Assembly (NCBI GenBank): GCA_001005265.1
Contig: CP011392.1
Span: forward strand, 806,001-870,000
Direction of reading: 5' to 3'
DNA from: Dehalogenimonas sp. WBC-2
GTDB taxonomy: Bacteria > Chloroflexota > Dehalococcoidia > Dehalococcoidales > Dehalococcoidaceae
Length of the DNA: 64,000 nt
Shown: piece after piece, positions 1 through 64,000 of the stretch
Numbering within the stretch: position 1 is the stretch's first letter
Layout: every line of letters starts with the position of its first letter
Notes under the pieces: generated by a model
The model's input: only the letters and a program-made list of their open reading frames with translations
What the model was told of the DNA's origin: nothing
Databases searched by the model: none
Program-made: the position numbers and the translations under genes

Positions 1-641
1 CCATCGTAAGCCACCTCGGTATACGGGCCATCGTGACAAACGGCAATATCATGTGTCTTAGCAAAGGCAACAACCTTATCGAAGAATGCCAGGTCGGCAA
101 TAGCGCCGGTGGGGTTATTCGGATAGCTGATCCATAGCAACTTAGCACGGACGAGGATATCATGTGGAACTACGTTTAAGTCAGGAAGAAAAGCATTATC
201 CGCTGTAAGCGGTAAAAAGTACGGTTCGGCATCGGCCAATATGGTGCTGATACTATAAACCGGATAGGCCGGGTCAGGAACAAGCGCCACGTCCCCGGGA
301 TTGAGCATACACCAAGCCATATGGCCTATACCTTCTTTGGAGCCTATAAGGGGTAACACCTCAGTACCAGGGTCAAGGATTACATTAAAGCGCCTATGGT
401 ACCAACTGGCGATAGCTTCACGAAGTTCAGGCAACCCCTCTGATTCCGGATACCTGTGATTAGCCGGTTCCCTTACTTCACGACATAGTTTATCGATTAT
501 ATGTGATGGCGTAGGCATATCCGGGTCACCAATAGCAAAGCTGATGACTTCCTCACCACGCGCCCTTTTTTCGGCAATTTTTTTACTTATGGTAACAAAA
601 AGATATGGTGGTAAATTCTCTATACGATTGGCGATTTTCAT
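1..641 (-). CDS. dapL: LL-diaminopimelate aminotransferase, C-terminus cut by window edge
   Basis: A class I/II PLP-dependent aminotransferase, open from the ATG at 639-641 to the left edge, so only about 213 N-terminal residues are visible. The start MKIANRIENLPPYLF, the SFAIGDPDMPTP segment, HRYPESEG and the WISYPNNPTGA motif with its substrate- and PLP-contacting Asn are typical of the DapL branch. The active-site lysine lies beyond the edge. DapL converts tetrahydrodipicolinate directly to LL-diaminopimelate in lysine synthesis. It lies 25 nt downstream of dapF, which uses its product, and is the last visible gene of the operon. Another aspartate-aminotransferase-like role is possible but the dapF neighbour argues for DapL. 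Confidence 0.93.
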   Translation of the reverse strand, partial: MKIANRIENLPPYLFVTISKKIAEKRARGEEVISFAIGDPDMPTPSHIIDKLCREVREPANHRYPESEGLPELREAIASWYHRRFNVILDPGTEVLPLIGSKEGIGHMAWCMLNPGDVALVPDPAYPVYSISTILADAEPYFLPLTADNAFLPDLNVVPHDILVRAKLLWISYPNNPTGAIADLAFFDKVVAFAKTHDIAVCHDGPYTEVAYD

Positions 642-666
642 GGAATTAGTGCCTTTCAATACTAAA

Positions 667-1518
667 TTATTCGAACCAGTGACCTGAATAAACCGATACT
701 GCCTGCCCGCTAAGATACACTTCACCATTACCACACCATTCGGCTGTCAGAAGTCCCCCTGGTAACTTTATGTCTACCTTATCCCCGGTATATCCCAACA
801 TCCAGCTTGTGACAGCTACAGCGCAAGCGCCGCTACCACAAGCTAGGGTCTCCCCTACCCCACGCTCCCAAACTCGCATTTCTATAGTCATGTTGTTGAG
901 CACCCTGGCGACCTCAAAGTTCGTCTTGCGGGGAAACAGAGTGTCGGTTTCTATTTGTGGTCCATAGACAGCTAATGGGAATGAGGCCACTGGTAGATCA
1001 GTAAAATATACTGCGTGAGGGTTACCCATAGAAACAAGACCAAGTTTTAATTCAGTGTCAGAAACGATGACCGGATAATTAACCGTCATTCCACATACCA
1101 ATCCGCCCTTGCCTAATTTGATTTTTACAGGAATATCGTCTGGTTTGAAAATTGGTAAACCCATCCCAATGCGTATTAGCGGTGAAGAATTTACTCCTGG
1201 ATGCACCTCTGCCGTCCTGATTCCCCCTGCGGTCTCGATTGTAATTATATCAGTGCAAGCCAAGCCTTTGGTGTAAACATAATTGACTAGGCATCTCAAT
1301 CCATTGCCACAGGCTTCTGATTCGGAGCCGTCACTATTGAAGATACGCATGCGGAAATGCGCTGTTTTTGATGGCAACAGCACTAACAAACCATCGGCAC
1401 CGATACCAAAATGCCGGTCGCACATCGTTATAGCCAGCTTTGGCCAGTTGACTGTAACACGGGTGGCTTCCACCAAAACAAAATCATTACCTGCACTTTG
1501 TACCTTAGTAAAATCCAT
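667..1518 (-). CDS. dapF: Diaminopimelate epimerase
   Basis: Converts LL- to meso-diaminopimelate, the step before lysine. Its 283 residues are a normal length. Both catalytic cysteines are present, C70 in EACGNG and C227 in TLACGSGAC, and the duplicated DapF fold is covered end to end. The start overlaps the end of miaA by 14 nt and dapL follows after 25 nt, so the three are probably translated from one message. No murein gene is visible in the window, so the pathway may serve only lysine supply here (inference). Confidence 0.96.
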   Translation of the reverse strand: MDFTKVQSAGNDFVLVEATRVTVNWPKLAITMCDRHFGIGADGLLVLLPSKTAHFRMRIFNSDGSESEACGNGLRCLVNYVYTKGLACTDIITIETAGGIRTAEVHPGVNSSPLIRIGMGLPIFKPDDIPVKIKLGKGGLVCGMTVNYPVIVSDTELKLGLVSMGNPHAVYFTDLPVASFPLAVYGPQIETDTLFPRKTNFEVARVLNNMTIEMRVWERGVGETLACGSGACAVAVTSWMLGYTGDKVDIKLPGGLLTAEWCGNGEVYLSGQAVSVYSGHWFE

Positions 1519-2464
1519 GCTTATTACTCTCTTCTTTTAGAAACTCTTCCATCAACTTAATACATTTAGTAACATAGTTCTGCTGGATATCGAGCCAGTG
1601 AATACGAGTGTCATTCAAGCGGAACCAATTATTCTGATGTCTGATTAATCTGTGGGTCTCAGCTTTGATTCGCTCAACGGTCTCTGTGAGATCCATTTCG
1701 CCTGTAATATGACTTATCACCTCTTTGTAGCCAACACTTTTTAGCGCTGGAATGTCAGGGGCGTAACCTTGGGCAAGAAGTGAACGCACCTCATCAACAA
1801 GACCACTTTCTATCATTTTATCAATACGCAAGTCAACGCGGTCATAGAGTGCTTTACGTTCTGCGGTAAGACCAATGACCAATATGTGATATGGCGGAGG
1901 TTGTTTGCGCTGAGATTCACCGCATTTCACTCCACCACTTAGTCCAATTTCCAAGGCGCGAATAACCCTGCGCACATTGCGGGAATCGATTTGTTCGGCA
2001 GCAACAGGGTCAATCGATACTAAACGTTGATACAGTATCTCAGGGCCAGCGGATTTAGCCATTTCCTCCATTTCTTGCCGCAGTTCCCAATTAGGAGGCA
2101 CTTGCGGGATCTGCCAACCTTCAAGAACAGACCAAACATAGAGACCGCTGCCACCTACAAGAAAAGGTAATTTATTTTGTGATTGAACATTTTTTATGGA
2201 ACCACGGGTAATTTTCTGGTAATCCGCAAGATTAAAGTCCTTATCAGGGTCTATTATGTCAAATAGATGGTGAGGTATCCCTCCCCTGTCAGAAATGGTA
2301 GGTTTAGCTACACCGATATCCAGAAAACGATACAACTGGCGGCTATCAGCATTTATCACTTCACCGTCATAGATTTTCGCAAGACGGACGGCTAAGTCAC
2401 TCTTACCACTGCCGGTGGGACCAACGATAGCAATGAGCTTGCCAGAATTATCTAGACTTAACAA
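1505..2464 (-). CDS. miaA: tRNA dimethylallyltransferase
   Basis: Transfers a dimethylallyl group to A37 of tRNAs that read UNN codons. Its 319 residues show a P-loop GPTGSGKS at about 15-22, the DSRQLYR segment that contacts tRNA and substrate, and a C-terminal IRHQNNWFR region typical of MiaA. It lies 15 nt downstream of tpiA and overlaps dapF by 14 nt. Being in one operon with dxs ties a user of dimethylallyl diphosphate to the first enzyme of its synthesis. Confidence 0.95.
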   Translation of the reverse strand: MLSLDNSGKLIAIVGPTGSGKSDLAVRLAKIYDGEVINADSRQLYRFLDIGVAKPTISDRGGIPHHLFDIIDPDKDFNLADYQKITRGSIKNVQSQNKLPFLVGGSGLYVWSVLEGWQIPQVPPNWELRQEMEEMAKSAGPEILYQRLVSIDPVAAEQIDSRNVRRVIRALEIGLSGGVKCGESQRKQPPPYHILVIGLTAERKALYDRVDLRIDKMIESGLVDEVRSLLAQGYAPDIPALKSVGYKEVISHITGEMDLTETVERIKAETHRLIRHQNNWFRLNDTRIHWLDIQQNYVTKCIKLMEEFLKEESNKHGFY

Positions 2465-2479
2465 AATAGATCCAAAGAC

Positions 2480-3250
2480 TCAGAGGCGATAAGGTTGTGC
2501 TGCTTGTTTAACGATACTGATGAATTGTGTCGGTTTAAGACTGGCGCCTCCCACCAGTGCCCCGTCAATATCCGGTTGGGATAAATATTCAGCTATATTT
2601 TCTGCACTAACGCTACCACCGTAGAGAATCGGAATGGTGACGGCTGCTTCAGTGCCAAATATTTCAGAATATATAGAACGGATAAAAGCCATAACCCGGT
2701 TTGCCTGTTCACCTTGAGCCGCCAGACCTGTACCAATAGCCCATATAGGTTCATATGCTATCAGCATGTTAGGCGATTCCAGGTGGGCAAGCCCTTTAGT
2801 CATTTGTTCCCGTATGACCTTCTCAGTGTTGCCAGACTTGTTTTGTTCAAGGTTTTCACCTACACACATTATCGGCTTTAAACCATAATGGGTGGCTACT
2901 TTAATTTTCTTGTTAATGATATCATCAGTCTCGTAGAAATATTGACGACGCTCAGAATGCCCGACAATAACATATTGGCACAGGTCAGCTAGCATAAGTG
3001 GGGAAACTTCGCCGGTGTAAGCTCCTTTTTCCTGATAGTAAACATCCTGTGCTCCTAATTTGATACTGGTGTTAATAAATAATTCTTTGAGTCTGGCCAG
3101 CGATATAAATGGTGGACATATCACTTTCTCCACGCTTTCAATCTGGTCAAGCTCATAAATCATTTCGTTCACCAGTTCAACCGCCTCATCCAAAGTGGTA
3201 TTCATCTTCCAGTTGCCCGCAATCACTCGGGGGCGTGTTTCATTTATCAT
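2480..3250 (-). CDS. tpiA: Triosephosphate isomerase
   Basis: Interconverts dihydroxyacetone phosphate and glyceraldehyde 3-phosphate. Its 256 residues are a normal bacterial length. Visible catalytic residues are N13 and K15 (AGNWKMN), H98 (IVGHSERR) and E167 (AYEPIWAIGTG), and the C-terminal phosphate loop GALVGGASL is present. It starts 4 nt after apgM ends, which suggests translational coupling. Confidence 0.97.
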   Translation of the reverse strand: MINETRPRVIAGNWKMNTTLDEAVELVNEMIYELDQIESVEKVICPPFISLARLKELFINTSIKLGAQDVYYQEKGAYTGEVSPLMLADLCQYVIVGHSERRQYFYETDDIINKKIKVATHYGLKPIMCVGENLEQNKSGNTEKVIREQMTKGLAHLESPNMLIAYEPIWAIGTGLAAQGEQANRVMAFIRSIYSEIFGTEAAVTIPILYGGSVSAENIAEYLSQPDIDGALVGGASLKPTQFISIVKQAAQPYRL

Positions 3251-3254
3251 ATTT

Positions 3255-4469
3255 TTATGCCCCGTATTTCTCCAATTTCATAGCGTTAGCCATTGCCAGT
3301 GGCATCAAATGGTAAGCTGGCAACCGCCCTAGTCCACCACTCAAACAGGCTGTTTCATTGAATGCAACTACAGCATCAGGTCTGCAAAAACGGCCTGAGA
3401 TCATTGCAGGTACCGGATGCCAACTGTGGCCACTCAACGACGACGGTGTCGAATGATCACCTGTAACCAACAGAACCTCCGGCCGCAATGCGGTTAACTG
3501 AGGAAGTACCTGATCAAAATATTCCAGCATCTTCACTTTATGAGCAAAATCACCGTCTTCTCCAGCGGTATCAGTTGGTTTATAATGCAAAAAGAAATAA
3601 TCGTATCTATCATAATTATTTTTGAGAGAAGTTATTTCGTCAACTATTGTCAGTCCTGTTTTTACAACTGTCATGCCCACTACTCTGGCGAGACCACGAT
3701 ACATAGGATAGCTGGCGATAGCACATGCATCGAGCTTATATATCTCCTTAAAGCCGTGGAGTTTTGATTTATGGGAAAAACCTCTGAGTAACAACCCGTT
3801 GGCCGGATACTTTCCAGCCAGAAGCTCTGTGGCTTTCTCAATAAATTTATTAGCGATGTATGCCATCCGATCAGCGTTCTCAATCCTGGGCTTAATCAGC
3901 GATGGACTCAAACCTACATGTTGCGGGTCAGAATCAGTTACCGAATCTGAAAGCCCTTCACCTCGGAAAACAATTACCAACCGATGGTCCTTGACTGGCT
4001 CTACCAATATTTCAACACCGCCTATTTGCATGCCGTTCAATAGTTCAGCCAGAGAAGCGCTTTTGTCTGTGGTAATCCTACCAGCCCGACGATCTGTAAT
4101 GATCCCATTTTGATCAATAGTGCATAGATTACCCCGGGCAGCAACGTCACCGTCACGAAGGTCAAAATCTATACCTAACGCTTCCAATACGCCGCGACCG
4201 ATAGTATAATCCAGCGGGTTATAACCAAAAAGGCTCAGATGACCAGGGGCGCTACCGGGGGTAATGCCAGGCATTACAGGGTCAGTCATCCCGCAGACAC
4301 TTCCTTGTGCCAGAGTATCCAGATTGGGCGTATACGCCGTCTCTAACTCGGTTTTACCGGTATCCGGGTGCGGCAATCCCCCAAGACCATCCAGCACCAG
4401 CATGACTATCTTGCTTTCTGTCTTAATTGATAGCTCCCGCATGAGCGATAGTTGGTCAACCACTAACAT
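3255..4469 (-). CDS. apgM: Archaeal-type 2,3-bisphosphoglycerate-independent phosphoglycerate mutase
   Basis: Interconverts 3- and 2-phosphoglycerate without a bisphosphoglycerate cofactor. Its 404 residues match the archaeal ApgM family (alkaline phosphatase superfamily) rather than the roughly 510-residue GpmI. Diagnostic segments are LVLDGLGGLP near the N-terminus, PGITPGSAPGHLSLFGY with the probable Ser nucleophile, and GDHSTPSSLSGHSWHPVP with C-terminal metal ligands. It overlaps pgk by 7 nt and precedes tpiA by 4 nt, so three adjoining glycolytic steps are coupled. Confidence 0.94.
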   Translation of the reverse strand: MLVVDQLSLMRELSIKTESKIVMLVLDGLGGLPHPDTGKTELETAYTPNLDTLAQGSVCGMTDPVMPGITPGSAPGHLSLFGYNPLDYTIGRGVLEALGIDFDLRDGDVAARGNLCTIDQNGIITDRRAGRITTDKSASLAELLNGMQIGGVEILVEPVKDHRLVIVFRGEGLSDSVTDSDPQHVGLSPSLIKPRIENADRMAYIANKFIEKATELLAGKYPANGLLLRGFSHKSKLHGFKEIYKLDACAIASYPMYRGLARVVGMTVVKTGLTIVDEITSLKNNYDRYDYFFLHYKPTDTAGEDGDFAHKVKMLEYFDQVLPQLTALRPEVLLVTGDHSTPSSLSGHSWHPVPAMISGRFCRPDAVVAFNETACLSGGLGRLPAYHLMPLAMANAMKLEKYGA

Positions 4470-5671
4470 GTGCCTCCGTTATTATTTTTAGGTTTATTAA
4501 GAAGCACCTCAACACCAGGCAGTTTTTCACCAGAGAGGAATAACATTGACGAACCACCACCTGTTGATACAAAACTCATTTTGTCCGCCAATTTCAATTC
4601 AGCCACAATTTCCGCTGTTGAGCCGCCCCCAATTATAGTAGTAGCATGCAAACGGCCAATTACTTCTGCCACAGCCTTTGTGCCTTCTGAGAACTGAGGT
4701 ATTTCATAAATACCCATCGGGCCATTCCAGAAAACAGTGCGGCAACGTTCCAATTCCTTGGTAAAAAGGCTTATTGTGAGCAGACCGATATCCACTATAC
4801 GCCCGAGAGGCGGGATTCTCTCAATCGGCACACAAACACCCCTTGCCTCTGGAGTTAGATCACCGGTAACGACTACATCACGTGGTAAAAGTAATTTGAT
4901 GTTATACTTCTTGGCTTTAGCCATGAGCTTAGCTGCCAGTTCCAGGTTTTCATCTACTAAGGATTTGCCAACTTCATAGTTGTTAGCCTTTAAAAAAGTA
5001 GCGGCCATACCGCCGCCTACCAATATAGTATCAACTTTATCCATGACATTTTCTAGCAATTTAACCTTGTCTGATACCTTAGCGCCACCGAAAAGTACAC
5101 AAAATGGTCGGGCTGGATTTTCTAAAATATGACCAAGAGAATTGAGCTCCTTTTCTAATAATAAACCAGCTACAGCAGGCAAGTATTTAGTCACGCCGAC
5201 AATAGAGGCATGACTCCGATGTGCCGTACCAAAAGCATCATCAACGAATACTTCTCCTAACATGGCTAATCGTCTGGCAAACTCAGGATCATTGCTTTCT
5301 TCCTCAGGGCAGAAGCGAAGGTTCTCAAGGAGGAGTATGTCACCATCATTCATTTCAGCGACTGCTTGTTCGACCAATTTACCAGAGCAGGCATCAACGA
5401 ATCCGACTTTCTGCCGCATCAACTCAGCTAATCTTCCAGCAACAACTCTCAGGCTAAGCGCCGGTACGACTTTTCCATCGGGGCGGCCCATATGGGACAT
5501 TAATATCACACGGGCTCCACGCTCCATCAGATAATCTATAGTGGGAATGGCTGCCCTGATGCGACCGTCGTCAGTTATCTCGCCTTCACTGCTTAAAGGC
5601 ACATTAAAATCGACTCTCACAAGGACTTTTTTACCATTGATGGCGACATCACGCACTGTCATCTTGTCCAT
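4463..5671 (-). CDS. pgk: Phosphoglycerate kinase
   Basis: Transfers phosphate between 1,3-bisphosphoglycerate and ADP. The 402-residue monomer has the N-terminal substrate loop VLVRVDFNVPL, the SHMGRP motif, LLENLRFCPEEE, GGAKVSDK and the C-terminal nucleotide loop GGGSTAEIV followed by STGGGSS. It lies 46 nt after dxs and overlaps apgM by 7 nt. The extreme C-terminus ends in an Asn-rich tail that enters the overlap. Confidence 0.97.
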   Translation of the reverse strand: MDKMTVRDVAINGKKVLVRVDFNVPLSSEGEITDDGRIRAAIPTIDYLMERGARVILMSHMGRPDGKVVPALSLRVVAGRLAELMRQKVGFVDACSGKLVEQAVAEMNDGDILLLENLRFCPEEESNDPEFARRLAMLGEVFVDDAFGTAHRSHASIVGVTKYLPAVAGLLLEKELNSLGHILENPARPFCVLFGGAKVSDKVKLLENVMDKVDTILVGGGMAATFLKANNYEVGKSLVDENLELAAKLMAKAKKYNIKLLLPRDVVVTGDLTPEARGVCVPIERIPPLGRIVDIGLLTISLFTKELERCRTVFWNGPMGIYEIPQFSEGTKAVAEVIGRLHATTIIGGGSTAEIVAELKLADKMSFVSTGGGSSMLFLSGEKLPGVEVLLNKPKNNNGGTC

Positions 5672-5717
5672 ATCAGCTCCTGATTCCGAGTTATTGGTGA
5701 ATACTTGTCAATACAGC

Positions 5718-7670
5718 CTAACTAATATGAACCGGGGGTAATTCCCGGAAAACTGAAGTATCTAATTGGTCTATAAAAGCGAGAGTCTCAAAACAGATAC
5801 CCTCTGCATCAAGGTGATATTTTGCGCGCAACTCAGTCTGAGTGCCATGGGCAACGAATTCATCTGGAATACCGATGCATTTCAAACAGATAGCAGAAAA
5901 GCCCATTTCTTCCACTAGGAGAGCCACTTTGCTTCCCAGTCCACCGCTGAGAACATTTTCTTCAATCGTGATGAAATGCTTGTTTTCTTTCGCAAGCATT
6001 CTTATCAGGTTCTCATCTAACGGGCTAATGTAACGCATATTAAGCACGCTAACCCGGTGCCCTTTATCAGCCAACAAGTCAGCGGCCCCCAATGAGGCGG
6101 AGACACTGGCACCGGTGGCAATCAACACAACATCACCACCCTGCCTTAATATCTCAGCTTGGCCAATTGGTATTTCATGAAGTTCATCATCCATTTCAAT
6201 ACCTAACCCAGCACCACGCGGGTATCTTACAGCCATAGGCCGACCACAACGAGTGGCCGTATAAAGCAAGTGTTGCAATTCATTTTCATCCTTGGGAGAT
6301 GCGACAATCAGGTCGGGAATAAGCGAAAGGTAAGAAAGGTCGAATATTCCCTGATGTGTTTTGCCATCTTCACCTACAATGCCGCTGCGGTCTAACGCAA
6401 AAATTACCGGCAATTTAGGTAAAGCCACATCATGGATGATCTGGTCGAATGCGCGTTGCAGGAATGTAGAGTATATAGCCACTACCGGTGTCATTCCCTC
6501 CGCCGCCATCCCTGCGGCAAATGTGACACCATGCTGCTCACATATACCGACATCAAAAATACGCTCAGGCATGACTTGCTGCATATGCCCTAAGTTATAT
6601 CCGTCTGGCATGGCTGCGGTAACCACTACCAGTTTTGGATCGCGCATAGCCAAACGCTCTATCGTAGCGGCAAACACTTCGCTGTAGGAAGGCGCTTCAT
6701 GACTGTGGCCATTCTTTTTTGGACTACCTTTGGGAGCAATACCGTGGAAATGAACAGCATCGCTTTCAGCGGGAGGATATCCCTTGCCTTTTGTGGTTAC
6801 CAGATGAATAAGGGCAGGTTTATGGGTATAACTTTTTGCCTGTTCTAATGCTGCAGTTATCTCACTAATATTATGACCATCAATAGGACCGGTGTAGGCA
6901 AAACCAAATTCTTCCCACAATGTAGTTTGCATAACCATTTTCTTCATGCTGCCTTTGATCTTCTGGCCGAAATCCCAGAATCGGCTGCCGAGGCTGCTCT
7001 GCTTCAAAATATGGCGACTTTTCTCACTAACTCGATAGTAACGCCGATCAAACCTCACCCGACTGAAAAGCCGCGACATAGCCCCGACGGTGGGAGATAT
7101 AGACATACCATTATCATTTAATACCACGATGAGCCGTTTCCCCAGATGCCCGGCATGATTAAGAGCCTCCAAAGCCATACCGCCGGTAATTGCGCCATCA
7201 CCTATAACAGCAATCACATGATTATCATCCCCAACGACATCCCGAGCCACGGCCATGCCAACTGCGGCAGAGATTGAGGTGCTGGCATGGCCGGTAGTAA
7301 AAGCGTCATAAGGACTCTCATCTCTGCAAGTAAAACCGGAAATGCCGCCATATTGCCGTAAAGTAGCAAACTGTTCCCTACGGCCGGTCAACAATTTATG
7401 GGCATATGACTGATGCCCTACATCCCAGACTATTTTATCCTTTGGACAATTGAAAACTCTATGCAGAGCAATAGTCAACTCTACTACTCCCAAACTTGAC
7501 GCCAGATGCCCGCCATTGGCTGTCACCCGTGTTATCATCTCTTCCCGGAGTTCATTGGCCAGGCGATCAAGGTCCGCGTCCGTAAGTGGTTTTAAATCAA
7601 GAGGTGAATCTATGCTATCCAGTATTTTAGACAATATTTTTTGCCTTTTCTCCAGCTTGGGGCGCATCAT
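5718..7670 (-). CDS. dxs: 1-deoxy-D-xylulose-5-phosphate synthase
   Basis: Condenses pyruvate and glyceraldehyde 3-phosphate, the first step of the MEP isoprenoid route, using thiamine diphosphate. Its 650 residues are close to the usual length. Visible motifs are VWDVGHQSYAHK, the thiamine-binding GDGAITGGMALEALNHAG followed by NDNGMSIS, and the transketolase pyrimidine domain with ICEQHG. It is the first gene of the operon. Two ATG codons stand in tandem (7670 and 7667). No Shine-Dalgarno sequence precedes them, and the promoter lies so close that the message would be almost leaderless. Confidence 0.96.
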   Translation of the reverse strand: MMRPKLEKRQKILSKILDSIDSPLDLKPLTDADLDRLANELREEMITRVTANGGHLASSLGVVELTIALHRVFNCPKDKIVWDVGHQSYAHKLLTGRREQFATLRQYGGISGFTCRDESPYDAFTTGHASTSISAAVGMAVARDVVGDDNHVIAVIGDGAITGGMALEALNHAGHLGKRLIVVLNDNGMSISPTVGAMSRLFSRVRFDRRYYRVSEKSRHILKQSSLGSRFWDFGQKIKGSMKKMVMQTTLWEEFGFAYTGPIDGHNISEITAALEQAKSYTHKPALIHLVTTKGKGYPPAESDAVHFHGIAPKGSPKKNGHSHEAPSYSEVFAATIERLAMRDPKLVVVTAAMPDGYNLGHMQQVMPERIFDVGICEQHGVTFAAGMAAEGMTPVVAIYSTFLQRAFDQIIHDVALPKLPVIFALDRSGIVGEDGKTHQGIFDLSYLSLIPDLIVASPKDENELQHLLYTATRCGRPMAVRYPRGAGLGIEMDDELHEIPIGQAEILRQGGDVVLIATGASVSASLGAADLLADKGHRVSVLNMRYISPLDENLIRMLAKENKHFITIEENVLSGGLGSKVALLVEEMGFSAICLKCIGIPDEFVAHGTQTELRAKYHLDAEGICFETLAFIDQLDTSVFRELPPVHIS

Positions 7671-7672
7671 TT

Positions 7673-7701
7673 ATACTAACAGTGCATACTTCTACTGTCA
7701 A
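7673..7701 (-). promoter_or_regulatory. Sigma-70-type promoter of the dxs operon
   Basis: On the minus strand a perfect -35 TTGACA (7696-7701) is followed after 17 nt by TAGTAT (7673-7678). The predicted transcription start falls at about 7666-7667, on the second ATG of dxs. Confidence 0.7.
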
Positions 7702-7716
7702 GGAAAAACGTTCGTA

Positions 7717-7746
7717 TTGACGATTGAATAGAGGCTCTGTTAGACT
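7717..7746 (+). promoter_or_regulatory. Probable promoter of the small membrane transporter gene
   Basis: TTGACG at 7717-7722 and TAGACT at 7741-7746 are spaced by 18 nt (17 if read as TTAGAC). The predicted start at about 7752-7753 leaves a leader of only about 3 nt before the ATG at 7756, and no Shine-Dalgarno sequence is present. It stands back to back with the dxs promoter. Confidence 0.5.
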
Positions 7747-7755
7747 CGGCGGCAC

Positions 7756-8307
7756 ATGGATTTACAACAGTATTTTCTTGACCTTGGCTTACCACCAGCC
7801 TTTGTGGTTATTGTTATCGCTGCTTTGCCTATAGTAGAACTCCGGGGTGCTATCCCGGTAGCTATCAATGCGTTGGATATTCCGTGGTACAGTGCATTGT
7901 TTTTTGCGGTTCTTGGTAATATTCTGCCTGTGCCGTTGATACTACGTTTTCTAAACTGGTTAGTATACGTACTAAGCAGTTATCCATTTTTCAACCGCTT
8001 TTTTGATTGGCTCTTAACCCGTACCAGAGCCCGAAGTGGACTGATAAAACGTTATAAAAATCTGGGGTTAACACTTTTCGTTGCAGTGCCTCTCCCGATG
8101 ACCGGTGCCTGGACCGGCGCAATTGCTGCAGTACTCTTTGGTATCCCTTTTGGTGAAGCTCTACGCCATATATTTATTGGCGTCATCCTGGCTGGCATTA
8201 TAGTGACTGCCCTTTCTGTTATGGGGTGGTGGGGGGCTTTTATTGCAGGGTTGGCTATTCTGACAATACTTACAATAAATATTGTGCGTCGCCGTCCGCT
8301 TTCTTGA
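7756..8307 (+). CDS. Small multidrug-export-family membrane protein
   Basis: A 183-residue hydrophobic protein with about four to five membrane segments. The N-terminal IVELRGAIPVAI segment, the GNILPVPLIL stretch and the VPLPMTGAWTGA segment match the family of putative small multidrug export proteins (COG2426 type). The substrate is unproven and the family name rests on limited data. It is divergent from dxs with 85 nt between the starts. Its stop codon overlaps the -35 element of tRNA-Arg. Confidence 0.8.
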   Translation: MDLQQYFLDLGLPPAFVVIVIAALPIVELRGAIPVAINALDIPWYSALFFAVLGNILPVPLILRFLNWLVYVLSSYPFFNRFFDWLLTRTRARSGLIKRYKNLGLTLFVAVPLPMTGAWTGAIAAVLFGIPFGEALRHIFIGVILAGIIVTALSVMGWWGAFIAGLAILTILTINIVRRRPLS

Positions 8308-8333
8308 CCGTGTCGCAAATGCAATGCTACTAT
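8304..8333 (+). promoter_or_regulatory. Promoter of tRNA-Arg
   Basis: TTGACC at 8304-8309 (sharing the TGA stop of the preceding gene) and TACTAT at 8328-8333, spaced by 18 nt. The predicted start lies about 3 nt before the tRNA. Confidence 0.6.
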
Positions 8334-8342
8334 CTATCGTGT

Positions 8343-8418
8343 GTCCCAGTAGCTCAGTGGATAGAGCGGCTGCCTTCTAAGCAGCGGGCCGTGGGTTCGA
8401 ATCCCGCCTGGGACGCCA
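8343..8418 (+). tRNA. tRNA-Arg (anticodon UCU), CCA encoded
   Basis: The full cloverleaf can be drawn: acceptor GTCCCAG pairs with CTGGGAC, the anticodon stem GCTGC/GCAGC encloses loop CTTCTAA with anticodon TCT, and the T-arm GTGGG/CCCGC encloses TTCGAAT with one G-U pair. Discriminator G is at 8415 and CCA at 8416-8418. Its 3' half served as an integration site: a copy lies at 13892-13934. Confidence 0.96.
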
Positions 8419-8420
8419 CA
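8378..8420 (+). repeat. Left copy of tRNA-Arg 3' direct repeat (att site)
   Basis: These 43 nt, from the anticodon loop to just past CCA, recur at 13892-13934 with 3 mismatches; the last 28 nt are identical. This is the usual sign of tRNA-targeted site-specific integration. The copy inside the intact tRNA is one junction of the element. Confidence 0.85.
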
Positions 8421-8552
8421 ACTCCTCGAACTAAAAAGACACCCTGCTTGGACGATTTTGCCACAAATCGCCCTCTACATTAGCCATCCCCTGCTTTCTC
8501 ATGGTGATTTTGCCGTGATGACCTTGCAGGCTGGGCTGGTGGCCTACAAAAC

Positions 8553-8753
8553 ATACGCCAGGGGCTGAAGGCATTCAGCCTCAAGACAATCCGATGGATT
8601 ATGTCTAGTGTTGGCTATTTTGCCGATTTCCTGAACTCTAAAACTCAGGATCCGAGCGCTATCTCGGGACACGATCTTAGACGTTTCATCATTGCCCTTC
8701 GGGATAAACCCAAATTCAGCAATCACCCCTACAACTCATCACCAGGATGGTAG
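8553..8753 (+). pseudogene. Remnant of a tyrosine recombinase N-terminal domain
   Basis: In the frame ending with TAG at 8751-8753 the sequence reads SLKTIRWIMSSVGYFADFL and then LRRFIIALRDKPKFSNHPY. This is the SAM-like core-binding domain of phage integrases. No start codon, linker or catalytic domain follows, and the reading frame upstream is broken. It lies just inside the island next to the tRNA-Arg junction, where an integrase gene is expected, so it is probably the decayed integrase of the element. Confidence 0.72.
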
Positions 8754-8792
8754 GCCGCAGTCCATTCCTTTCATAGTTAGTCAGCCAAGCGT

Positions 8793-9410
8793 TTAGTGCG
8801 GTTTTTCTTTACTTCTGGAGGCGTCAAGGCGTTCGTGGACTGAAACTTCTTTAAACTCCAATTCCCCTACATTGACATTAATTGTGCCCTTCGAGGGCCC
8901 TTCTATTGCTGTAAATGGCAACCAAGTTTGGTCCCATACCTTTCTAACCCGGTTTCGGATACTTTCATATTCGCAAACGAGATGATAAGTTACTTGTAGC
9001 TCGAGATTGGTAGGAACGAAGGTTAACGCCTGTTCGTTATTGCGTAAAAAGCCTAGAGTCTCATTTTGCAGGACTGTCTTTTGTGAGCCAATCAAGGAGA
9101 TTTCCAAGCCTATAGCCGGGCTGTTGCCAGCATTGAACAGCTCAAAATGGGAAAAATGGGAAGTCAGTGGGTGTCCGTCAGATTGTGCCATGCACTTAGG
9201 CGCGGATACGATATGCGCTTCATATGTTGTTGCTGCTTCATAAACTACTGCCCTTATTACCAGCAGGGGACGTGAGGCCATAGCCATCTCGGTTTTGGTC
9301 TCTGCTAGGCTTTTTTCTAATTGTTTCTTTGATTGGATGGAATAATAGAGGCCGGTTACCACAAGTACCAAGGTTAAAACTGCAGTTATCATGAAATAGA
9401 AACTATCCAT
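8793..9410 (-). CDS. Membrane-anchored protein of unknown function
   Basis: A 205-residue protein I do not recognise. An N-terminal membrane helix (about residues 5-24) is followed by a short charged coiled segment (QSKKQLEKSLAETKTEM) and a soluble domain of about 150 residues rich in beta-type sequence, possibly outside the cell. The overall plan resembles many small anchored proteins found as single genes in islands. It lies downstream of the two-component genes with a 61-nt gap and may be on the same message. Confidence 0.6.
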   Translation of the reverse strand: MDSFYFMITAVLTLVLVVTGLYYSIQSKKQLEKSLAETKTEMAMASRPLLVIRAVVYEAATTYEAHIVSAPKCMAQSDGHPLTSHFSHFELFNAGNSPAIGLEISLIGSQKTVLQNETLGFLRNNEQALTFVPTNLELQVTYHLVCEYESIRNRVRKVWDQTWLPFTAIEGPSKGTINVNVGELEFKEVSVHERLDASRSKEKPH

Positions 9411-9471
9411 TATCTGGACCTCTCGGCCTCCATCTCAACTTTCGGTATCCCTATCACAACCCTACGATTCT

Positions 9472-10641
9472 TTAATCACAATTTGGGTTTGGTCTGAAGT
9501 AATATTGCCGTAGCAGAGCTTTGAGTTCTGGAATATCAAAAGCCTGTTGATCATCCTCACCGTTTTGTTTCGTTATAGACAGTATCTCTGCTTGAATTGC
9601 GAAGAAAGCGTCCACCACATCTGGATCAAAATGGCTTCCCTCCCCTTCTTTGATAATGGACAATGACTTCTCAAAAGATAATGGTTCTTTATAAGGCCGC
9701 TTCGAGATTAATGCATCAAATGCATCTGCGACTGCAGCTATGCGGGCTGCGATTGGTATTTCTTTACCTTTCAGCCTGTTTGGATAACCACTTCCATCCC
9801 ACTTTTCGTGGTGGCTCAAGGCCATCGTCTCCCCTAAACTTATGAATTCTGCGTCTGAACCATGGAGGATTTTGGCTCCGATGACTGTATGCAGCTTCAT
9901 TATTTCCCATTCCAATGGGTCGAGCTTGACTGGTTTCAACATTATCGCATCGGGTATACCGATTTTCCCCAGGTCAAGCATGGGTGCCGCATAAAGAATA
10001 CTCTCGATAATATTCGTGTTTAGTCCCATATGGCGCGCTATGGCAACGCAATAGCTACTTACCCGTTTGATATGTATGTTGTCATGGTTTTTATATTCAG
10101 CGGCCATAGAAAGACGGAAAATTGTATCAAGTGAAGCTGCTTTAATCCTCTCCAAGGCTCGATTCAATTCCTCGGTTCTTTTTCTTACCTCAGACTCAAG
10201 TTCTTCTTGATAACTATTCATCAAATCATTGTAGGCTTTTACTTTCAGTAAAGACCGTACCCGGGCCAAAAGCTCCATCTTGTCAAACGGTTTTGAAATG
10301 AAGTCATCACAACCAGCTTCAATTCCCTTTACCCTGTCTATGGTTTCCCGCAACGCGGTAATCAAGATTATGGGAATCAAACAATTTGTGGTGCTTTGCC
10401 TGACCCTGCGGATAACTTCAAATCCATCCATGCCGGGCATCATTACGTCCAACAGAATAAGGTCTACTTGATTAGTCGAAAGCTTTCCCAGAGCTTCCTC
10501 ACCGTTTGCCGCCTTGATAATTTCATAACCCTGCGGAATGAGGAAAGCCTCAAGCAATTCAATGTTCTGAGGTCGATCATCTACTGCCAGGATAACCGGC
10601 TTGTCTTTTTTTTGATTGTGGCTTTTCATTATGACAACCAT
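9472..10641 (-). CDS. Response regulator with altered HD-GYP domain
   Basis: 389 residues. An N-terminal receiver domain has acidic pair D21-D22 and phospho-acceptor D65 (LILLDVMMPG). A coiled linker follows at about 135-170, then an HD-GYP domain at about 180-350. HD-GYP domains usually hydrolyse cyclic di-GMP. The GYP part (W281-D-G-S-G-Y-P) and the paired His at 277-278 are present. The signature HD dyad, however, reads L222-D223 in MLDLGKIGIPD, so a metal-ligand His is missing and activity may be lost or changed. It lies 1 nt after the single-domain regulator, as third gene of a kinase-regulator-regulator set. An ATG four codons in (10629) is an alternative start. Confidence 0.88.
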   Translation of the reverse strand: MVVIMKSHNQKKDKPVILAVDDRPQNIELLEAFLIPQGYEIIKAANGEEALGKLSTNQVDLILLDVMMPGMDGFEVIRRVRQSTTNCLIPIILITALRETIDRVKGIEAGCDDFISKPFDKMELLARVRSLLKVKAYNDLMNSYQEELESEVRKRTEELNRALERIKAASLDTIFRLSMAAEYKNHDNIHIKRVSSYCVAIARHMGLNTNIIESILYAAPMLDLGKIGIPDAIMLKPVKLDPLEWEIMKLHTVIGAKILHGSDAEFISLGETMALSHHEKWDGSGYPNRLKGKEIPIAARIAAVADAFDALISKRPYKEPLSFEKSLSIIKEGEGSHFDPDVVDAFFAIQAEILSITKQNGEDDQQAFDIPELKALLRQYYFRPNPNCD

Positions 10642-10642
10642 C

Positions 10643-11008
10643 TCACTTTATAAATCCGAGGATTTCTTTAGCAAAGGTGCGCGTATTTATGGGCTTGCCT
10701 ATGAAGCCGCTATTAGTTATGGAGCTTATCGCTTCTCTGCCTTCTACCATTACAGAGGCGGTCACAAAAACAATGGGAGTACAACATGTACCTTTGTCCT
10801 GGCGTATTATCAACGCCGCCTCGGTACCGCGCATATCGGGAAGCCGCACGTCCATAACGATAATATCCGGCTTTTCTTTCCTGGCTATGACAATTCCATC
10901 GGCAGCATTCTCAGCTATAAATACCTCAAAGCCGCCGACCTCCAGCAGATCTTTTTCTAGTGTCAGATTGTTTTCGTTATCATCAACAACCAATACTCTT
11001 TTCCCCAT
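10643..11008 (-). CDS. Single-domain response regulator
   Basis: A 121-residue CheY-like receiver with no output domain. The acidic pair D9-D10 (LVVDDNE), phospho-acceptor D53 (IIVMDVRLPD), the Thr in VFVTAS and the GKPIN lysine are all present. It lies between the kinase (1 nt upstream) and the HD-GYP regulator (1 nt downstream), so it is probably phosphorylated by that kinase and may act as a relay. Confidence 0.93.
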   Translation of the reverse strand: MGKRVLVVDDNENNLTLEKDLLEVGGFEVFIAENAADGIVIARKEKPDIIVMDVRLPDMRGTEAALIIRQDKGTCCTPIVFVTASVMVEGREAISSITNSGFIGKPINTRTFAKEILGFIK

Positions 11009-11009
11009 C

Positions 11010-13349
11010 TTACGCCACCTTCCTGGATACGATGGGCAGAGTAAAGCGAACCAGCGTGCCTTTGCCCAGCCCCTCTGATTCTAAAGAAAGCTTACCGCTG
11101 TGCAGTTCAACCAGTTTTTGCGACAGCGGCAAACCGAGTCCCGTGCCCTCGGTTACCCGGGAATATGGGGTATCGACACGGAAAAAGCCTTCAAATATTT
11201 TCCCCATGTTTTCAGATGCGATACCAACCCCGGTGTCCCAGACTACTATTTCTATTTTAGAACCAACTTTCCTGGCCCGCATGCCAATCTTTCCACCTTC
11301 TTGGGTGAACTTGACTGCATTTGAAAGCAGGTTGTAGAGTATCTCCTTTACCTTGAGCTCATCCGCCTCAATATCTGGCAGATCATGGGCTATTTCAAGT
11401 GTCATTTCAATCTGCTTTTTAGTGACCATATCCGCTACCAGCATGGAAATCTCGTTTAACAAGTTTTTCATGGGTAAGCAGGATAATGACAGCTTCATTT
11501 TGCCGGCTTCAACCTTGGCCATATCCAAAATTTGGTTTATCAACAGCAGCAGGTGTTTGCCGCTGGTTAAGACATTATTAACGTATTGCTTCTGCTTTTC
11601 GTTAAGCGGTCCGAACGTTTCATCGTACAACACTTCGGAGAAACCGTTGATTGAATTAAGCGGAGTTCTGAGTTCATGCGACATATTCGCCAGAAATTCA
11701 GATTTTACACGGGCAGTACGTTCCAATTCGGCAGCCAATTCCGTCAAATCTTCATGCGCTTTTTCGAGCCCCTCTTCTATCTCCTTGCGCTTAGTGATAT
11801 CCTCAATAGCCAGCAGGATGGTTCGTTCCTTACCCATTCCCCGTTCAATTTGACGTGCATTAAGCAACATTGTGCGACGTCCGATGGTGGCAAAGTTGTG
11901 TTCAACCTCATAGTTATCAAAGGTTGTTTTTAGGGGCAGGATAGTCTCCAGCAGTTCCCTTAGCTTTGGGATATTCCACTGTTTATTGCCGAGGTCATAG
12001 ATGAGTTGTCCCACGGTTTCTTCTGGCTTGACTTTGAAAAACTCATAGAAGGAGCGGCTGACGGTAACTACCCTGAGGTCCTGATCTAGAGAAATCAAAG
12101 GCTCACGCACAGTGTTGATAACACTCTCGGCGAATTCCCAAGTTTCATCTGCGGACTTTTTAATAACCTCCAGTTCCTTACGCGTCTTTTCGAGGCCAGC
12201 CTCTATCTCTTTACGCTCTGTGACATCCTCAATAGCCAGCAGGATGGTTCGTTCCTTACCCATTCCCCGTTCGATTTGCCGGGCGTTAAGCAACATCGTG
12301 CGACGTCCGATGGTGGCAAAATTGTGTTCAACTTCATAGTTATCAAAGGTTGTTTTTAGGGGCAGGATAGTCTCCAGCAGTTCCCTTAGCTTTGGTATAT
12401 TCCACTGTTTATTGCCGAGGTCATAGATGAGTTGTCCCACGGTTTCTTCTGGCCTGACCTTAAAGAACTCATAGAAGGATCGGCTAACAATGACTACCCG
12501 TAAATCCTGGTCCAGAACGATTAACGGTTCACGTACGGTGTTTATGATGCTCTCGGAGTACTCGCTGACTGTCAATAATTGCTTGGCCTTTTTTTGTTCG
12601 GTTATGTCATGCATGATGGCCGACACACCATATATATTTCCGGCCTTGTCCCTGATTGATGAAAGGGTCAGAGAAATATCAATCACCACTCCATCCTTGC
12701 GCACGCGTTTGGTTTCGAAGTTTTGGATCCGTTCTCCGGTGCCCAGCCTTTTTAGCTGGTTACGTATTTCCCTTTTGTATCCGGGAGGAGCCAGGCGCGA
12801 GATATTTTTCCCCTGCATCTCCTTTTCGGTGTAACCCAGTATTTTTTCAGCCCCCTTATTCCAACTAATGACTTCACCCTCGAGCGTTTTGCCAATAATA
12901 CCATCAATAGATGTGTTAACGATTGCGGCTAAACTAAGATAAGATTCTTCCGCGCTCTTGCGATTAGTGATATCTTCGATAGCCAAGAGAATAACTTTTA
13001 GCTTCTGCGGTGGCCTGGGGATTCTGCGGGCATTTAACAGCATAGTGCGTCTGCCAATGCCGACAAAATCGTGTTCCACCTCAAAGTCATCAAAGCTTGC
13101 TTTTTCGGGAAGGATGGTTTCCAGCAATTCCCGTAACCTGGGTATATCCCATTGGCGGTTTCCAAGGTCATATATAAGCTGCCCTACGGTCTCATCGGGT
13201 ATGACCTTGAAGACTTCATAGAAGGATCGGCTGGCTGAAACTACCCTTAAATCTTGGTCCAGAACAACCAAGGGTTCACGTACGGTGTCGATGATGCTCT
13301 CGGCATATTCAAGGGACTGGGATGTGGTAGCAGTTTTTCCCCGGGGCAT
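11010..13349 (-). CDS. Sensor histidine kinase with four PAS domains
   Basis: 779 residues with no clear membrane segment, so probably cytoplasmic. PAS-type domains lie at about 12-130, 135-255, 260-380 and 400-520. The first, third and fourth belong to one subtype (REPLxxLDQDLRVV, RRTMLLNAR) while the second is a classical PAS/PAC unit (GYTEKEMQGKN). A HisKA domain follows with phospho-acceptor H558 (SHELRTPLNSI), then an HATPase with N box (NLLSNAVKF), G1 (DTGVGI) and G2 (GTGLGL). AAGGAG precedes the ATG. The third and fourth PAS units arose by a recent in-frame duplication. The signal is unknown. Confidence 0.95.
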   Translation of the reverse strand: MPRGKTATTSQSLEYAESIIDTVREPLVVLDQDLRVVSASRSFYEVFKVIPDETVGQLIYDLGNRQWDIPRLRELLETILPEKASFDDFEVEHDFVGIGRRTMLLNARRIPRPPQKLKVILLAIEDITNRKSAEESYLSLAAIVNTSIDGIIGKTLEGEVISWNKGAEKILGYTEKEMQGKNISRLAPPGYKREIRNQLKRLGTGERIQNFETKRVRKDGVVIDISLTLSSIRDKAGNIYGVSAIMHDITEQKKAKQLLTVSEYSESIINTVREPLIVLDQDLRVVIVSRSFYEFFKVRPEETVGQLIYDLGNKQWNIPKLRELLETILPLKTTFDNYEVEHNFATIGRRTMLLNARQIERGMGKERTILLAIEDVTERKEIEAGLEKTRKELEVIKKSADETWEFAESVINTVREPLISLDQDLRVVTVSRSFYEFFKVKPEETVGQLIYDLGNKQWNIPKLRELLETILPLKTTFDNYEVEHNFATIGRRTMLLNARQIERGMGKERTILLAIEDITKRKEIEEGLEKAHEDLTELAAELERTARVKSEFLANMSHELRTPLNSINGFSEVLYDETFGPLNEKQKQYVNNVLTSGKHLLLLINQILDMAKVEAGKMKLSLSCLPMKNLLNEISMLVADMVTKKQIEMTLEIAHDLPDIEADELKVKEILYNLLSNAVKFTQEGGKIGMRARKVGSKIEIVVWDTGVGIASENMGKIFEGFFRVDTPYSRVTEGTGLGLPLSQKLVELHSGKLSLESEGLGKGTLVRFTLPIVSRKVA
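11797..12546 (-). repeat. In-frame tandem duplication encoding two PAS domains
   Basis: The segment at about 11797-12120 recurs at about 12223-12546, offset by 426 nt (142 codons), with long stretches of identical DNA. Synonymous sites are mostly unchanged, which suggests a recent duplication or ongoing gene conversion inside the kinase gene. Confidence 0.85.
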
Positions 13350-13659
13350 TTTCTGTCTCCTTACTTTTCAGTAATGCTTGGTTTTGTTAGTTTCTTTCTT
13401 TCATCAATTGGTAGATAGTCTGGTCCGAGGTTTAGAGTGTTCATGTCCCCGATCACCTTTTTTAGCTGATAGAGTTCCTCAAGCACATGTGGTCTGTGAC
13501 TATTATACTCCTGATAACGCCGAACCTCTGCTTTCTGATCGTTTAGAAACCAGAAAAGTCTTTCTCTAACTGGTACTTAAAATGGGGCAAGACTAGGTGC
13601 CTGACCCCCTAAAACGAGTCCAGTTGCATGTCAGACTGGAAAATACTAAAGGGCAACAG
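13350..13659. other. Gene-free spacer with an insertion-sequence-like stretch
   Basis: No convincing gene. Around 13581-13612 a stretch with the words GGGGCAAGACTAGG and TGCCTGACCCC forms an imperfect inverted repeat and immediately precedes the transposase fragment, so it may be a decayed insertion-sequence end. Confidence 0.4.
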
Positions 13660-13791
13660 ATGCCTAGGAAATCATTCACGCCGGAGCAGATCATCAACAA
13701 GCTCCTAGAAGCCGATATCATTATCAGTCAGGGAGCCACCCTTGCCGCTATGCTTAAAAAGATTGGGGTAAAAAACCGAAAAGGAGTTTAA
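13660..13791 (+). pseudogene. Truncated IS3-type transposase OrfA fragment
   Basis: From the ATG at 13660 the frame reads MPRKSFTPEQIINKLLEAD, the typical start of the small helix-turn-helix protein OrfA of IS3-family elements, followed by a degraded region and a stop at 13789-13791 after 43 codons. The rest of orfA and all of orfB are absent. It lies about 100 nt before the right tRNA-Arg repeat, inside the island. Confidence 0.72.
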
Positions 13792-13891
13792 ACTATGGGA
13801 TAAAACCCGCTGCTTCACCAAATTCACCGACCCTCTCACAGCTAATGGAATTATTGGTCGCAAATCTAATGAAGAAAATAACGGCACTATG

Positions 13892-13934
13892 TAAGCAGCG
13901 GGCTTGGGGTTCGAATCCCGCCTGGGACGCCACA
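13892..13934 (+). repeat. Right copy of tRNA-Arg 3' direct repeat (att scar)
   Basis: Matches 8378-8420 at 40 of 43 positions, with the three mismatches close together in the variable/T-stem region. It contains the T-arm, the 3' acceptor strand and CCA but no 5' half, so it is not a working tRNA. With the left copy it frames an island of about 5.5 kb. Confidence 0.85.
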
Positions 13935-14306
13935 CCTTTATCAACCACTTTTACTCCTCGGACCTGAGCGGACTCACTGGATTGGACAATTTTGAGCCAA
14001 ACATCCTTCAGATCAGATCTCCCCTGCGCTAACATTGAATCATGGTGATTTTAAAGTTATGACTTTTAGGAATGGATTATGTTTAATTATTACAGACAAC
14101 AAAGTTGGTTCAATGTCAGTCCAGAATAAAATCGGTAAAATACCACTGGCAGGAAAATAACCAACACCGCACACTACCCTGTACAATTTGATATTGCACT
14201 TAAATTGATGGAGAAACCCTTGGTCTTAGAGTTATTATATTTTTAGAAACTGCCATACCAAGATGGACAAAAAACAAAGCATACCTGATAAAGCAGCTAA
14301 AGCTAT
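13935..14306. other. Decayed arm of a second tRNA-Arg element
   Basis: No intact gene is seen. About 13952-14065 resembles 8421-8525, the sequence just after the true tRNA-Arg: both contain ACTCCTCG, then TTGGAC followed by ATTTTG, then TCATGGTGATTTT in the same order. The stretch therefore looks like the left arm of a related element inserted earlier at the same tRNA. The rest (14070-14306) shows nothing I can name. Confidence 0.5.
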
Positions 14307-14393
14307 TTAGTCCTTTTTACGGCTCTTGAACAAAAAGAACAATACTACAATGATTACTAGAATAACAATGAATTCTGTTGGTCCCAGACGCAT
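14307..14393 (-). CDS. TatA-like single-helix micropeptide
   Basis: A 28-codon frame from the ATG at 14391-14393 to TAA at 14307-14309, reading MRLGPTEFIVILVIIVV, then a short hydrophobic stretch and the basic tail KSRKKD. GAGGAT stands 8 nt before the start. The LGPTE turn followed by one membrane helix is like the N-terminus of TatA/TatE proteins of the twin-arginine export system, but the amphipathic helix and tail that follow in true TatA are absent. It could be a truncated TatA, an independent small membrane protein, or a chance frame; the start signal and composition favour a real peptide. Confidence 0.5.
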   Translation of the reverse strand: MRLGPTEFIVILVIIVVLFFLFKSRKKD

Positions 14394-14432
14394 ATACTTT
14401 ATCCTCGCTTCCTTTCGGAACTTGCTCATTAT

Positions 14433-14470
14433 ATAACAAAAACCCCATCAGCATATAGCTGCATGGGGTT
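14433..14470 (-). terminator. Rho-independent terminator after rplT
   Basis: On the minus strand AACCCCAT pairs with ATGGGGTT around an inner CAGC/GCTG stem and is followed by a T-rich run. It starts 16 nt after the rplT stop and closes the thrS-infC-rpmI-rplT operon. A TATAAT (14428-14433) in the tail may be the -10 element of the micropeptide gene. Confidence 0.88.
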
Positions 14471-14486
14471 CTATCTCTAAGATAAT

Positions 14487-14834
14487 CTAGTTCTGAGCTT
14501 TTTTAACCAAGTCAGCAAAAGCGGCAGGTTGGGTAATGGCTAAATCTGCTAACACCTTACGGTTAAGAGTTACGTCGGCTTTAGCCAGACCAGCAATAAA
14601 CTGGCTATAAGTCATGCCATTTAATCTGGTGGCGGCATTGATACGGGCGATCCATAAACGACGGAAATCTCCCTTGCGGTCACGTCGGTGGGCGTGGGCG
14701 TAAGACAAGGCATGAGTCAAACTTTCTTTAGCACGACGAAAATTGTGATTTCGTTGGCCGCGGTGACCCTTTGTTAGTTCAAGTACTGCTTTATGTCGTT
14801 TTTTAGTGGCGACTCCACCTTTAATACGTGTCAT
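14487..14834 (-). CDS. rplT: 50S ribosomal protein L20
   Basis: A 115-residue basic protein needed early in large-subunit assembly. The N-terminal MTRIKGGVATKKRHK region, the GHRGQRNHNFR segment and RDRKGDFRRLWIARINAA are typical of L20. Last gene of the infC-rpmI-rplT set, 25 nt after rpmI. In other bacteria L20 can repress this operon by binding its mRNA; no such site is obvious here. Confidence 0.98.
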   Translation of the reverse strand: MTRIKGGVATKKRHKAVLELTKGHRGQRNHNFRRAKESLTHALSYAHAHRRDRKGDFRRLWIARINAATRLNGMTYSQFIAGLAKADVTLNRKVLADLAITQPAAFADLVKKAQN

Positions 14835-14859
14835 AATTTTTCCTTATACTCTTTATTAA

Positions 14860-15063
14860 TCAAGGTGTTCCATAGGGAATGAGGCGGCTCAGGCGTTTCA
14901 CATCTTCCTTGGCTACAGGAATCATCTCGTCAAACTGACGGCGGGTGCGGGATGATTTATTGCGGCGCAGATGGCTTTTAGGGCCCTTCACGCGCATTAG
15001 CTTGCCGGACCCGGTGATTTTAAACCGGTTTTGGGCTCCTTTATGCGTCTTTATCTTCGGCAT
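14860..15063 (-). CDS. rpmI: 50S ribosomal protein L35
   Basis: 67 residues starting MPKIKTHKGAQNRFK, with the usual basic GPKSHLRRNKS region. The ATG at 15061-15063 is chosen over an upstream in-frame start because L35 proteins begin with MPKxKTH and because GGAAGGA lies just before it. The first 23 nt lie inside the 3' end of infC, so translation is probably coupled. Confidence 0.97.
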   Translation of the reverse strand: MPKIKTHKGAQNRFKITGSGKLMRVKGPKSHLRRNKSSRTRRQFDEMIPVAKEDVKRLSRLIPYGTP

Positions 15064-15604
15064 TTTCGGTTTGTCCTTCCTTTGATTTTGGTTTGGCGCC
15101 CGGCTTGGGAACCAGCATAAGATGTATGCGTGAGCCAAGGAGCGTCGGTTGTCCTTCCACTAAAGCAATATCCGAAAGATCCTCCGCAGCTCGCTTCAAT
15201 ATCTTAATGCCTAACTCTGAATGAGTAATCTCTCGTCCACGGAACATTATAGTCAGTTTTACTTTGTCGCCGTCTTCTAATTGCTTTCTAACGCTACGCA
15301 CCTTAGCTTCATAATCATGAATGCCTATCTTTGGGCGAAGACGGATTTCCTTCAAAAGCGATAATTTTTGGCCTTTTTTGGCCTCTCGTTCTTTTTTTGT
15401 CTGCTCATAGCGATATTTTCCATAGTCCATCAGTCGACACACAGGTGGGACTGAAGTGGGAGCTACTTCAACCAGATCAAGATTACCGCGGCGGGCTAAA
15501 TCTTTAGCTTGTGCTACTGTTAACACGCCTAGTTGCTCGCCATTTTCTCCGACAACCCGAACCTCCCGGCCCAGTATCTTGTCATTGATTCGAAGTTCTT
15601 TAAT
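15041..15604 (-). CDS. infC: Translation initiation factor IF-3, non-AUG start
   Basis: IF-3 controls start-codon fidelity and subunit dissociation. From 15526 the frame has only a GTG start inside the domain, but the same frame runs upstream and encodes the conserved IF-3 beginning (KELRINDKILGREVR, then GENGEQLGVL). The most likely start is ATT at 15602-15604 (or the adjoining ATA at 15605-15607) behind a GGGGAGGTAG ribosome-binding site at 15615-15624. This gives 187 residues with both IF-3 domains. A rare start codon is known for infC in Escherichia coli, where it allows IF-3 to limit its own synthesis. The C-terminal tail is Lys/Glu-rich. Confidence 0.93.
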   Translation of the reverse strand: MKELRINDKILGREVRVVGENGEQLGVLTVAQAKDLARRGNLDLVEVAPTSVPPVCRLMDYGKYRYEQTKKEREAKKGQKLSLLKEIRLRPKIGIHDYEAKVRSVRKQLEDGDKVKLTIMFRGREITHSELGIKILKRAAEDLSDIALVEGQPTLLGSRIHLMLVPKPGAKPKSKEGQTENAEDKDA

Positions 15605-15678
15605 TATGTGCTGGCTACCTCCCCGGATAAAATAAGACTACCGGAAAATATATCATATTTACGATGACCAGTACAAAT

Positions 15679-17421
15679 CTAAAGAAGCAAATCACAGAGG
15701 CGTTGTTCTATCGTTTTCAGTAAGCTTTCTTTAAAGAGATCGTATGAGATGCCAAATTTCTGCTCACCTGTGCGCAGCCTTACTGCTACAGTGTTGTTCG
15801 TTACTTCTTTATCACCGATGACCAGCATGCAAGGTATTTTCTCCATTTGGGACTGGCGTATTTTTTGATTGACCGTTTCTGAACGGTCATCCAGCGTCAC
15901 CCGGACTCCTGCTGATTTGAGTTCAGAGGTAATCTTGGCGGCGTATTCCAGATGGCGGTCGGCGATGGGCAGCACAGCTACCTGGACCGGATGGAGCCAT
16001 ACGGGGAAAGCACCGGCGTAATGTTCTATAAGTAGGCCGAAGAACCTTTCCCATGAACCTAGCAGAGCGCGATGCACCATGTATGGCCTGTGTTCTTGCC
16101 CGTCCTGACCGATATAAACCATGTCGAAACGCTCGGGTAGGTTGAAATCAAATTGGATGGTGGTCATCTGCCACTCGCGGCCTAGCGCGTCGCGCACTTT
16201 GATATCGATCTTGGGACCGTAAAAAGCTCCTCCACCCTCATCGATTTTATAATCAATCCCCTGCGCATCCATAACTCTTCGTAAAGCATCGGAGGCAGGT
16301 TTCCATTGTTCCTCCGTACCAAAGGCTTTTTCTGGCCGCGTAGCTAAATAGAGCTGAAGATCGGTGAAACCAAAGGTGCGCCACATATGGAAGGAGAAGC
16401 GCAGAACTTCACTTATTTCGTGTTCGATCTGATCGGGCGCGCAGATAATGTGTGCATCGTCCTGGGTAAAGCCCCTGACCCGCAGCAGGCCGTGAAGGAC
16501 CCCGCTTCGTTCATAGCGGTACACCGTGCCTAATTCTGCCCATCGGGCCGGAAGATCCCGGTAGGAATGGACCTGGGATTTATAAAACATGATATGAAAC
16601 GGACAATTCATGGGCTTAACGTAGTAATCTTGTCCGTCGATGTCCATCGGAGAGTACATTATTTCTTTGTAGTTTTGAAGGTGACCAGAAGTTTCCCACA
16701 GCGTCGAGCGTCCGATATGCGGAGTATACAGTAATTCGTAACCGTTGTTATAGTGTTCCCGGCGCCAGAATTCCTCAACAGCGGTACGTATTCGTCCGGC
16801 TTTTGGGCCATATATAACGAGCCCGCCACCGACCTCTTCCGGCGTTATAAACAAATTAAGCTGTTTGTTGATTCGGCGATGATCTCTGGCTTCGGCTTCG
16901 GCCAAACTGGTTAGATATTCGTCGAGATCGCTCCGGTTCGGAAAAGCGGTACCGTAAATCCGCTGCAGCATCTGACGCTTTTCATCGCCTCTCCAATATG
17001 CGCCTGCAATGGATAACAATTTAAAGGCCTTGACTCGGGCGGTATGGGAAACGTGAGGGCCGCGGCAAAAATCTACGAAATCGCCGTTTCTATACACTGT
17101 AATTTCTTCACTCTCCGGTAATTCGGAGATCAGTTCCAATTTATACGGCTGGTCAGCAAAAATATTTTCAGCTTGGGCTCTGGTAACTACTTCCCTGATA
17201 AATGGCAGATTCTGTTTGACTATCTCGGTCATACGGGCTTCGATGATAGGTAAATCATCCGGTAACAGAGGACGGGGCAGATCAAAATCATAGTAAAAGC
17301 CGGTGTCAATAGCTGGCCCGATGCCGAGTTTGGCATTTGGAAAAATTGAAATAACCGCCTGTGCCAGGATGTGAGCCGCTGAATGACGGATAATTTCAAG
17401 TTGCGAAAGAGAGTGTTCCAT
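15679..17421 (-). CDS. thrS: Threonyl-tRNA synthetase lacking the TGS domain
   Basis: Charges tRNA-Thr. The 580 residues begin almost directly with the second editing-type domain (HSAAHILAQA at 13-22, with the HxxxH metal pair), so the about 60-residue N-terminal TGS domain found in the 640-residue enzyme is absent. Class II motifs are present: the GTVYRYERSG motif 2 region, CPFHI with the zinc cysteine, and the motif 3 region LLGSWERFFGLLIEHY. A C-terminal anticodon-binding domain follows. GAGGT precedes the ATG. No T-box leader was found. It heads the infC-rpmI-rplT set, with 74 nt before infC. Confidence 0.96.
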   Translation of the reverse strand: MEHSLSQLEIIRHSAAHILAQAVISIFPNAKLGIGPAIDTGFYYDFDLPRPLLPDDLPIIEARMTEIVKQNLPFIREVVTRAQAENIFADQPYKLELISELPESEEITVYRNGDFVDFCRGPHVSHTARVKAFKLLSIAGAYWRGDEKRQMLQRIYGTAFPNRSDLDEYLTSLAEAEARDHRRINKQLNLFITPEEVGGGLVIYGPKAGRIRTAVEEFWRREHYNNGYELLYTPHIGRSTLWETSGHLQNYKEIMYSPMDIDGQDYYVKPMNCPFHIMFYKSQVHSYRDLPARWAELGTVYRYERSGVLHGLLRVRGFTQDDAHIICAPDQIEHEISEVLRFSFHMWRTFGFTDLQLYLATRPEKAFGTEEQWKPASDALRRVMDAQGIDYKIDEGGGAFYGPKIDIKVRDALGREWQMTTIQFDFNLPERFDMVYIGQDGQEHRPYMVHRALLGSWERFFGLLIEHYAGAFPVWLHPVQVAVLPIADRHLEYAAKITSELKSAGVRVTLDDRSETVNQKIRQSQMEKIPCMLVIGDKEVTNNTVAVRLRTGEQKFGISYDLFKESLLKTIEQRLCDLLL

Positions 17422-17449
17422 GTCTTTTAAAGTACCTCATACAAAGACA

Positions 17450-17477
17450 GAGCCTCTCACCTCAAAATGAGAGGCTC
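17450..17477 (-). terminator. Hairpin between the coiled-coil gene and thrS
   Basis: A perfect 10-bp stem, GAGCCTCTCA with TGAGAGGCTC, and an 8-nt loop. On the minus strand it is followed by TGTCTTTGT, a weak T-rich tail. It probably terminates the upstream gene, or attenuates read-through into thrS, whose start lies 28 nt further on. Confidence 0.6.
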
Positions 17478-17534
17478 CGAATCTTTAGAATTATACTTGC
17501 CCTGCTTTTCAGGCGCAAGCTACTCTTCCCAGAT

Positions 17535-19286
17535 TTAAAGCATAGCGCCCAATGCCGTAGCAAGTAAAACTGCGGCCATGACAATGGCCAGATTGATGAC
17601 AATTAATAAAAATATCCATTGACCACTGGTAAGCCTTTTCACGACAGCTTTAAAAAGAGCTTCTTCAGCTTTACTTAGGGCTTCATTTGCAGCCCTGGTT
17701 GCAGCTTCAGCCAATTCCTGTGCTCTTTTGGCCGCTAGCTCGGCATGATCATGCGCGGCTCTTGATATTTCATCGGCGGCAACACGGGCTGATTGACCGA
17801 CGTTTTCAGCACGTTTTATCATGTCCTGTAAAACACCGAGGGAAGCATGAATGGCATCATCACCGGATTTATCAGCCAGGTTCGCAGATGAAATAGAGGC
17901 ATTGGTTACTTTGTAACCTTCACTGGCTGCAGCTAATGCGGCTTTTCCAGCCTCTTGAACCTTCTGAGCTAAATCACCGGACACTTTAGTAGCAGCTTCA
18001 AGCGTATCACGACCAATTCTTTCAGCAGATTCAGTCTTGCGTGCCACTTCTTCAGCCATGTGGTAGGCTTGACTGGCTGCCAATTTGGCATCTCGTCCGG
18101 CTTCATCCGCCTTGCGAACTGTTTCATTACTTGGATTTTCCCGCGCATTTTGAGCTGCTTCGGCGGCAAATTTTGTAGCCGCATCAGCCGCATTAGAGGC
18201 TTTTACAGACTGAACTATGGAAGCCTCCAGTGATTTTTTAGCTTCAAGCGCAAGGTTTTGAAGTCTCAAAGCATTTTTTTCAGCCTCAATTTTTGCTGAC
18301 TGCCCCAGACTTTCTGCTCGATTTATCATATCCTGCAATACGCCAAGCGCTGCATGAATAGCATCATCACCGGATTTATCAGCTGATTTTGCAGAAGCAT
18401 TAGTCGCCTCTATTATTTTATGACTCTCCAACGCAGCAGATAGTGCAGCCTGTCCTGATTCTTCAACCTTGCCAGCGATGGCTTCCGTTACTTTGGTGGA
18501 TACCTCAACGGCATCACTCCCGATTCTTTCCGCTGTTTCAGATTTGCGAGCTACTTCTTCAGCTATATGATATGCATGGCTGGCAGCAAATTTAGCGGCA
18601 CGTCCAGACTGGTCGGCATGACGTGCGGTTTCATTACTTAGATTATCTATGGTGTTTTTTGCAGCCACGTTGGCTATACCCGCAGCTGTATCAGCATCCT
18701 TAGCTGCCTTTATAGCCCGTCCCATGGAGTCATCAAGAGAGTCTTTAGCTGCTAATGCCAATTCCTGGAGTCTTAAAGCATTCTCTTCAGTTGCCCGTGC
18801 CAGTTCTATTGCGGCTTCTCTAGAAGCAAGTGCAACTTCCTCTGCTTTAGCAGAAGCCTCTTCGGCTGCATATCGAGCAGCACGAGCCACTTCTTCTGCA
18901 CGCCGAGCAGCTTCTTCAGCTCTGGCAGATGCATCATCTGCAACTTTGCTGGCAGATTCAGCTTTATGAGAAGCTTCGGTTGCCGCTTTATCTGCAATTG
19001 CTGCCTTTTTTGAGGCTTCTTCAGCTGCCGCTTTGGCGTCAAAAGCCGCTTGTGCCGCAGCACGTGTGGCAGTTTCTGCTGCGTGTTCTCCAGCTTTACG
19101 AGCATCCTCTGCTCTCTGTTCAGCTATTAGGGATGACTTGGTGGCAGCATCGGCAGACGACCCGGCACTTTTGGCTGCAATTTCAGCCTTCTTTGCCGCC
19201 TCAGCCGCCGCTCTAATATTGGAGTCCATTTCATCCAATATTTGCGGAAGAGGTTTAGTTAAGATCTCAGGTTCAAATTTTTCCAT
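17535..19286 (-). CDS. Alanine-rich coiled-coil protein with C-terminal membrane anchor
   Basis: 583 residues, very rich in Ala, Glu, Lys and Ser with heptad-like spacing, predicted to be one long helix. Two repeats of about 169 residues stand in tandem (about 169-337 and 338-507), each containing ALRLQ, SNET, AEEVARK and DKSGDDAIHA at the same places. A hydrophobic helix at about 556-578 ends the protein, so it is probably tail-anchored with the rod in the cytoplasm. There is no signal peptide. I chose the ATG at 19284-19286, preceded by GGAGGAGAG; the upstream GTG in frame lies inside that ribosome-binding site. Function unknown; a structural or envelope-associated scaffold is a guess. It has its own promoter and leader. 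Confidence 0.85.
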   Translation of the reverse strand: MEKFEPEILTKPLPQILDEMDSNIRAAAEAAKKAEIAAKSAGSSADAATKSSLIAEQRAEDARKAGEHAAETATRAAAQAAFDAKAAAEEASKKAAIADKAATEASHKAESASKVADDASARAEEAARRAEEVARAARYAAEEASAKAEEVALASREAAIELARATEENALRLQELALAAKDSLDDSMGRAIKAAKDADTAAGIANVAAKNTIDNLSNETARHADQSGRAAKFAASHAYHIAEEVARKSETAERIGSDAVEVSTKVTEAIAGKVEESGQAALSAALESHKIIEATNASAKSADKSGDDAIHAALGVLQDMINRAESLGQSAKIEAEKNALRLQNLALEAKKSLEASIVQSVKASNAADAATKFAAEAAQNARENPSNETVRKADEAGRDAKLAASQAYHMAEEVARKTESAERIGRDTLEAATKVSGDLAQKVQEAGKAALAAASEGYKVTNASISSANLADKSGDDAIHASLGVLQDMIKRAENVGQSARVAADEISRAAHDHAELAAKRAQELAEAATRAANEALSKAEEALFKAVVKRLTSGQWIFLLIVINLAIVMAAVLLATALGAML

Positions 19287-19315
19287 GACTCTCTCCTCCA
19301 CAGTATCTTAAATAC

Positions 19316-19338
19316 GTAGAAACCTTACTGATTTCTAC
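19316..19338 (-). promoter_or_regulatory. Leader hairpin before the coiled-coil gene
   Basis: GTAGAAA and TTTCTAC form a perfect 7-bp stem with a 9-nt loop, about 30 nt before the start codon in a leader of about 160 nt. Further possible stems (ACTGG/CCAGT) lie upstream. It matches no riboswitch I know. Confidence 0.4.
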
Positions 19339-19437
19339 TCACTGCCTTATGAAGGAGTGACCCGCCTTTACCTCATTTTCACCAACTGGCTCCCACCAAG
19401 CGTCCAGTCACTCTCAGCCGTAACTCCACCACCGATT

Positions 19438-19483
19438 GTCCTATTTAGGACTTAAGTTTATTCTATGTAATCACCATAGTCAA
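19438..19483 (-). promoter_or_regulatory. Promoter with palindrome at the start site
   Basis: On the minus strand TTGACT (19478-19483) and TAAACT (19455-19460) are separated by exactly 17 nt. The predicted start near 19448 falls in a perfect palindrome, GTCCTA-TT-TAGGAC, at 19438-19451, which could be a repressor site or the first hairpin of the transcript. Confidence 0.6.
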
Positions 19484-19563
19484 TAACCTTGTCGTATAAA
19501 AATAAAATACAGCGCCTGCAAATGATCAGTTTTTATAGGCACTATTATTGTTTATTCTGATAT

Positions 19564-20292
19564 TTATGGTGTCTCTTTTATTTGACCACGGACACCTATG
19601 GTCACTTCGTTAACCGGAACAAATATACCAGCCGTTGATGCCGCTTCTCTTACCATGTGCGTTAGTCCACCGCAACACGGCACTTCCATGCGCAACACTG
19701 TTACGCTTTTTGGTTTTGCTTGCCTGAAAATTTGGGTAAGCTTGGCAAGATGAGCATCGAAGTCATCAAGCTTAGGACAGGCGATAAGCAAAGTTTTACC
19801 CTTAAGAAAGTCTCGGTGAAAATTTGGATAAGTAAAGGGAACGCAGTCGGCTGCAAGTAAGATGTCGGAATCTTTTAAAAAAGGGGCGTGTGGCGGCACC
19901 AGGGTTAGTTGAACCGGCCAGTGCTCAAGTGCTGACTCCTGAGTCTTCAGATTGGGTTCATATTCAACGCGTTTTTCCTCAGAATTCATTAGACTGTTGA
20001 AGGACATCAATTGGCTTGATGGGCAGGTGTGAACAGGTTGTACCGATTGAGTTCCTGCCAAATGTTTCATAGCCGATATCTCATCAAACTCCGGCGCTTC
20101 CCGTTCTTCTATTGTTATGGCATTCATTGGGCATTCACCCAGACATGCCCCCAGTCCATCACAATAGGTCTCACTTATTAGCCTAGCTTTGCCATCTATA
20201 ATTTTGATAGCGCCTTCCGCACACGAAGGCACACAGTCACCGCAACCATTGCACTTCTCTTGGTTAATGCACACTATCTTACGTATCGGCAT
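19564..20292 (-). CDS. Two-cluster ferredoxin-type protein with C-terminal cysteine domain
   Basis: 242 residues. The N-terminal 60 residues hold two [4Fe-4S] motifs, CNGCGDCVPSC at about 14-24 and CDGLGACLGECP at about 44-55. The rest is a domain with further conserved cysteines (TCPSS, AADC, ACPK and a CCGG motif near residue 213) found in a family of stand-alone electron-transfer proteins of anaerobes. The electron partner is unknown. Its start overlaps the zinc-ribbon gene by 14 nt, and both sit behind the FNR-type promoter at 20564-20607. Probably cytoplasmic, as no signal is seen. Confidence 0.82.
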   Translation of the reverse strand: MPIRKIVCINQEKCNGCGDCVPSCAEGAIKIIDGKARLISETYCDGLGACLGECPMNAITIEEREAPEFDEISAMKHLAGTQSVQPVHTCPSSQLMSFNSLMNSEEKRVEYEPNLKTQESALEHWPVQLTLVPPHAPFLKDSDILLAADCVPFTYPNFHRDFLKGKTLLIACPKLDDFDAHLAKLTQIFRQAKPKSVTVLRMEVPCCGGLTHMVREAASTAGIFVPVNEVTIGVRGQIKETP

Positions 20293-20536
20293 ATTTAGAC
20301 TCCATCTCCGGTTCCATCTTCAGTGTTTGCCAGCGTTCCTCACCCATGCATTGTCGTACTGAAGCACACCACTCTATACAGGATGGCATTGTTTCCCGAT
20401 AAACCAGTTCACCGCATTTATGACAGCGCGCCCGAGTTTCATCAGAAAATATCTCTACCCCGGCTTTGCACTTCGGACAACGATGAAGCTCAAGCCTGAG
20501 TTTGCGAAAGTCTTGTCCCGGACATTGACCAGTCAT
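20279..20536 (-). CDS. Small zinc-ribbon protein
   Basis: 85 residues with two Cys pairs, CPKC and CHKC at about 20-41, forming a zinc-ribbon, and two more Cys in the C-terminal half (SCIEWC). GAGGTGAT stands just before the ATG. It is first in a two-gene unit with the ferredoxin-type protein and overlaps it by 14 nt, so the two products probably act together. No function can be assigned from sequence. Confidence 0.78.
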   Translation of the reverse strand: MTGQCPGQDFRKLRLELHRCPKCKAGVEIFSDETRARCHKCGELVYRETMPSCIEWCASVRQCMGEERWQTLKMEPEMESKYADT

Positions 20537-20563
20537 ATCACCTCACACTAAAGTTATGAGATG

Positions 20564-20607
20564 ATTATATGGCGTAAAAACCAAAAATTGTATGATATAT
20601 ATCAATA
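20564..20607 (-). promoter_or_regulatory. FNR/CRP-type activator site and -10 element
   Basis: A perfect palindrome TGAT-ATAT-ATCA lies at 20593-20604 and matches the FNR half-site TTGAT on one side. On the minus strand a TATAAT follows at 20564-20569, predicting a start near 20557. The palindrome centre (20598.5) is then at about -41.5, the classical position for FNR/CRP class II activation. The Crp/Fnr gene lies directly upstream. Confidence 0.72.
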
Positions 20608-20619
20608 ATAGGGGGCAAA

Positions 20620-21297
20620 CTAGAGCGGTCCCTCAGCCAGCAGCCGAAGTTTGGTTGCATCCTCAATTATGACCATACCACGGCGTGACGTAATGATCTT
20701 GCCTTCTTTAAGCCTGCTGAGAAAACGGACCGTAGTTTCCAGCGTGGTGCCGGACATATCGGCCAGGTCCTGTCGGGTAAACGGCAGTTCCCGGCCTAAT
20801 TTGGACGCCAGCCGTTGCAACGTCCGCGCCAGCCGCTGCTCTACCCTTTCTCCTGAAAGGTCATGCAAACGGCTCTGGGCTTCTCTCAGACGAGCACTTA
20901 ACATACCAATCATAGTCATGGCCACACCCGGGTGATGCTGGATAAAACTATGGAAAACCTGCAGACTGACAACCATGACTTCAACATCTTCCACCGCCAG
21001 ACTGGAAGCCGGATAGGGTTTGTTTTCAAATACCGCAACTTCACCGAAGACTTCACCCGGGCCAAAGAAGGCAACTACTGTCTCCCGTCCCTGTGAACCA
21101 TGTTTGACCACTTTTACCCTTCCCTGAGTTAAAAGGTAAAAATATTTCGGCGGACCATTTTCCCAGAAAATATACTCACCCGCGGCAAACTGTTTGATCT
21201 CACCTGTATTGACCAATTCAGTAAGGTCTGCTACTGACAAAGTTGTAAATAGGTAGCTTTTCTTAAGGGCACGGATTAATGCTGCGCTATCTTTCAA
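20620..21297 (-). CDS. Crp/Fnr family transcriptional regulator
   Basis: 225 residues: a cyclic-nucleotide-type beta-barrel sensor at about 10-125, a dimer helix, and a winged helix at about 150-220 with the recognition region LADMSGTTLETTVRFLSRLKEGK. No FNR-type N-terminal cysteine cluster is visible, so the signal is not an Fe-S cluster of that kind. The start is TTG at 21295-21297, overlapping the TGA of the preceding Fe-S gene (TTGA). Last gene of the HEAT/Fe-S operon; it probably acts at the palindrome 13 nt or more beyond its own stop. Confidence 0.92.
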   Translation of the reverse strand: MKDSAALIRALKKSYLFTTLSVADLTELVNTGEIKQFAAGEYIFWENGPPKYFYLLTQGRVKVVKHGSQGRETVVAFFGPGEVFGEVAVFENKPYPASSLAVEDVEVMVVSLQVFHSFIQHHPGVAMTMIGMLSARLREAQSRLHDLSGERVEQRLARTLQRLASKLGRELPFTRQDLADMSGTTLETTVRFLSRLKEGKIITSRRGMVIIEDATKLRLLAEGPL

Positions 21298-22214
21298 TTC
21301 TTCCCCTGTTCAGTGCCTAAGAGTAGCTGCAAGTTACGTGGCAAAATGTCGTAATAGGCGGCCAGATGAAAATTACGTAGTTTCCTCTGGGTGACCACAG
21401 TAAGGTTTTCAAATGTAATTCCTGACAGAATAGCCTCGGTCTCAGTTTCAGAAAATTCGGCGGCTGTCTCAGTGTTATTGAAGAGAGTCCGGTTCATTGG
21501 ACAAACCTGCTGACAAATACGGCAACCTATAAGAGAATTATGCCATTTCTGATGCACCCATTCGGGGAAATCGGAGGGTTCTTTGCTTAACAATGACAGG
21601 CAGTGGCTAACATCATATCCATCTGGCCGGAGACAACCTGTAGGACAAGCCTCAAGGCAATTACGGCAATCAACACAACTCTGGCTTATCCGGTGTTCTC
21701 CCCACACCATCGTGCCGGACGGCATATCGGAAAAAAAAGCTGAAAGACGAAAGAAACTGCCCATACCGTCTATATAACCCATATTATTGTAACCGTTCTC
21801 CAACAGACCGGTGTGGCTTGCCAATAGTTTTGTTGGAATATTTGCTTCAGCAAGCCGATAACCTTGAGCGGAAATAATATTGAGGATAGAAGCAATAATA
21901 CCATTCACAGCATCATCGTGATCCGCGGACAACGGTGGTACTTCAAAAGCATAATGTCGGCCAAGGTGAGTAAACCCAAGTTTGATTGGAGTCACCGGCA
22001 CCGCCACGACAAAAACCGACCTCGCATCTAAAAGATTCTGTGGCGGTTTAAAGTTAAAATTATGCTGTGAAAGGTGAGGCGAACTCTGCCATACTTTTCT
22101 GCTGGTAATTATTTTATATTCGGCTTCAAGTGCGGCTAATCGCTCAACAGGAACGACACAAGCACCATAACCCAGTCTTGCCAACTCAGTGATGACAGTA
22201 TCGGCGAGCGACAT
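21294..22214 (-). CDS. QueG-like double [4Fe-4S] cluster protein, second copy
   Basis: 306 residues from the ATG at 22212-22214 (TGATG overlap with the preceding gene; a GTG one codon earlier is possible). The C-terminal half follows epoxyqueuosine reductase: a GMGSF segment, then cluster cysteines at about 180, 183, 186, 190 (with C194), C205 and the GCRICQQVCPMN motif (231, 234, 238). QueG reduces epoxyqueuosine in tRNA using cobalamin; in this paralogue the N-terminal part is divergent and short, so substrate and cofactor are open. A paralogue of the gene at 22214-23143 with cysteines at matching positions. No Tat signal, which argues against a reductive dehalogenase. Confidence 0.85.
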   Translation of the reverse strand: MSLADTVITELARLGYGACVVPVERLAALEAEYKIITSRKVWQSSPHLSQHNFNFKPPQNLLDARSVFVVAVPVTPIKLGFTHLGRHYAFEVPPLSADHDDAVNGIIASILNIISAQGYRLAEANIPTKLLASHTGLLENGYNNMGYIDGMGSFFRLSAFFSDMPSGTMVWGEHRISQSCVDCRNCLEACPTGCLRPDGYDVSHCLSLLSKEPSDFPEWVHQKWHNSLIGCRICQQVCPMNRTLFNNTETAAEFSETETEAILSGITFENLTVVTQRKLRNFHLAAYYDILPRNLQLLLGTEQGKN

Positions 22215-23143
22215 CACGTCTGCCCTTCCAAGATGGCTCTCAAATTACGCGGAATAACATTATAATAGGTGTCCAGATTATACTTGGTGAGTTTTTCCTT
22301 GAGTTCAGGGCTTAAATCATCAAAGGGAGTTGCCTCAATTATTGCCATAGTCTCTTGTTCGTTAAACACCTCACTCACCTTTATATCACGAAGCAGTGGT
22401 CGGTCCACCGGACAACTTGACTGGCAACGCATACAACCAATAATAGCATTGTGCAAATGGAGACCTAGCCATTCAGGAAAAGTCCCAGGTTCCTCATTGT
22501 ATAAAGTGATGCATTTTTCCGAACGGGCAATGAATCGTCCACCTTCTGACATAGGAACGAGACATCCCGTAGGACAATTCCCCCGGCAGAAACCACAATC
22601 AGCGCACGCATCCATTAGTTGAGAGGGGATCCATAAATCTTCCGGCGCCGTTAGTGTTGAGTAAAAGGCCACTAAACGGTGGAAACTACCCATACCATCA
22701 ACATAGGTAAGATTGTTTTGACCATATACAGCGAGGCCACATCTTACCGCTGCCAGTTTGTAAGGGATACGGGCATCAATTATACGATGCCCATCTGCCC
22801 CTAGACTTCTTCCAAGTGCTTTACGTATTCGGGTTAGGTTATTACTAAACGTATAATATGGCGGGATACCTGCAAAATATATTTTACCTCGATATGAGAA
22901 GCTGAGTTGGATAAAGGGCAAAGGCGCGGCAATAATGATGATTGAACGTGCTTCGGGCATATTTTTAGGTGGGTCACCATCAAGGCGCTTCAAATTGCGG
23001 TCAAAAAATGATTCGTCAAATTGTCCTTCGATAAATCTGTTCCAAAGTTCTTCTTTGAGTTCAGTAACACGCTTTACATCAAGTATCCCGTAACGGCATC
23101 CTATAGTTGAAAGCTCATTGGCAAGCTTCTCATAAACAGTCAT
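22214..23143 (-). CDS. QueG-like double [4Fe-4S] cluster protein, first copy
   Basis: 309 residues from the ATG at 23141-23143, chosen because it makes an ATGA overlap with the upstream gene; a longer start at 23227 would overlap that gene by 88 nt. Cysteines at about 180, 183, 186, 190 and 194, then 211, 237, 240 and 244, spell the two ferredoxin-like motifs of the QueG family (CPTGC, IIGCMRCQSSCPVD). The GMGSFHRL segment matches the GS motif before the clusters in QueG. Sequence upstream of residue 150 resembles the neighbour more than a standard QueG. Probably an intracellular redox protein; the substrate is unknown. Confidence 0.85.
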   Translation of the reverse strand: MTVYEKLANELSTIGCRYGILDVKRVTELKEELWNRFIEGQFDESFFDRNLKRLDGDPPKNMPEARSIIIIAAPLPFIQLSFSYRGKIYFAGIPPYYTFSNNLTRIRKALGRSLGADGHRIIDARIPYKLAAVRCGLAVYGQNNLTYVDGMGSFHRLVAFYSTLTAPEDLWIPSQLMDACADCGFCRGNCPTGCLVPMSEGGRFIARSEKCITLYNEEPGTFPEWLGLHLHNAIIGCMRCQSSCPVDRPLLRDIKVSEVFNEQETMAIIEATPFDDLSPELKEKLTKYNLDTYYNVIPRNLRAILEGQT

Positions 23144-23895
23144 CCCGACTCCAGGCACCATCGTTCCACCCAATCTGCATCCATTTTTATCAATCTGTTC
23201 TTCTTGAGGTTTTCTCTCATCACCCACATGACATCGTTATCTTTGCTAGCGAACCAATGCTCCATCGCGATTTTACCTTGCTGCGGTAATGCGGCGACCG
23301 CAACGCTCCAGCAATATCCCAAGGCCTGACGCAGAGTTTTGAAACTATCCTCTCGCCTGTCTTTAGATGCGATGATGGACTTTGTTATATCTCCCAGTAT
23401 CTCAAGCAGCTCAACTACTTCATACTCGGTCTTCAAGAGTCTTGGTTCGCACAATGCCGCTACCGCCGCACGCTGTAAGTAGCGGTTTCCGGTAGACCAC
23501 TCTTTCATCCTGACCAGCAGTCCTGCCATATCGCGGTCGCCAAATGCCTGGAGCGCCATGGCAACCGCTTCCCTGGTTCGCCACCGGGGATCACTGGCGA
23601 ATACCTTCAAATCTTCCCATGCCGGCAGATTGTCACGGGAAAGGAATCGGCCTTGTCCGTAAACACCGCAAAAAGCAAGGAATTCCTCCGGAGAATTTGC
23701 TGGCGCTACATTAGAAGTATATTTGATAAGGTCATTAAACAATGAAGCATTGCCCTCAAGGAAAACCGCCTGGGCTAACTCAAGGTTGCCTCGGGGACCC
23801 GGGAGTCTGGACTCCGCCATGAGAAAGGGCTGCCAACTATCAAGCTTTCTTAAGGTGTGTCTGTAGGCTTCAATTTTGTCCGTAGTATTTCCCAT
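23140..23895 (-). CDS. HEAT-repeat-like (AlkD-type) helical protein
   Basis: 251 residues from the ATG at 23893-23895 (MGNTTDKIEAYRH). A longer in-frame start would run into tRNA-Leu and is rejected. The middle contains paired helices of HEAT type (DPRWRTREAVAMALQAFGD, then YLQRAAVAALCEP), as in DNA-alkylation-repair and nucleic-acid-binding HEAT proteins. No catalytic motif can be named. It is first in the operon and overlaps the first Fe-S gene by ATGA. Some QueG enzymes carry a C-terminal HEAT-like domain that helps hold tRNA, so this could be a separate substrate-binding partner (inference). Confidence 0.68.
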   Translation of the reverse strand: MGNTTDKIEAYRHTLRKLDSWQPFLMAESRLPGPRGNLELAQAVFLEGNASLFNDLIKYTSNVAPANSPEEFLAFCGVYGQGRFLSRDNLPAWEDLKVFASDPRWRTREAVAMALQAFGDRDMAGLLVRMKEWSTGNRYLQRAAVAALCEPRLLKTEYEVVELLEILGDITKSIIASKDRREDSFKTLRQALGYCWSVAVAALPQQGKIAMEHWFASKDNDVMWVMRENLKKNRLIKMDADWVERWCLESG

Positions 23896-23932
23896 AATGA
23901 CCTGATATTCGTCGAATCTGAGTGTAATAAAT

Positions 23933-24017
23933 TGGTGGGGAAGCGGGGACTTGAACCCCGACGTCTTTCGACACATGATCCTAAGTCATGCCCGTCTGCC
24001 AATTCCGGCACTCCCCC
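23933..24017 (-). tRNA. tRNA-Leu (anticodon UAG), CCA encoded
   Basis: Minus-strand class II tRNA of 85 nt. Acceptor GGGGGAG pairs with CTTCCCC with one G-U pair, discriminator A and CCA at the 3' end. The anticodon stem CATGA/TCATG encloses CTTAGGA with anticodon TAG. A long variable arm (TGTCG...CGTCG) is present. A -10-like TAAAAT lies about 20 nt upstream. Confidence 0.96.
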
Positions 24018-24747
24018 GTGTAACGCGTTATTTTAGCATATGCCACTCATGGAGTCATCGGGATGCAAGCACACTATGCCGCATCGCAGCCCATAGATCA
24101 AAATCACAAGAAATATATTGTAAAAAATTTCAATTACCAAAGGGCAAACGGAAAATGGAATTGTTTTGACACAAATACCTGTTTTTTGACACCTGGAGTT
24201 TTGATTCAAAGCAACAATTCCGGTGGCAGATTTCAGGTGAGATTGAACCCTAGGCTGACGCTGGGTATAAAACACGGCTCCTACGGAGGCTCGCAATAAC
24301 ATATCGGATATGTTTTTTTGCTCTTCCTGACCGGACGGGCTCATGAGTATCCCCTACGAGGTGGATTCTCCGCTTTGGCGTAGAATGACAAAGGGGAACC
24401 GGCGAAAACAACCGGTTGTTTTCAGAACGAACAAACAATTCAAATACCCTTCTTAACAACAATATATACACAGAACAGATGATACAGTAACGCAGATGTA
24501 TTGTCAATGGGGATTTGGAACTTTTGCGGGTTTATTTTTACTTATGAAGACCCTTCGACAGGCTCAGGGCGAACGTATTATTAAGGGAATGCCATCGACA
24601 GGCTCCCTATGTACTAACTCCCCGACTCGTCGGGACAGGCGGGACAGCAGGGCGACCCTTCAACTTCGCTCCCGGGTACTAACTCGGGGCAGGCAGGACA
24701 AACGCGGTGCGGTTTGACAAACTGAATGATGGTGTACATACTCAATT
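24018..24747. repeat. Gene-free spacer with dispersed repeat fragments
   Basis: No gene with a credible start or composition. The left part (24018-24480) holds fragments such as GGCTCCTACGGAGGCTCGC and a GGCGTAGAATGAC stretch. The right part (24545-24720) repeats short GC-rich words: CTTCGACAGGCTCAGGGCGA at about 24551-24570, a variant ATCGACAGGCTCCC at about 24594, and two copies of GTACTAACTC followed by GGGACAGGC- or GGGGCAGGC-type sequence at about 24610 and 24680. Such words are common as dispersed intergenic repeats. Confidence 0.5.
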
Positions 24748-25122
24748 ATGGTTTTTTTATTCGGCACCAAAAATTATGGTGAACATTTAGGATACATGGT
24801 TACCATGTGCCCTGCTTGCAAGACAGACCGGATATTCAGCATTGAACAACACAGACAGAAATTAACTATGTACTTTGTACCCACGGTACAATACCACTCC
24901 AAACAGTATATGACCTGCCAGGGATGCAATGAAAGCTTTGAGATTGCAGACCAACTCAAGGAAGAAGTGGCAGCACGTCTAATGACTGAAAATGAACTAA
25001 AAACTACCATGGAAAACATGGCTATAGAGAGTCTTCCTCTTATACCTATATGCCAAACCTGTAAGCAGCCGGTAGGACCCCGGATGCGGTTTTGCCCTAA
25101 CTGCGGTAACTCTTTGTTATAA
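24748..25122 (+). CDS. Zinc-ribbon protein
   Basis: 124 residues with three Cys-pair knuckles: CPAC at about 21-24 with CQGC at about 58-61 (a split ribbon), and CQTC with CPNC at about 102-119 near the C-terminus (RFCPNCGNSL). Hydrophobic segments are absent, so it is soluble. It resembles the zinc-ribbon-15 type of small proteins of unknown role. It ends 5 nt before the YggS-type gene and is probably co-transcribed with it. Confidence 0.82.
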   Translation: MVFLFGTKNYGEHLGYMVTMCPACKTDRIFSIEQHRQKLTMYFVPTVQYHSKQYMTCQGCNESFEIADQLKEEVAARLMTENELKTTMENMAIESLPLIPICQTCKQPVGPRMRFCPNCGNSLL

Positions 25123-25127
25123 CGCTC

Positions 25128-25808
25128 ATGTACCAACAAATTCAAAACAAAGTCCATGGGCTTCTATCGGAGATACCCTCTAATGTGACGATTGTAGCCG
25201 CAGCCAAAACCCGTACTGCTGAAGAAATCACGGCCGCCATTAGCGCCGGAATACAAATAATCGGTGAAAACTATGTTCAAGAGGCAGAGGGGGCCATTAA
25301 CAGTCTCGGTGACAAAGCCCGCTGGCATTTTATCGGGCATCTGCAACTCAACAAAGTGAAAAAGGCAGTTGAGCTTTTTGATCTGATAGAGACGGTCGAT
25401 AGTCTTGAACTGGCTGAGGCCATCAACCGTCATGCAATGACTGCCGGGATAATAATGCCGATACTTATAGAAGTGAACACCGCCCGCGAAACAACTAAAC
25501 ACGGCGTATTGCCTGAACATCTAAAGAATTTAGCGGAGTCAATTCTTAAGCTTCAGAATGTAAGACTAGAAGGCCTGATGGCCATGGGACCCCACCCCGA
25601 GTCTGGTGATCTTCGTTCCTGTTTTGCGGAAACTCACCGTTTATACAATCAACTGAAAACAGATTTCCCGGATGCCAACATCCATTATCTTTCTATGGGA
25701 ATGAGTGATTCATACCAGACAGCTATTGAAGAAGGAGCGAATCTAGTCCGCCTTGGCACGGCCGTCTTTGGCCTCAGGCCGGCAAAACCAGCGTTTCCAA
25801 GCCTTTGA
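25128..25808 (+). CDS. yggS: YggS/PROSC family pyridoxal-phosphate homeostasis protein
   Basis: 226 residues forming an alanine-racemase-like TIM barrel. The PLP lysine is K27 (VAAAKTRT), and the family motifs GENYVQEA, WHFIGHLQLNK and SMGMSDSYQTAI are present. These proteins bind PLP and balance vitamin B6 and amino-acid pools without a known reaction. The last 35 nt overlap, on the opposite strand, the end of the HAD phosphatase gene. Confidence 0.95.
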   Translation: MYQQIQNKVHGLLSEIPSNVTIVAAAKTRTAEEITAAISAGIQIIGENYVQEAEGAINSLGDKARWHFIGHLQLNKVKKAVELFDLIETVDSLELAEAINRHAMTAGIIMPILIEVNTARETTKHGVLPEHLKNLAESILKLQNVRLEGLMAMGPHPESGDLRSCFAETHRLYNQLKTDFPDANIHYLSMGMSDSYQTAIEEGANLVRLGTAVFGLRPAKPAFPSL

Positions 25809-26427
25809 CGATATCATTGAGATCATTGAACGGTGTATGAGGCATCTTTTCCCGCTGGTAGTAATCCAGTAAAGACTCAGTTGCGAAGGTATGTGCAGCC
25901 AGCTTGGAAGCGGGAATGTCCGAGGGCCCGTTACCTGCATAATATACCTGGTAGCCCTGGCCAATAAACTTTCTGGTGTATGACTCTTTAAATTCACTAA
26001 GCAATTCCCGGCCGTGGTGATCATAATAACGGGCGTCCAAACCCGCAGGGGTAAATACGGTTCGCGCGGCGGTAATATCCAGGTGGCCATAGCCGTTATG
26101 ATCCAGCAGCGTTTTAATATAGAAGTCCAGACCGTTGGAAACCACTGTCATTGTTATGTCATGTAACTGACAGTAACTGACCAGTTTATGCAATCCCGGT
26201 CTTAATTGACCTTCGTCCCTGACCAGTTTTTCCAAGACTTGCCGGTCTTTTTTGACCATAGCGAAGGCGCGGTTGTTGAAATCCCCGACCGGGATCTTAC
26301 CTTCCTGGTAATCTTTGAGTACGGCACGCCAGTCACCTTCAGCGTATTTCTCCAAGATCAAAAAACTAATGTCGCCGACGCTTAAGGTGCCGTCGAAATC
26401 ACATTGCAGTAACTTCCGGCTGTTCAA
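25774..26427 (-). CDS. HAD-IB phosphatase of MtnX type
   Basis: 217 residues. Motif I is D10-F-D12-G-T with nucleophile and acid/base Asp, motif II is VVSNG at about 95, and the motif IV region is YAGNGPSDIPAS. The helical cap sits between motifs I and II, as in phosphoserine phosphatase and MtnX (2-hydroxy-3-keto-5-methylthiopentenyl-1-phosphate phosphatase). The substrate is not settled by sequence, and no methionine-salvage genes are near. Overlaps def by ATGA and the YggS-type gene tail to tail. Confidence 0.85.
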   Translation of the reverse strand: MNSRKLLQCDFDGTLSVGDISFLILEKYAEGDWRAVLKDYQEGKIPVGDFNNRAFAMVKKDRQVLEKLVRDEGQLRPGLHKLVSYCQLHDITMTVVSNGLDFYIKTLLDHNGYGHLDITAARTVFTPAGLDARYYDHHGRELLSEFKESYTRKFIGQGYQVYYAGNGPSDIPASKLAAHTFATESLLDYYQREKMPHTPFNDLNDIVKGLETLVLPA

Positions 26428-26954
26428 ACTGTGGGTACACCGTTTCTTTCAACGACATCAACAGCTTCGGCAGCGCCGGATACCGGTTGCTCTTTTTTAT
26501 AAAGCTTATCTTGAGACTCCACCCGGTCAATAAAAAGGACTCCGTTTAAGTGATCTATCTCATGTTCCAGCGCTTGTCCCAGCAATTCTTTGCCTTTAAC
26601 TCTGAATGGTTTGCCACGACTGTCAAGACCTTTCACAATCACGGAAATAGACCGCTTCACCTCTCCTGCCAGTCCGGGAACGCTAAGACACGCTTCTTCA
26701 ACGCAACGTTCCCCTACCCGTTTGACTATCTCCGGATTGATAATAGCAAACGGTTCTTCTTCAGGCATACCGATGACAATACACCTTAGAGACACCCCTA
26801 CCTGCGGGGCAGCCAAGCCACAACCATTATTGGCAAACATTGTTTCCATCATGTCATCAATAAGCACCTTAACGCTCTTATCAATCACGGGTACCTTTTT
26901 TGCCTTTTGCCGCAGTACAATGTCAGGATGTTTATTAACAGGTCTGATAGCCAT
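26424..26954 (-). CDS. def: Peptide deformylase
   Basis: Removes the formyl group from N-terminal methionine of new proteins. 176 residues with all three motifs: GCGLAAPQVGV at 44-54, EACLSVPG with metal ligand C89, and QALEHEIDHLNG with H131, E132 and H135. Preceded by AAGGAC and a good promoter (26988-27016). First gene of a two-gene unit with the HAD phosphatase. A Thr/Val-rich tail extends slightly past the usual end. Confidence 0.97.
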   Translation of the reverse strand: MAIRPVNKHPDIVLRQKAKKVPVIDKSVKVLIDDMMETMFANNGCGLAAPQVGVSLRCIVIGMPEEEPFAIINPEIVKRVGERCVEEACLSVPGLAGEVKRSISVIVKGLDSRGKPFRVKGKELLGQALEHEIDHLNGVLFIDRVESQDKLYKKEQPVSGAAEAVDVVERNGVPTV

Positions 26955-26987
26955 GAAATAGTCGTCCTTAGAACAATTTACGTTCGT

Positions 26988-27016
26988 ATTATACCTGTTT
27001 TCCGATTTTCGGACAA
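26988..27016 (-). promoter_or_regulatory. Promoter of def
   Basis: On the minus strand TTGTCC (27011-27016) and a perfect TATAAT (26988-26993) are spaced by 17 nt. The predicted leader is about 27 nt. It lies next to the oppositely directed tRNA-Pro promoter. Confidence 0.68.
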
Positions 27017-27022
27017 TGCGGG

Positions 27023-27051
27023 TTGCGGTTACAGGTAGTCTGTGATAACAT
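27023..27051 (+). promoter_or_regulatory. Promoter of tRNA-Pro
   Basis: TTGCGG (27023-27028) and TAACAT (27046-27051) spaced by 17 nt; the predicted start lies about 9 nt before the tRNA. Confidence 0.6.
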
Positions 27052-27066
27052 CTTTAGGCTTCAAAA

Positions 27067-27143
27067 CGGGGTGTAGCGCAGCCTGGTAGCGCACCTGAAT
27101 GGGGTTCAGGTGGTCGACGGTTCAAATCCGTCCACCCCGACCA
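27067..27143 (+). tRNA. tRNA-Pro (anticodon GGG), CCA encoded
   Basis: 77 nt. Acceptor CGGGGTG pairs with CACCCCG, discriminator A, CCA at 27141-27143. Anticodon stem CCTGA/TCAGG encloses ATGGGGT with anticodon GGG. T-arm GACGG/CCGTC encloses TTCAAAT. The 3' end is copied at 28754-28784, marking a former insertion. Confidence 0.96.
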
Positions 27144-27153
27144 CTACTATCGA

Positions 27154-28614
27154 TTAAGGAATCTTAGTAAACACAGCGGTTGCTGCTTTATTAGAATTCA
27201 TGTCAATAATCACTGAAAGATTAATCCCCGATGCGTCACCTTCCCAGTGTTCAAACTTGTAACCCTCTTTTGGGGTTGCAGTAACTGTTACTTTACTCCC
27301 TGTATCGTACGATGTCGTTCCGGGTATTGTTACAGTTCCCCCGTCACTGGGGCTGACACTCACTGTCAGAGCAAAGGTTTTAATAAATACTGGTGTGATA
27401 TTTTTATTTGAATTCATATTTAGCGATATCGTCGAATTGGTGCCAGTCACATCTCCACTCCATCGGTCAAAACGGTAGCCCTCTGTCGGAACGGCAGTAA
27501 TATTAATTTGAACCGCTGGGGAATACAGACCATCTATACCTGGTGTTTGGCTAATATTGACTGAGCCACCTATGACATTAACACTTGTTCCTGTAGAGAC
27601 CTGACCTCCAACACTGAGCGAATAATGTGGCTCAAATACGATAGAAATATGTTTATCGCTATTGATAGTGATCTGTGTAGGATTAATTGTATCTTGTCCC
27701 GTGCCAGACCAGTCCTTCCAACCATATCCTTGAGAAGGTATCGCTGAAATAGTCACCTTTGTACCATAGGCATATTTGCCATCATCTCCGGGAGCTGGAT
27801 TGACCAAAACTGTCCCCTGCGGGAAGTCGATACTTGAGTCAATCACCAATTGTGTATTTATGTAAATGAATGATCGAGGTTCAAATACCACGCTAACATT
27901 TTGAACTGTGCCATTCATCACGATAGATGAAGGGTTGAATGTATCGTTAACAGTGCCAGCCCAACTAAACCAGTCATATCCTGAATTTGCCCGTGCGGTC
28001 AAACTAAGCGACTGGCCTTTGGAATATTTACCATCCGCTCCAGGTGCCGGGTTTATTGTAATTGACCCTTCGTCGAATCTAACAAATGATCCAATAACAA
28101 GTTGGTTATTGATAATCAGAGCAACACGTGGTTCGAAAGTCACTCGTATCTGATTTGTCTGCCCAATGGTGATGGAAGATATAATCGAGGTATCTTGCTC
28201 GGTACCGGTCCAGCTTATCCAATCATACCCAGGTCCAGGGATAGCCGTAAGGGTAATTATTTTACCTTTAACGTAATCACCGTTGACTGCTGGGGATGAA
28301 CTAAGCTGAACTGTACCTCCGTTTAAGACAACAGTTGCCGAAGTAACTTTTAGGCCGTTAATGAAAATACCTTCGGTCGGAGTGCGTAAAAAAGCGAAAC
28401 CAAATAAAGCTAGTACGACGCAAGCTAGTATCCCAAGCAACCATACTTTCCGGTGGAGCAGGTAAAGCCGAAATAGAGTGTAAATAGCACTTAGGCTTAC
28501 CAGAGCCGTGATACCCAGTAAAATATCACGCAACTGAAAGAATACATAAGATACAAGACCTAGGATCAATGGGACCCAAAAGAAAGTGTATACTTCTTGT
28601 AAATATTTTTTCAA
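27154..28614 (-). CDS. Membrane-anchored surface protein with five InlB-type repeats
   Basis: 486 residues. Three hydrophobic helices at the N-terminus (about 10-90) are followed by five repeats of about 75-85 residues, each with a GxVxxxP...G.Y..G..V..TA.P..GY.F..W.G pattern and an end such as VVFEPR or VF. These are divergent InlB B-repeats, beta-rich modules common in secreted proteins. The repeats should face outside. The stop codon lies 11 nt from tRNA-Pro, and the gene fills the space between the tRNA and the copy of its 3' end, so it looks like cargo. The surface protein at 35616-37103 carries related repeats. Function unknown; adhesion or surface-layer attachment is a guess. Confidence 0.82.
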   Translation of the reverse strand: MKKYLQEVYTFFWVPLILGLVSYVFFQLRDILLGITALVSLSAIYTLFRLYLLHRKVWLLGILACVVLALFGFAFLRTPTEGIFINGLKVTSATVVLNGGTVQLSSSPAVNGDYVKGKIITLTAIPGPGYDWISWTGTEQDTSIISSITIGQTNQIRVTFEPRVALIINNQLVIGSFVRFDEGSITINPAPGADGKYSKGQSLSLTARANSGYDWFSWAGTVNDTFNPSSIVMNGTVQNVSVVFEPRSFIYINTQLVIDSSIDFPQGTVLVNPAPGDDGKYAYGTKVTISAIPSQGYGWKDWSGTGQDTINPTQITINSDKHISIVFEPHYSLSVGGQVSTGTSVNVIGGSVNISQTPGIDGLYSPAVQINITAVPTEGYRFDRWSGDVTGTNSTISLNMNSNKNITPVFIKTFALTVSVSPSDGGTVTIPGTTSYDTGSKVTVTATPKEGYKFEHWEGDASGINLSVIIDMNSNKAATAVFTKIP

Positions 28615-28753
28615 GTGGTGATCTCAATAACGCGAAGGTACGTATTCTATCACTAACAGATACTTTTGTGTATCAAAGCTAAAAGGGCTACTTTTTAAAT
28701 CAAGTGGCAAGCGGCCTCCGCCTTTCCCGATTCAATCACGGGATTCATCAGTA

Positions 28754-28784
28754 GTCGATTGTTCAAATATCCACCCCGACCACT
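28754..28784 (+). repeat. Degraded copy of the tRNA-Pro 3' end
   Basis: 31 nt matching 27113-27145 (T-arm, 3' acceptor strand and CCA) with a 2-nt deletion and a few substitutions; the words GTTCAAAT and CCACCCCGACCACT are shared. No 5' half is present. It marks the far end of a former insertion of about 1.6 kb. Confidence 0.78.
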
Positions 28785-28871
28785 TTCCCAACTAGCGCTG
28801 TTTTATCTCTGACTGTTCATAACTGGATTTATGGATAATCCCATGTCTAAACGAGATTACACCTTTGGCAG

Positions 28872-28901
28872 TTGCACTGTTATGAAGCATTTTGATAAAC
28901 T
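28872..28901 (+). promoter_or_regulatory. Promoter of tRNA-Lys
   Basis: TTGCAC (28872-28877) and TAAACT (28896-28901) spaced by 18 nt; the predicted start lies 3 nt before the tRNA. Confidence 0.5.
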
Positions 28902-28910
28902 CATCCTCAC

Positions 28911-28986
28911 GGGCCGCTAGCTCAGTTGGTAGAGCACCTGACTTTTAATCAGGTTGTGCTGGGTTCGAGCCCCAGGCGGCTCACCA
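28911..28986 (+). tRNA. tRNA-Lys (anticodon UUU), CCA encoded
   Basis: 76 nt. Acceptor GGGCCGC pairs with GCGGCTC (one G-U pair), discriminator A, CCA at 28984-28986. Anticodon stem CCTGA/TCAGG encloses CTTTTAA with anticodon TTT. T-arm CTGGG/CCCAG encloses TTCGAGC. A tyrosine recombinase gene follows 170 nt downstream. Confidence 0.96.
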
Positions 28987-29021
28987 CTTCTCCTCCATTT
29001 TATAGCTAAATCAAAGCTAAG

Positions 29022-29054
29022 AAAAACCACCCAAAAATCGGGTGGTTTTTCTAT
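29022..29054 (+). terminator. Rho-independent terminator after tRNA-Lys
   Basis: AAAAACCACCC (29022-29032) pairs perfectly with GGGTGGTTTTT (29040-29050) around a 7-nt loop, ending in a T-run. It insulates the recombinase gene from tRNA transcription. Confidence 0.9.
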
Positions 29055-29156
29055 TTTCATTCAAGATGACACCCTGATTTTTTATTAGGCCAACCAATAT
29101 TTTCCGCTTCTACTTGCCTGCTGGACATCTATTCAAAAAAGGGAGGCAAGTATCTA

Positions 29157-30164
29157 ATGAAAAATGGAACGAAAAACGGTCAATGGATGGAGGACAAGAT
29201 GGCTGATATTGAGATCAGTAAATTGATCACTCATTACGCCCATTCGAATCGAGCCGAGGGAAAATCGCCACGTACCATCGAATGGTACACGGCGATTCTC
29301 GATGACTATCTAGACTTTCTTAAAACGCGGGGTTGCGGCACCACCCTATCTCAACTGGGACTAAGTTCGGTGAGAGAGTTTGTAGTGCAGGAGCAAGATC
29401 GGGGGCTATCTGCATATTCTGTAGCTGGGAAAGTTAGGTCGCTTAAGGCTTTTTCCTCTTGGCTTTTCCGGGAGGGTTATATTTCTGAAAATATCCTCAC
29501 CAACTGCAAACCGCCCAAAGTGCCGTTTGTAATTGTCGAGCCCTTAAGCAGTGTCGAAATTGACCTGTTGGTAAGAGCCCACGACCCTATGACGCTCACC
29601 GGGTGCCGAGATATCGCAATCTTGACTCTGATGCTAGATACAGGTATTCGCCTAAGCGAGCTATGCGGTTTGCGTCTAGAAGAGGTTAATGTAGACGGGG
29701 GTTACTGCAAGGTTTTAGGCAAAGGCAATAAAGAGCGTGTCGTACCCTTCGGTGCCCTGACGCAAAAGGTGCTCTGGCGCTGGCTTATCCATTTTCGCCC
29801 AGAACCACTAGCTGCCAAAGATAAATACTTTTTTCTCACCATCCACGGAAACTACATGATGCCTAACGCAGTTAAATTGCTTATGATCCGCTGGGGTAAG
29901 AGGGCAGGTGTCCCCCGCCTTCACGCTCACCTCCTTCGACATACCTTCGCCACAAATTATCTTTTATACCAATGTGGCGACGTATTCCGGCTACAACTAA
30001 TTTTGGGTCATACCAGCCTTGGGATGGTTAACCGTTACGTGCATTTAGCCTCTACCCAGGCCATGGTCAACGGCAAAGTCGTTTCGCCGGTTGACCAGTT
30101 GGGTATCCAAAAGCTCAAACGTTTTGGCACCGACCGTTCACCCCACTCTGGCTTCAAAAAATAA
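29157..30164 (+). CDS. Tyrosine recombinase (XerD/integrase type)
   Basis: 335 residues. A SAM-like core-binding domain (about 20-115, SPRTIEWYTAILDDYLDFL) is followed by a catalytic domain with the full set R165 (TGIRLSE), K189 (LGKGNKE), H258 and R261 (HLLRH), H285 (LGHTS) and nucleophile Y294 (NRYVHL). It should cut and join DNA at a specific site. GGGAGG precedes the ATG by 10 nt; a second ATG at codon 11 is possible. Directly downstream of tRNA-Lys and its terminator, it is placed as an island integrase, though no copy of the tRNA-Lys 3' end was found further on. Confidence 0.95.
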   Translation: MKNGTKNGQWMEDKMADIEISKLITHYAHSNRAEGKSPRTIEWYTAILDDYLDFLKTRGCGTTLSQLGLSSVREFVVQEQDRGLSAYSVAGKVRSLKAFSSWLFREGYISENILTNCKPPKVPFVIVEPLSSVEIDLLVRAHDPMTLTGCRDIAILTLMLDTGIRLSELCGLRLEEVNVDGGYCKVLGKGNKERVVPFGALTQKVLWRWLIHFRPEPLAAKDKYFFLTIHGNYMMPNAVKLLMIRWGKRAGVPRLHAHLLRHTFATNYLLYQCGDVFRLQLILGHTSLGMVNRYVHLASTQAMVNGKVVSPVDQLGIQKLKRFGTDRSPHSGFKK

Positions 30165-30326
30165 TCGTTGTTGGGAAAATGGAGGCGAATAATTGTTGTT
30201 CAATTGCCGGCCAAATCACGGTCAAGAGAAGTTCAGGAGGTGCCCAAAGTTCGCCCAAATGGTGCGCATGTTGTTCAAATGTTACTACCCTGTTTACGGT
30301 AAATCATAGCTAAAAGGAGGGTTACT

Positions 30327-31700
30327 ATGGAAACTATGACCATGAAAAAACGGTTGCTAGTGATCTATTTGTACTTGTGCGGCTTGTCATTTGATCAGAT
30401 AGTCGCCAAGGCCGGTGTCGGTAAGGGAAGCGTCGGAAATAGAATCGCTGAGTTAAAAGCCGGCGACTATCCCCAGACCGCAGACGTGACCGATCAAATC
30501 GAGGCACTGCGGGAGCTTGCGGTCAACCTTAATAAGTTAAAACTGCCCGCCGGGCAAGCCGCCGTAGGTATTGCCGTCCTCAAACGGATGTACGAACTAG
30601 GTCTGGACCCAAGTGATATGGAACGCTGGCCGTTGCTGCTCAGTGCGATCAAAACCCAGGACGATGCCAATGAACTCATCCAGGCTGCTTACGCGGTTCG
30701 AGGTATTCAAAAGGAATCAGGGCTGTCCCTGCCCGCTCTGGAAAACAAGGTCACACAGCTCGGTGAAAAGAAACAGGAACTAAATACCTTGACGGTTAAA
30801 GTTACTGAAGAGGGGGAAAAGCTAGGTAACCTGGGCACAGAAAGAAAAGACCTCACTTTGAAGGTTACAGCGCTGGACGACAAATTTAAATGGCTGGTAC
30901 CAAGGGTACAGGAACTCGAGCAGCGAGAGAAGCTCCTGTTGGACCGTAACAAAGCGATGCTAATCGAAACGGAAAAAGCCAAGGAGACACTCGCCACTCT
31001 TAAAACAGAGACAACCAAGCTTGAGAAAACCGGACTGTCGGTGGATGCACTAGTCGATATTAACAAGAAGCTGGAAACCGTCGCCAAGCACCATGGCATC
31101 AAGGGGCCAGAGGTGCTGGAACGCCTGCTCGGGGAATTGAAACATCTTAGCAAAGGCCTCGGGATTGAAACGCTGGTAAAGAACCGGCAACAGATATTGA
31201 AAGAAACAGACTTGGCTATAGTGAAAAGTGAACACGAGAAATTAAGTCTCCAAGCGGTGGTGGGTAATTTACAGCAGCACAAACAAAACCTAGAGGGTTA
31301 TATCCAAAGCACAATGGCCGCCGTCCGGCTTGAGATCGAAAATCTGGTACCTGCAACCAGGTCTACAGTTCAGCAAGTTGGTGCAGACTTAAAGAACGGG
31401 TGCGCAGAGGCACTCGAAACTGTTCATCACCTGAAAGAGGAATCAATCAAGGTCGGCCAGGATATCGGGCAATACCAGGCTGTCTTGAAAGAGAGCCAGT
31501 GGGTGAAGCAACTCACGGCATTACTGTACGGAGGCGATGGCATTGATGGTTCTGTAGTCAGAACCATCGCATTGATGGTCAACCGGGGCCTTAACGCATG
31601 GTTTGGGCAAAACGAAACGAAATCAACTGCTATTGGGTCACTGGCGATGCATGCCGCTAAATTCTTAAAGGAAGTGGAACAATGGCAGCCGAAGGCATAA
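30327..31700 (+). CDS. HTH-plus-coiled-coil protein, unrecognised family
   Basis: 457 residues. The first 50 look like a helix-turn-helix (LSFDQIVAKAGVGKGSVGNRIAEL, split here by a GVGKGSV turn). A helical region to about 140 is followed by long coiled coils (about 140-235 and 290-390) and a C-terminal globular part of about 60 residues. No signal or membrane segment. An excellent AAAGGAGGG site precedes the ATG. It overlaps the next gene by 19 nt, so the two form an operon behind the recombinase. The plan recalls DNA-binding partition or scaffold proteins of mobile elements, but I cannot name a family. Confidence 0.8.
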   Translation: METMTMKKRLLVIYLYLCGLSFDQIVAKAGVGKGSVGNRIAELKAGDYPQTADVTDQIEALRELAVNLNKLKLPAGQAAVGIAVLKRMYELGLDPSDMERWPLLLSAIKTQDDANELIQAAYAVRGIQKESGLSLPALENKVTQLGEKKQELNTLTVKVTEEGEKLGNLGTERKDLTLKVTALDDKFKWLVPRVQELEQREKLLLDRNKAMLIETEKAKETLATLKTETTKLEKTGLSVDALVDINKKLETVAKHHGIKGPEVLERLLGELKHLSKGLGIETLVKNRQQILKETDLAIVKSEHEKLSLQAVVGNLQQHKQNLEGYIQSTMAAVRLEIENLVPATRSTVQQVGADLKNGCAEALETVHHLKEESIKVGQDIGQYQAVLKESQWVKQLTALLYGGDGIDGSVVRTIALMVNRGLNAWFGQNETKSTAIGSLAMHAAKFLKEVEQWQPKA

Positions 31701-32329
31701 CCGTCCAATATTTACTGAATCTGAAAGAGCAGTTACGAGAGCGTGGATCCGCGTATCAAGGACTGGAGGACTTTTTAGCTACCGGTGCAGACCGCATGGC
31801 TCGGGAGGCGGACGTAATAATATTGCAGAACTTGGCCGCCCGGCTAATGCGCCACAAGGAAGAGGCAGTATCGAGTGAGCATGGAGCCCAATGTGTATCT
31901 ATTGAGGGGAATATGGTGGGTGGAGTAGGTGGATTCATGGTCAAAGGGCTGTTTTCGGCAATTGCTGGACCTATCTGGCGAGAGGATGCTTTCGAAAAAG
32001 AGCGCATAACAAGGCGTACCATGAGGCAAAATACCTTCGGCACAATCATGGTCTGTGTAAGCAAAGGAGGTCTGCCGGATGATGTTCACATCATTTCGAT
32101 CTCTAAAATATCACGCGAACATAATCGGCCCGAAACTGAAATTATCCGGGAACTTCGGAAGCGGGGCGAAACGCTATTTACCCTCAAATTGTTTGATGTG
32201 ATTCTTGGTACTTTGAATGAAAAGCTAGCAAAAGGTACATTGCATTTACCGATATCAGTTCAACAGTTATTAGCCGTGGTGGCTATTCCCAGCAAGATTA
32301 CTGTCACATTACTGCCATCAGCCAAATAG
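31682..32329 (+). CDS. Unrecognised protein, partner of the coiled-coil gene
   Basis: 215 residues with no family I recognise. The N-terminal 60 residues are helical and charged; a glycine-rich stretch (MVGGVGGFMVKGLFSAIAG) lies at about 77-95; the rest mixes helices and strands with no catalytic motif. The ATG lies inside the end of the previous gene after AGGAAGTGG, so translation is coupled. Codon use resembles the preceding gene and differs from the AT-richer uppS downstream. Confidence 0.7.
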   Translation: MAAEGITVQYLLNLKEQLRERGSAYQGLEDFLATGADRMAREADVIILQNLAARLMRHKEEAVSSEHGAQCVSIEGNMVGGVGGFMVKGLFSAIAGPIWREDAFEKERITRRTMRQNTFGTIMVCVSKGGLPDDVHIISISKISREHNRPETEIIRELRKRGETLFTLKLFDVILGTLNEKLAKGTLHLPISVQQLLAVVAIPSKITVTLLPSAK

Positions 32330-32398
32330 CATCGCGCCTGTCATCGACGAAAGGCCCGAGTACTGAAGATTAGTCAGAGTGCCTACTGACTGCCACGG

Positions 32399-32540
32399 GA
32401 GGATTTGCGCACTTGCCGAAACACTGCTTGACGCCAGAGCAGCAGTAACCGATGTTCAGACCCTGATGGGCCACGATGATCTGCAAACCACCTCTTCCTA
32501 TCTTGGGTTGTGTCCCGATGACCTCAGGGCTTTGTCGTAT
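32399..32540 (+). pseudogene. C-terminal scrap of a second tyrosine recombinase
   Basis: The frame reads LLDARAAVTDVQTLMGHDD and then LQTTSSYLGLCPDDLRAL, the end of a phage-type integrase with the LMGHDDLQTTxxY motif and the tyrosine kept. The HxxR box upstream is degraded (GRICALAETL) and the rest of the gene is missing. It stands at the far end of the two cargo genes from the intact recombinase, so it may mark the right edge of the island or an older insertion. Confidence 0.75.
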
Positions 32541-32659
32541 GTCTGCCGTGGGCCTTTCATTGAATTGCCACCTCAATCGCGGTTTTTGACGGGATACGTA
32601 TAAATCAATTCATTCTGGCCTAGCTTGAGCAATAGTCAAGGTTTTTCATGGTTAAAATT

Positions 32660-32688
32660 TTGCTATCAGGTGACAAAAACAATAGTAT
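32660..32688 (+). promoter_or_regulatory. Promoter of uppS
   Basis: TTGCTA (32660-32665) and TAGTAT (32683-32688) spaced by 17 nt. The predicted start at about 32695 leaves a leader of only about 3 nt before the ATG at 32698. Confidence 0.55.
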
Positions 32689-32697
32689 ATCAAGACT

Positions 32698-33396
32698 ATG
32701 ATTTCAATCACACCCATAAATCTACCTCGCCATATCGGAATTATTATGGATGGCAATGGTCGATGGGCTATAAAACGCAGCCTCAGCCGGCTAGAAGGAC
32801 ACCAGGCGGGTTTTGCCACCGCACGAGAGGCTATTATTTATCTCAGTGAATTAGGCGTACCATGCATAACTATTTTTTCCTTCTCCACCGAAAATTGGAA
32901 ACGCCCCAAAGATGAAATCACCGGCCTGCTAAAACTATTGGAAATCGGATTAAACGAACTTTCAAAAGAATTTTACGATCATAACATTATAATTCGCCAT
33001 CTGGGGCAACAGGATAAACTTCCCCTGTTTCTTCGCAAGGGTATCAACAATATGATCGAAAAAACCCAATCCAATACCGGAACCATAGTTAATGTAGCCT
33101 TCGACTACGGCAGCCGAACCGAAATTATCAATGCTACCAAACAAATGATTCAAGATCATATTTCAGTAAAAGCTATCGATGAGGTCAGTTTTGAAAGCTA
33201 CTTATCCACCAAAGATTTACCTGATGTAGATCTTATAATTCGCACCGGAGGCGAACAACGCCTTAGTAATTTTTTATTGTGGCAAGCCGCCTTCGCTGAA
33301 TTATATTTTACTGACACTCTATGGCCGGATTTTGGAAGAATCGAAATAGATAAAGCGCTTGCTGAATACTCCAGTCGAACCATTGGAAAAAGATAG
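32698..33396 (+). CDS. uppS: Polyprenyl diphosphate synthase (cis-prenyltransferase)
   Basis: Extends farnesyl or geranylgeranyl diphosphate with isopentenyl units in cis, giving the polyprenyl carrier for glycan assembly. 232 residues. Catalytic D18 is in GIIMDGNGRWA, FSTENWKRP follows, and the C-terminal IIRTGGEQRLSNFLLWQ motif has G where S is usual (RTSGE). No Shine-Dalgarno sequence precedes the ATG. Probably cytoplasmic at the membrane surface. It lies near the large surface and sugar gene blocks that would need its product. Confidence 0.93.
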   Translation: MISITPINLPRHIGIIMDGNGRWAIKRSLSRLEGHQAGFATAREAIIYLSELGVPCITIFSFSTENWKRPKDEITGLLKLLEIGLNELSKEFYDHNIIIRHLGQQDKLPLFLRKGINNMIEKTQSNTGTIVNVAFDYGSRTEIINATKQMIQDHISVKAIDEVSFESYLSTKDLPDVDLIIRTGGEQRLSNFLLWQAAFAELYFTDTLWPDFGRIEIDKALAEYSSRTIGKR

Positions 33397-33466
33397 GCTT
33401 TGTTTGTTGATGAAAGGGGTGTATTATAATCGCCAATATACCGTAATCCGGTAATGGGGTACTTGG

Positions 33467-35554
33467 ATGAAATTGAGATTGATTGTTTTAGTGGGTCTTG
33501 TTTCTTTGATGACTCAACTATTGTCGCCTGTTTTGCTGTCACCCAACTTGGCTCATGCCGAAGTCGCTACTATAACCATTGCCAACGATGATAACGATCA
33601 AACCCCTATTTCCCTTTCCGTGCCAGGAATTGGTGTTACGGCATTTGAACAGTTCTTCCCCACGTCCAGCATCGTTAACCTTACCGACGGGGCTCAAGCT
33701 GAGACATATGCCCTCGATAGCTGGGTTGTCAAGAACGGCCCTAACGATTATGAGATGTGGTATACCCATGTGAAGACATCTCTGGATCTATTTGCTTTGA
33801 TAGATAGTTTGAAACCTCTTCTCACTTCCCAAATACTGGAAGACCTTGCAGCTTTAGACTTGCCGGGATTGATTCAGGAACTTGTGATCATGGCTCAAAG
33901 TTCAGATTTTGACACACTTTGGAACCTTATCGAAAACTTCACAACAGTAGTTGGATATGCCACTTCTTCAAACGGAATCGATTGGACAGTTGTTGATGAT
34001 GAAGTTTATTCATTGGGTAATACTTTATGGAATGCAGTTGCCGGACCCAGAGTAGTCAAGAATGCTGACAACGATTACGAGATTTGGTTTACTCATGGGA
34101 CTTCAAATCTAAGCAAATCGGAATTTCAGACATTGCTAGTTCAACTTGGTGATTCGGGTACCATCAAAAATGCCACCCTTGAACTTCTGGGAAGTACGCG
34201 CACCATGATAGGATATGCCACCTCTACGGATGGAATCATATGGACCCCGCAGGCAGACGACGTTATACATCCATCAACAACTGGCATCTGGGATAGCACA
34301 GCTGCTGGGAGTGTTGTTAAAACTTCTTCAACGGAATACCAGATGTGGTACTCTCACGCCCTTACCGATCTTACTGATACAGATCTAGATGAAATTATAG
34401 CCAATCTTTCGTCATATGGCATTACCGAGTTTCTCCAATTGCTCGATGGAACCTCAATGGTTATCGGATACGCTACTTCAATCGACGGACAAAATTGGGT
34501 GATAGAGAACCCATACGTTATCTCGGAAACGAGTGGCATTTGGAATAGCATAGCTACACCCAGTGTAATCATAAATAATGGTGTATACGAGATGTGGTTT
34601 ACCCGACTCGAGACAAACCTAGTAGGCGACGATATCTCTACCTTATTGGATATTGTTTTAGCGCTAAAACCGCAATTATCAGATTTATGGGATTCTTTCA
34701 GTGCTGAGGATTTCGAACTTTTCATTTCAGGTCTTGATGATCTCCTGGTAAATCAAATCGATGACTTGCGAGCCTTGGTATCCCAAACAAGTACTGTTAT
34801 TGGATATGCCACCTCTCCCGACGGAGAAAATTGGGATGTCGCCGTCGATCCGGTTCTTAGTGGTCCAGTTTCCAGTCCTTGGGGTAGTATTGGGTTGCCG
34901 TGTGTGGTTCTAGACGGCGGTATATACGAGATTTGGTATACCCGAGGCACCGGAACCCTTGATGCACAATTCCTGGTAGATCTTCTTCAGGGTACATTCC
35001 CTCTCCTGGCATATACTTCAACGACGCAAACCGTGGTATCAAATATCTCAGATGGTTGGAACCTTTTCGGCTTACCAGTAATGCCAGCTTCTACGGCAAC
35101 TGGAGATGTTTTAGGCAGTATATTAAGTGATTTACGAACGGTTTGGACCTATAACGCCGTGACGATGACCTGGTCATATTACACGACTATCTCCGGTGCT
35201 CCGCAAGGTGGACTTACCTCAATGGAACTTGGGCGGGGGTACTGGATCCAACTCAATACGCCAGCAATATTTACTATCACAGGAACAGAGCCCTCATATC
35301 CATTTAGTATCGGGCTTGTAACAGGATGGAATCTTATTTCCATTCCAAAAACACCCTCAAATGCATCAACCGGTTCCATTTTAAATGGCATACTTGAAAA
35401 TGTACGGACGGTTTGGGCCTACGATGCCGCTACATTATCCTGGAGTTATTTCACCACTATACCTGGAGCCCCTCAGGGTGGATTAACAGAAATGGTCGAA
35501 GGCAAGGCATATTGGATTCAAATGACAGCACCGGACACTTTAGTTTTAGGTTAA
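33467..35554 (+). CDS. Secreted repeat protein, probable beta-propeller
   Basis: 695 residues with a signal peptide ending near AHA (about 31). Five units carry a VVK...YEMWYTH-type motif at about residues 85, 195, 282, 366 and 479, each preceded or followed by GYATSxDGxxW. This repeat of strand motifs is like five-bladed propellers of the GH43 kind, but no catalytic residues can be assigned. Two further repeats of about 90 residues end the protein (GWNLFGLP at about 528 and GWNLISIP at about 619, each followed by VWTYNA/VWAYDA and QGGLTxM). No anchor at the C-terminus. First of the surface-protein genes; a TATAAT at about 33434-33439 is its likely -10 element. Confidence 0.78.
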   Translation: MKLRLIVLVGLVSLMTQLLSPVLLSPNLAHAEVATITIANDDNDQTPISLSVPGIGVTAFEQFFPTSSIVNLTDGAQAETYALDSWVVKNGPNDYEMWYTHVKTSLDLFALIDSLKPLLTSQILEDLAALDLPGLIQELVIMAQSSDFDTLWNLIENFTTVVGYATSSNGIDWTVVDDEVYSLGNTLWNAVAGPRVVKNADNDYEIWFTHGTSNLSKSEFQTLLVQLGDSGTIKNATLELLGSTRTMIGYATSTDGIIWTPQADDVIHPSTTGIWDSTAAGSVVKTSSTEYQMWYSHALTDLTDTDLDEIIANLSSYGITEFLQLLDGTSMVIGYATSIDGQNWVIENPYVISETSGIWNSIATPSVIINNGVYEMWFTRLETNLVGDDISTLLDIVLALKPQLSDLWDSFSAEDFELFISGLDDLLVNQIDDLRALVSQTSTVIGYATSPDGENWDVAVDPVLSGPVSSPWGSIGLPCVVLDGGIYEIWYTRGTGTLDAQFLVDLLQGTFPLLAYTSTTQTVVSNISDGWNLFGLPVMPASTATGDVLGSILSDLRTVWTYNAVTMTWSYYTTISGAPQGGLTSMELGRGYWIQLNTPAIFTITGTEPSYPFSIGLVTGWNLISIPKTPSNASTGSILNGILENVRTVWAYDAATLSWSYFTTIPGAPQGGLTEMVEGKAYWIQMTAPDTLVLG

Positions 35555-35615
35555 ATTAAAAGGTTGTTAATATTATGTTGAATATCAGACACAAAATATG
35601 CTTAAGGATTTAAAA

Positions 35616-37103
35616 ATGAAGCTACTCGTTAGAAGCATTTTTCTCTTCCTACTTGTGGGGTTGTTACTCCCAACACATGTGGTTCAGGCGATACCTCCTA
35701 TCGCTGAACAATACTATGGCAGTGTATCTCTCGATGGATCAGCGGCCCCCGACGGCACCGGTGTCTCCGCTCAAATGAACGGCCGTGAAGCTGGCAGCGG
35801 CAGTACTAGTGGGGGCACCTACAGCCTTACTATTAATACAATCGAGGGTGATCAAGCCGGCAACAGTATTTCCTTTTTTGTTAATGGTCTCAGTGCTGGC
35901 AGCAGTAGTCTCAGCCCTGGAGGTATCACCTCACTCGATCTTTCAGCCACTACACCCATCCCAACTTTCTCTCTGACAATCCAGATTTCAGGCAGTGGTT
36001 CAACCAGCCCGTCGGCTGGATATCATACTTATAACGAAAATACGACAGTTGATATTTCGGCAACCGCATCCTCTGGTTGGGTTTTCGATAGCTGGAGTGG
36101 TGGTGTGGTCGATCCGTCATCACCAAATACCTCGATATTGCTGGATTCAAATAAAACTATTACAGCCAGTTTTTTGGAGCTTCCTCCAGGTCCGACCTAT
36201 AACCTCACTATGCAAATCACGGGCCAAGGCACCGTGAACCCCTCGGTTGGTAGTCATCAGTATGCTGAAAATAGTGATGTTACAATTTCTGCAGTTCCCG
36301 CTGAAGGCTGGCGGTTCGATAGCTGGACTGGAGATGTCACTGCTGCCAAAAATGCTACTACCAGTGTCTCAATGAACCAAGATAAAACTGTTGTGGCTAA
36401 TTTTGTCCTCTTGGTTGACGAAACTCCTCCAGTAATGAGTGGCGTCCAAGTTATCAATATCACCAAAACAAGCGCGGTGGTCACGTGGACAACAAACGAG
36501 AGGGCTACCAGTATTGTAAACTACAGCCCAGGAACGTTAAACGTTACTGACACGGCCCTGGTGACTGCTCATTCAGTTGCTCTATCAGGACTAAAACCAG
36601 CAACTACTTACACTCTCAGTGTTAGTTCTTCTGATGGGGTTGGCAACAAAAGCACTTCTGAAGGACACACGTTTACCACCATAGGTTCACCTGCGACATT
36701 TGAAGTAACTGATTTACGGTTTGATTTGGTTGACACTGCCGACGGTGGAAAAACAATTAATGTCGAATTTGTCGTTTCTAACGTCGGAGACGTAGCGGGC
36801 ACGTACGAAACCGAGCTCTTGATAAATAATCTGTCTGCAAACACCAAACAGACCGTTGTTAATCCAGGAAGTAGCGAGGTCGTCAAACTTACATCTACCC
36901 AAACCACTCCCGGAAATTACATAGCAAGGGTTGGAAGCCTTACTTTTACTTTCAACATCATAGAAGGAAATGAAAATATCGAACCTGACGGATTCTCATG
37001 GTTGCCAATAGGTATCGTCATCTTAGTTGTTCTTGCGATTGCCATTGCATTCCTGCTATTGAGTCGAAAGTATTACTTCCTTATATTTGCCCCTAAGGAA
37101 TAG
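35616..37103 (+). CDS. Anchored surface protein with InlB-type, fibronectin-III and CARDB-like domains
   Basis: 495 residues from the ATG at 35616, preceded by AAGGAT; an upstream ATG at 35598 lacks such a site. A signal peptide (about 1-24) is followed by two divergent InlB B-repeats (about 115-270, with DSWSGG and DSWTGDV), a fibronectin type III domain (about 272-358, VTWTTNERATS), a CARDB-like adhesion domain (about 363-455) and a C-terminal membrane helix (about 465-488) with a short basic tail. Probably exposed at the surface. Lies 61 nt after the propeller gene and 8 nt before the next, so probably one operon. Confidence 0.82.
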   Translation: MKLLVRSIFLFLLVGLLLPTHVVQAIPPIAEQYYGSVSLDGSAAPDGTGVSAQMNGREAGSGSTSGGTYSLTINTIEGDQAGNSISFFVNGLSAGSSSLSPGGITSLDLSATTPIPTFSLTIQISGSGSTSPSAGYHTYNENTTVDISATASSGWVFDSWSGGVVDPSSPNTSILLDSNKTITASFLELPPGPTYNLTMQITGQGTVNPSVGSHQYAENSDVTISAVPAEGWRFDSWTGDVTAAKNATTSVSMNQDKTVVANFVLLVDETPPVMSGVQVINITKTSAVVTWTTNERATSIVNYSPGTLNVTDTALVTAHSVALSGLKPATTYTLSVSSSDGVGNKSTSEGHTFTTIGSPATFEVTDLRFDLVDTADGGKTINVEFVVSNVGDVAGTYETELLINNLSANTKQTVVNPGSSEVVKLTSTQTTPGNYIARVGSLTFTFNIIEGNENIEPDGFSWLPIGIVILVVLAIAIAFLLLSRKYYFLIFAPKE

Positions 37104-37111
37104 AGGCGGAG

Positions 37112-38188
37112 ATGGTAACTCCAAAACGCTATTGGACTTCCCGTTCTTTTCGTATTGTACTGGAGGTGCTGGGCTCTGGCCTAATGTTGTGCTTGACAGG
37201 GTTTCCAATCCAACCAGTTCATGCATTAAATCCGTTCGACTATTTCAGCGTTGAATACCATTCTTTTGTATCTAAAAGCCAAGTCCTAACGAATCAAACA
37301 TTTGATGTTACCGTTACCGGAACCGCGATATGCATCAAGGATTTGCCTTTTTCTCCTGGTAATGCCATTGTATCGGGACGGATCGTAGCCATTCACGAAA
37401 ATGGCACCAGCTATATTTTGGACAGTAACTATACCGTTGGTCTTGGAGGATTCCCGACTAAAGCTGGACAATCGGTTCAGGCATCTGAAACCGTTAGCAT
37501 CACCTTTTCTTCCAGTTATCCACTGGGTCATTACACCTTGAGGGGTGAATTGATCCAAGCCAAAGTCCAGATGGTTGTGTGGTTTGACGTAAGTTCTTAT
37601 TTACCTCCATCTCAAGATTTTGGAACCATCGACTTAATCGCTGCCTCACCACCCCCTCCTACAACGCCGGTTCCTATAGTTCTAGAACCCGAACCCCCTG
37701 TTACAATACCTTCAGCGACGAATCCCATAATCACTGGGGAGCCTAATATCACCGTTTCTAGATTGGTCCTATCTTCAATTGAAGCGCGTGTTAATGGTTC
37801 GATTACAGTTAGCACTGATATTACCAATTCAGGAACGGCCGCTGGGAATTCTGAGCTTAAGCTTTATCTCGATGACATATTATTGACCTCAAAATCAGTT
37901 TATCTCGTTCCGAATGAAACACAGCGCGTTGACTTTATCATTACCCCAGATTCACCAGGATTTCATAAAGTTCAAATAAACAATCTCAATGCCACTTTCA
38001 TCGTTCTTCCAAATGGCGTGATCGACACCGAATCCCCCACTCCTCCAATACCAGAATCATCGATCGATTTACACGCTGACAAAATGAAATCAAACAGTTT
38101 AATGACATATGTAATTTATATATTGAACGGGGTTTTGATCGTAATACTATTCCAGCTTCTACGCCTCAAAATTTGGCGTCGAAAATAG
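37112..38188 (+). CDS. Secreted CARDB-domain protein with C-terminal anchor
   Basis: 358 residues. N-terminal hydrophobic export segment (about 15-38), a beta-rich domain (about 45-185), a Pro-rich linker (PPPPTTPVPIVLEPEPP at about 191-207), a CARDB-type domain (about 220-300) and a membrane helix (about 328-347) ended by basic residues. It follows the previous surface gene by 8 nt and GAGGCGGAG precedes the ATG. The plan resembles the gene before it, and both may be parts of one surface structure. Function unknown. Confidence 0.78.
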   Translation: MVTPKRYWTSRSFRIVLEVLGSGLMLCLTGFPIQPVHALNPFDYFSVEYHSFVSKSQVLTNQTFDVTVTGTAICIKDLPFSPGNAIVSGRIVAIHENGTSYILDSNYTVGLGGFPTKAGQSVQASETVSITFSSSYPLGHYTLRGELIQAKVQMVVWFDVSSYLPPSQDFGTIDLIAASPPPPTTPVPIVLEPEPPVTIPSATNPIITGEPNITVSRLVLSSIEARVNGSITVSTDITNSGTAAGNSELKLYLDDILLTSKSVYLVPNETQRVDFIITPDSPGFHKVQINNLNATFIVLPNGVIDTESPTPPIPESSIDLHADKMKSNSLMTYVIYILNGVLIVILFQLLRLKIWRRK

Positions 38189-38310
38189 GTCATGCCTTAT
38201 CTCGTTGACTCGAGCGAAGTCATAAAGTGTTAGGGTAACAAATACACAAGTTTCTAATTGATGGGCATTTCAATTACAATAGCCCCTTAGATACTTCAAA
38301 TTAATGAGGG

Positions 38311-39060
38311 GTGGACTTGAACTCCAAACTTAATCCTTATATATGGGCAGGTTGGTCGTTATTTATTGCTGGTATCCTTATTTCTGCATCATCCTATTTC
38401 ATCTTGGAACTCACCTGGTTTACAGCGTTTGGTCTCTCTCTTTTAATCATTTCCTTCATATTATTAGCGCTGTCAAAAAGTATCCCCAAACTATCGCCAG
38501 AATTTAGCCAGTTGCTTTTTGAAACTGGTGGTGAAAACCTCGGCGTATTGTTCGAAGAATTAGCAGTATCGACCAAAGCCATCTATATACCGCCAAGTTA
38601 TACCAGCGGTAAGAGCAAGGCTCTTATCCCTTTGGCAACAAACCCAACGGCGGAAACACTGAAACGACCGTTGTCTAACCGTCTGATTGTGCGTTACGGA
38701 CCAGAATTACAAGATATCGGACTGTTGGTTAGTACACCGGGCACGGTTGCGATGGCAACAATGGAGACGGGACTTGAAGCGGATGGCAGTATGGTTGGTG
38801 CAATTCTCACATCCTTTTTCAATGGTTCTTTGGGCATCGCTGATACGGTAATGGTTTCTAGTCAAAATGATGTTATTAAAGTTAGCTTTTCTCAATTGAA
38901 ACACGAACGTATAAATGATCGAACAGACCAGGTACTTGGTAGTGCTCCGGCTTCAGTGGCTGCGGCGGTTTCTGCCGCAGCCTGGAACCGCCCGGTAATG
39001 ATTTCCAGCGAAGGTGGTAATGCCCGAAAGTACGATGTAATCATTGAAATGCTTAAATGA
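38311..39060 (+). CDS. Two-helix membrane protein of unknown function
   Basis: 249 residues. Two membrane helices at about 10-55 are followed by a mainly cytoplasmic domain of about 190 residues, with no motif I can name. The start may be GTG at 38311 or TTG at 38317; the latter has GAGGGG at a better distance. Its stop overlaps the next start (ATGA). A gap of 122 nt separates it from the surface-protein genes, so a second promoter is possible. Similar proteins stand beside MoxR and DUF58 genes in archaea, to my recollection. Confidence 0.68.
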   Translation: MDLNSKLNPYIWAGWSLFIAGILISASSYFILELTWFTAFGLSLLIISFILLALSKSIPKLSPEFSQLLFETGGENLGVLFEELAVSTKAIYIPPSYTSGKSKALIPLATNPTAETLKRPLSNRLIVRYGPELQDIGLLVSTPGTVAMATMETGLEADGSMVGAILTSFFNGSLGIADTVMVSSQNDVIKVSFSQLKHERINDRTDQVLGSAPASVAAAVSAAAWNRPVMISSEGGNARKYDVIIEMLK

Positions 39061-39308
39061 AAATTTTCAACAATTATATCTTAACTGTATCAGTTACCCT
39101 CATGGCGACGTTAGTGATACTGGCCGGGTTTGGACAGCAACAACTTGATGTATATTACACCCTGTTTATTATTGAGGCCTTGATCATCACTGAACTTTAT
39201 GTCCACCTAAATAATAAATCCAGACGTTCCTTGAATATTGTCAGTCTGGCATTATTCGCTGGTTTCATGGTCATTGTTCTTCAGAAAGTCGTGGCCATAT
39301 TAGTATGA
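39057..39308 (+). CDS. Small three-helix membrane protein
   Basis: 83 residues, nearly all hydrophobic, with three probable membrane helices (about 8-25, 30-48 and 58-80). ATGA overlaps at both ends tie it to its neighbours. I do not recognise it; position and size suggest an accessory subunit of the membrane complex encoded by this operon. Confidence 0.7.
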   Translation: MKIFNNYILTVSVTLMATLVILAGFGQQQLDVYYTLFIIEALIITELYVHLNNKSRRSLNIVSLALFAGFMVIVLQKVVAILV

Positions 39309-41260
39309 GTCACCACCGTCATCGACCAACGGCAACGGTGGTATTTACCTTCCTGCTGAGTTTGGTCGTAACTTTAGGGGCTTTATCCGGTTGCGTTAAG
39401 GTTGATTCCGGACCCCAGCATATACCTCATCAGGATCCGGCAGTCGCCACTCTGGAATACGATCTCAGTAGCTTGGTTTCGGCTTATACCGGTGTTCTAG
39501 AACTACTGATAAGCGGCAATTACCATGATATAGATTTGGTTATAAAAGACCTGCAATCAGCTAACGCTAACTCGGAATTACTTGGATTGTTTGACCGTTT
39601 CAGCTCATTGAGCTTGGAGCTTTCCGAAGCACTTAGTCAGGCGGAGGATTTACTGGATCTGGCAAGTCGTTTCATCACAGAGAATGACCCTTCTAATGCT
39701 GCCAGTTCTCTTAATTCCGCTGCGGTCAAATTGACGCAAATATCTTATATACCTGCTGAGATAAGGGTGGTCAATGAATCAATCGGTGTCTTGTTGAATA
39801 TAGCAGTGCTTTCTGGATCTAACAGTCTTCATCAAGCGTATCAAGCACTCCTTGATTCAACAGATCGCCTTCAGGGTGCCATCGACCGTTTGGCACTACT
39901 GAGAGAACAATTGGCGGCTCTAAACTCCTACGCCCAAGCAAACCTCGTGGTAACGGAACTCAGTTTAACCGTTTCACCTTCAAAGGTATTTGTAGGTGAC
40001 AGCATCAAGGTTTTCGGCCGCTTAAGTGCCGGAGATGACAACCTTGGCGGTCGACAAATCACTATTGATATAAGCAGCCAAGTTTACCGCACCACTACTG
40101 GACCTGACGGGACATATGAAGTTGCCATTGCTGTCCCCTATTCTTATGCTCCTGTTATGACCATACAAGCGAGTTACCAGCCGCTAGATGTAGACACCGA
40201 CATATATCGCATCGCCTACAGTCTGCCAATTGGTATTGAAATTGAATATTATGACACCCAATTAGCCGTCAATTTGCCCAAGGAGTTGCATCCCGGGTTC
40301 GTTTTTGAGCTAATTGGAACGTTATCGACTGAAGCTCCTGATCAATTACGTAACATCAAAGTGTTTCTTAACGGTCAATTGATCGGGACCACAACCGCGG
40401 TTGATTCGTTTGTATTGAATATCACGCCACCCGAAACTATAAAATTGGATATGTCTCTTCTTTCTATATCTGTGGTACCAGAGAGACGTTATGCTGGGAC
40501 TTCAGTCAACGTTAACATGCCCGTTACCCAACTTCCGTTAGAGGTCAGTATAGATATTCCAGGGTTTTTCCTGATCCCTGGAACGCTCAATATTGCTGGA
40601 AGGATTTCCGGGGATATTGGAGACGTTTCTGAGGCCAGTATTGAACTTTCATATGCAGGCAAGAGTATTAGTGTCAGAAGTGACTCTACTGGTCGCTTCA
40701 AAGGTGTATTGGAGTTACCAATAAATTTAATACTGTTTGGTTCGCAGACCCTTGAAGTTCAAATAAATCCATCGGAAATCTGGTATTCCCCACTCGAATT
40801 TCAGGAAAAAATCGTAGTCGTAAATCCTATCAGTAGTGCCTTGATATTTGTGTTGATAATCATTCTAGCCGTTGCAGGCATAACGCGTTCAAGAAACACC
40901 GGGGTTACTCGTCATAAAATAGCCGTGACAGCATCGAATCCGGCATTTTCATTGATAGCCACCGAGGCATCACCGATTAATGGCGATGGCCTCAAGAATA
41001 GTATATTAAGAATGTATCTCTCAGCCCGTCAGTTGGCACAAACCTTGACCGGAATATTTATTCGTCCAAGTGACACCCTTAGAGAATACATGGGTTTTGT
41101 GTCCAAACGGCTCCCATCACTAACTTCTGTATTCACCGAATTGACCGTTTTAGCAGAGATAATGATGTATTCCAAATTAGAACCCGGTCAACCCACTCTC
41201 CTGAGGACGGAACAATTACTGAAATCTATGCAGAGAGACCACAAAATTGGACCTTCGTAG
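39305..41260 (+). CDS. Lipoprotein-like protein with DUF4129-type C-terminus
   Basis: 651 residues. A signal segment ends in the lipobox-like LSGC (C30). A helical region (about 40-225), two or three carboxypeptidase-regulatory or Ig-like beta domains (about 225-510, with GRxxxGDxxLGGR and a DGTY turn), a membrane helix (about 515-535) and a cytoplasmic helical domain of about 110 residues follow. That last domain (RMYLSARQLAQ, then REYMGFVSKRLP, then LTVLAEIMMYS) resembles DUF4129, often found with transglutaminase, MoxR and DUF58 genes. ATGA overlap upstream; 14-nt overlap with the next gene. Confidence 0.75.
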   Translation: MSHHRHRPTATVVFTFLLSLVVTLGALSGCVKVDSGPQHIPHQDPAVATLEYDLSSLVSAYTGVLELLISGNYHDIDLVIKDLQSANANSELLGLFDRFSSLSLELSEALSQAEDLLDLASRFITENDPSNAASSLNSAAVKLTQISYIPAEIRVVNESIGVLLNIAVLSGSNSLHQAYQALLDSTDRLQGAIDRLALLREQLAALNSYAQANLVVTELSLTVSPSKVFVGDSIKVFGRLSAGDDNLGGRQITIDISSQVYRTTTGPDGTYEVAIAVPYSYAPVMTIQASYQPLDVDTDIYRIAYSLPIGIEIEYYDTQLAVNLPKELHPGFVFELIGTLSTEAPDQLRNIKVFLNGQLIGTTTAVDSFVLNITPPETIKLDMSLLSISVVPERRYAGTSVNVNMPVTQLPLEVSIDIPGFFLIPGTLNIAGRISGDIGDVSEASIELSYAGKSISVRSDSTGRFKGVLELPINLILFGSQTLEVQINPSEIWYSPLEFQEKIVVVNPISSALIFVLIIILAVAGITRSRNTGVTRHKIAVTASNPAFSLIATEASPINGDGLKNSILRMYLSARQLAQTLTGIFIRPSDTLREYMGFVSKRLPSLTSVFTELTVLAEIMMYSKLEPGQPTLLRTEQLLKSMQRDHKIGPS

Positions 41261-42131
41261 ATTTCTTTCACTGCTCACTCTACTAGTAACAATCACGCTT
41301 GGCATTGTGGTTTACCTGGTACCGCCTAACGGTGATTTTCAAGCCGACAATCCATATTGGAATGGTCTTAAAAGTGAATTCGAAACAATAGAGATCACAA
41401 AGACAAAATCGCTAATGGATATTTCACCCCCCTATACGGACAAAGTGCTGATGGTAATACCCTATCAGGAAATTTCGACAAATGATCTCAAAATACTTGA
41501 TGACTTTATCAATGACGGTGGAATTTTGATACTCGCTGATGATTTCGGCCATGGTAATCTTCTGCTGAGCCAGCTCGGTTTAGAAGTACGTTTCGCGAAT
41601 ACGCCTCTGCTGGACCCGGTAATTTGTCACACAAATCGTTGGTTGCCCATTATTGTGCGTTTTGCCACTGATCCGGTAACAGCAGACATTACTGAACTAG
41701 TGTTTAATCACCCCACCAGCCTAATTGGTGTAAGCGAACAGGATGTTATTGCGTGGTCATCATCTATGAGTTTTAGTGATGCCAATAACAACGGGAAATG
41801 GGATAATGGCGAAGAGTTTGGTCCTTATCCTGTTATCGCTCGGTACCACCAAGGCAACGGACAACTTATTCTTATTAGCGACCCAAGTGTTTTTATAAAT
41901 TCAAATCAAAACCTTGGTGACAATTCCATTCTGCTGGGTAATATCGCTGGTTTGGGAGAAAATGGCTTTTTTATCGATCAGTCACTGCTCCCTTCAAATG
42001 AATTGGTACTGGCCCAGGTTTTACTGCATAATCTCAGACAATGGTTGGTTACCCCTACCGGGACCATCCTGTTAATAATTGCTGTTATCGGCGCTGTAAT
42101 GATGCTATTGTGGCCAATTCGGAAAATTTAA
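41247..42131 (+). CDS. DUF4350-type membrane protein
   Basis: 294 residues with an N-terminal helix (about 7-25), an external or periplasm-like domain and a C-terminal helix (about 268-288). The domain looks like a GATase-1/Rossmann fold (LKILDDFINDGGILILADDFG, then GQLILISDPSVFIN), typical of DUF4350 proteins that accompany MoxR/DUF58. The start is TTG at 41247, inside the previous gene. No catalytic Cys is evident. Probably part of the same membrane assembly. Confidence 0.8.
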   Translation: MDLRRFLSLLTLLVTITLGIVVYLVPPNGDFQADNPYWNGLKSEFETIEITKTKSLMDISPPYTDKVLMVIPYQEISTNDLKILDDFINDGGILILADDFGHGNLLLSQLGLEVRFANTPLLDPVICHTNRWLPIIVRFATDPVTADITELVFNHPTSLIGVSEQDVIAWSSSMSFSDANNNGKWDNGEEFGPYPVIARYHQGNGQLILISDPSVFINSNQNLGDNSILLGNIAGLGENGFFIDQSLLPSNELVLAQVLLHNLRQWLVTPTGTILLIIAVIGAVMMLLWPIRKI

Positions 42132-42152
42132 ACTCTACCGAAAGGATTTTTC

Positions 42153-43094
42153 ATGTCCAAGAATTCGTCTGAAATCATCAAACAACTTATGGACGGTCTC
42201 GACCAGGTGGTTTTATACCGTTCAGAGGTCAAGCAGTTATTGCTTTTAGCAATGATTAGCCGGGGTCACTTACTAATCGAGGGTTTACCTGGAACGGCGA
42301 AAACCCTTTTAACCCATACCTTTGCCCGTCTTTTAGGAGGCGAATTCAAACGTATCCAAGGTACTTCAGATATGTTGCCCTCAGATATCACCGGGTTTTA
42401 CCTCTATCGTCCTGAGAAAGAAGGTGAAGGTGAATTTAAACCGGGTCCTATTATGGCCAATATCGTCATGGTAGACGAACTCAACCGGCTTTCACCTCGC
42501 ACTCAATCAGCTTTACTTGAAGCAATGCAGGAACATCAGGTTACGGTAGAGGGTTTTACCCACCATCTTCCTTCTCCCTTTATGGTTGTTGCCAGCCAGG
42601 TGCCGTTTGGAGGTTCAGGCACGTCAGTACTGTCCGATGTTCAGGCAGACCGTTTTATCTTGCGGGGCTGGAGTGGTCAACCAAACTTCGAAGAAGAAGA
42701 TGAGGTACTTAAAAATATCGATCGGATCAACGATATTCAGGTCTCCCCGGTGGTCAATGAAAATCAAGTAATAGCCCTGCATCAAGAAATGACATCGGTG
42801 CGGTTAGCTGATAGTATTCGACACTATATCATCAATATTCTTCACCGTTTACGACAACATCCTGATATTCTGATTGCCCCCAGTACACGCGGTAGCATCG
42901 CTCTCATGAATGCTTCAAGGTCACTGGCACTGGTTCTTGAGCGCGACTATGTAATTCCTGACGATATTAAACAACTGGCGATACCTGCATTGCACCACCG
43001 ATTACACCTTAAACCTGAGGCAGAAGCCGATGGCCAAACGCCAGATAAGTTAATTCAAGAGATCTTAGGCGATATTCCGGTGCCAAAAGTTTAG
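42153..43094 (+). CDS. MoxR family AAA+ ATPase
   Basis: 313 residues. Walker A GLPGTAKT at 44-51, Walker B IVMVDE at about 104-109, sensor 1 region (FMVVASQVP) and the C-terminal lid with TRGSIALMNASRSLAL. MoxR ATPases act as chaperones that mature or insert partner proteins, usually a DUF58 or VWA-domain protein encoded next door, as here. AAAGGA precedes the ATG by 6 nt. Follows the DUF4350-type gene by 21 nt. Confidence 0.95.
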   Translation: MSKNSSEIIKQLMDGLDQVVLYRSEVKQLLLLAMISRGHLLIEGLPGTAKTLLTHTFARLLGGEFKRIQGTSDMLPSDITGFYLYRPEKEGEGEFKPGPIMANIVMVDELNRLSPRTQSALLEAMQEHQVTVEGFTHHLPSPFMVVASQVPFGGSGTSVLSDVQADRFILRGWSGQPNFEEEDEVLKNIDRINDIQVSPVVNENQVIALHQEMTSVRLADSIRHYIINILHRLRQHPDILIAPSTRGSIALMNASRSLALVLERDYVIPDDIKQLAIPALHHRLHLKPEAEADGQTPDKLIQEILGDIPVPKV

Positions 43095-43112
43095 TATAGT
43101 GAAGGGTATTTG

Positions 43113-44735
43113 ATGCTGGTATCATTCATGCGCGTCTGGTTATTGGTCATTCTCAGCTTCACTGCCCTGATGGCTCCTTCGCCCTTTGCTTCGTTTGCTG
43201 CAGTGCTTTTAGTCGGTCAGGGTCTTAAGTTGTTCGTTGACAAAAGATCATGGTCCATCACCGCCATAAACTTGGGAACAATGGTTATTTTACCAATTTC
43301 TTTAACGGCTGCATTTCAAATTATCATGCCCGATCAGACGACGATACAGCTGCAATTATCATTTCTCACACAACCGCTAACAGTTAATGTCCTTTTAGCC
43401 ATTCTCCTCAGCTTACCGTCTATCTATACAGTGCTATTTGACTTGGGCCAGCTTAATGTCACCATTCGACCAAACAACCGCAGAATGGGTTCTCGACTTA
43501 CACAATCCTCATTTATGTTAATCCTAGTTATTGCAGCATTTTATTTAACAGCAGTTGTGATCGGGAATGCTGTGGTGTTCCTTGTCACCACGATATTCGC
43601 TTTAGTGGTGCTTTTTGCGCTGTGGCGTGCATTGTTAATTGCGAGAAAGGACTCTATTAAATTAACTGGTCCGATGATTCGTTTGTTGGCTGGAAGTGAA
43701 AAGCAAGTTGACGTTACAGTCCACAATTTAATCGGGCGTAAATTTTTCGCCTGCATCTTTCCTGAACCAGATTGGCTCAGAATTGAGCCTAGTTGTTTTA
43801 TTCTCAACGATCGGGCAAGTATCGTGATGAATATAAACCAACCACCTCTTTCCGGGCCGCTTCAGCCAATTTTCCATTTGGTAGTATCTGATTTATTGGG
43901 ACTGGTGCAATGTCACCGGTCTGTCCAACCGGTGCAAGTAAAAATCATTCCCCGTGCTCGTTACGCTCGACAATTGGCGTTACAGTATCTTTCTGGAGGG
44001 ATAGGCACTGGTCTTGTTGGTCTCGCACCTTTGTCGGGAAATACCAAACCTGGTAGAGGAATGGATTATATTGGAAGCCGTCGATATCAACCCGGTGACC
44101 GACTAAAGGACATTGACTGGAAACATAGTTTGAAGTTGAAGGATACTATTTCCAAAGAATATGCCCGCTCCGGTGGTCAATCAACCGCTATCTTGGCAAA
44201 TTTTGATGTCACTGATCCTCAGGAAGTTGACGATCTTGGTTTTAACCTCATCTCTGCGGCCATAACCTTGGCTCAAGACGCAGTTCCAACAGCACTGGCC
44301 TTTTATAATAGAGACGGCGTTATTCTTGTAACTGATACCGAGAATCCTGAATTAATACTGCGTCGATTATTGAGCCTTATCAATAATATTAGAACTTTGC
44401 CAGTGGTCAAACGGCGACTTCAACCGGCTGAAATCACGACACTAAACCGCAGTGTCAATCTACTGGAACAATATACCTCTTCGAATTTTAGCGGCTTAAA
44501 AGCACTGCTGGACTTTGAAAAAAAGGCTATTCGTTTGGCAACCACCACACATCCACTGACTAAAGCTATCGATTCACTTGTAACCCGTCTTAGTCCACCA
44601 TCAACAGTTGTTGTGGCTTCTAAACCCGGGGAAGATGCTGACGTTCTTTCTTGGACGTTGGATCAATTGCAGCGTAAAGGCTATGAGATAATCAGAATGG
44701 AAGAAACACGTGCCTTTGAATCCGAGAGGAATTAA
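43113..44735 (+). CDS. DUF58 domain protein with N-terminal membrane helices
   Basis: 540 residues from the ATG at 43113 (a TTG one codon earlier has poorer spacing to GAAGGG). Four or five membrane helices lie in the first 180 residues. A cytoplasmic or external beta region follows, then DUF58 proper (about 305-400) with GMDYIGSRRYQPGDRLKDIDW. In better known systems the domain resembles a VWA module and is the client of MoxR. A C-terminal helical part completes it. Lies 18 nt after the MoxR gene. Confidence 0.9.
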   Translation: MLVSFMRVWLLVILSFTALMAPSPFASFAAVLLVGQGLKLFVDKRSWSITAINLGTMVILPISLTAAFQIIMPDQTTIQLQLSFLTQPLTVNVLLAILLSLPSIYTVLFDLGQLNVTIRPNNRRMGSRLTQSSFMLILVIAAFYLTAVVIGNAVVFLVTTIFALVVLFALWRALLIARKDSIKLTGPMIRLLAGSEKQVDVTVHNLIGRKFFACIFPEPDWLRIEPSCFILNDRASIVMNINQPPLSGPLQPIFHLVVSDLLGLVQCHRSVQPVQVKIIPRARYARQLALQYLSGGIGTGLVGLAPLSGNTKPGRGMDYIGSRRYQPGDRLKDIDWKHSLKLKDTISKEYARSGGQSTAILANFDVTDPQEVDDLGFNLISAAITLAQDAVPTALAFYNRDGVILVTDTENPELILRRLLSLINNIRTLPVVKRRLQPAEITTLNRSVNLLEQYTSSNFSGLKALLDFEKKAIRLATTTHPLTKAIDSLVTRLSPPSTVVVASKPGEDADVLSWTLDQLQRKGYEIIRMEETRAFESERN

Positions 44736-44747
44736 ACCTCATTACAG

Positions 44748-45899
44748 ATGTTGAACTCCGATATCGCTGACGTGATCATAATTGGAGCCGGACCGGCAGG
44801 CAGCCGTTTGGCATGGAGGTTAGCGCGGCAAAATCGCACCGTTATACTTATTGAAAAGCGCAAAATGATGGGAGAATCAGTGTGTTGTACCGGGCTCATA
44901 AGCCCACATTGTTTTAATGAGTTTGGATTAAACCAGGATTTGATAATCAACCGTTTCAATAGTGCCAGGATTCATTCACCCTCGGGCGAAATTGCACACG
45001 TAAAGCGCCGTGATACTCAAGCAGTAGTTGTTGATCGTACTATTTTTGATCAAGCACTAATGCAAAAAGCTATGAATGCCGGGGTGCAGCTAAAACTGGG
45101 AATGATTGCAGAAAATATCCAGATCTTTGCCGACCGTGTGGTAATTAAAACGTCCCAAGAGGATAAACAACAAGAAATCAGCGCCAAAACGGTGGTGATC
45201 GCTTCGGGTCTAAACCAAAGATTTACCTCTATGTTGGGATTAGGTACCGTTAGGGATTTTGCTATCGGAGTTCAGCTTGAAGTTGAGGATGTCAACATCA
45301 CTGACGTGGATGTCTACCTGGGTAATAGCTTAGCCCCAGGTTTTTTTGCCTGGATGGTTCCTACTTCAACCCGCCACGCCAAATTAGGCATGATAGTACG
45401 ACACCACCCGATGGAGCATATGCATCGACTGTTAACGCGTATTAATGAGGATAACGGCACCCAGATTCCTTTTGAAAAGCCCGTTTGCCGTCCCATCCCC
45501 TTGAAATCACTGAGAAAAACCTATGGTGATCGTGTATTGGTAATCGGCGATGCTGCCGGTCAAGTGAAGACCACTAGTGGAGGTGGGATATACTATGGCC
45601 TTCTATGTGCAGATATCGCGGCAGACATTCTAAAAGAAGCAATTCCCCAAAACAAGTTGCTAGATCGAGACCTAAAAAAATACGAATATACCTGGCGTAA
45701 TCGTTTACAGCGAGATATGTTTGTGGGACAGTTGGCTAGAAAATTTCTCCAACATACCGGTGATAGTCAACTTGACAAGCTTGTGAGAAAAACCCATACA
45801 AGCGCCCTCTTGGAAAAACTGTTAGATGATGATCGGTTATCATTCGATTGGCACGGTCCGGCTTTTATAAAATGGTTTTCGGGAGTATTTCGCGCATAG
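44748..45899 (+). CDS. Geranylgeranyl-reductase-family flavoprotein
   Basis: 383 residues. FAD-binding GAGPAGSRLAWRLA at about 13-26, a CCTG segment in ESVCCTGLISP where related enzymes have their conserved Cys, and the second FAD motif RVLVIGDAAGQVKTTSGGG at about 262-280. The family saturates isoprenoid chains or oxidises related lipids; in archaea it acts on membrane lipids. The substrate here is unknown; with uppS and dxs in the window, reduction of a polyprenyl carrier is possible. Lies 12 nt after the DUF58 gene and is convergent with the mutase gene. Confidence 0.85.
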   Translation: MLNSDIADVIIIGAGPAGSRLAWRLARQNRTVILIEKRKMMGESVCCTGLISPHCFNEFGLNQDLIINRFNSARIHSPSGEIAHVKRRDTQAVVVDRTIFDQALMQKAMNAGVQLKLGMIAENIQIFADRVVIKTSQEDKQQEISAKTVVIASGLNQRFTSMLGLGTVRDFAIGVQLEVEDVNITDVDVYLGNSLAPGFFAWMVPTSTRHAKLGMIVRHHPMEHMHRLLTRINEDNGTQIPFEKPVCRPIPLKSLRKTYGDRVLVIGDAAGQVKTTSGGGIYYGLLCADIAADILKEAIPQNKLLDRDLKKYEYTWRNRLQRDMFVGQLARKFLQHTGDSQLDKLVRKTHTSALLEKLLDDDRLSFDWHGPAFIKWFSGVFRA

Positions 45900-45912
45900 A
45901 TGGGAAGGTAAT

Positions 45913-47223
45913 TTATGCACAAGCCATTTTTAGTATATATTCGGCTTTTTCAAAGATAGTTTTGGCTTCCATCGCACTTTTTGATTCTACGGTCAATCTG
46001 ATAACCGGTTCTGTACCAGAAAGCCTGACTAATAACCACCCGTTTTGCAGATTGAATCTAATTCCGTCTGTTCGCTCAATACTGTTCGGCTCAAACTGCA
46101 TCAGACTCTTCTCGATATCAAGAAGATCAGGGTGTCTATCCAACTTGATAGTACCGCGAAAAATGGGGTAAGAAGGAATGTCGTTGACCAATTTGGCTAT
46201 ATTTTGATCACTCGCGATTGCCGCAACCATAGCGGCAGCGTAGATTCCATCAGGACAGAGGGAAACTTTTGGGAAAATCCAAGCTCCACATGGTTCGCCG
46301 CCAAACCCGCTACCGGAAATTTTTAGCTCAGCTGAAATAGCACTGTCACCAACCCGTGTACGCTTAACTTTCAATCCAGATTCCTCAATAATCATTGAAG
46401 CATCAATGGCCGTCACAACTTCTTGAACTTTTAACTGACGTGCCAGGATGATAAATAGCTTGTCGCCAGGAACTAAAACCCCTTCATCAGTTAGTACAAC
46501 CAATCTGTCGGCATCGCCGTCATGGGCTAAACCTATCGTTGAACGGGTTTCTAATATCTTTTGCTTAAGGTCTTTGAGACTTTCATTCGTTGGTTCACTT
46601 GCCCTGGGAAAGTAAGGCTTCGGTTTACAATACAGCTGATATGGTGTTGCCCCCATCAGCTGTAAAAGTTCAGGAGTAATCACTGAGGCCGCACCACCCC
46701 CACAATCAATAACAATTTTAAGTCCAGCTAAGTTGCCGTTAAAATCGTATAGGATCCTTTCGATGTGTTGATCAACTGCATCGGGAAATTGTTTCACCAA
46801 AGTTAGTTTAATGTTTTTACTATCAAACAACGTTTCTAGCACATGAATCCTGGATTCAATCTGGATTTCTTGTTCATCGTTGAAGGCGGCACCGTCTGGG
46901 TTCCAAAATTTAATGCCATTGTACTCTGGTGGATTGTGAGAAGCCGTAACCATCAGCCCTACATCGAAACGTCTAGCGGCGTAAGCTAGCGTGGGCGTTG
47001 GTATCATCCCAGCGTCATGGATTACGGCATCACCGGACAAATTTAGGCCATTGAACAGACAACTTTTTAAATGTTTAGTTGAAAGCCGAGTGTCTCCGCC
47101 AACAACAACTTGCTTATATCTTTCACCAATCGCTATTCCCGCATTAAATGCAATACTGCTCAGCCCGTCATCGGCGAGCCTTCTGATACCTGAACTGCCA
47201 AAAAGACGCTGTTTCAACACCAT
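45913..47223 (-). CDS. Phosphohexomutase (phosphoglucosamine/phosphomannomutase type)
   Basis: 436 residues of the alpha-D-phosphohexomutase family. Phospho-serine S95 in TASHNP, metal loop DGDADR at 235-240, sugar loop GGEPCG in domain 3 and the C-terminal phosphate loop RLSGTEPVIR are all present. It interconverts 6- and 1-phosphates of glucosamine, mannose or glucose. Because it is divergent from glmS with 218 nt between, glucosamine-phosphate (GlmM role) is likely but not proven. No Shine-Dalgarno sequence is evident before its ATG. Confidence 0.9.
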   Translation of the reverse strand: MVLKQRLFGSSGIRRLADDGLSSIAFNAGIAIGERYKQVVVGGDTRLSTKHLKSCLFNGLNLSGDAVIHDAGMIPTPTLAYAARRFDVGLMVTASHNPPEYNGIKFWNPDGAAFNDEQEIQIESRIHVLETLFDSKNIKLTLVKQFPDAVDQHIERILYDFNGNLAGLKIVIDCGGGAASVITPELLQLMGATPYQLYCKPKPYFPRASEPTNESLKDLKQKILETRSTIGLAHDGDADRLVVLTDEGVLVPGDKLFIILARQLKVQEVVTAIDASMIIEESGLKVKRTRVGDSAISAELKISGSGFGGEPCGAWIFPKVSLCPDGIYAAAMVAAIASDQNIAKLVNDIPSYPIFRGTIKLDRHPDLLDIEKSLMQFEPNSIERTDGIRFNLQNGWLLVRLSGTEPVIRLTVESKSAMEAKTIFEKAEYILKMACA

Positions 47224-47441
47224 TTCTTGTTATCATTTTATCACAATCGAGGATGACTAAGATTGATATGTTTTATATTTATAGAATTTATAGATTTGCT
47301 TTAATTTAGCTTTAAAAATATACTTGGTAAGAATTTGGTAAGAGGTGACATGATACCCTTCAGAATATTTCTTCAACGAGGTTTCGGATAGCAGTTATTT
47401 ATTGAGTGGATAGTGTACAAAATCCAGAGTAAGGATTTGTT

Positions 47442-49214
47442 ATGTGCGGTTTGACCGGCTATTGTGGGCACGAACCCGCAGCCCCCAAAATTTTGCAGGG
47501 CCTGAAGCTACTTGAATATCGTGGATACGATTCAGCAGGATTGGCCACCTTACACAATAATAAGATTACATCCCGAAAAGCAATCGGTCACTTAAAAGAT
47601 GTCGAGTCAAAACAAAACCTGTCTCAACTCAAAGGTCAGGTTGGGATTGGTCACGTACGATGGGCTACTCACGGCAGAGCAACTGAACTCAATGCTCATC
47701 CTCAACTTGATTGCTTAGGCGGAGTTGCTGTTGTTCACAACGGCGTCATAGAAAATGCCACAGAACTGAGAACACTGTTATCTGGCAGACATAGATTTGT
47801 TTCAGATACGGATACCGAGGTCATACCCCACTTGATCGCGGATCATCTTCGAGAAGGGCTTACTTTATCAATGGCAGCCCAAAGAACCGCCGGGCAACTT
47901 CAGGGACCATATGCATTTCTGGTAATTACCGAATCCAATCCGGATATTATCGTAGCTTGCTGTAAGGATATGCCTTTGTTGATTGGAATTGGCGATGCAG
48001 GGAATTATGCTGCCAGTGATGTTATCTCGTTTTCTGGAGCATGTTCCCAGTTTATGGTACTCGATCATGGAGAAGTAGCGGTCATCTCCGCAAAGGAAGT
48101 CAAAGTTTATGACCAATGGAACCAGCAGATCATAAAACCTCTAGAGATTGTTGAATCTAAATGGCAACAAACTAATGCTACTGAATACCCATATTTCATG
48201 TACAAAGAAATCATTGAACAGCCATGGGCTATCAGCCAAGCCTTGCTTCAAAATTTTCACCAACTAAATCAAATAGCAACCCTCATACAAAACGCTGAAC
48301 AAGTGATTTTTACGGCCTGTGGTACATCAAGGCATGCCGCGTTGCTGGGACGATATCTTTTTTCAAAGGTGGGCAAAAGGTTCAGCGATGTCATTATTGG
48401 CTCGGAATTCATGTACTACACAGATTCCATAACTGATGGCACGTTGGTGATCGCGGTATCTCAAAGTGGCGAGACGGCTGATATTATCGAGGGTGTTCGA
48501 GCTGCTCGCCAACAAGGTGCCAAGATTGTATCCATTGTCAATCGTCCAAATACTCAACTGAGCCGCTTGAGCGACCATGTGCTGCACCTCAATTGTGGGC
48601 CGGAAACAAGTGTGGCTGCCACCAAATCATTTACTGCTGAACTTGTTATATTCTACCTGCTAAGTCACGCAATGATTGGAGAATTGGAAAGTGTGACAAA
48701 TTATTTGAGAGAGGTAGCTGACCTCATAGAAGAGAATATCTTGCACAACAATACAAATATTGAAGCCCTGGCTTACGAACAACAGCATTGCGATAAATGC
48801 TATTTCATCGCCCGCGGTTCCAATCTCCACATCGCCACCGAAGCCGCTCTGAAGCTCAAGGAGATCGCCTACGTCCACTCAGAAGGCATGCCGGCCGGTG
48901 AACTAAAACATGGCACTCTGGCCTTGGTCGAAGAGGGAACACCCTTCATGGCTATCTGTCCCCATGACCATACTTTTCAAGACGTAATCACTAATGTTAA
49001 CGAGGCTAAATCTCGCGGTGCCTATATTATTGGGGTGTCTGATCAATGTGATCCCATTTTTGATAAATGGATCGAGATTCCCACTGTGGATCCTCTGTAT
49101 TTCGGTCTTGTAAGTATCATTCCTCTGCAGTTATTTGCTTATTACTCGGCTTTAGCTCGTGGTTTGAATCCGGATAAACCCCGGAACCTTGCCAAATCAG
49201 TAACGGTAAAATAA
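47442..49214 (+). CDS. glmS: Glutamine-fructose-6-phosphate aminotransferase
   Basis: Makes glucosamine 6-phosphate, entry to UDP-GlcNAc. 590 residues. N-terminal glutaminase with nucleophile C2 (MCGLTGYCG), GHVRWATHG and the GxxxNxxxL region; two SIS domains (TACGTSRHAA, SQSGETADT-like SQSGETADI, then FIARGSNLHIA); C-terminal NLAKSVTV. AAGGA precedes the ATG by about 7 nt. No glmS ribozyme is seen in the leader. A GC-richer patch at about 48800-48960 differs from the AT-richer rest, suggesting recombination. Supplies the sugar cluster downstream. Confidence 0.97.
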   Translation: MCGLTGYCGHEPAAPKILQGLKLLEYRGYDSAGLATLHNNKITSRKAIGHLKDVESKQNLSQLKGQVGIGHVRWATHGRATELNAHPQLDCLGGVAVVHNGVIENATELRTLLSGRHRFVSDTDTEVIPHLIADHLREGLTLSMAAQRTAGQLQGPYAFLVITESNPDIIVACCKDMPLLIGIGDAGNYAASDVISFSGACSQFMVLDHGEVAVISAKEVKVYDQWNQQIIKPLEIVESKWQQTNATEYPYFMYKEIIEQPWAISQALLQNFHQLNQIATLIQNAEQVIFTACGTSRHAALLGRYLFSKVGKRFSDVIIGSEFMYYTDSITDGTLVIAVSQSGETADIIEGVRAARQQGAKIVSIVNRPNTQLSRLSDHVLHLNCGPETSVAATKSFTAELVIFYLLSHAMIGELESVTNYLREVADLIEENILHNNTNIEALAYEQQHCDKCYFIARGSNLHIATEAALKLKEIAYVHSEGMPAGELKHGTLALVEEGTPFMAICPHDHTFQDVITNVNEAKSRGAYIIGVSDQCDPIFDKWIEIPTVDPLYFGLVSIIPLQLFAYYSALARGLNPDKPRNLAKSVTVK

Positions 49215-49365
49215 AAGAATTAAAACAGAGTATACTATAACGAGGTTAACGTAAATCATATTCCAGATTGGGAGAAGATAAAGGATTTTTCCGGTTACAG
49301 ACCTCGGAACGCTGGGGTCACGTGTTTATTTCCCGTTTATAGAGGCAGTTTAATAATTTAAATTA

Positions 49366-49383
49366 GGCGAAATCCCTTTCGCC
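49366..49383 (+). terminator. Short hairpin between glmS and the sugar cluster
   Basis: GGCGAAA and TTTCGCC form a perfect 7-bp stem with a 4-nt loop. No T-run follows, so it may be a leader structure and not a terminator. The surrounding 211-nt gap holds no gene; a second weak stem (GACC/GGTC) lies near 49300. Confidence 0.35.
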
Positions 49384-49425
49384 ATAGGTATATCCACCAT
49401 CTTAACTTGAATCGGATGTATTGCT

Positions 49426-50748
49426 GTGAACAGAAACGATCAGTCAGTTGCGATAATCGGTCTTGGATACGTTGGCCTGCCCCTAGCTGTGGCCTTTGCC
49501 GAAGCAGGGCTCAGCGTCGTCGGCATCGACCGTTCGGTAGAACGAGTCGATAAGGTCAACCTCGGGGTTTCATATATTGATGACGTTTCCTCTCCCCGCC
49601 TTCTTGAGGTTGTCAACCAAGGCCGGATGAAAGCCAGCACCAATTTTGATTCCATCACCGGTGTGGACGCCATGTGCATTTGCGTCCCCACCCCTCTTAC
49701 AAATACAAAAGAGCCGGATATTTCATATATCGTTGCCGTCACCAAGGAGATCGCTCCGCGGTTAACAAAAGGGCAATTGGTCATCCTGGAGTCCACTACC
49801 TACCCGGGTACTACTCGTGATGTTGTTCTTCCGATGCTGGAAAGTTCCGGGAAAGTCCACGGCAGGGATTTCTACCTCGCGTTCTCCCCAGAACGCGTGG
49901 ATCCAAATAGTAAAAAGTTCAATATTAAAAACACCCCTAAGGTTGTCGGAGGAATTAATCAAGCCGCAACAAAACGGGCTTGTAAACTATATAGAAAAGT
50001 AGCCGACAGTTTGGTTCCAGTATCTTCCCCGGAAGTAGCAGAAATGACCAAGCTGTTTGAAAACGTTTTCCGAAGCGTGAACATTGCTTTAGTCAATGAA
50101 CTAGCCCAACTTTGTGACCACATGAAAACCTCGGTTTGGGAAGTTATCGATGCGGCCGCAACTAAGCCATTCGGCTTTATGAAATTCTTACCAGGTCCGG
50201 GAGTTGGTGGACATTGTATTCCCCTGGACCCGTATTATCTGGCAGCCAAAGCTCGAGAATATGATTATCACATGCGTTTTATCGAACTCGCCGCTGCCAC
50301 GAATGAACATATGCCATTTTATGTAGTCTACCGCATTATGGATGCCCTTAACGCTTTCAACAAATCATTAAAAGGTGCCAAGATCTTAATTTTGGGTATC
50401 GCCTATAAACCCGATGTGGCCGATGAACGTGAATCCCCTGTTTTAAAAATTATAGAGGTGCTTTGTCATAAAGGTGCCCAAGTTAGTTACCATGATCCCT
50501 ATATTACATCGATACAATCTGGTGGTGGGATATCTTCGGTTGAACTTACCAAAGAAACCCTGCACGAAGCGGATTGCGTAATCATCGCTGCCAATCACTC
50601 GTGTTTCAACTATGGTTGGATCGCCGATAATGCCCAGTTGATTTTTGATACACGTGGAGCCACCCGCGGCCTGAATAACACAACAATAATGAGATTAGGG
50701 GAATCTGGTTTCCAAGAATATATCGGCTGCATGGATTCAGATGTCTGA
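49426..50748 (+). CDS. wbpA: UDP-N-acetylglucosamine 6-dehydrogenase, WbpA type
   Basis: 440 residues of the UDP-glucose/GDP-mannose dehydrogenase family, oxidising C6 of UDP-GlcNAc to the uronic acid with NAD. N-terminal NAD motif GLGYVGLPLA at 12-21, VPTPLTNTKEPDISYI, LESTTYPGTT, catalytic C264 in GVGGHCIPLDPYYL and the C-terminal domain with YKPDVADERESP. The VPTPL...EPD run matches WbpA more than UDP-glucose dehydrogenases. GTG start. First gene of a sugar operon and overlaps the next by 8 nt. Confidence 0.9.
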   Translation: MNRNDQSVAIIGLGYVGLPLAVAFAEAGLSVVGIDRSVERVDKVNLGVSYIDDVSSPRLLEVVNQGRMKASTNFDSITGVDAMCICVPTPLTNTKEPDISYIVAVTKEIAPRLTKGQLVILESTTYPGTTRDVVLPMLESSGKVHGRDFYLAFSPERVDPNSKKFNIKNTPKVVGGINQAATKRACKLYRKVADSLVPVSSPEVAEMTKLFENVFRSVNIALVNELAQLCDHMKTSVWEVIDAAATKPFGFMKFLPGPGVGGHCIPLDPYYLAAKAREYDYHMRFIELAAATNEHMPFYVVYRIMDALNAFNKSLKGAKILILGIAYKPDVADERESPVLKIIEVLCHKGAQVSYHDPYITSIQSGGGISSVELTKETLHEADCVIIAANHSCFNYGWIADNAQLIFDTRGATRGLNNTTIMRLGESGFQEYIGCMDSDV

Positions 50749-51730
50749 GGCGAATATTGCCGTTGTTGGTTGCGGGTATTGGGGCAAGAATTTGGTGCGA
50801 AATTTCGCCTCTTTAGGGGCATTGAGATCGGTAGTTGATTGTAGCCCCCTAAACCTTAAACAGGCAAAGGCGAATTATCCTGAAGTTAATACGTTTGCTG
50901 ATATCAAAGATGTAATTAATGATCCACTTGTCAAAGGAGTGGTCATAGCCACACCAGCGGTCACTCATTTCGCCATGGCAAGTCAGGTGCTAGCTAGTGG
51001 TAAGGACGTGTTTGTTGAAAAACCACTGGCTTTAACCGTCGATGAAGGAAAGCAGCTTGTTGAGCTCGCTTCAGCGAAATCCGCAATTTTAATGGTCGGC
51101 CATCTACTGCGCTATCATCCCGCCATTGTTAAACTCCAAGAACTACTGAAAACTGGTGAGTTAGGAAAGCTTCAATACATTTACTCCAACCGTCTTAATC
51201 TGGGTAAATTCCGAACTGAAGAAAATATCTTGTGGAGTTTTGCCCCTCATGATATAGACGTTATGTTAAGTCTTGCCGGGGAAACCCCACAGTCGGTTTC
51301 CTGTCACGGTGGCAATTACTTAAATCACGATATTGCCGATGTAACTGTTACCAATCTGAGTTTCCCCTCTGATATCCGTGGCCACATTTTTGTTAGTTGG
51401 CTGCACCCCTACAAAGAACAACGCCTGGTGGCCGTTGGCAGTAAAGGTATGGCGGTTTTTGACGATCTGGCCACTGATCACAAACTCACAATTTATCGCG
51501 AACATATTGACTGGAGTACTGGCATACCAGTCCCCCAAAAGAACGGCGGCCAGGTTGTTGAGATTGAGTCTATCGAACCTTTAAAGAGCGAATGCCAGCA
51601 TTTTCTTGATTGTATCTCTACCCGGCAACAACCTTTGACTGATGGTCACAATGGTCTTGCAACACTCAAAATCCTAGCTGCGGCCCAATCTTCGCTAGAG
51701 AACGAGGGTAAAATTGTCAGATTCGACTAA
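50741..51730 (+). CDS. wbpB: Gfo/Idh/MocA oxidoreductase, WbpB type
   Basis: 329 residues. Rossmann motif GCGYWGKN at 11-18, the EKPLA motif with the catalytic-region lysine (about 95), and GHLLRYHP in the C-terminal domain. In the diacetamido-uronate route WbpB oxidises C3 of UDP-GlcNAcA to a 3-keto sugar, paired with the WbpE aminotransferase. Flanked by wbpA (8-nt overlap) and wbpD (17-nt overlap), in the same order as the Pseudomonas genes. Confidence 0.85.
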
Positions 51731-52310
51731 TGAATTTTACGTCCATAATTCAAGCTATATTGATCCCGGCGTAGTCATCGGAAAAGGGACTAAAATCTGG
51801 CATTTCTGTCACGTTATGCCAGGTGCTGTCGTCGGTCGGAATTGTAATATCGGTCAGAATGTATTTATCGGCGAGGGCGTTATTATCGGTAGTCGGGTAA
51901 AGATTCAAAACAATGTATCAGTGTATGCTGGCGTTACTCTGGAGAATGACGTTTTTTGCGGCCCGTCCTGTGTCTTTACCAATGTAAATACTCCCCGCAG
52001 TGATATTGATCGTAACGGTCAGTACACCAAAACTCTGATCAAGCAAGGCGCCACCATCGGTGCCAATGCTACAATTGTCTGCGGGCACACGATCGGTGAG
52101 TATGCTTTTATAGGTGCCGGTGCGGTAATCACTAAGAATATACCCGCGTATGCCTTGGTTTTTGGTAATCCTGCTATTCAACATGGGTGGGTTTGTGCGT
52201 GCGGTAATCGTCTTAGCTTTAAAACAAATCAAGAGACATGTTCAATATGCGGGGTCAAATATCAGCATTCGGTCGGTGAAGATGGCATAATCGTAGAGGT
52301 CATGATCTAA
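51714..52310 (+). CDS. wbpD: N-acetyltransferase with left-handed beta-helix, WbpD type
   Basis: 198 residues. Hexapeptide repeats run from about 20 to 150 ([42 protein letters not shown]). The [11 protein letters not shown] and [14 protein letters not shown] segments are typical of WlbB/WbpD, which acetylates the 3-amino group of the UDP-sugar. A C-terminal CxC...CxxC stretch (VCACGNRL, then CSICGVKY) looks like an extra zinc-ribbon of about 35 residues. TTG start at 51714, overlapping wbpB. Its stop TAA shares a base with the next ATG. Confidence 0.88.
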
Positions 52311-53428
52311 TGACCATTCCGATATTTGATCCGATTGCACAGTTACAACCGATTCGAGCTGAAATAAATGAAGCTATAAAGCGGGTACTTGATAGCGGTC
52401 AATTTATTTTAGGACCAGAAGTCGAAAGTTTTGAAAGTGAAATCGCCACGTACCTGGATACCAAGTATGCCATCGGAGTTGCTTCAGGTACAGATGCTCT
52501 TCATCTTTCGTTATTAGCCTGTGATATCGGCCCTGGAGACGAGGTTATTACCACTCCATTTACGTTCTTTGCCACAGTTGAAGCTATCGTTCATTGTGGA
52601 GCGAGGCCGGTTTTTGTTGACATCAATCCTGTGACATGCAATATGGATCACTATCTTTTAGAAGCAGCGATAACACCAAAGACAAAAGCCATTCTCCCAG
52701 TCCATCTCTATGGCCACCCATGCAATATGAATTCCATAATGGATATCGCCCAGAAACATGGATTGAAGGTTGTTGAAGATTGTGCACAATCCCTTGGTGC
52801 GGAATACAGTGGAACTAAAGTCGGATCCATTGGCGATGCCGGGTGCTTAAGTTTCTTCCCATCAAAGAACCTGGGAGCCTATGGTGACGGTGGTATGGTA
52901 GTTACCAATAATCCAGTAATTGCCGAAAGGGTTCGTTCTCTCAGAAAACATGGCGCAAAGAAAGCCTACTATCATGAAGAATCCGGCTTTAATAGTCGTC
53001 TTGATGCATTACAGGCAGCAATATTGAGAGTGAAACTCAAACACCTACCCGAGTGGATTTCGAAGCGGCAAAAAGTTGCATCAATTTACTCATCAGCTCT
53101 TCATGACATTGAAGGTCTGATTTCTCTGCCGTCAATATCTGAAGGACAGGCGTGGAACTACTACACTATTCGTCTGTCCAATCTGGATCGTGGTAATCTT
53201 CAAATGTTCCTCACAGACAGAGGTATCCAAACCGCTGTGTACTATCCGTTGTCTCTCCATTTACAGGTAGCCATGAAAGAGTACGGTTACCAAATCGGTG
53301 ATTTCCCAATAGCTGAACAAGCGCAGAATGAAGTATTGTCACTACCCATGTACCCGGAACTCACCCAAAACCAAATCGATACCATTGCTCAATCCATCAG
53401 GGGATTCTTCAAGGTCAGCCATGTATAA
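52310..53428 (+). CDS. wbpE: DegT/DnrJ/EryC1 sugar aminotransferase, WbpE type
   Basis: 372 residues, fold type I PLP enzyme. PLP lysine K186 in FFPSKNLGAYGDGG, ASGTDALHL near 59-67 and VHLYGHPCNM at 131-140. In this setting it aminates C3 of the 3-keto UDP-sugar made by WbpB, with glutamate as likely donor. TAATG junction with wbpD. The 3' end overlaps the next gene by 8 nt. Confidence 0.9.
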   Translation: MTIPIFDPIAQLQPIRAEINEAIKRVLDSGQFILGPEVESFESEIATYLDTKYAIGVASGTDALHLSLLACDIGPGDEVITTPFTFFATVEAIVHCGARPVFVDINPVTCNMDHYLLEAAITPKTKAILPVHLYGHPCNMNSIMDIAQKHGLKVVEDCAQSLGAEYSGTKVGSIGDAGCLSFFPSKNLGAYGDGGMVVTNNPVIAERVRSLRKHGAKKAYYHEESGFNSRLDALQAAILRVKLKHLPEWISKRQKVASIYSSALHDIEGLISLPSISEGQAWNYYTIRLSNLDRGNLQMFLTDRGIQTAVYYPLSLHLQVAMKEYGYQIGDFPIAEQAQNEVLSLPMYPELTQNQIDTIAQSIRGFFKVSHV

Positions 53429-54146
53429 CGGTAAGACGGTCGCGGCGGTGGTGCCGGCCTATAACGAAGAAAACCTGATCGCCGACACCATCAAGTCGAT
53501 CCCGGAATATTTCGATAAGGTCTATGTGGTCAACGACGGCAGCAGTGATCGTACCGCTGAAATCGTTTCCGCCTTCACCAACGGCCGCGTCAAACTCATC
53601 AATCACCCGGTGAACAAAGGAGTTGGCGGAGCCATCATATCCGGCTACAAAAATGCCCTGGACGACAACATGGATATCGCCGTGGTCATGGCGGGTGACA
53701 ACCAGATGGACCCCGATAATTTATCAGCTTTACTAGCCCCGATATTTTTTGATGTTGCCGATTACACCAAAGGAGATAGACTATCCAAGTCCGGTTTTCA
53801 AAAAGGCATGAGCCCCTGGCGCCGCCTGGGCAACTTCCTGCTCACCTGGCTCACCCGCATCGCCGCGGGCAACCGGAGCATTCAGGATCCGCAAAACGGC
53901 TACACCGCCATCACCAATGAGGCGCTGAAGAAGATCAACCTGGATGATGTTTACCCCTGGTACGGCTACTGCAATGACATGCTGGTAAAAATGAGTGCCT
54001 ATAAAATGCGGATAATGGATGTTCCCATGCCCGCCAGGTACGGCAAAGAACGGTCCAAGATCAGGTACCACAAGTATATCCCCAAGGTGTCGGGGTTATT
54101 AGTGAGGTTGTTCATCTGGCGGCTGATTGGGAGCCGCCGCCGATGA
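53421..54146 (+). CDS. Family 2 glycosyltransferase, polyprenyl-phosphate type
   Basis: 241 residues from the ATG at 53421 (MYNGKTVAAVVPAYNEE); a longer start upstream runs through wbpE and is rejected. GT-A fold with VVNDGSSDRT, the DxD-like MAGDNQMDPDNL and QNGYTAI. No membrane helices except perhaps one near the C-terminus. Such enzymes transfer a sugar to dolichyl or undecaprenyl phosphate or to a lipid-linked glycan. Most of the gene is GC-rich in codon third positions, but about 53715-53810 is AT-rich, so it looks mosaic. ATGA overlap with the next gene. Confidence 0.88.
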   Translation: MYNGKTVAAVVPAYNEENLIADTIKSIPEYFDKVYVVNDGSSDRTAEIVSAFTNGRVKLINHPVNKGVGGAIISGYKNALDDNMDIAVVMAGDNQMDPDNLSALLAPIFFDVADYTKGDRLSKSGFQKGMSPWRRLGNFLLTWLTRIAAGNRSIQDPQNGYTAITNEALKKINLDDVYPWYGYCNDMLVKMSAYKMRIMDVPMPARYGKERSKIRYHKYIPKVSGLLVRLFIWRLIGSRRR

Positions 54147-55207
54147 GGATCATGGTCGATATAGGCCATCCGGCGCACGTCCATTTCTACAAGAATTTCA
54201 TCCGGGAAATGGAGAAAAAAGGCCATGAGATCCTGGTCACCGCCAGAGACAAGGATGTCGCCGTTCATCTACTAAAGGCGTATGGCATCAAACACACAGT
54301 GATCGGGAAGATTCGCCCGGGCAAACTCAATCTTATCCGGGAGTGGATTGGACGTGACCTGAGCATTTATGCCATCGCCAGAAAATTCCGCCCCGATATC
54401 CTCACGGGGATTGGCAACCCCTGCGCTGCCCACGTGGCCAGATTGATTGGAGCTAAATCGATAATCTTCAACGACAGCGAATGCGGCGGACTGGGTAATT
54501 CAATCACTCATCCCTTCGCTAATGTAATCTGCACTCCCGCATGCTTCAACAAAGAATTGGGCAAGAAACAAGTACGCTACAACGGATACCATGAACTGGC
54601 GTATCTTCACCCCAACTATTTTAAACCCGATCCAACGGTACTTGAAGAACTGGGACTGAATGAGAATGACAAGCTTATCATTATGCGTTTCGTAGCCTGG
54701 GGTGCCAACCACGACGTTGGACAACACGGCTTCAATATGCAATATAAGAAGCGACTCGTAGAAGAACTGAACAAATACGGCAGGGTGATTATTACTTCAG
54801 AAACCCCTTTGCCCCAGGAATTCGAGCAATATAAAATGACAGTTTCCCCGGAGAAAATACTCGATCTGATGTATTATGCGACGCTGCTCATTGGTGATAC
54901 TCAAACAATGACAACTGAAGCCGCCGTCCTGGGGACACCGGCAATTCGCTATAATTCATTCGTGGGTCCCAATGATATGAGCAATTTCATCGAACTCGAG
55001 AATAAGTACGGTTTGATTTATTCCGTTTGTGATCCGGATCAAGCAATTTCTAAGGCAGTAGAACTTCTTCAGATGACGGATTTAAAACCAATTTGGAAGG
55101 AAAGAAAAGACCGACTCATCCAGAATAAGATCGATGTCACGCAGTTCATGATGAATTATTTCGAAGCCGCCGCTGGGAACTCTTTTAGAGGTAGCGCAGG
55201 CAGTTGA
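54143..55207 (+). CDS. DUF354 family glycosyltransferase-like protein
   Basis: 354 residues. The start MRIMVDIGHPAHVHFYKN is a hallmark of DUF354, a GT-B-like family found in archaea and some bacteria and usually in polysaccharide clusters. The C-terminal half has GDTQTMTTEAAVLGTPAIRY, similar to the UDP-binding region of GT-B enzymes. Sugar specificity is unknown. ATGA overlap at its start; its TGA overlaps the TTG start of the epimerase. Confidence 0.85.
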   Translation: MRIMVDIGHPAHVHFYKNFIREMEKKGHEILVTARDKDVAVHLLKAYGIKHTVIGKIRPGKLNLIREWIGRDLSIYAIARKFRPDILTGIGNPCAAHVARLIGAKSIIFNDSECGGLGNSITHPFANVICTPACFNKELGKKQVRYNGYHELAYLHPNYFKPDPTVLEELGLNENDKLIIMRFVAWGANHDVGQHGFNMQYKKRLVEELNKYGRVIITSETPLPQEFEQYKMTVSPEKILDLMYYATLLIGDTQTMTTEAAVLGTPAIRYNSFVGPNDMSNFIELENKYGLIYSVCDPDQAISKAVELLQMTDLKPIWKERKDRLIQNKIDVTQFMMNYFEAAAGNSFRGSAGS

Positions 55208-56265
55208 AAACCATATCTGTAATCGGAGCCCGTCCCCAGTTTATTAAATATGCTCCTCTATCAAAAGAGCTGCACAAGCATTTTACGGAAAAACTGATCC
55301 ATACCGGCCAACACTATGACTACCTGATGAATAAGATATTTTTTGAGGAACTGGAAATCCCGGAGCCTGACTATTACCTGGGAGTTGGATCGGGAACCCA
55401 TGGGGCTCAAACCGGAGACATGCTCAAAAAGATCGAGGAAATCCTGGATTTAGAAAAACCGGATATGGTTCTCGTCTATGGTGATACCAACTCTACCCTG
55501 GCCGGTGCCCTGGCTGCTTCAAAAATGCAGATTAAAATAGGTCACATCGAAGCTGGCCTCAGGAGTTTTGATAAGTCAATGCCGGAGGAGATCAACCGGG
55601 TATTGACCGACCATTGCTCAGACCTCCTCTTCTGCCCCACCCAGACAGCGATTGATAATCTTCACAAAGAAGGGATTGCGCAAGGGGTGCATCTTACCGG
55701 AGACGTCATGGTAGATGCCTCTCTATACGCTAGAATCCGGGCTGAGAGCTCAGATATTTTGGAAAGGTTACACCTCAAGAGTAAAGAATATCTTCTGGCA
55801 ACCGTTCATCGCGCGAGCAATACAGATGTCAAAGAGAATCTGGCAAACATCGTGGAAGCCTTCTGCCAACTCGACGAAACACTAGTATTGCCGCTTCATC
55901 CCCGGACCACCAAACAGTTAAAACATTTTGGCCTCTATGAAAAACTCGCATCAAAGGTTAAATTGACTGAACCATTGGGTTATTTAGAGTTTACAAAACT
56001 TCTAAACCATGCTAGTAAAGTGCTGACTGATTCAGGGGGAGTTCAGAAGGAAGCGTATATATTAGGGGTTCCGTGTATCACTTTGAGAGATACCACTGAA
56101 TGGGTGGAAACCGTGGATACGGGCTGGAATACTCTGGCAGGCACTAATGCTGAAATCATCGTTGCCAGTGTTATTGAATTTCAACCTCAAAAACACTTGG
56201 CTAATTCTTTTCCATGTGGCGCATGTGATCGAATAATCAAGACAATGGAAGAGACAAGCTTCTAA
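55204..56265 (+). CDS. wbpI: UDP-N-acetylglucosamine 2-epimerase, WbpI type
   Basis: 353 residues of the non-hydrolysing 2-epimerase family. GARPQFIKYAPLS at 8-20, HTGQHYDYLMN, VYGDTNSTLAGA, HIEAGLRSFDKSMPEE and the C-terminal TDSGGVQKEAY motif. The stretch FFEELEIPEPDYYLGVGSGTHG fits WbpI, which turns the diacetamido-gluco sugar into the manno form, better than plain WecB. TTG start overlapping the previous stop. With wbpA, B, D and E it completes a five-step pathway. Confidence 0.85.
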   Translation: MKTISVIGARPQFIKYAPLSKELHKHFTEKLIHTGQHYDYLMNKIFFEELEIPEPDYYLGVGSGTHGAQTGDMLKKIEEILDLEKPDMVLVYGDTNSTLAGALAASKMQIKIGHIEAGLRSFDKSMPEEINRVLTDHCSDLLFCPTQTAIDNLHKEGIAQGVHLTGDVMVDASLYARIRAESSDILERLHLKSKEYLLATVHRASNTDVKENLANIVEAFCQLDETLVLPLHPRTTKQLKHFGLYEKLASKVKLTEPLGYLEFTKLLNHASKVLTDSGGVQKEAYILGVPCITLRDTTEWVETVDTGWNTLAGTNAEIIVASVIEFQPQKHLANSFPCGACDRIIKTMEETSF

Positions 56266-57608
56266 TGTACCCAATTATTGCAGAAAATATCGTGTACCCT
56301 CTTGGAGATTTGATATTTCAAACATCTGTGATAAAGTACTTCCACTGGTTACAAAAGACCCAGTGGTGGTCCCCTGAGCAACTTAAAGATCTACAGGATC
56401 GGAAATTACGAACTCTCATAACCCACGCCTATAATAAAGCACCATACTACAAGAAACTTTTTAGCAACTTAGGTTTGATGCCGTCCGATATTCAAACAAC
56501 TGAAGATTTGTCTAAGCTTCCAGTTTTAACAAAGGAGGATATCAGGACCCACTTCGATGAATTGAAGGCGGCTGACTTCGATAGTCACAAACCTATCCCC
56601 AACGCCACCGGTGGTTCAACCGGGGAACCTTTGCGTTACTATATCTCTAAAGACGTTTCATCAATTAATTGGGCTAGTATGTATAGAGGTTGGAGCTGGG
56701 CTGGTTACGGTTTTGGTGACAAAAGGGCTACCTTGGCCGGTTCTTCGTTAATCCCAGGGCAATCACCGTCTATGTTCACCAGAATGAGATCGGCAGTCGA
56801 AAGAAACCTGCCATTATCGGCTGTTCACCTGAATAAAGAGATCCTATCTTCATATGCCACTAGACTCGCCTCTTATAAACCTGATTTCCTGCGCGGTTAT
56901 CCGTCGGCAATATATACAATGGCAGACTACCTAAAACATACAAACATAGACACGATAAAACCTAAGGCAATATTTACCACGGCCGAGATGTTATTGCCGA
57001 ACCACAGAGAAGCCATTGAAAGCCAGTTCGGCTGCAAAGTGTTTGATCAATATGGTGCCTACGACGGTGGCGGCCAGGCAATGGAGTGTGAACTACATCA
57101 AGGTTTCCATATCACCGTAGAGAAAGCCATTATGGAGATTCTGGATGTCAAGGGTAATACGAGTCCGCCGGGGGAATCTGGCCGGATTGTCGTCACTGAT
57201 CTTCATAATTACGCTATGCCTTTCATTAGATATGAGGTAGGCGATATTGGCATCATGAGTAATCAACCTTGTGCCTGTGGTCGCAGTCTTCCATTATTGA
57301 AATCAATCGAAGGGCGAACTACGGACATTATAAAATTTTCAAACGGAGTTACGATTGCCGGGCCAGCGGTAACTTTAATGTTTAAAGATCGTGAGGTCAA
57401 ACAATACCAACTAGTTCAGGAAGCGCACAATGAACTGACTGTTAGTATTGTGAAAAATAATAATTATACAGATGTTGATACTAATAAACTCTTGGGTGTG
57501 CTTAAACACCATACCGGATCAGGAATCCATATTCATATCAATTTCTGTGATCATATTCCAAATGAGCCAAATGGTAAATACAAGTTTATAATACAGAAAC
57601 AAGGTTAA
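56265..57608 (+). CDS. CapK/phenylacetate-CoA-ligase-like adenylate-forming enzyme
   Basis: 447 residues of the ANL superfamily. The P-loop-like NATGGSTGEPL at about 108-118, a YGAYDGGGQAMEC motif, and GDIGIM near the hinge are present, followed by a short C-terminal domain. CapK-type members occur in capsule and polysaccharide clusters, where they may activate an acid or modify a sugar, but no reaction is settled. A CxxC (CACG) stretch near 331 may bind a metal. TAATG junction with wbpI. Confidence 0.85.
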   Translation: MYPIIAENIVYPLGDLIFQTSVIKYFHWLQKTQWWSPEQLKDLQDRKLRTLITHAYNKAPYYKKLFSNLGLMPSDIQTTEDLSKLPVLTKEDIRTHFDELKAADFDSHKPIPNATGGSTGEPLRYYISKDVSSINWASMYRGWSWAGYGFGDKRATLAGSSLIPGQSPSMFTRMRSAVERNLPLSAVHLNKEILSSYATRLASYKPDFLRGYPSAIYTMADYLKHTNIDTIKPKAIFTTAEMLLPNHREAIESQFGCKVFDQYGAYDGGGQAMECELHQGFHITVEKAIMEILDVKGNTSPPGESGRIVVTDLHNYAMPFIRYEVGDIGIMSNQPCACGRSLPLLKSIEGRTTDIIKFSNGVTIAGPAVTLMFKDREVKQYQLVQEAHNELTVSIVKNNNYTDVDTNKLLGVLKHHTGSGIHIHINFCDHIPNEPNGKYKFIIQKQG

Positions 57609-57615
57609 CCTCAGT

Positions 57616-58914
57616 TTGCGAGATTATTTGGTAGCAGTACAGGTTCAACGATTATTTAGTTTTTTTGCGTCGCGAATTAGGCTTCTGATAAAACATCGTA
57701 GTACAGTAGATATCTTTGCCAGTGCGCTTATCAGGATGGGGGCGGGGTTTTTATTCTGGATTGTAGCAACCCAAACCCATTCTGCATCTGATGTGGGAAT
57801 CGCGACAGCCGTCATCTCTGCAGCCTCTCTCGTGGTTGCTATATCAACGTTCGGTTTTGAATATGGGCTCCTTCGTTTCTTCGATCAGTTTAAGAATATT
57901 CCGCGACGTCTTATTGAATCAACCGTTTCTTTCGTTCTTGTCAGTACATTTGTTTTTTCGTTTGTGTTTGTTATTGGTATGCCCTTGTGGGCAAAAGGAT
58001 TGCAATCATCCTTCTATTCCCCAGTCATGGGACTCGTTTTTATTATCCTTGCACTTGTTACTAGTCTCCATCTATTGTTTCATCGCATTTATATTGCCGT
58101 TTCAAGAACCGAGTTCACGCTCCTTCAATCTACGATTGCCGGTTCAGTACGCTTCATCCCGCTGTTTCTCATTCCTGTTGCTTTCCACGGAAGCCTAACC
58201 CTGTCCTGGATAATTGGTATCGGAACCTCGGTTTTTATCGGTTTGGTTTTTATAATTCCACGTTTCATGGGTAATAGGTTTATTCGTTTTAGAATAGAAA
58301 AGGATGTGATCGGTACCATAGGAGCCTTTTCGTTCAAAAGCGGTGTAGGTAGCTTTCTAAATTCTGCTACGGCGTTGATAGTACCACTTTTGGTCGTTAA
58401 CATTTTGGGGACTGAGCAAAATGCTTATTTCTATATGTCTTGGGCATTGGCTAACATACTCGTTAATATCCCTGTTTCTTCTGCATGGACTGTATTAGCT
58501 GAAGGTTCGCGACAAGTTGCTATAAAACAAGGGGTTTTCAGACGCGAATTGAAGCTCTCTATTTTAATCTTAGTTCCCCTCATAATCATCGTGTTTTTAT
58601 GGGGAGATAAGATTTTGTCCATATTTGGATCCGAATATTCATTTTACGGATATGATGTCCTGAAATTATTGGCGATATCTTCTCTTCCAATGACTTTTAA
58701 TTATTTGTATCTTTCCACGCTGGCAATCGACATGAAGATGAAGGAAGTAATAACATTCAATGCTGTTATCACTTCTATTTCGCTTGTGGGTTCCTACGCC
58801 TTGCTTCCACTTATTGGGTTGAATGGTGTTGGCTTAAGTTGGTTAACTGCTCACTGTTTAGTGCTCATATATATCTTGATTCGAAAGTACTCAAGGCAGA
58901 TTAGTACGTCATGA
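57616..58914 (+). CDS. Polysaccharide flippase (Wzx/MATE-like)
   Basis: 432 residues with about 12 membrane helices and few charges within them, matching the oligosaccharidyl-lipid flippases. An early SADVGIATAVISAAS segment follows the usual second helix. It would move a lipid-linked glycan across the membrane. TTG start at 57616 is the best available but weak. ATGA overlap with the next gene. Confidence 0.85.
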   Translation: MRDYLVAVQVQRLFSFFASRIRLLIKHRSTVDIFASALIRMGAGFLFWIVATQTHSASDVGIATAVISAASLVVAISTFGFEYGLLRFFDQFKNIPRRLIESTVSFVLVSTFVFSFVFVIGMPLWAKGLQSSFYSPVMGLVFIILALVTSLHLLFHRIYIAVSRTEFTLLQSTIAGSVRFIPLFLIPVAFHGSLTLSWIIGIGTSVFIGLVFIIPRFMGNRFIRFRIEKDVIGTIGAFSFKSGVGSFLNSATALIVPLLVVNILGTEQNAYFYMSWALANILVNIPVSSAWTVLAEGSRQVAIKQGVFRRELKLSILILVPLIIIVFLWGDKILSIFGSEYSFYGYDVLKLLAISSLPMTFNYLYLSTLAIDMKMKEVITFNAVITSISLVGSYALLPLIGLNGVGLSWLTAHCLVLIYILIRKYSRQISTS

Positions 58915-60851
58915 ATAATGGTGTTCCAACGCGATATTCTCTGACCAATGCGCTTAAGCACCTACCCATTGTTATTGTGGCCTTTGCCGTAGTAACAATA
59001 TTAGTCTTAATAGCTTTTGACAGCCTTTCCCTGATCAAACGTGGGTCATTGTATATATTGCCTGCTGTGTTGTTGTTATTAGTGTACTTCCAAAGAAGGA
59101 AAATCGGCGTCGTGCGCATTGTTTCGTTGACTGTCTTGATTAAACTTAATAACGGACTATTTGCCCGTTTAACGGGTCTAAACATTTTAGTTCAGCTTAT
59201 AAGCATCATCGCTGTTGTATTGTATCCCCAACAACGTCCCGTTCTTTACTTCGTATTCATTATCATGGCTGTGATTATCACGATAATCCAAATTATGTCA
59301 GTCACCCGGGATGACAAATCAAAACGTGCCATTATAATTATCGAGACAATGGCGTTGGCCTTGAATATTATGCTTTGCGAGACACTCCGTTATCCCTTAT
59401 ATTTTGGAACCACAGATCCTATTTATCATATGAGTTATATTAGTAGTGTTATTAACCTTGGACATACAAGTAACTTTTTAGCTGATTACGAACATTTCCC
59501 TTTGTATCAAATATTTGGTGCTTCAGGGGTGCTCACGACCGGATTAGATATAAAAGTCATCTATTTTCTTTTATTCTCCCTGTCTTTTATCGTAACGGTA
59601 CCACTAGTCTATCTTCTTGTCTCCAAATTAACAAAAGATATGCAACTTTCTTTGTTTGCTATGCTCTTATTTGGTCTCAGCAGTGAGGTTCTCTTTGCCG
59701 GTATGAATGGTACGGTACGGGCTATAGCATTTGTACTTCTTTTGTTCATTATCTACTTACTAATAACGCGCCGTGGCAACCCGATAAAAACGGTATTAGT
59801 AATTGTCTTTGGAATTGCACTCACATTAACCCATCCCACAACCACGGTTCAAGGTATCATGATCCTCACGGTGTTGTATATAGCTGAGCGTGTTTTTAAC
59901 AAACAAGCACGCAATTTTACTTTCAGCTACATTCTATTTTTAGTGCTAATTAATCTGAGTTATTGGCTATATGCAGCCGATTTTGTGCTTGCACGACTAT
60001 CCACTGTAGTAACAAGTTTTTCCGAGTTGTCTGCTCTGCCAGATTTAAGTAGTATTGAAAAATCTCTTTCCGCTTCGCTAATAGGTGGCATTGAGCAAGC
60101 TATAATAGCTTTCTTAGCGATCGTGGGCATAATGAGTCTAGCGAATAGGGCCGGGGAAAAAGACGGTTACTTATTAAAGCCTTTGATATGGTTCACTCTT
60201 TTTGGGTTACTGTTATACCTGGATACCCCATTGCAATACCTAGCGTACATTTTCCTCACAGCCCGCTTACCTTTGATGGTTGCCCCATTTATATTCTTGG
60301 CTGTTGCTGAAGGGTTACTTACTATAGTTTCTAAGCGTGCAACCAAAAACAACTGCAATAGGCCTGCCTCTAGCTTTATTCCTGCGCTGACTACGTCACT
60401 AATCTTGGTTCTCTTTGGATTATCGTCCGTTTTAGGGCTTGCAAACTCAACAGATCGGGACTTTTCATCAGTTTTGGGGGCTGAAAATCGCCGCTACTTC
60501 ATAGAATCAGAAATTTTCGCTTTTAATTTCGTGGCTGAGAGCCTATCTGAAAATGATCATGTCGTCTACTCGGATTGGCAATCTCAACGGTACTTAAGCG
60601 GATTATTGGACCTTAATTCAACGTCCGTATACTCGAATGTTCAAAATGGGGTTAATGAACAACAGCAAGTGTATGTCCTCCGGGATCTTGAAGCTTTAGA
60701 AAAAGGACAATTACGTTTTCTAGATTTCCCTGAGAATGCCGGACGTGCTGTTGGGATTATTGTACCAACCGATGAGTTGTTTAACAATGGATTTGTCCAC
60801 TATTCCAAGATCTATGTGAACTCTTCAACCTCAGTTTATGTAAAAACATAA
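58911..60851 (+). CDS. Large polytopic membrane protein, probable glycan polymerase or transferase
   Basis: 646 residues with roughly 13-14 helices (to about residue 520) and a soluble C-terminal domain of about 125 residues facing outside. A TTDPIYHMSYISSV stretch with an Asp in the first large loop and a following H-containing loop recall GT-C type enzymes or O-antigen polymerases, but no firm family match is made. It is last in the sugar operon after the flippase, so polymerisation or transfer of the exported glycan is likely by position. Confidence 0.7.
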   Translation: MNNGVPTRYSLTNALKHLPIVIVAFAVVTILVLIAFDSLSLIKRGSLYILPAVLLLLVYFQRRKIGVVRIVSLTVLIKLNNGLFARLTGLNILVQLISIIAVVLYPQQRPVLYFVFIIMAVIITIIQIMSVTRDDKSKRAIIIIETMALALNIMLCETLRYPLYFGTTDPIYHMSYISSVINLGHTSNFLADYEHFPLYQIFGASGVLTTGLDIKVIYFLLFSLSFIVTVPLVYLLVSKLTKDMQLSLFAMLLFGLSSEVLFAGMNGTVRAIAFVLLLFIIYLLITRRGNPIKTVLVIVFGIALTLTHPTTTVQGIMILTVLYIAERVFNKQARNFTFSYILFLVLINLSYWLYAADFVLARLSTVVTSFSELSALPDLSSIEKSLSASLIGGIEQAIIAFLAIVGIMSLANRAGEKDGYLLKPLIWFTLFGLLLYLDTPLQYLAYIFLTARLPLMVAPFIFLAVAEGLLTIVSKRATKNNCNRPASSFIPALTTSLILVLFGLSSVLGLANSTDRDFSSVLGAENRRYFIESEIFAFNFVAESLSENDHVVYSDWQSQRYLSGLLDLNSTSVYSNVQNGVNEQQQVYVLRDLEALEKGQLRFLDFPENAGRAVGIIVPTDELFNNGFVHYSKIYVNSSTSVYVKT

Positions 60852-60862
60852 ACACGCCATCG

Positions 60863-61702
60863 CTATTTACCAACAACAACATTCAACAATAATTGAAGTA
60901 AAAGGTATGGTTCTTCGGAGTCCGTCTTATACAATGCAAACTCAATTTTCTGATCTTGACCACTCGTGGTAAGGGTAAAAGTTACCGGCGTCTCCACCCT
61001 TTGATCGTGAACCATGATGACAGAGTCCAGAACGGTGGCAGGTTGTCCATTAATAGTCACCACGACAGTATAGCTGGTCGTCTCCTGCTCCCGATTCACT
61101 ATGCCCACCGTGACTTCCGCTCTCTCTCCCAGTGTGATCTCCGTTGGGTAATTATCAGCCTTGCCGTCGGCCCCTAGGATATAGAATTCGGTAAACTTCT
61201 CCCCCACCTTAGGATTGGCCACCACAAAGCCCAGTGTCCCTATAGCCCCCACTATGGCCAGTACCAGAATGACGGACAGCGCCCGGTCCAGTTTCCCCTG
61301 GCTGGCCCATGACTTCTTCAGCGAAGGCAGTCTTTCGGCTATTTTTACCCGGAACCGGTCATCCGGCTCCAATCGGCTGCGCCGGTACCAGGCGATGGCC
61401 GCCATGATGACGATAAAAGCCAGTACGGATAAAAGTATTGGGGTTTGCCTAATACCCCATTCTGTATAATTGAGCGCCAGGCCGATCAGCGGTACCAAGG
61501 CGATGGAAAGGCCGAAACTGAGGGCAATGCGCTCGATGCCTCCCAGTGAACCATTACGCGGGAAAAGAGCCGCAATAAGGCTGTAGCCGGGTGAGAAGAG
61601 GATAAATATCAGGCCAAGAACAATACGCGCGGTGCCATCGGTGAAATTTACCAGAGGCACCAATAACACGGATAAAACCGCGATGATTATAAGGTCGAGC
61701 AT
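60863..61702 (-). CDS. DUF1616 membrane protein
   Basis: 279 residues. Four N-terminal helices (about 3-25, 27-50, 60-80, 88-108), with FILFSPGYSLIAALFP and the ERIALSFGLSIALVPLIGL stretch typical of DUF1616, then a fifth helix (about 140-160) and an external beta domain (GERAEVTVGIVNREQ). The domain is frequent in archaea and Chloroflexota, often near surface glycan genes. Convergent with the sugar operon with 11 nt between stops. GC-richer than the genes on its right side. Confidence 0.85.
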   Translation of the reverse strand: MLDLIIIAVLSVLLVPLVNFTDGTARIVLGLIFILFSPGYSLIAALFPRNGSLGGIERIALSFGLSIALVPLIGLALNYTEWGIRQTPILLSVLAFIVIMAAIAWYRRSRLEPDDRFRVKIAERLPSLKKSWASQGKLDRALSVILVLAIVGAIGTLGFVVANPKVGEKFTEFYILGADGKADNYPTEITLGERAEVTVGIVNREQETTSYTVVVTINGQPATVLDSVIMVHDQRVETPVTFTLTTSGQDQKIEFALYKTDSEEPYLLLQLLLNVVVGK

Positions 61703-61751
61703 TGAAGTCCGTCGGCTAAGATCATCCCAACCCCGTCTCTCGATTAATGCT

Positions 61752-62369
61752 TCAGCTTACATGGCCGCTGCGGATGAGGGCCGTCATTCGGCCTCGGCGG
61801 ATTATATCCCAAAAGAAGACCGCGAGTAAAAGCCCGCCGATGATTTCTGGTATGTAGACACCAGGATTCGTTGCCAATGTATGAACGATATTTCCCAGCC
61901 AGTTCTCATATACATGATGTTCAAACCCTAAACCGAATACCGGCCAAAAAAGCGTCTTGGGTGTCAGCCACATCCCGTCGAGGATCAGGTGAGCCAGCGA
62001 GCCTGCTGCCAACACAAGCACTCCCAAATAGCTGCGCCTGTTGTAAAGATATATTCCTACCGCTGTCAGCAGTAACACAAACAATAAGGTGTGGCTGAAA
62101 ATGCGGCCGTTGCTGAATTCATCTGAAAACAACCACATTCCCAGGGGTTTGTCGATAATATCGGGCAGCATAGACCCGATGAACAACATCCGGTAATCTA
62201 AGGACGATTTCAGGTTATGGAGTGACCATAAAGATCGATCACCACTGCTATTCGACAAACCTGGTGCCCTATCGCCTGAGGCAACCGGCAGTCTTGAAAC
62301 TGCAGGAACCGATTTCAGCGCTAACCAGACACAACCCACCGTTATTCCAGTATGTGCAAGAAGCAACAT
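61752..62369 (-). CDS. YdjM-like membrane-bound metal-dependent hydrolase family protein
   Basis: 205 residues with four or five helices. Conserved His/Asp motifs of the family are LLAHTGIT at the N-terminus, FIGSMLPDIIDKP at about 67-79, GRIFSHTLLF at about 89-98 and LAHLILDGMW at about 126-135. The family name implies a zinc hydrolase, but the reaction is not established. It may share a message with the DUF1616 gene 49 nt downstream. Confidence 0.82.
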   Translation of the reverse strand: MLLLAHTGITVGCVWLALKSVPAVSRLPVASGDRAPGLSNSSGDRSLWSLHNLKSSLDYRMLFIGSMLPDIIDKPLGMWLFSDEFSNGRIFSHTLLFVLLLTAVGIYLYNRRSYLGVLVLAAGSLAHLILDGMWLTPKTLFWPVFGLGFEHHVYENWLGNIVHTLATNPGVYIPEIIGGLLLAVFFWDIIRRGRMTALIRSGHVS

Positions 62370-62470
62370 TTATGTAAAACATGATAGCATGCTTTTAGCC
62401 AGAATACACATACAGATTTCCCGTAGCATCTCAGGGCATAGGCTTCCTAGTTCTCAATCAACCTTCCGCT

Positions 62471-62815
62471 CTATGCTAGGTCGAAATGTTCTTTAATTGC
62501 TTCGTTTACGGCTACACGAATTTGTAGATCTGTAAGATAGCCCAATCGATTACCCAACCTCATCTTGGAAATCGTTCTGACCTGGTGAATCATGGCAATC
62601 GAATCCAAAGGTTGACCGGCAATTCCCCTTGAAAGCAAAACCTCAGAAGGATACAACCGCCGTTTTGTTGAAGTTAGAGGAATGATTGTTACGTTTGGCA
62701 TAATCTGATTAAATTCTTCGTTGCTTACGACCAATACTGGACGAGATCCTTTTTGTTCAGCTCCGACCACCGGATCAAGATTAGCCTCCATAATAGCCCA
62801 TTTTAAGGTTGACAT
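62471..62815 (-). CDS. MazF/PemK-type endoribonuclease toxin
   Basis: 114 residues. ANLDPVVGAEQKGSRPVLVVSNEEFN is kept in the usual place, with the catalytic-region Arg (RPVLV) and Ser/Thr (PLTSTK) and a C-terminal helix. The N-terminal RG motif before the first strand is replaced by KWAIMEANL. Family members cut mRNA at short sequences. Its start overlaps the antitoxin stop by 1 nt, which is typical of such pairs. Confidence 0.9.
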   Translation of the reverse strand: MSTLKWAIMEANLDPVVGAEQKGSRPVLVVSNEEFNQIMPNVTIIPLTSTKRRLYPSEVLLSRGIAGQPLDSIAMIHQVRTISKMRLGNRLGYLTDLQIRVAVNEAIKEHFDLA

Positions 62816-63081
62816 CAGTCTATCTTTCCGCCAGTTTCGGCATCGGCAGACCTAAAAGAAATCTCAATATCTGATATATCGTTTAACAATAAGGAATCTT
62901 TTGAGCCTTTCTTCCACTCAGCCTCTCTTATCTGTCTCCGAAATTCTTTCAATTCTTTAATCAACGCTTCTTCGACAAAAGCATTTTTGCTAGTTGCCAC
63001 ACCCCGAGCCATAGCTTCATCTAATTCATCAAGAACATCAGAATGCAAACTAAAGGTGGCTTTCTTTGTTTTAACTCTCAT
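62815..63081 (-). CDS. Antitoxin of the MazEF/PemIK-type pair
   Basis: 88 residues. The N-terminal KKATFSLHSDVLDELDEAM is a ribbon-helix-helix-like DNA-binding segment, followed by a charged helical tail of the toxin-binding kind. AAGGA precedes the ATG, and a TATAAT lies about 45 nt upstream. First gene of the pair. Confidence 0.85.
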   Translation of the reverse strand: MRVKTKKATFSLHSDVLDELDEAMARGVATSKNAFVEEALIKELKEFRRQIREAEWKKGSKDSLLLNDISDIEISFRSADAETGGKID

Positions 63082-63264
63082 ACGCTTTTCCTTGGCTCCC
63101 GATTTCGTTCGCTGATTATTATAGTAGCAACGGCTTCCATTTATAGCAAGCTTTTGTGGGAAGTTATCCAGTCAATACTGGAAGTTTCAGGGATAGTTCG
63201 CCGCAGGAGGATAAACCTTCCAACGTAACCTGATCTTATGGAGACAAACCGAAAATCAATCAGA
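63082..63264. other. Spacer before the toxin-antitoxin pair
   Basis: Holds the probable toxin-antitoxin promoter on the minus strand (TATAAT near 63118-63123). Together with 63439-63536 on the other side of the recombinase scrap it contains no gene I can support. Confidence 0.4.
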
Positions 63265-63438
63265 CTATTCAGCTTCATCAATCTGAGAGATAACCCCGTG
63301 ATGAGATCTGCTATCTTGTGATCTACCAGACCCGTCAAGTAACCCTACCGCCCATGATTTGTTTAGGTCAGTCACCGCGAGGTAGCGCTCGGTAATCGCT
63401 AAACTTGAGTGAGCAATTAGTGGAATTACCTCATAATG
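63265..63438 (-). pseudogene. C-terminal scrap of a tyrosine recombinase
   Basis: Minus-strand frame of 57 sense codons between a stop at 63439-63441 and TAG at 63265-63267. It begins HYEVIPLIAHSSLAITERY and continues LAVTDLNKSW, the final helices of a phage-type integrase including the nucleophile tyrosine (TERY). Everything upstream is missing. It lies about 180 nt from the toxin-antitoxin pair and may be a relic of the element that brought it. Confidence 0.75.
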
Positions 63439-63536
63439 CTAAATAATTCAGAATATTAGTTGCCTTTTTGTTCTTTCTGTGAGATATTCTACTCGTAACC
63501 ATTTCTTACCCACCGCAACTATGTGAGAGGTTTAAA

Positions 63537-64000
63537 ATGGACAGCAGCGCCCCGAAAGTGATTTCCCCAGACCTTACTTCGATCATTGAACAAATCAGCG
63601 AAAATCTTAGCCATATCATTGAAGAGGAAGGCGACCGTATCCGGGAAAGAGTCGGCGCTGAAACAGCACCGATCATTGCCCGTGCCAGAGATGAGTACAA
63701 GGAACGAATGTCACAGTTCCTTACCGAACAGGCTAAACAGATCAGGGATGAAGCGTCATGGGCTTCTTTCGATATCCTGACTAAGGCGATGGAGGAGAAG
63801 GAACAAATTCTCGCAGCCGCCAAATTAGAAGCCCAGGGAAAAGGCGAAAAATTAATTGCGGAAATGCGGGTTAAAGCCGAAAAGGACATTGCGACCGCCT
63901 CCAGTGTTGCCAGACAGGATGCAGAGCGTTCATTAAACGAATATCTGGCATTAAACCGCCGGAAAGCAGAACAAGAATCAATCAAGCTTATAGCTGAGGC
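63537..64000 (+). CDS. Coiled-coil protein, 3' end beyond the window
   Basis: At least 154 residues from the ATG at 63537, preceded by GAGAGG 6 nt upstream. The sequence is charged and helical throughout (IIEEEGDRIRERVGAET, then KEQILAAAKLEAQGKGEKL), similar in feel to the stator-like or DivIVA-like coiled coils, but no family is named. It continues past the right edge. Confidence 0.7.
   Translation, partial: MDSSAPKVISPDLTSIIEQISENLSHIIEEEGDRIRERVGAETAPIIARARDEYKERMSQFLTEQAKQIRDEASWASFDILTKAMEEKEQILAAAKLEAQGKGEKLIAEMRVKAEKDIATASSVARQDAERSLNEYLALNRRKAEQESIKLIAE

Follow-up and report, generated by a model that had tools for sequence, protein, structure and literature searches.

A candidate family of B12-dependent, QueG-like iron-sulfur reductases encoded behind a tRNA-Leu gene in Dehalogenimonas sp. 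WBC-2

The window analyzed is a stretch of 64,000 nucleotides from the genome of Dehalogenimonas sp. WBC-2, and all coordinates given here are positions within it. On its minus strand, four genes in the order HEAT, FS1, FS2 and Crp are preceded by a tRNA-Leu gene and followed by a zinc-ribbon and a ferredoxin gene:

23933..24017, minus strand: tRNA-Leu(UAG) gene, directly upstream (ARAGORN)
23140..23895, minus strand: HEAT-like repeat protein of 251 aa with a fold of the AlkD2/AlkD type and the family motif LPGPRxNLEL
22214..23143, minus strand: FS1, QueG-like protein with two predicted 4Fe-4S clusters, 309 aa (PF13484, TIGR00276 below cut-off, FS clade)
21294..22214, minus strand: FS2, QueG-like protein with two predicted 4Fe-4S clusters, 306 aa (PF13484, AF2 model, structure match, FS clade)
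20620..21297, minus strand: Crp/Fnr-superfamily regulator, 225 aa, TTG start (PF00027 and PF13545)
20592..20605, minus strand: FNR-like box TTGATATATATCAT, preceding the putative transcript start of the zinc-ribbon/ferredoxin pair by about 41 nt
20279..20536, minus strand: small zinc-ribbon protein, 85 aa, conserved ORF with weak zinc-ribbon matches
19564..20292, minus strand: two-cluster ferredoxin of 242 aa, ending in a PCC-motif region (profile matches)

As already read from the sequence, the four genes overlap at every junction, with ATGA between HEAT and FS1, TGATG between FS1 and FS2 and TTGA between FS2 and Crp. Since the gene order is kept in eight genomes of the genus Dehalogenimonas, the set is not a chance arrangement, and FS2 is its constant member. 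The set extends into the zinc-ribbon and ferredoxin genes (20536-19564), which an 83-bp gap bearing a conserved regulator box divides from the operon. The latter begins 37 nt behind the tRNA-Leu gene, and no terminator-like site was found in this 37-nt gap. In six of the eight genomes, tRNA-Leu(UAG) immediately precedes whichever FS or HEAT gene comes first, and in a seventh it is 545 nt off. It is likely that the tRNA-Leu gene supplies the operon promoter, from which the FS/HEAT/Crp unit would probably be transcribed.

The encoded regulator shows an FNR-like recognition helix in an alignment of relatives. It is devoid of any cysteine and, consequently, is not an Fnr-type [4Fe-4S] oxygen sensor. 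The FNR-like box (TTGAT-N4-ATCAT) is found in the same gap at all eight genus loci and, with one change, at a further locus (L159) where the module occurs without FS genes. Genome-wide, the pattern has three exact matches, of which only TTGATATATATCAT is intergenic. Fnr-type control of the operon, as proposed in the sequence-only reading, is not sustained by a regulator free of cysteines and by a conserved box that precedes the zinc-ribbon and ferredoxin genes and not the FS genes. Being the last gene of the tRNA-linked unit, the Crp-type regulator may activate this accessory pair. The zinc-ribbon gene is kept behind the regulator, and the ferredoxin gene, which is widespread in anaerobes, is always near FS in the genus and also occurs in 12 of 14 further genomes with FS. 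HcpR-type regulators of the Crp/Fnr superfamily (PMC1274295) are similar in lacking the Fnr cysteine motif, in the FNR-like box and in the nearby ferredoxin-like gene, but no hcp gene was seen next to the ferredoxin/regulator module in the loci read, including that of the window.

FS1 and FS2, starting with MTVYEK and MSLADT, respectively, share 33% identity over their full length. Eight cysteines (C180, C183, C186, C190, C205, C231, C234 and C238 in FS2 numbering) stand at matching positions in both proteins, just as noticed before, and are invariant in the alignment of all 47 family members. PF13484 is likewise found in 47 of 47 members, with FS1 scoring just above the cut-off and FS2 at 45.8 bits. 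Judged by sequence, these cysteines would ligate a pair of [4Fe-4S] clusters within a module of the bacterial-ferredoxin kind, a feature of class III cobamide and [4Fe-4S] enzymes. Besides, the family has invariant residues of its own, namely P93, K129, N143, W219, H225 and Q235, while P94 is found in 45 of 47 members. The tyrosine of a PPTY motif is present in 42 of 47 members and replaced by serine (PPLS) in the five rows of the FS2 clade, hence FS1 and FS2 may differ in chemistry or one of them may have lost activity. The two proteins had been described as twins; the tree places them as paralogues, albeit old ones and not the products of a recent duplication.

The AF2 model of FS2 (pLDDT 94.2) has its best structural match in QueG (5d08, Z 21.3 over 285 residues), followed by PceA (Z 10.9), NpRdhA (Z 10.2) and MMACHC (Z 8.4). 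The predicted nitroreductase-like domain of the cobalamin type thus superposes on QueG, dehalogenases and CblC, a likeness that refers to the fold only. In line with this, the FS profile matches QueG over nearly its full length (probability 99.8; E 1e-19 against QueG in the PDB). Fold and profile matches together bear out the proposed membership in the QueG/reductive-dehalogenase superfamily. In the tree, however, both proteins fall outside the QueG and dehalogenase clades. The FS sequences are monophyletic at a support of 100/99 (47 rows), and QueG reaches 100/100 (18 rows) when stated apart from row L130, a mis-called frame that was disregarded. FS relatives occur in many bacterial phyla and in archaea, from Dehalococcoidia to Lokiarchaeota, the family being distributed among anaerobes of both domains, Asgard archaea included. 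In the libraries searched, only generic ferredoxin models were exceeded by the FS proteins and the best specific match was QueG, so that they risk being named after the latter.

With QueG, the FS proteins share the succession of a cobalamin-type domain and a two-cluster ferredoxin domain, with the eight cysteines at matching places. QueG provides the closest structures and, as a search of the genome for a canonical queG showed, no ORF reaches the curated TIGR00276 cut-off of 200 bits, which could speak for FS as atypical but active epoxyqueuosine reductases. FS2 and FS1 themselves, however, score only 66 and about 51 bits, respectively, and Tgt and QueH are encoded in the genome, hence queuosine synthesis does not need the FS proteins. 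Moreover, the column of the QueG catalytic aspartate (Asp130/134, in the motif VD[ST]AP), where all 18 correctly called QueG sequences have D, mostly shows A, V, K, I, F or Y in FS. At the active-site Tyr101 of QueG the alignment is uncertain, with the PPTY tyrosine of FS lying nearby. FS2 ends at residue 306, about 68 residues beyond its last cysteine, and aligns to residues 4-313 of the 384-residue chain of 5d08, so that most of the C-terminal tandem helical-repeat domain of QueG is missing. Lacking the aspartate and most of the tRNA-binding tail, FS proteins probably reduce another compound. Score, separate clade, missing aspartate and the presence of QueH rule out that they are true QueG, and a role as QueG substitute is ruled out by true QueG coexisting in 9 of 35 other FS carriers; an epoxyqueuosine reductase even of unusual type is hardly credible. 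In the literature library searched, no paper links Dehalogenimonas with epoxyqueuosine reductase. Reductive dehalogenases (PceA, 4uqu; NpRdhA, 4ras) share with FS the superfamily, the two-cluster ferredoxin module and a GL-x-E/Y-x-GRN-like stretch. As the host genome has about 20 reductive-dehalogenase-like ORFs and TIGR02486 matches 45 of 47 FS members, albeit below its cut-off, cytoplasmic dehalogenases of the catabolic type serving detoxification might be considered. This is improbable in view of structural Z values of only about 11, TIGR02486 scores of 22 (FS2) and 16 bits (FS1) far under the cut-off of 160, a Pfam dehalogenase domain (PF13486) found in none of the 47 members, the separate clade, and a length of about 305 aa versus 450-540 aa. 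In addition, the N-termini of FS1 and FS2 have no twin-arginine motif (Tat signal), whereas the dehalogenases of the genome carry RRDFMK. MMACHC/CblC (3som), finally, resembles FS2 in the nitroreductase-like cobalamin fold but is without a ferredoxin domain (PMC4646009).

The sequence-only reading had further pointed out that a HEAT-like domain holds tRNA in some QueG proteins while a HEAT-like protein is encoded separately here, and had considered a redox enzyme on a nucleic-acid or small-molecule substrate. In the nucleic-acid version, HEAT would replace the C-terminal repeat domain of QueG. The HEAT-like call itself holds in fold prediction (pLDDT 95.9), the AF2 model being nearest to AlkD2 of S. 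mutans (4x8q, Z 17.5), ahead of AlkC (14.5) and AlkD (11.5) and about 4 Z units above unrelated HEAT repeats (13.4). The Pfam HEAT_2 match stays below cut-off, and PF08713 gives weak matches in 7 of 24 family members (best E 0.002) and none in the window protein. Identity to AlkD2 is 15%, and the N-terminal LPGPRxNLEL motif is the HEAT protein's own. The 4-nt overlap of its gene with FS1, the nearness of its fold to DNA-binding AlkD-type proteins, the FS C-terminus being shorter than that of QueG and two distant FS loci (L073 and L079) adjoining MGMT-like or Ada genes would be compatible with a nucleic-acid substrate. However, HEAT is encoded in only three of eight genus genomes, the other five retaining FS2 without it, and it was not found beside FS in the foreign FS loci read. 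Vice versa, HEAT is encoded by some 50 further Chloroflexota, and none of 27 loci retrieved from them has an FS gene alongside. AlkD2 from S. mutans is a weak DNA binder devoid of glycosylase activity (PMC4433238). The distribution of HEAT rules it out as obligate FS partner; the protein is a separate AlkD2-like family, optional at the FS locus. With no finding pointing firmly to a nucleic-acid substrate, such a function is highly improbable. The neighborhood of 45 foreign FS loci has no common gene, and the varied neighbors name no substrate. Among those recurring in a minority and named by eye are CGNR/ABATE regulators (7 loci) and EamA-type permeases (4), besides single MGMT-like, Ada, MsrB and flavodoxin-type genes. 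FS proteins might also have retained the fold and clusters of class III without binding a cobamide, serving in electron transfer or redox sensing together with the downstream ferredoxin. Nothing in the family is better conserved than the eight cysteines, the ferredoxin gene is its constant companion in the genus, and no cobalamin riboswitch was found near FS genes in the 42 loci searched, although this is not decisive on the cobamide. Yet the ferredoxin is not adjacent to FS in other phyla, and the complete N-terminal cobalamin-type domain is retained, predicted at high confidence and with invariant residues of its own, all of which would be superfluous in a mere electron carrier, making this explanation rather unlikely.

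We therefore favor, with a probability of about 0.55, that FS1 and FS2 represent an unnamed family of soluble reductases of the class III superfamily (QueG/reductive-dehalogenase/CblC-like), probably dependent on B12 and encoded at a tRNA-Leu-linked locus. Of the enzyme initially envisaged, the redox function is thus maintained, while HEAT assistance on nucleic acid and Fnr control are not. Electrons from a ferredoxin would enter the two [4Fe-4S] clusters and be passed on to a cobamide, held in the base-off state by the nitroreductase-like domain at the N-terminus. The resulting Co(I) may then reduce a small electrophilic substrate, presumably neither epoxyqueuosine-tRNA nor a respired organohalide. 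That FS forms a further B12-dependent branch of class III beside QueG, reductive dehalogenases and CblC, with invariant PP and PxK marking an active site of its own and with a substrate other than tRNA or an organohalide, is proposed tentatively, at somewhat less than even odds.

According to the authors of a QueG structure, further families combining B12 and [4Fe-4S] clusters may well exist, a diagnostic cobalamin motif being lacking (PMC4646009). FS is a concrete and alignable candidate for such a family, as its fold is predicted at high confidence, its cluster ligands do not vary and it has a distinct set of further invariant residues. If it binds a cobamide, a new reductive chemistry would be added to anaerobic metabolism; if not, the class III fold would be shown to be in use without B12.

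The two QueG-like proteins with two [4Fe-4S] clusters encoded in the window, FS1 and FS2, are members of an unnamed, widespread family of reductases that are probably B12-dependent (FS family). The PF13484 double-cluster domain is found in all 47 family members, with the eight cluster cysteines invariant. Against the QueG model, FS2 and FS1 score 66 and 51 bits, respectively, at a cut-off of 200 bits, while the FS profile matches QueG in the PDB at an E-value of 1e-19 and dehalogenases more weakly. The AlphaFold2 model of FS2 (pLDDT 94.2) gives VIA-align Z scores of 21.3 for QueG, 10.9 for PceA, 10.2 for NpRdhA and 8.4 for CblC. In a tree of 47 FS, 19 QueG and 10 dehalogenase rows, the FS proteins do not fall inside true QueG but form their own clade (support 100/99), besides QueG (100/100, given without one mis-framed row) and the dehalogenases (96/39). 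Moreover, FS1 and FS2 belong to two separate, well-supported groups, each with members from at least two species within the genus, and are thus old paralogues.

With QueG residue roles taken from PMC4646009, the catalytic Asp of QueG (VD[ST]AP) aligns to a variable FS column in the profile alignment. PPTY is present in 42 of 47 members near the QueG Tyr, in a region of uncertain alignment, and the FS2 clade bears Ser at its Tyr position. Specific to the family are the invariant residues P93, K129, N143, W219, H225 and Q235, as well as P94 in 45 of 47 members. The final step of queuosine synthesis is catalyzed by QueG or QueH, varying by organism (PMC10723273). A search of the window genome (1.73 Mb, single contig) for a canonical queG found none, whereas QueH (E 3.5e-49) and Tgt are encoded; true QueG scores above cut-off in 9 of 35 other FS genomes. 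Taken together, FS is thus not required for queuosine. The window genome, by its content probably a Dehalogenimonas-like member of the Dehalococcoidia, has about 20 reductive-dehalogenase-like frames matching QueG or Fer4_16 models, several with Tat signals.

The proposed four-gene operon on the minus strand (HEAT-like protein, FS1, FS2, Crp/Fnr-type regulator) was confirmed in its positions and overlaps. HEAT starts at 23895, an in-frame ATG further upstream extending into a tRNA-Leu gene, and an 83-bp gap behind the regulator is followed by genes for a zinc ribbon protein and a two-cluster ferredoxin. Two further features of the locus are:

23933-24017, tRNA-Leu(UAG) adjoining the FS operon; likewise at loci L034, L035, L029, L030 and L023 of other genomes
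20592-20605, FNR-like box TTGAT-N4-ATCAT in the regulator/zinc ribbon gap; kept with strict placement in 8/8 genus loci

Across the eight genus genomes, the tail from FS2 to ferredoxin is constant, while HEAT and FS1 are variable: all three genes occur together in the window genome, HEAT and FS2 in two genomes, FS1 and FS2 in two, and FS2 without either in three. Locus L159 has the regulator, zinc ribbon and ferredoxin genes without FS genes, and a second genus of the taxonomic family shows a single FS gene in one of three genomes examined. tRNA-Leu(UAG) lies directly 5' of the first FS or HEAT gene in six of the eight genomes and 545 nt off in a seventh. As no terminator-like site was found in the 37-nt gap between tRNA and operon in the window, transcription from the tRNA-Leu promoter is likely. 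The operon's first gene behind this tRNA varies between species, which could point to a variable site of insertion or to co-transcription of tRNA and mRNA. Elsewhere in the window, the 588-aa product of 17535-19301 is rich in alanine, is predicted to form a coiled coil and has a long internal duplication as well as a hydrophobic C-terminal tail. The protein encoded at 27154-28614 (486 aa) bears a membrane segment at its N-terminus and a repeat unit of about 80 residues in several tandem copies.

The HEAT-like assignment held in fold prediction (pLDDT 95.9), with AlkD2 as best match (Z 17.5), followed by AlkC (14.5), unrelated HEAT proteins (≤13.4) and AlkD (11.5); Streptococcus mutans AlkD2 binds DNA weakly and lacks alkylpurine excision (PMC4433238). 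The suggested tie of HEAT to the FS enzymes is weak, given its variability in the genus and the lack of FS genes adjoining HEAT outside the genus in the fetched loci. Of 400 Chloroflexota sampled, 53 carry a member of the HEAT family; only three of these belong to the genus, and no other listed member of the order or class has one. HEAT looks like a passenger or acquired neighbour at the tRNA locus. Loci L036-L062, across large-genome Chloroflexota, encode an unnamed HEAT-like family with invariant LPGPRxNxE and WRxRE motifs and a fold nearest to AlkD2.

Fnr-type control of the FS genes, likewise proposed, is weakly founded, since the regulator (cNMP-type domain and Crp helix) is devoid of cysteine and no FNR-like box was seen upstream of FS genes. 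Judged by its sequence, the regulator has Pro at the position of the cAMP-binding Arg83 of E. coli CRP. The box in the zinc ribbon gap, present with one change in L159, is the sole exact intergenic match in the window genome and, in the window, is followed after 22 nt by TATAAT, an arrangement as in class II activation sites.

A scan of one genome collection gave 45 FS loci in Chloroflexota, Aminicenantes, Zixibacteria, Lokiarchaeota and other archaea, Desulfobacterales, Bacillota, Spirochaetes, Planctomycetes and others; as it depends on short motifs, the real spread is probably wider. FS copies appear to be mostly single genes, and no partner common to the loci outside the genus was found. 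At L078, L082, L086, L092, L106 and L107, in several unrelated anaerobes, a divergent CGNR/ABATE-type regulator gene lies directly 5' of the FS gene. FS genes at L073 and L079 adjoin MGMT-like and Ada-like genes, from which a thin link to alkylation damage is possible. The four-gene operon is ordinary in architecture; its interesting part is the FS family.
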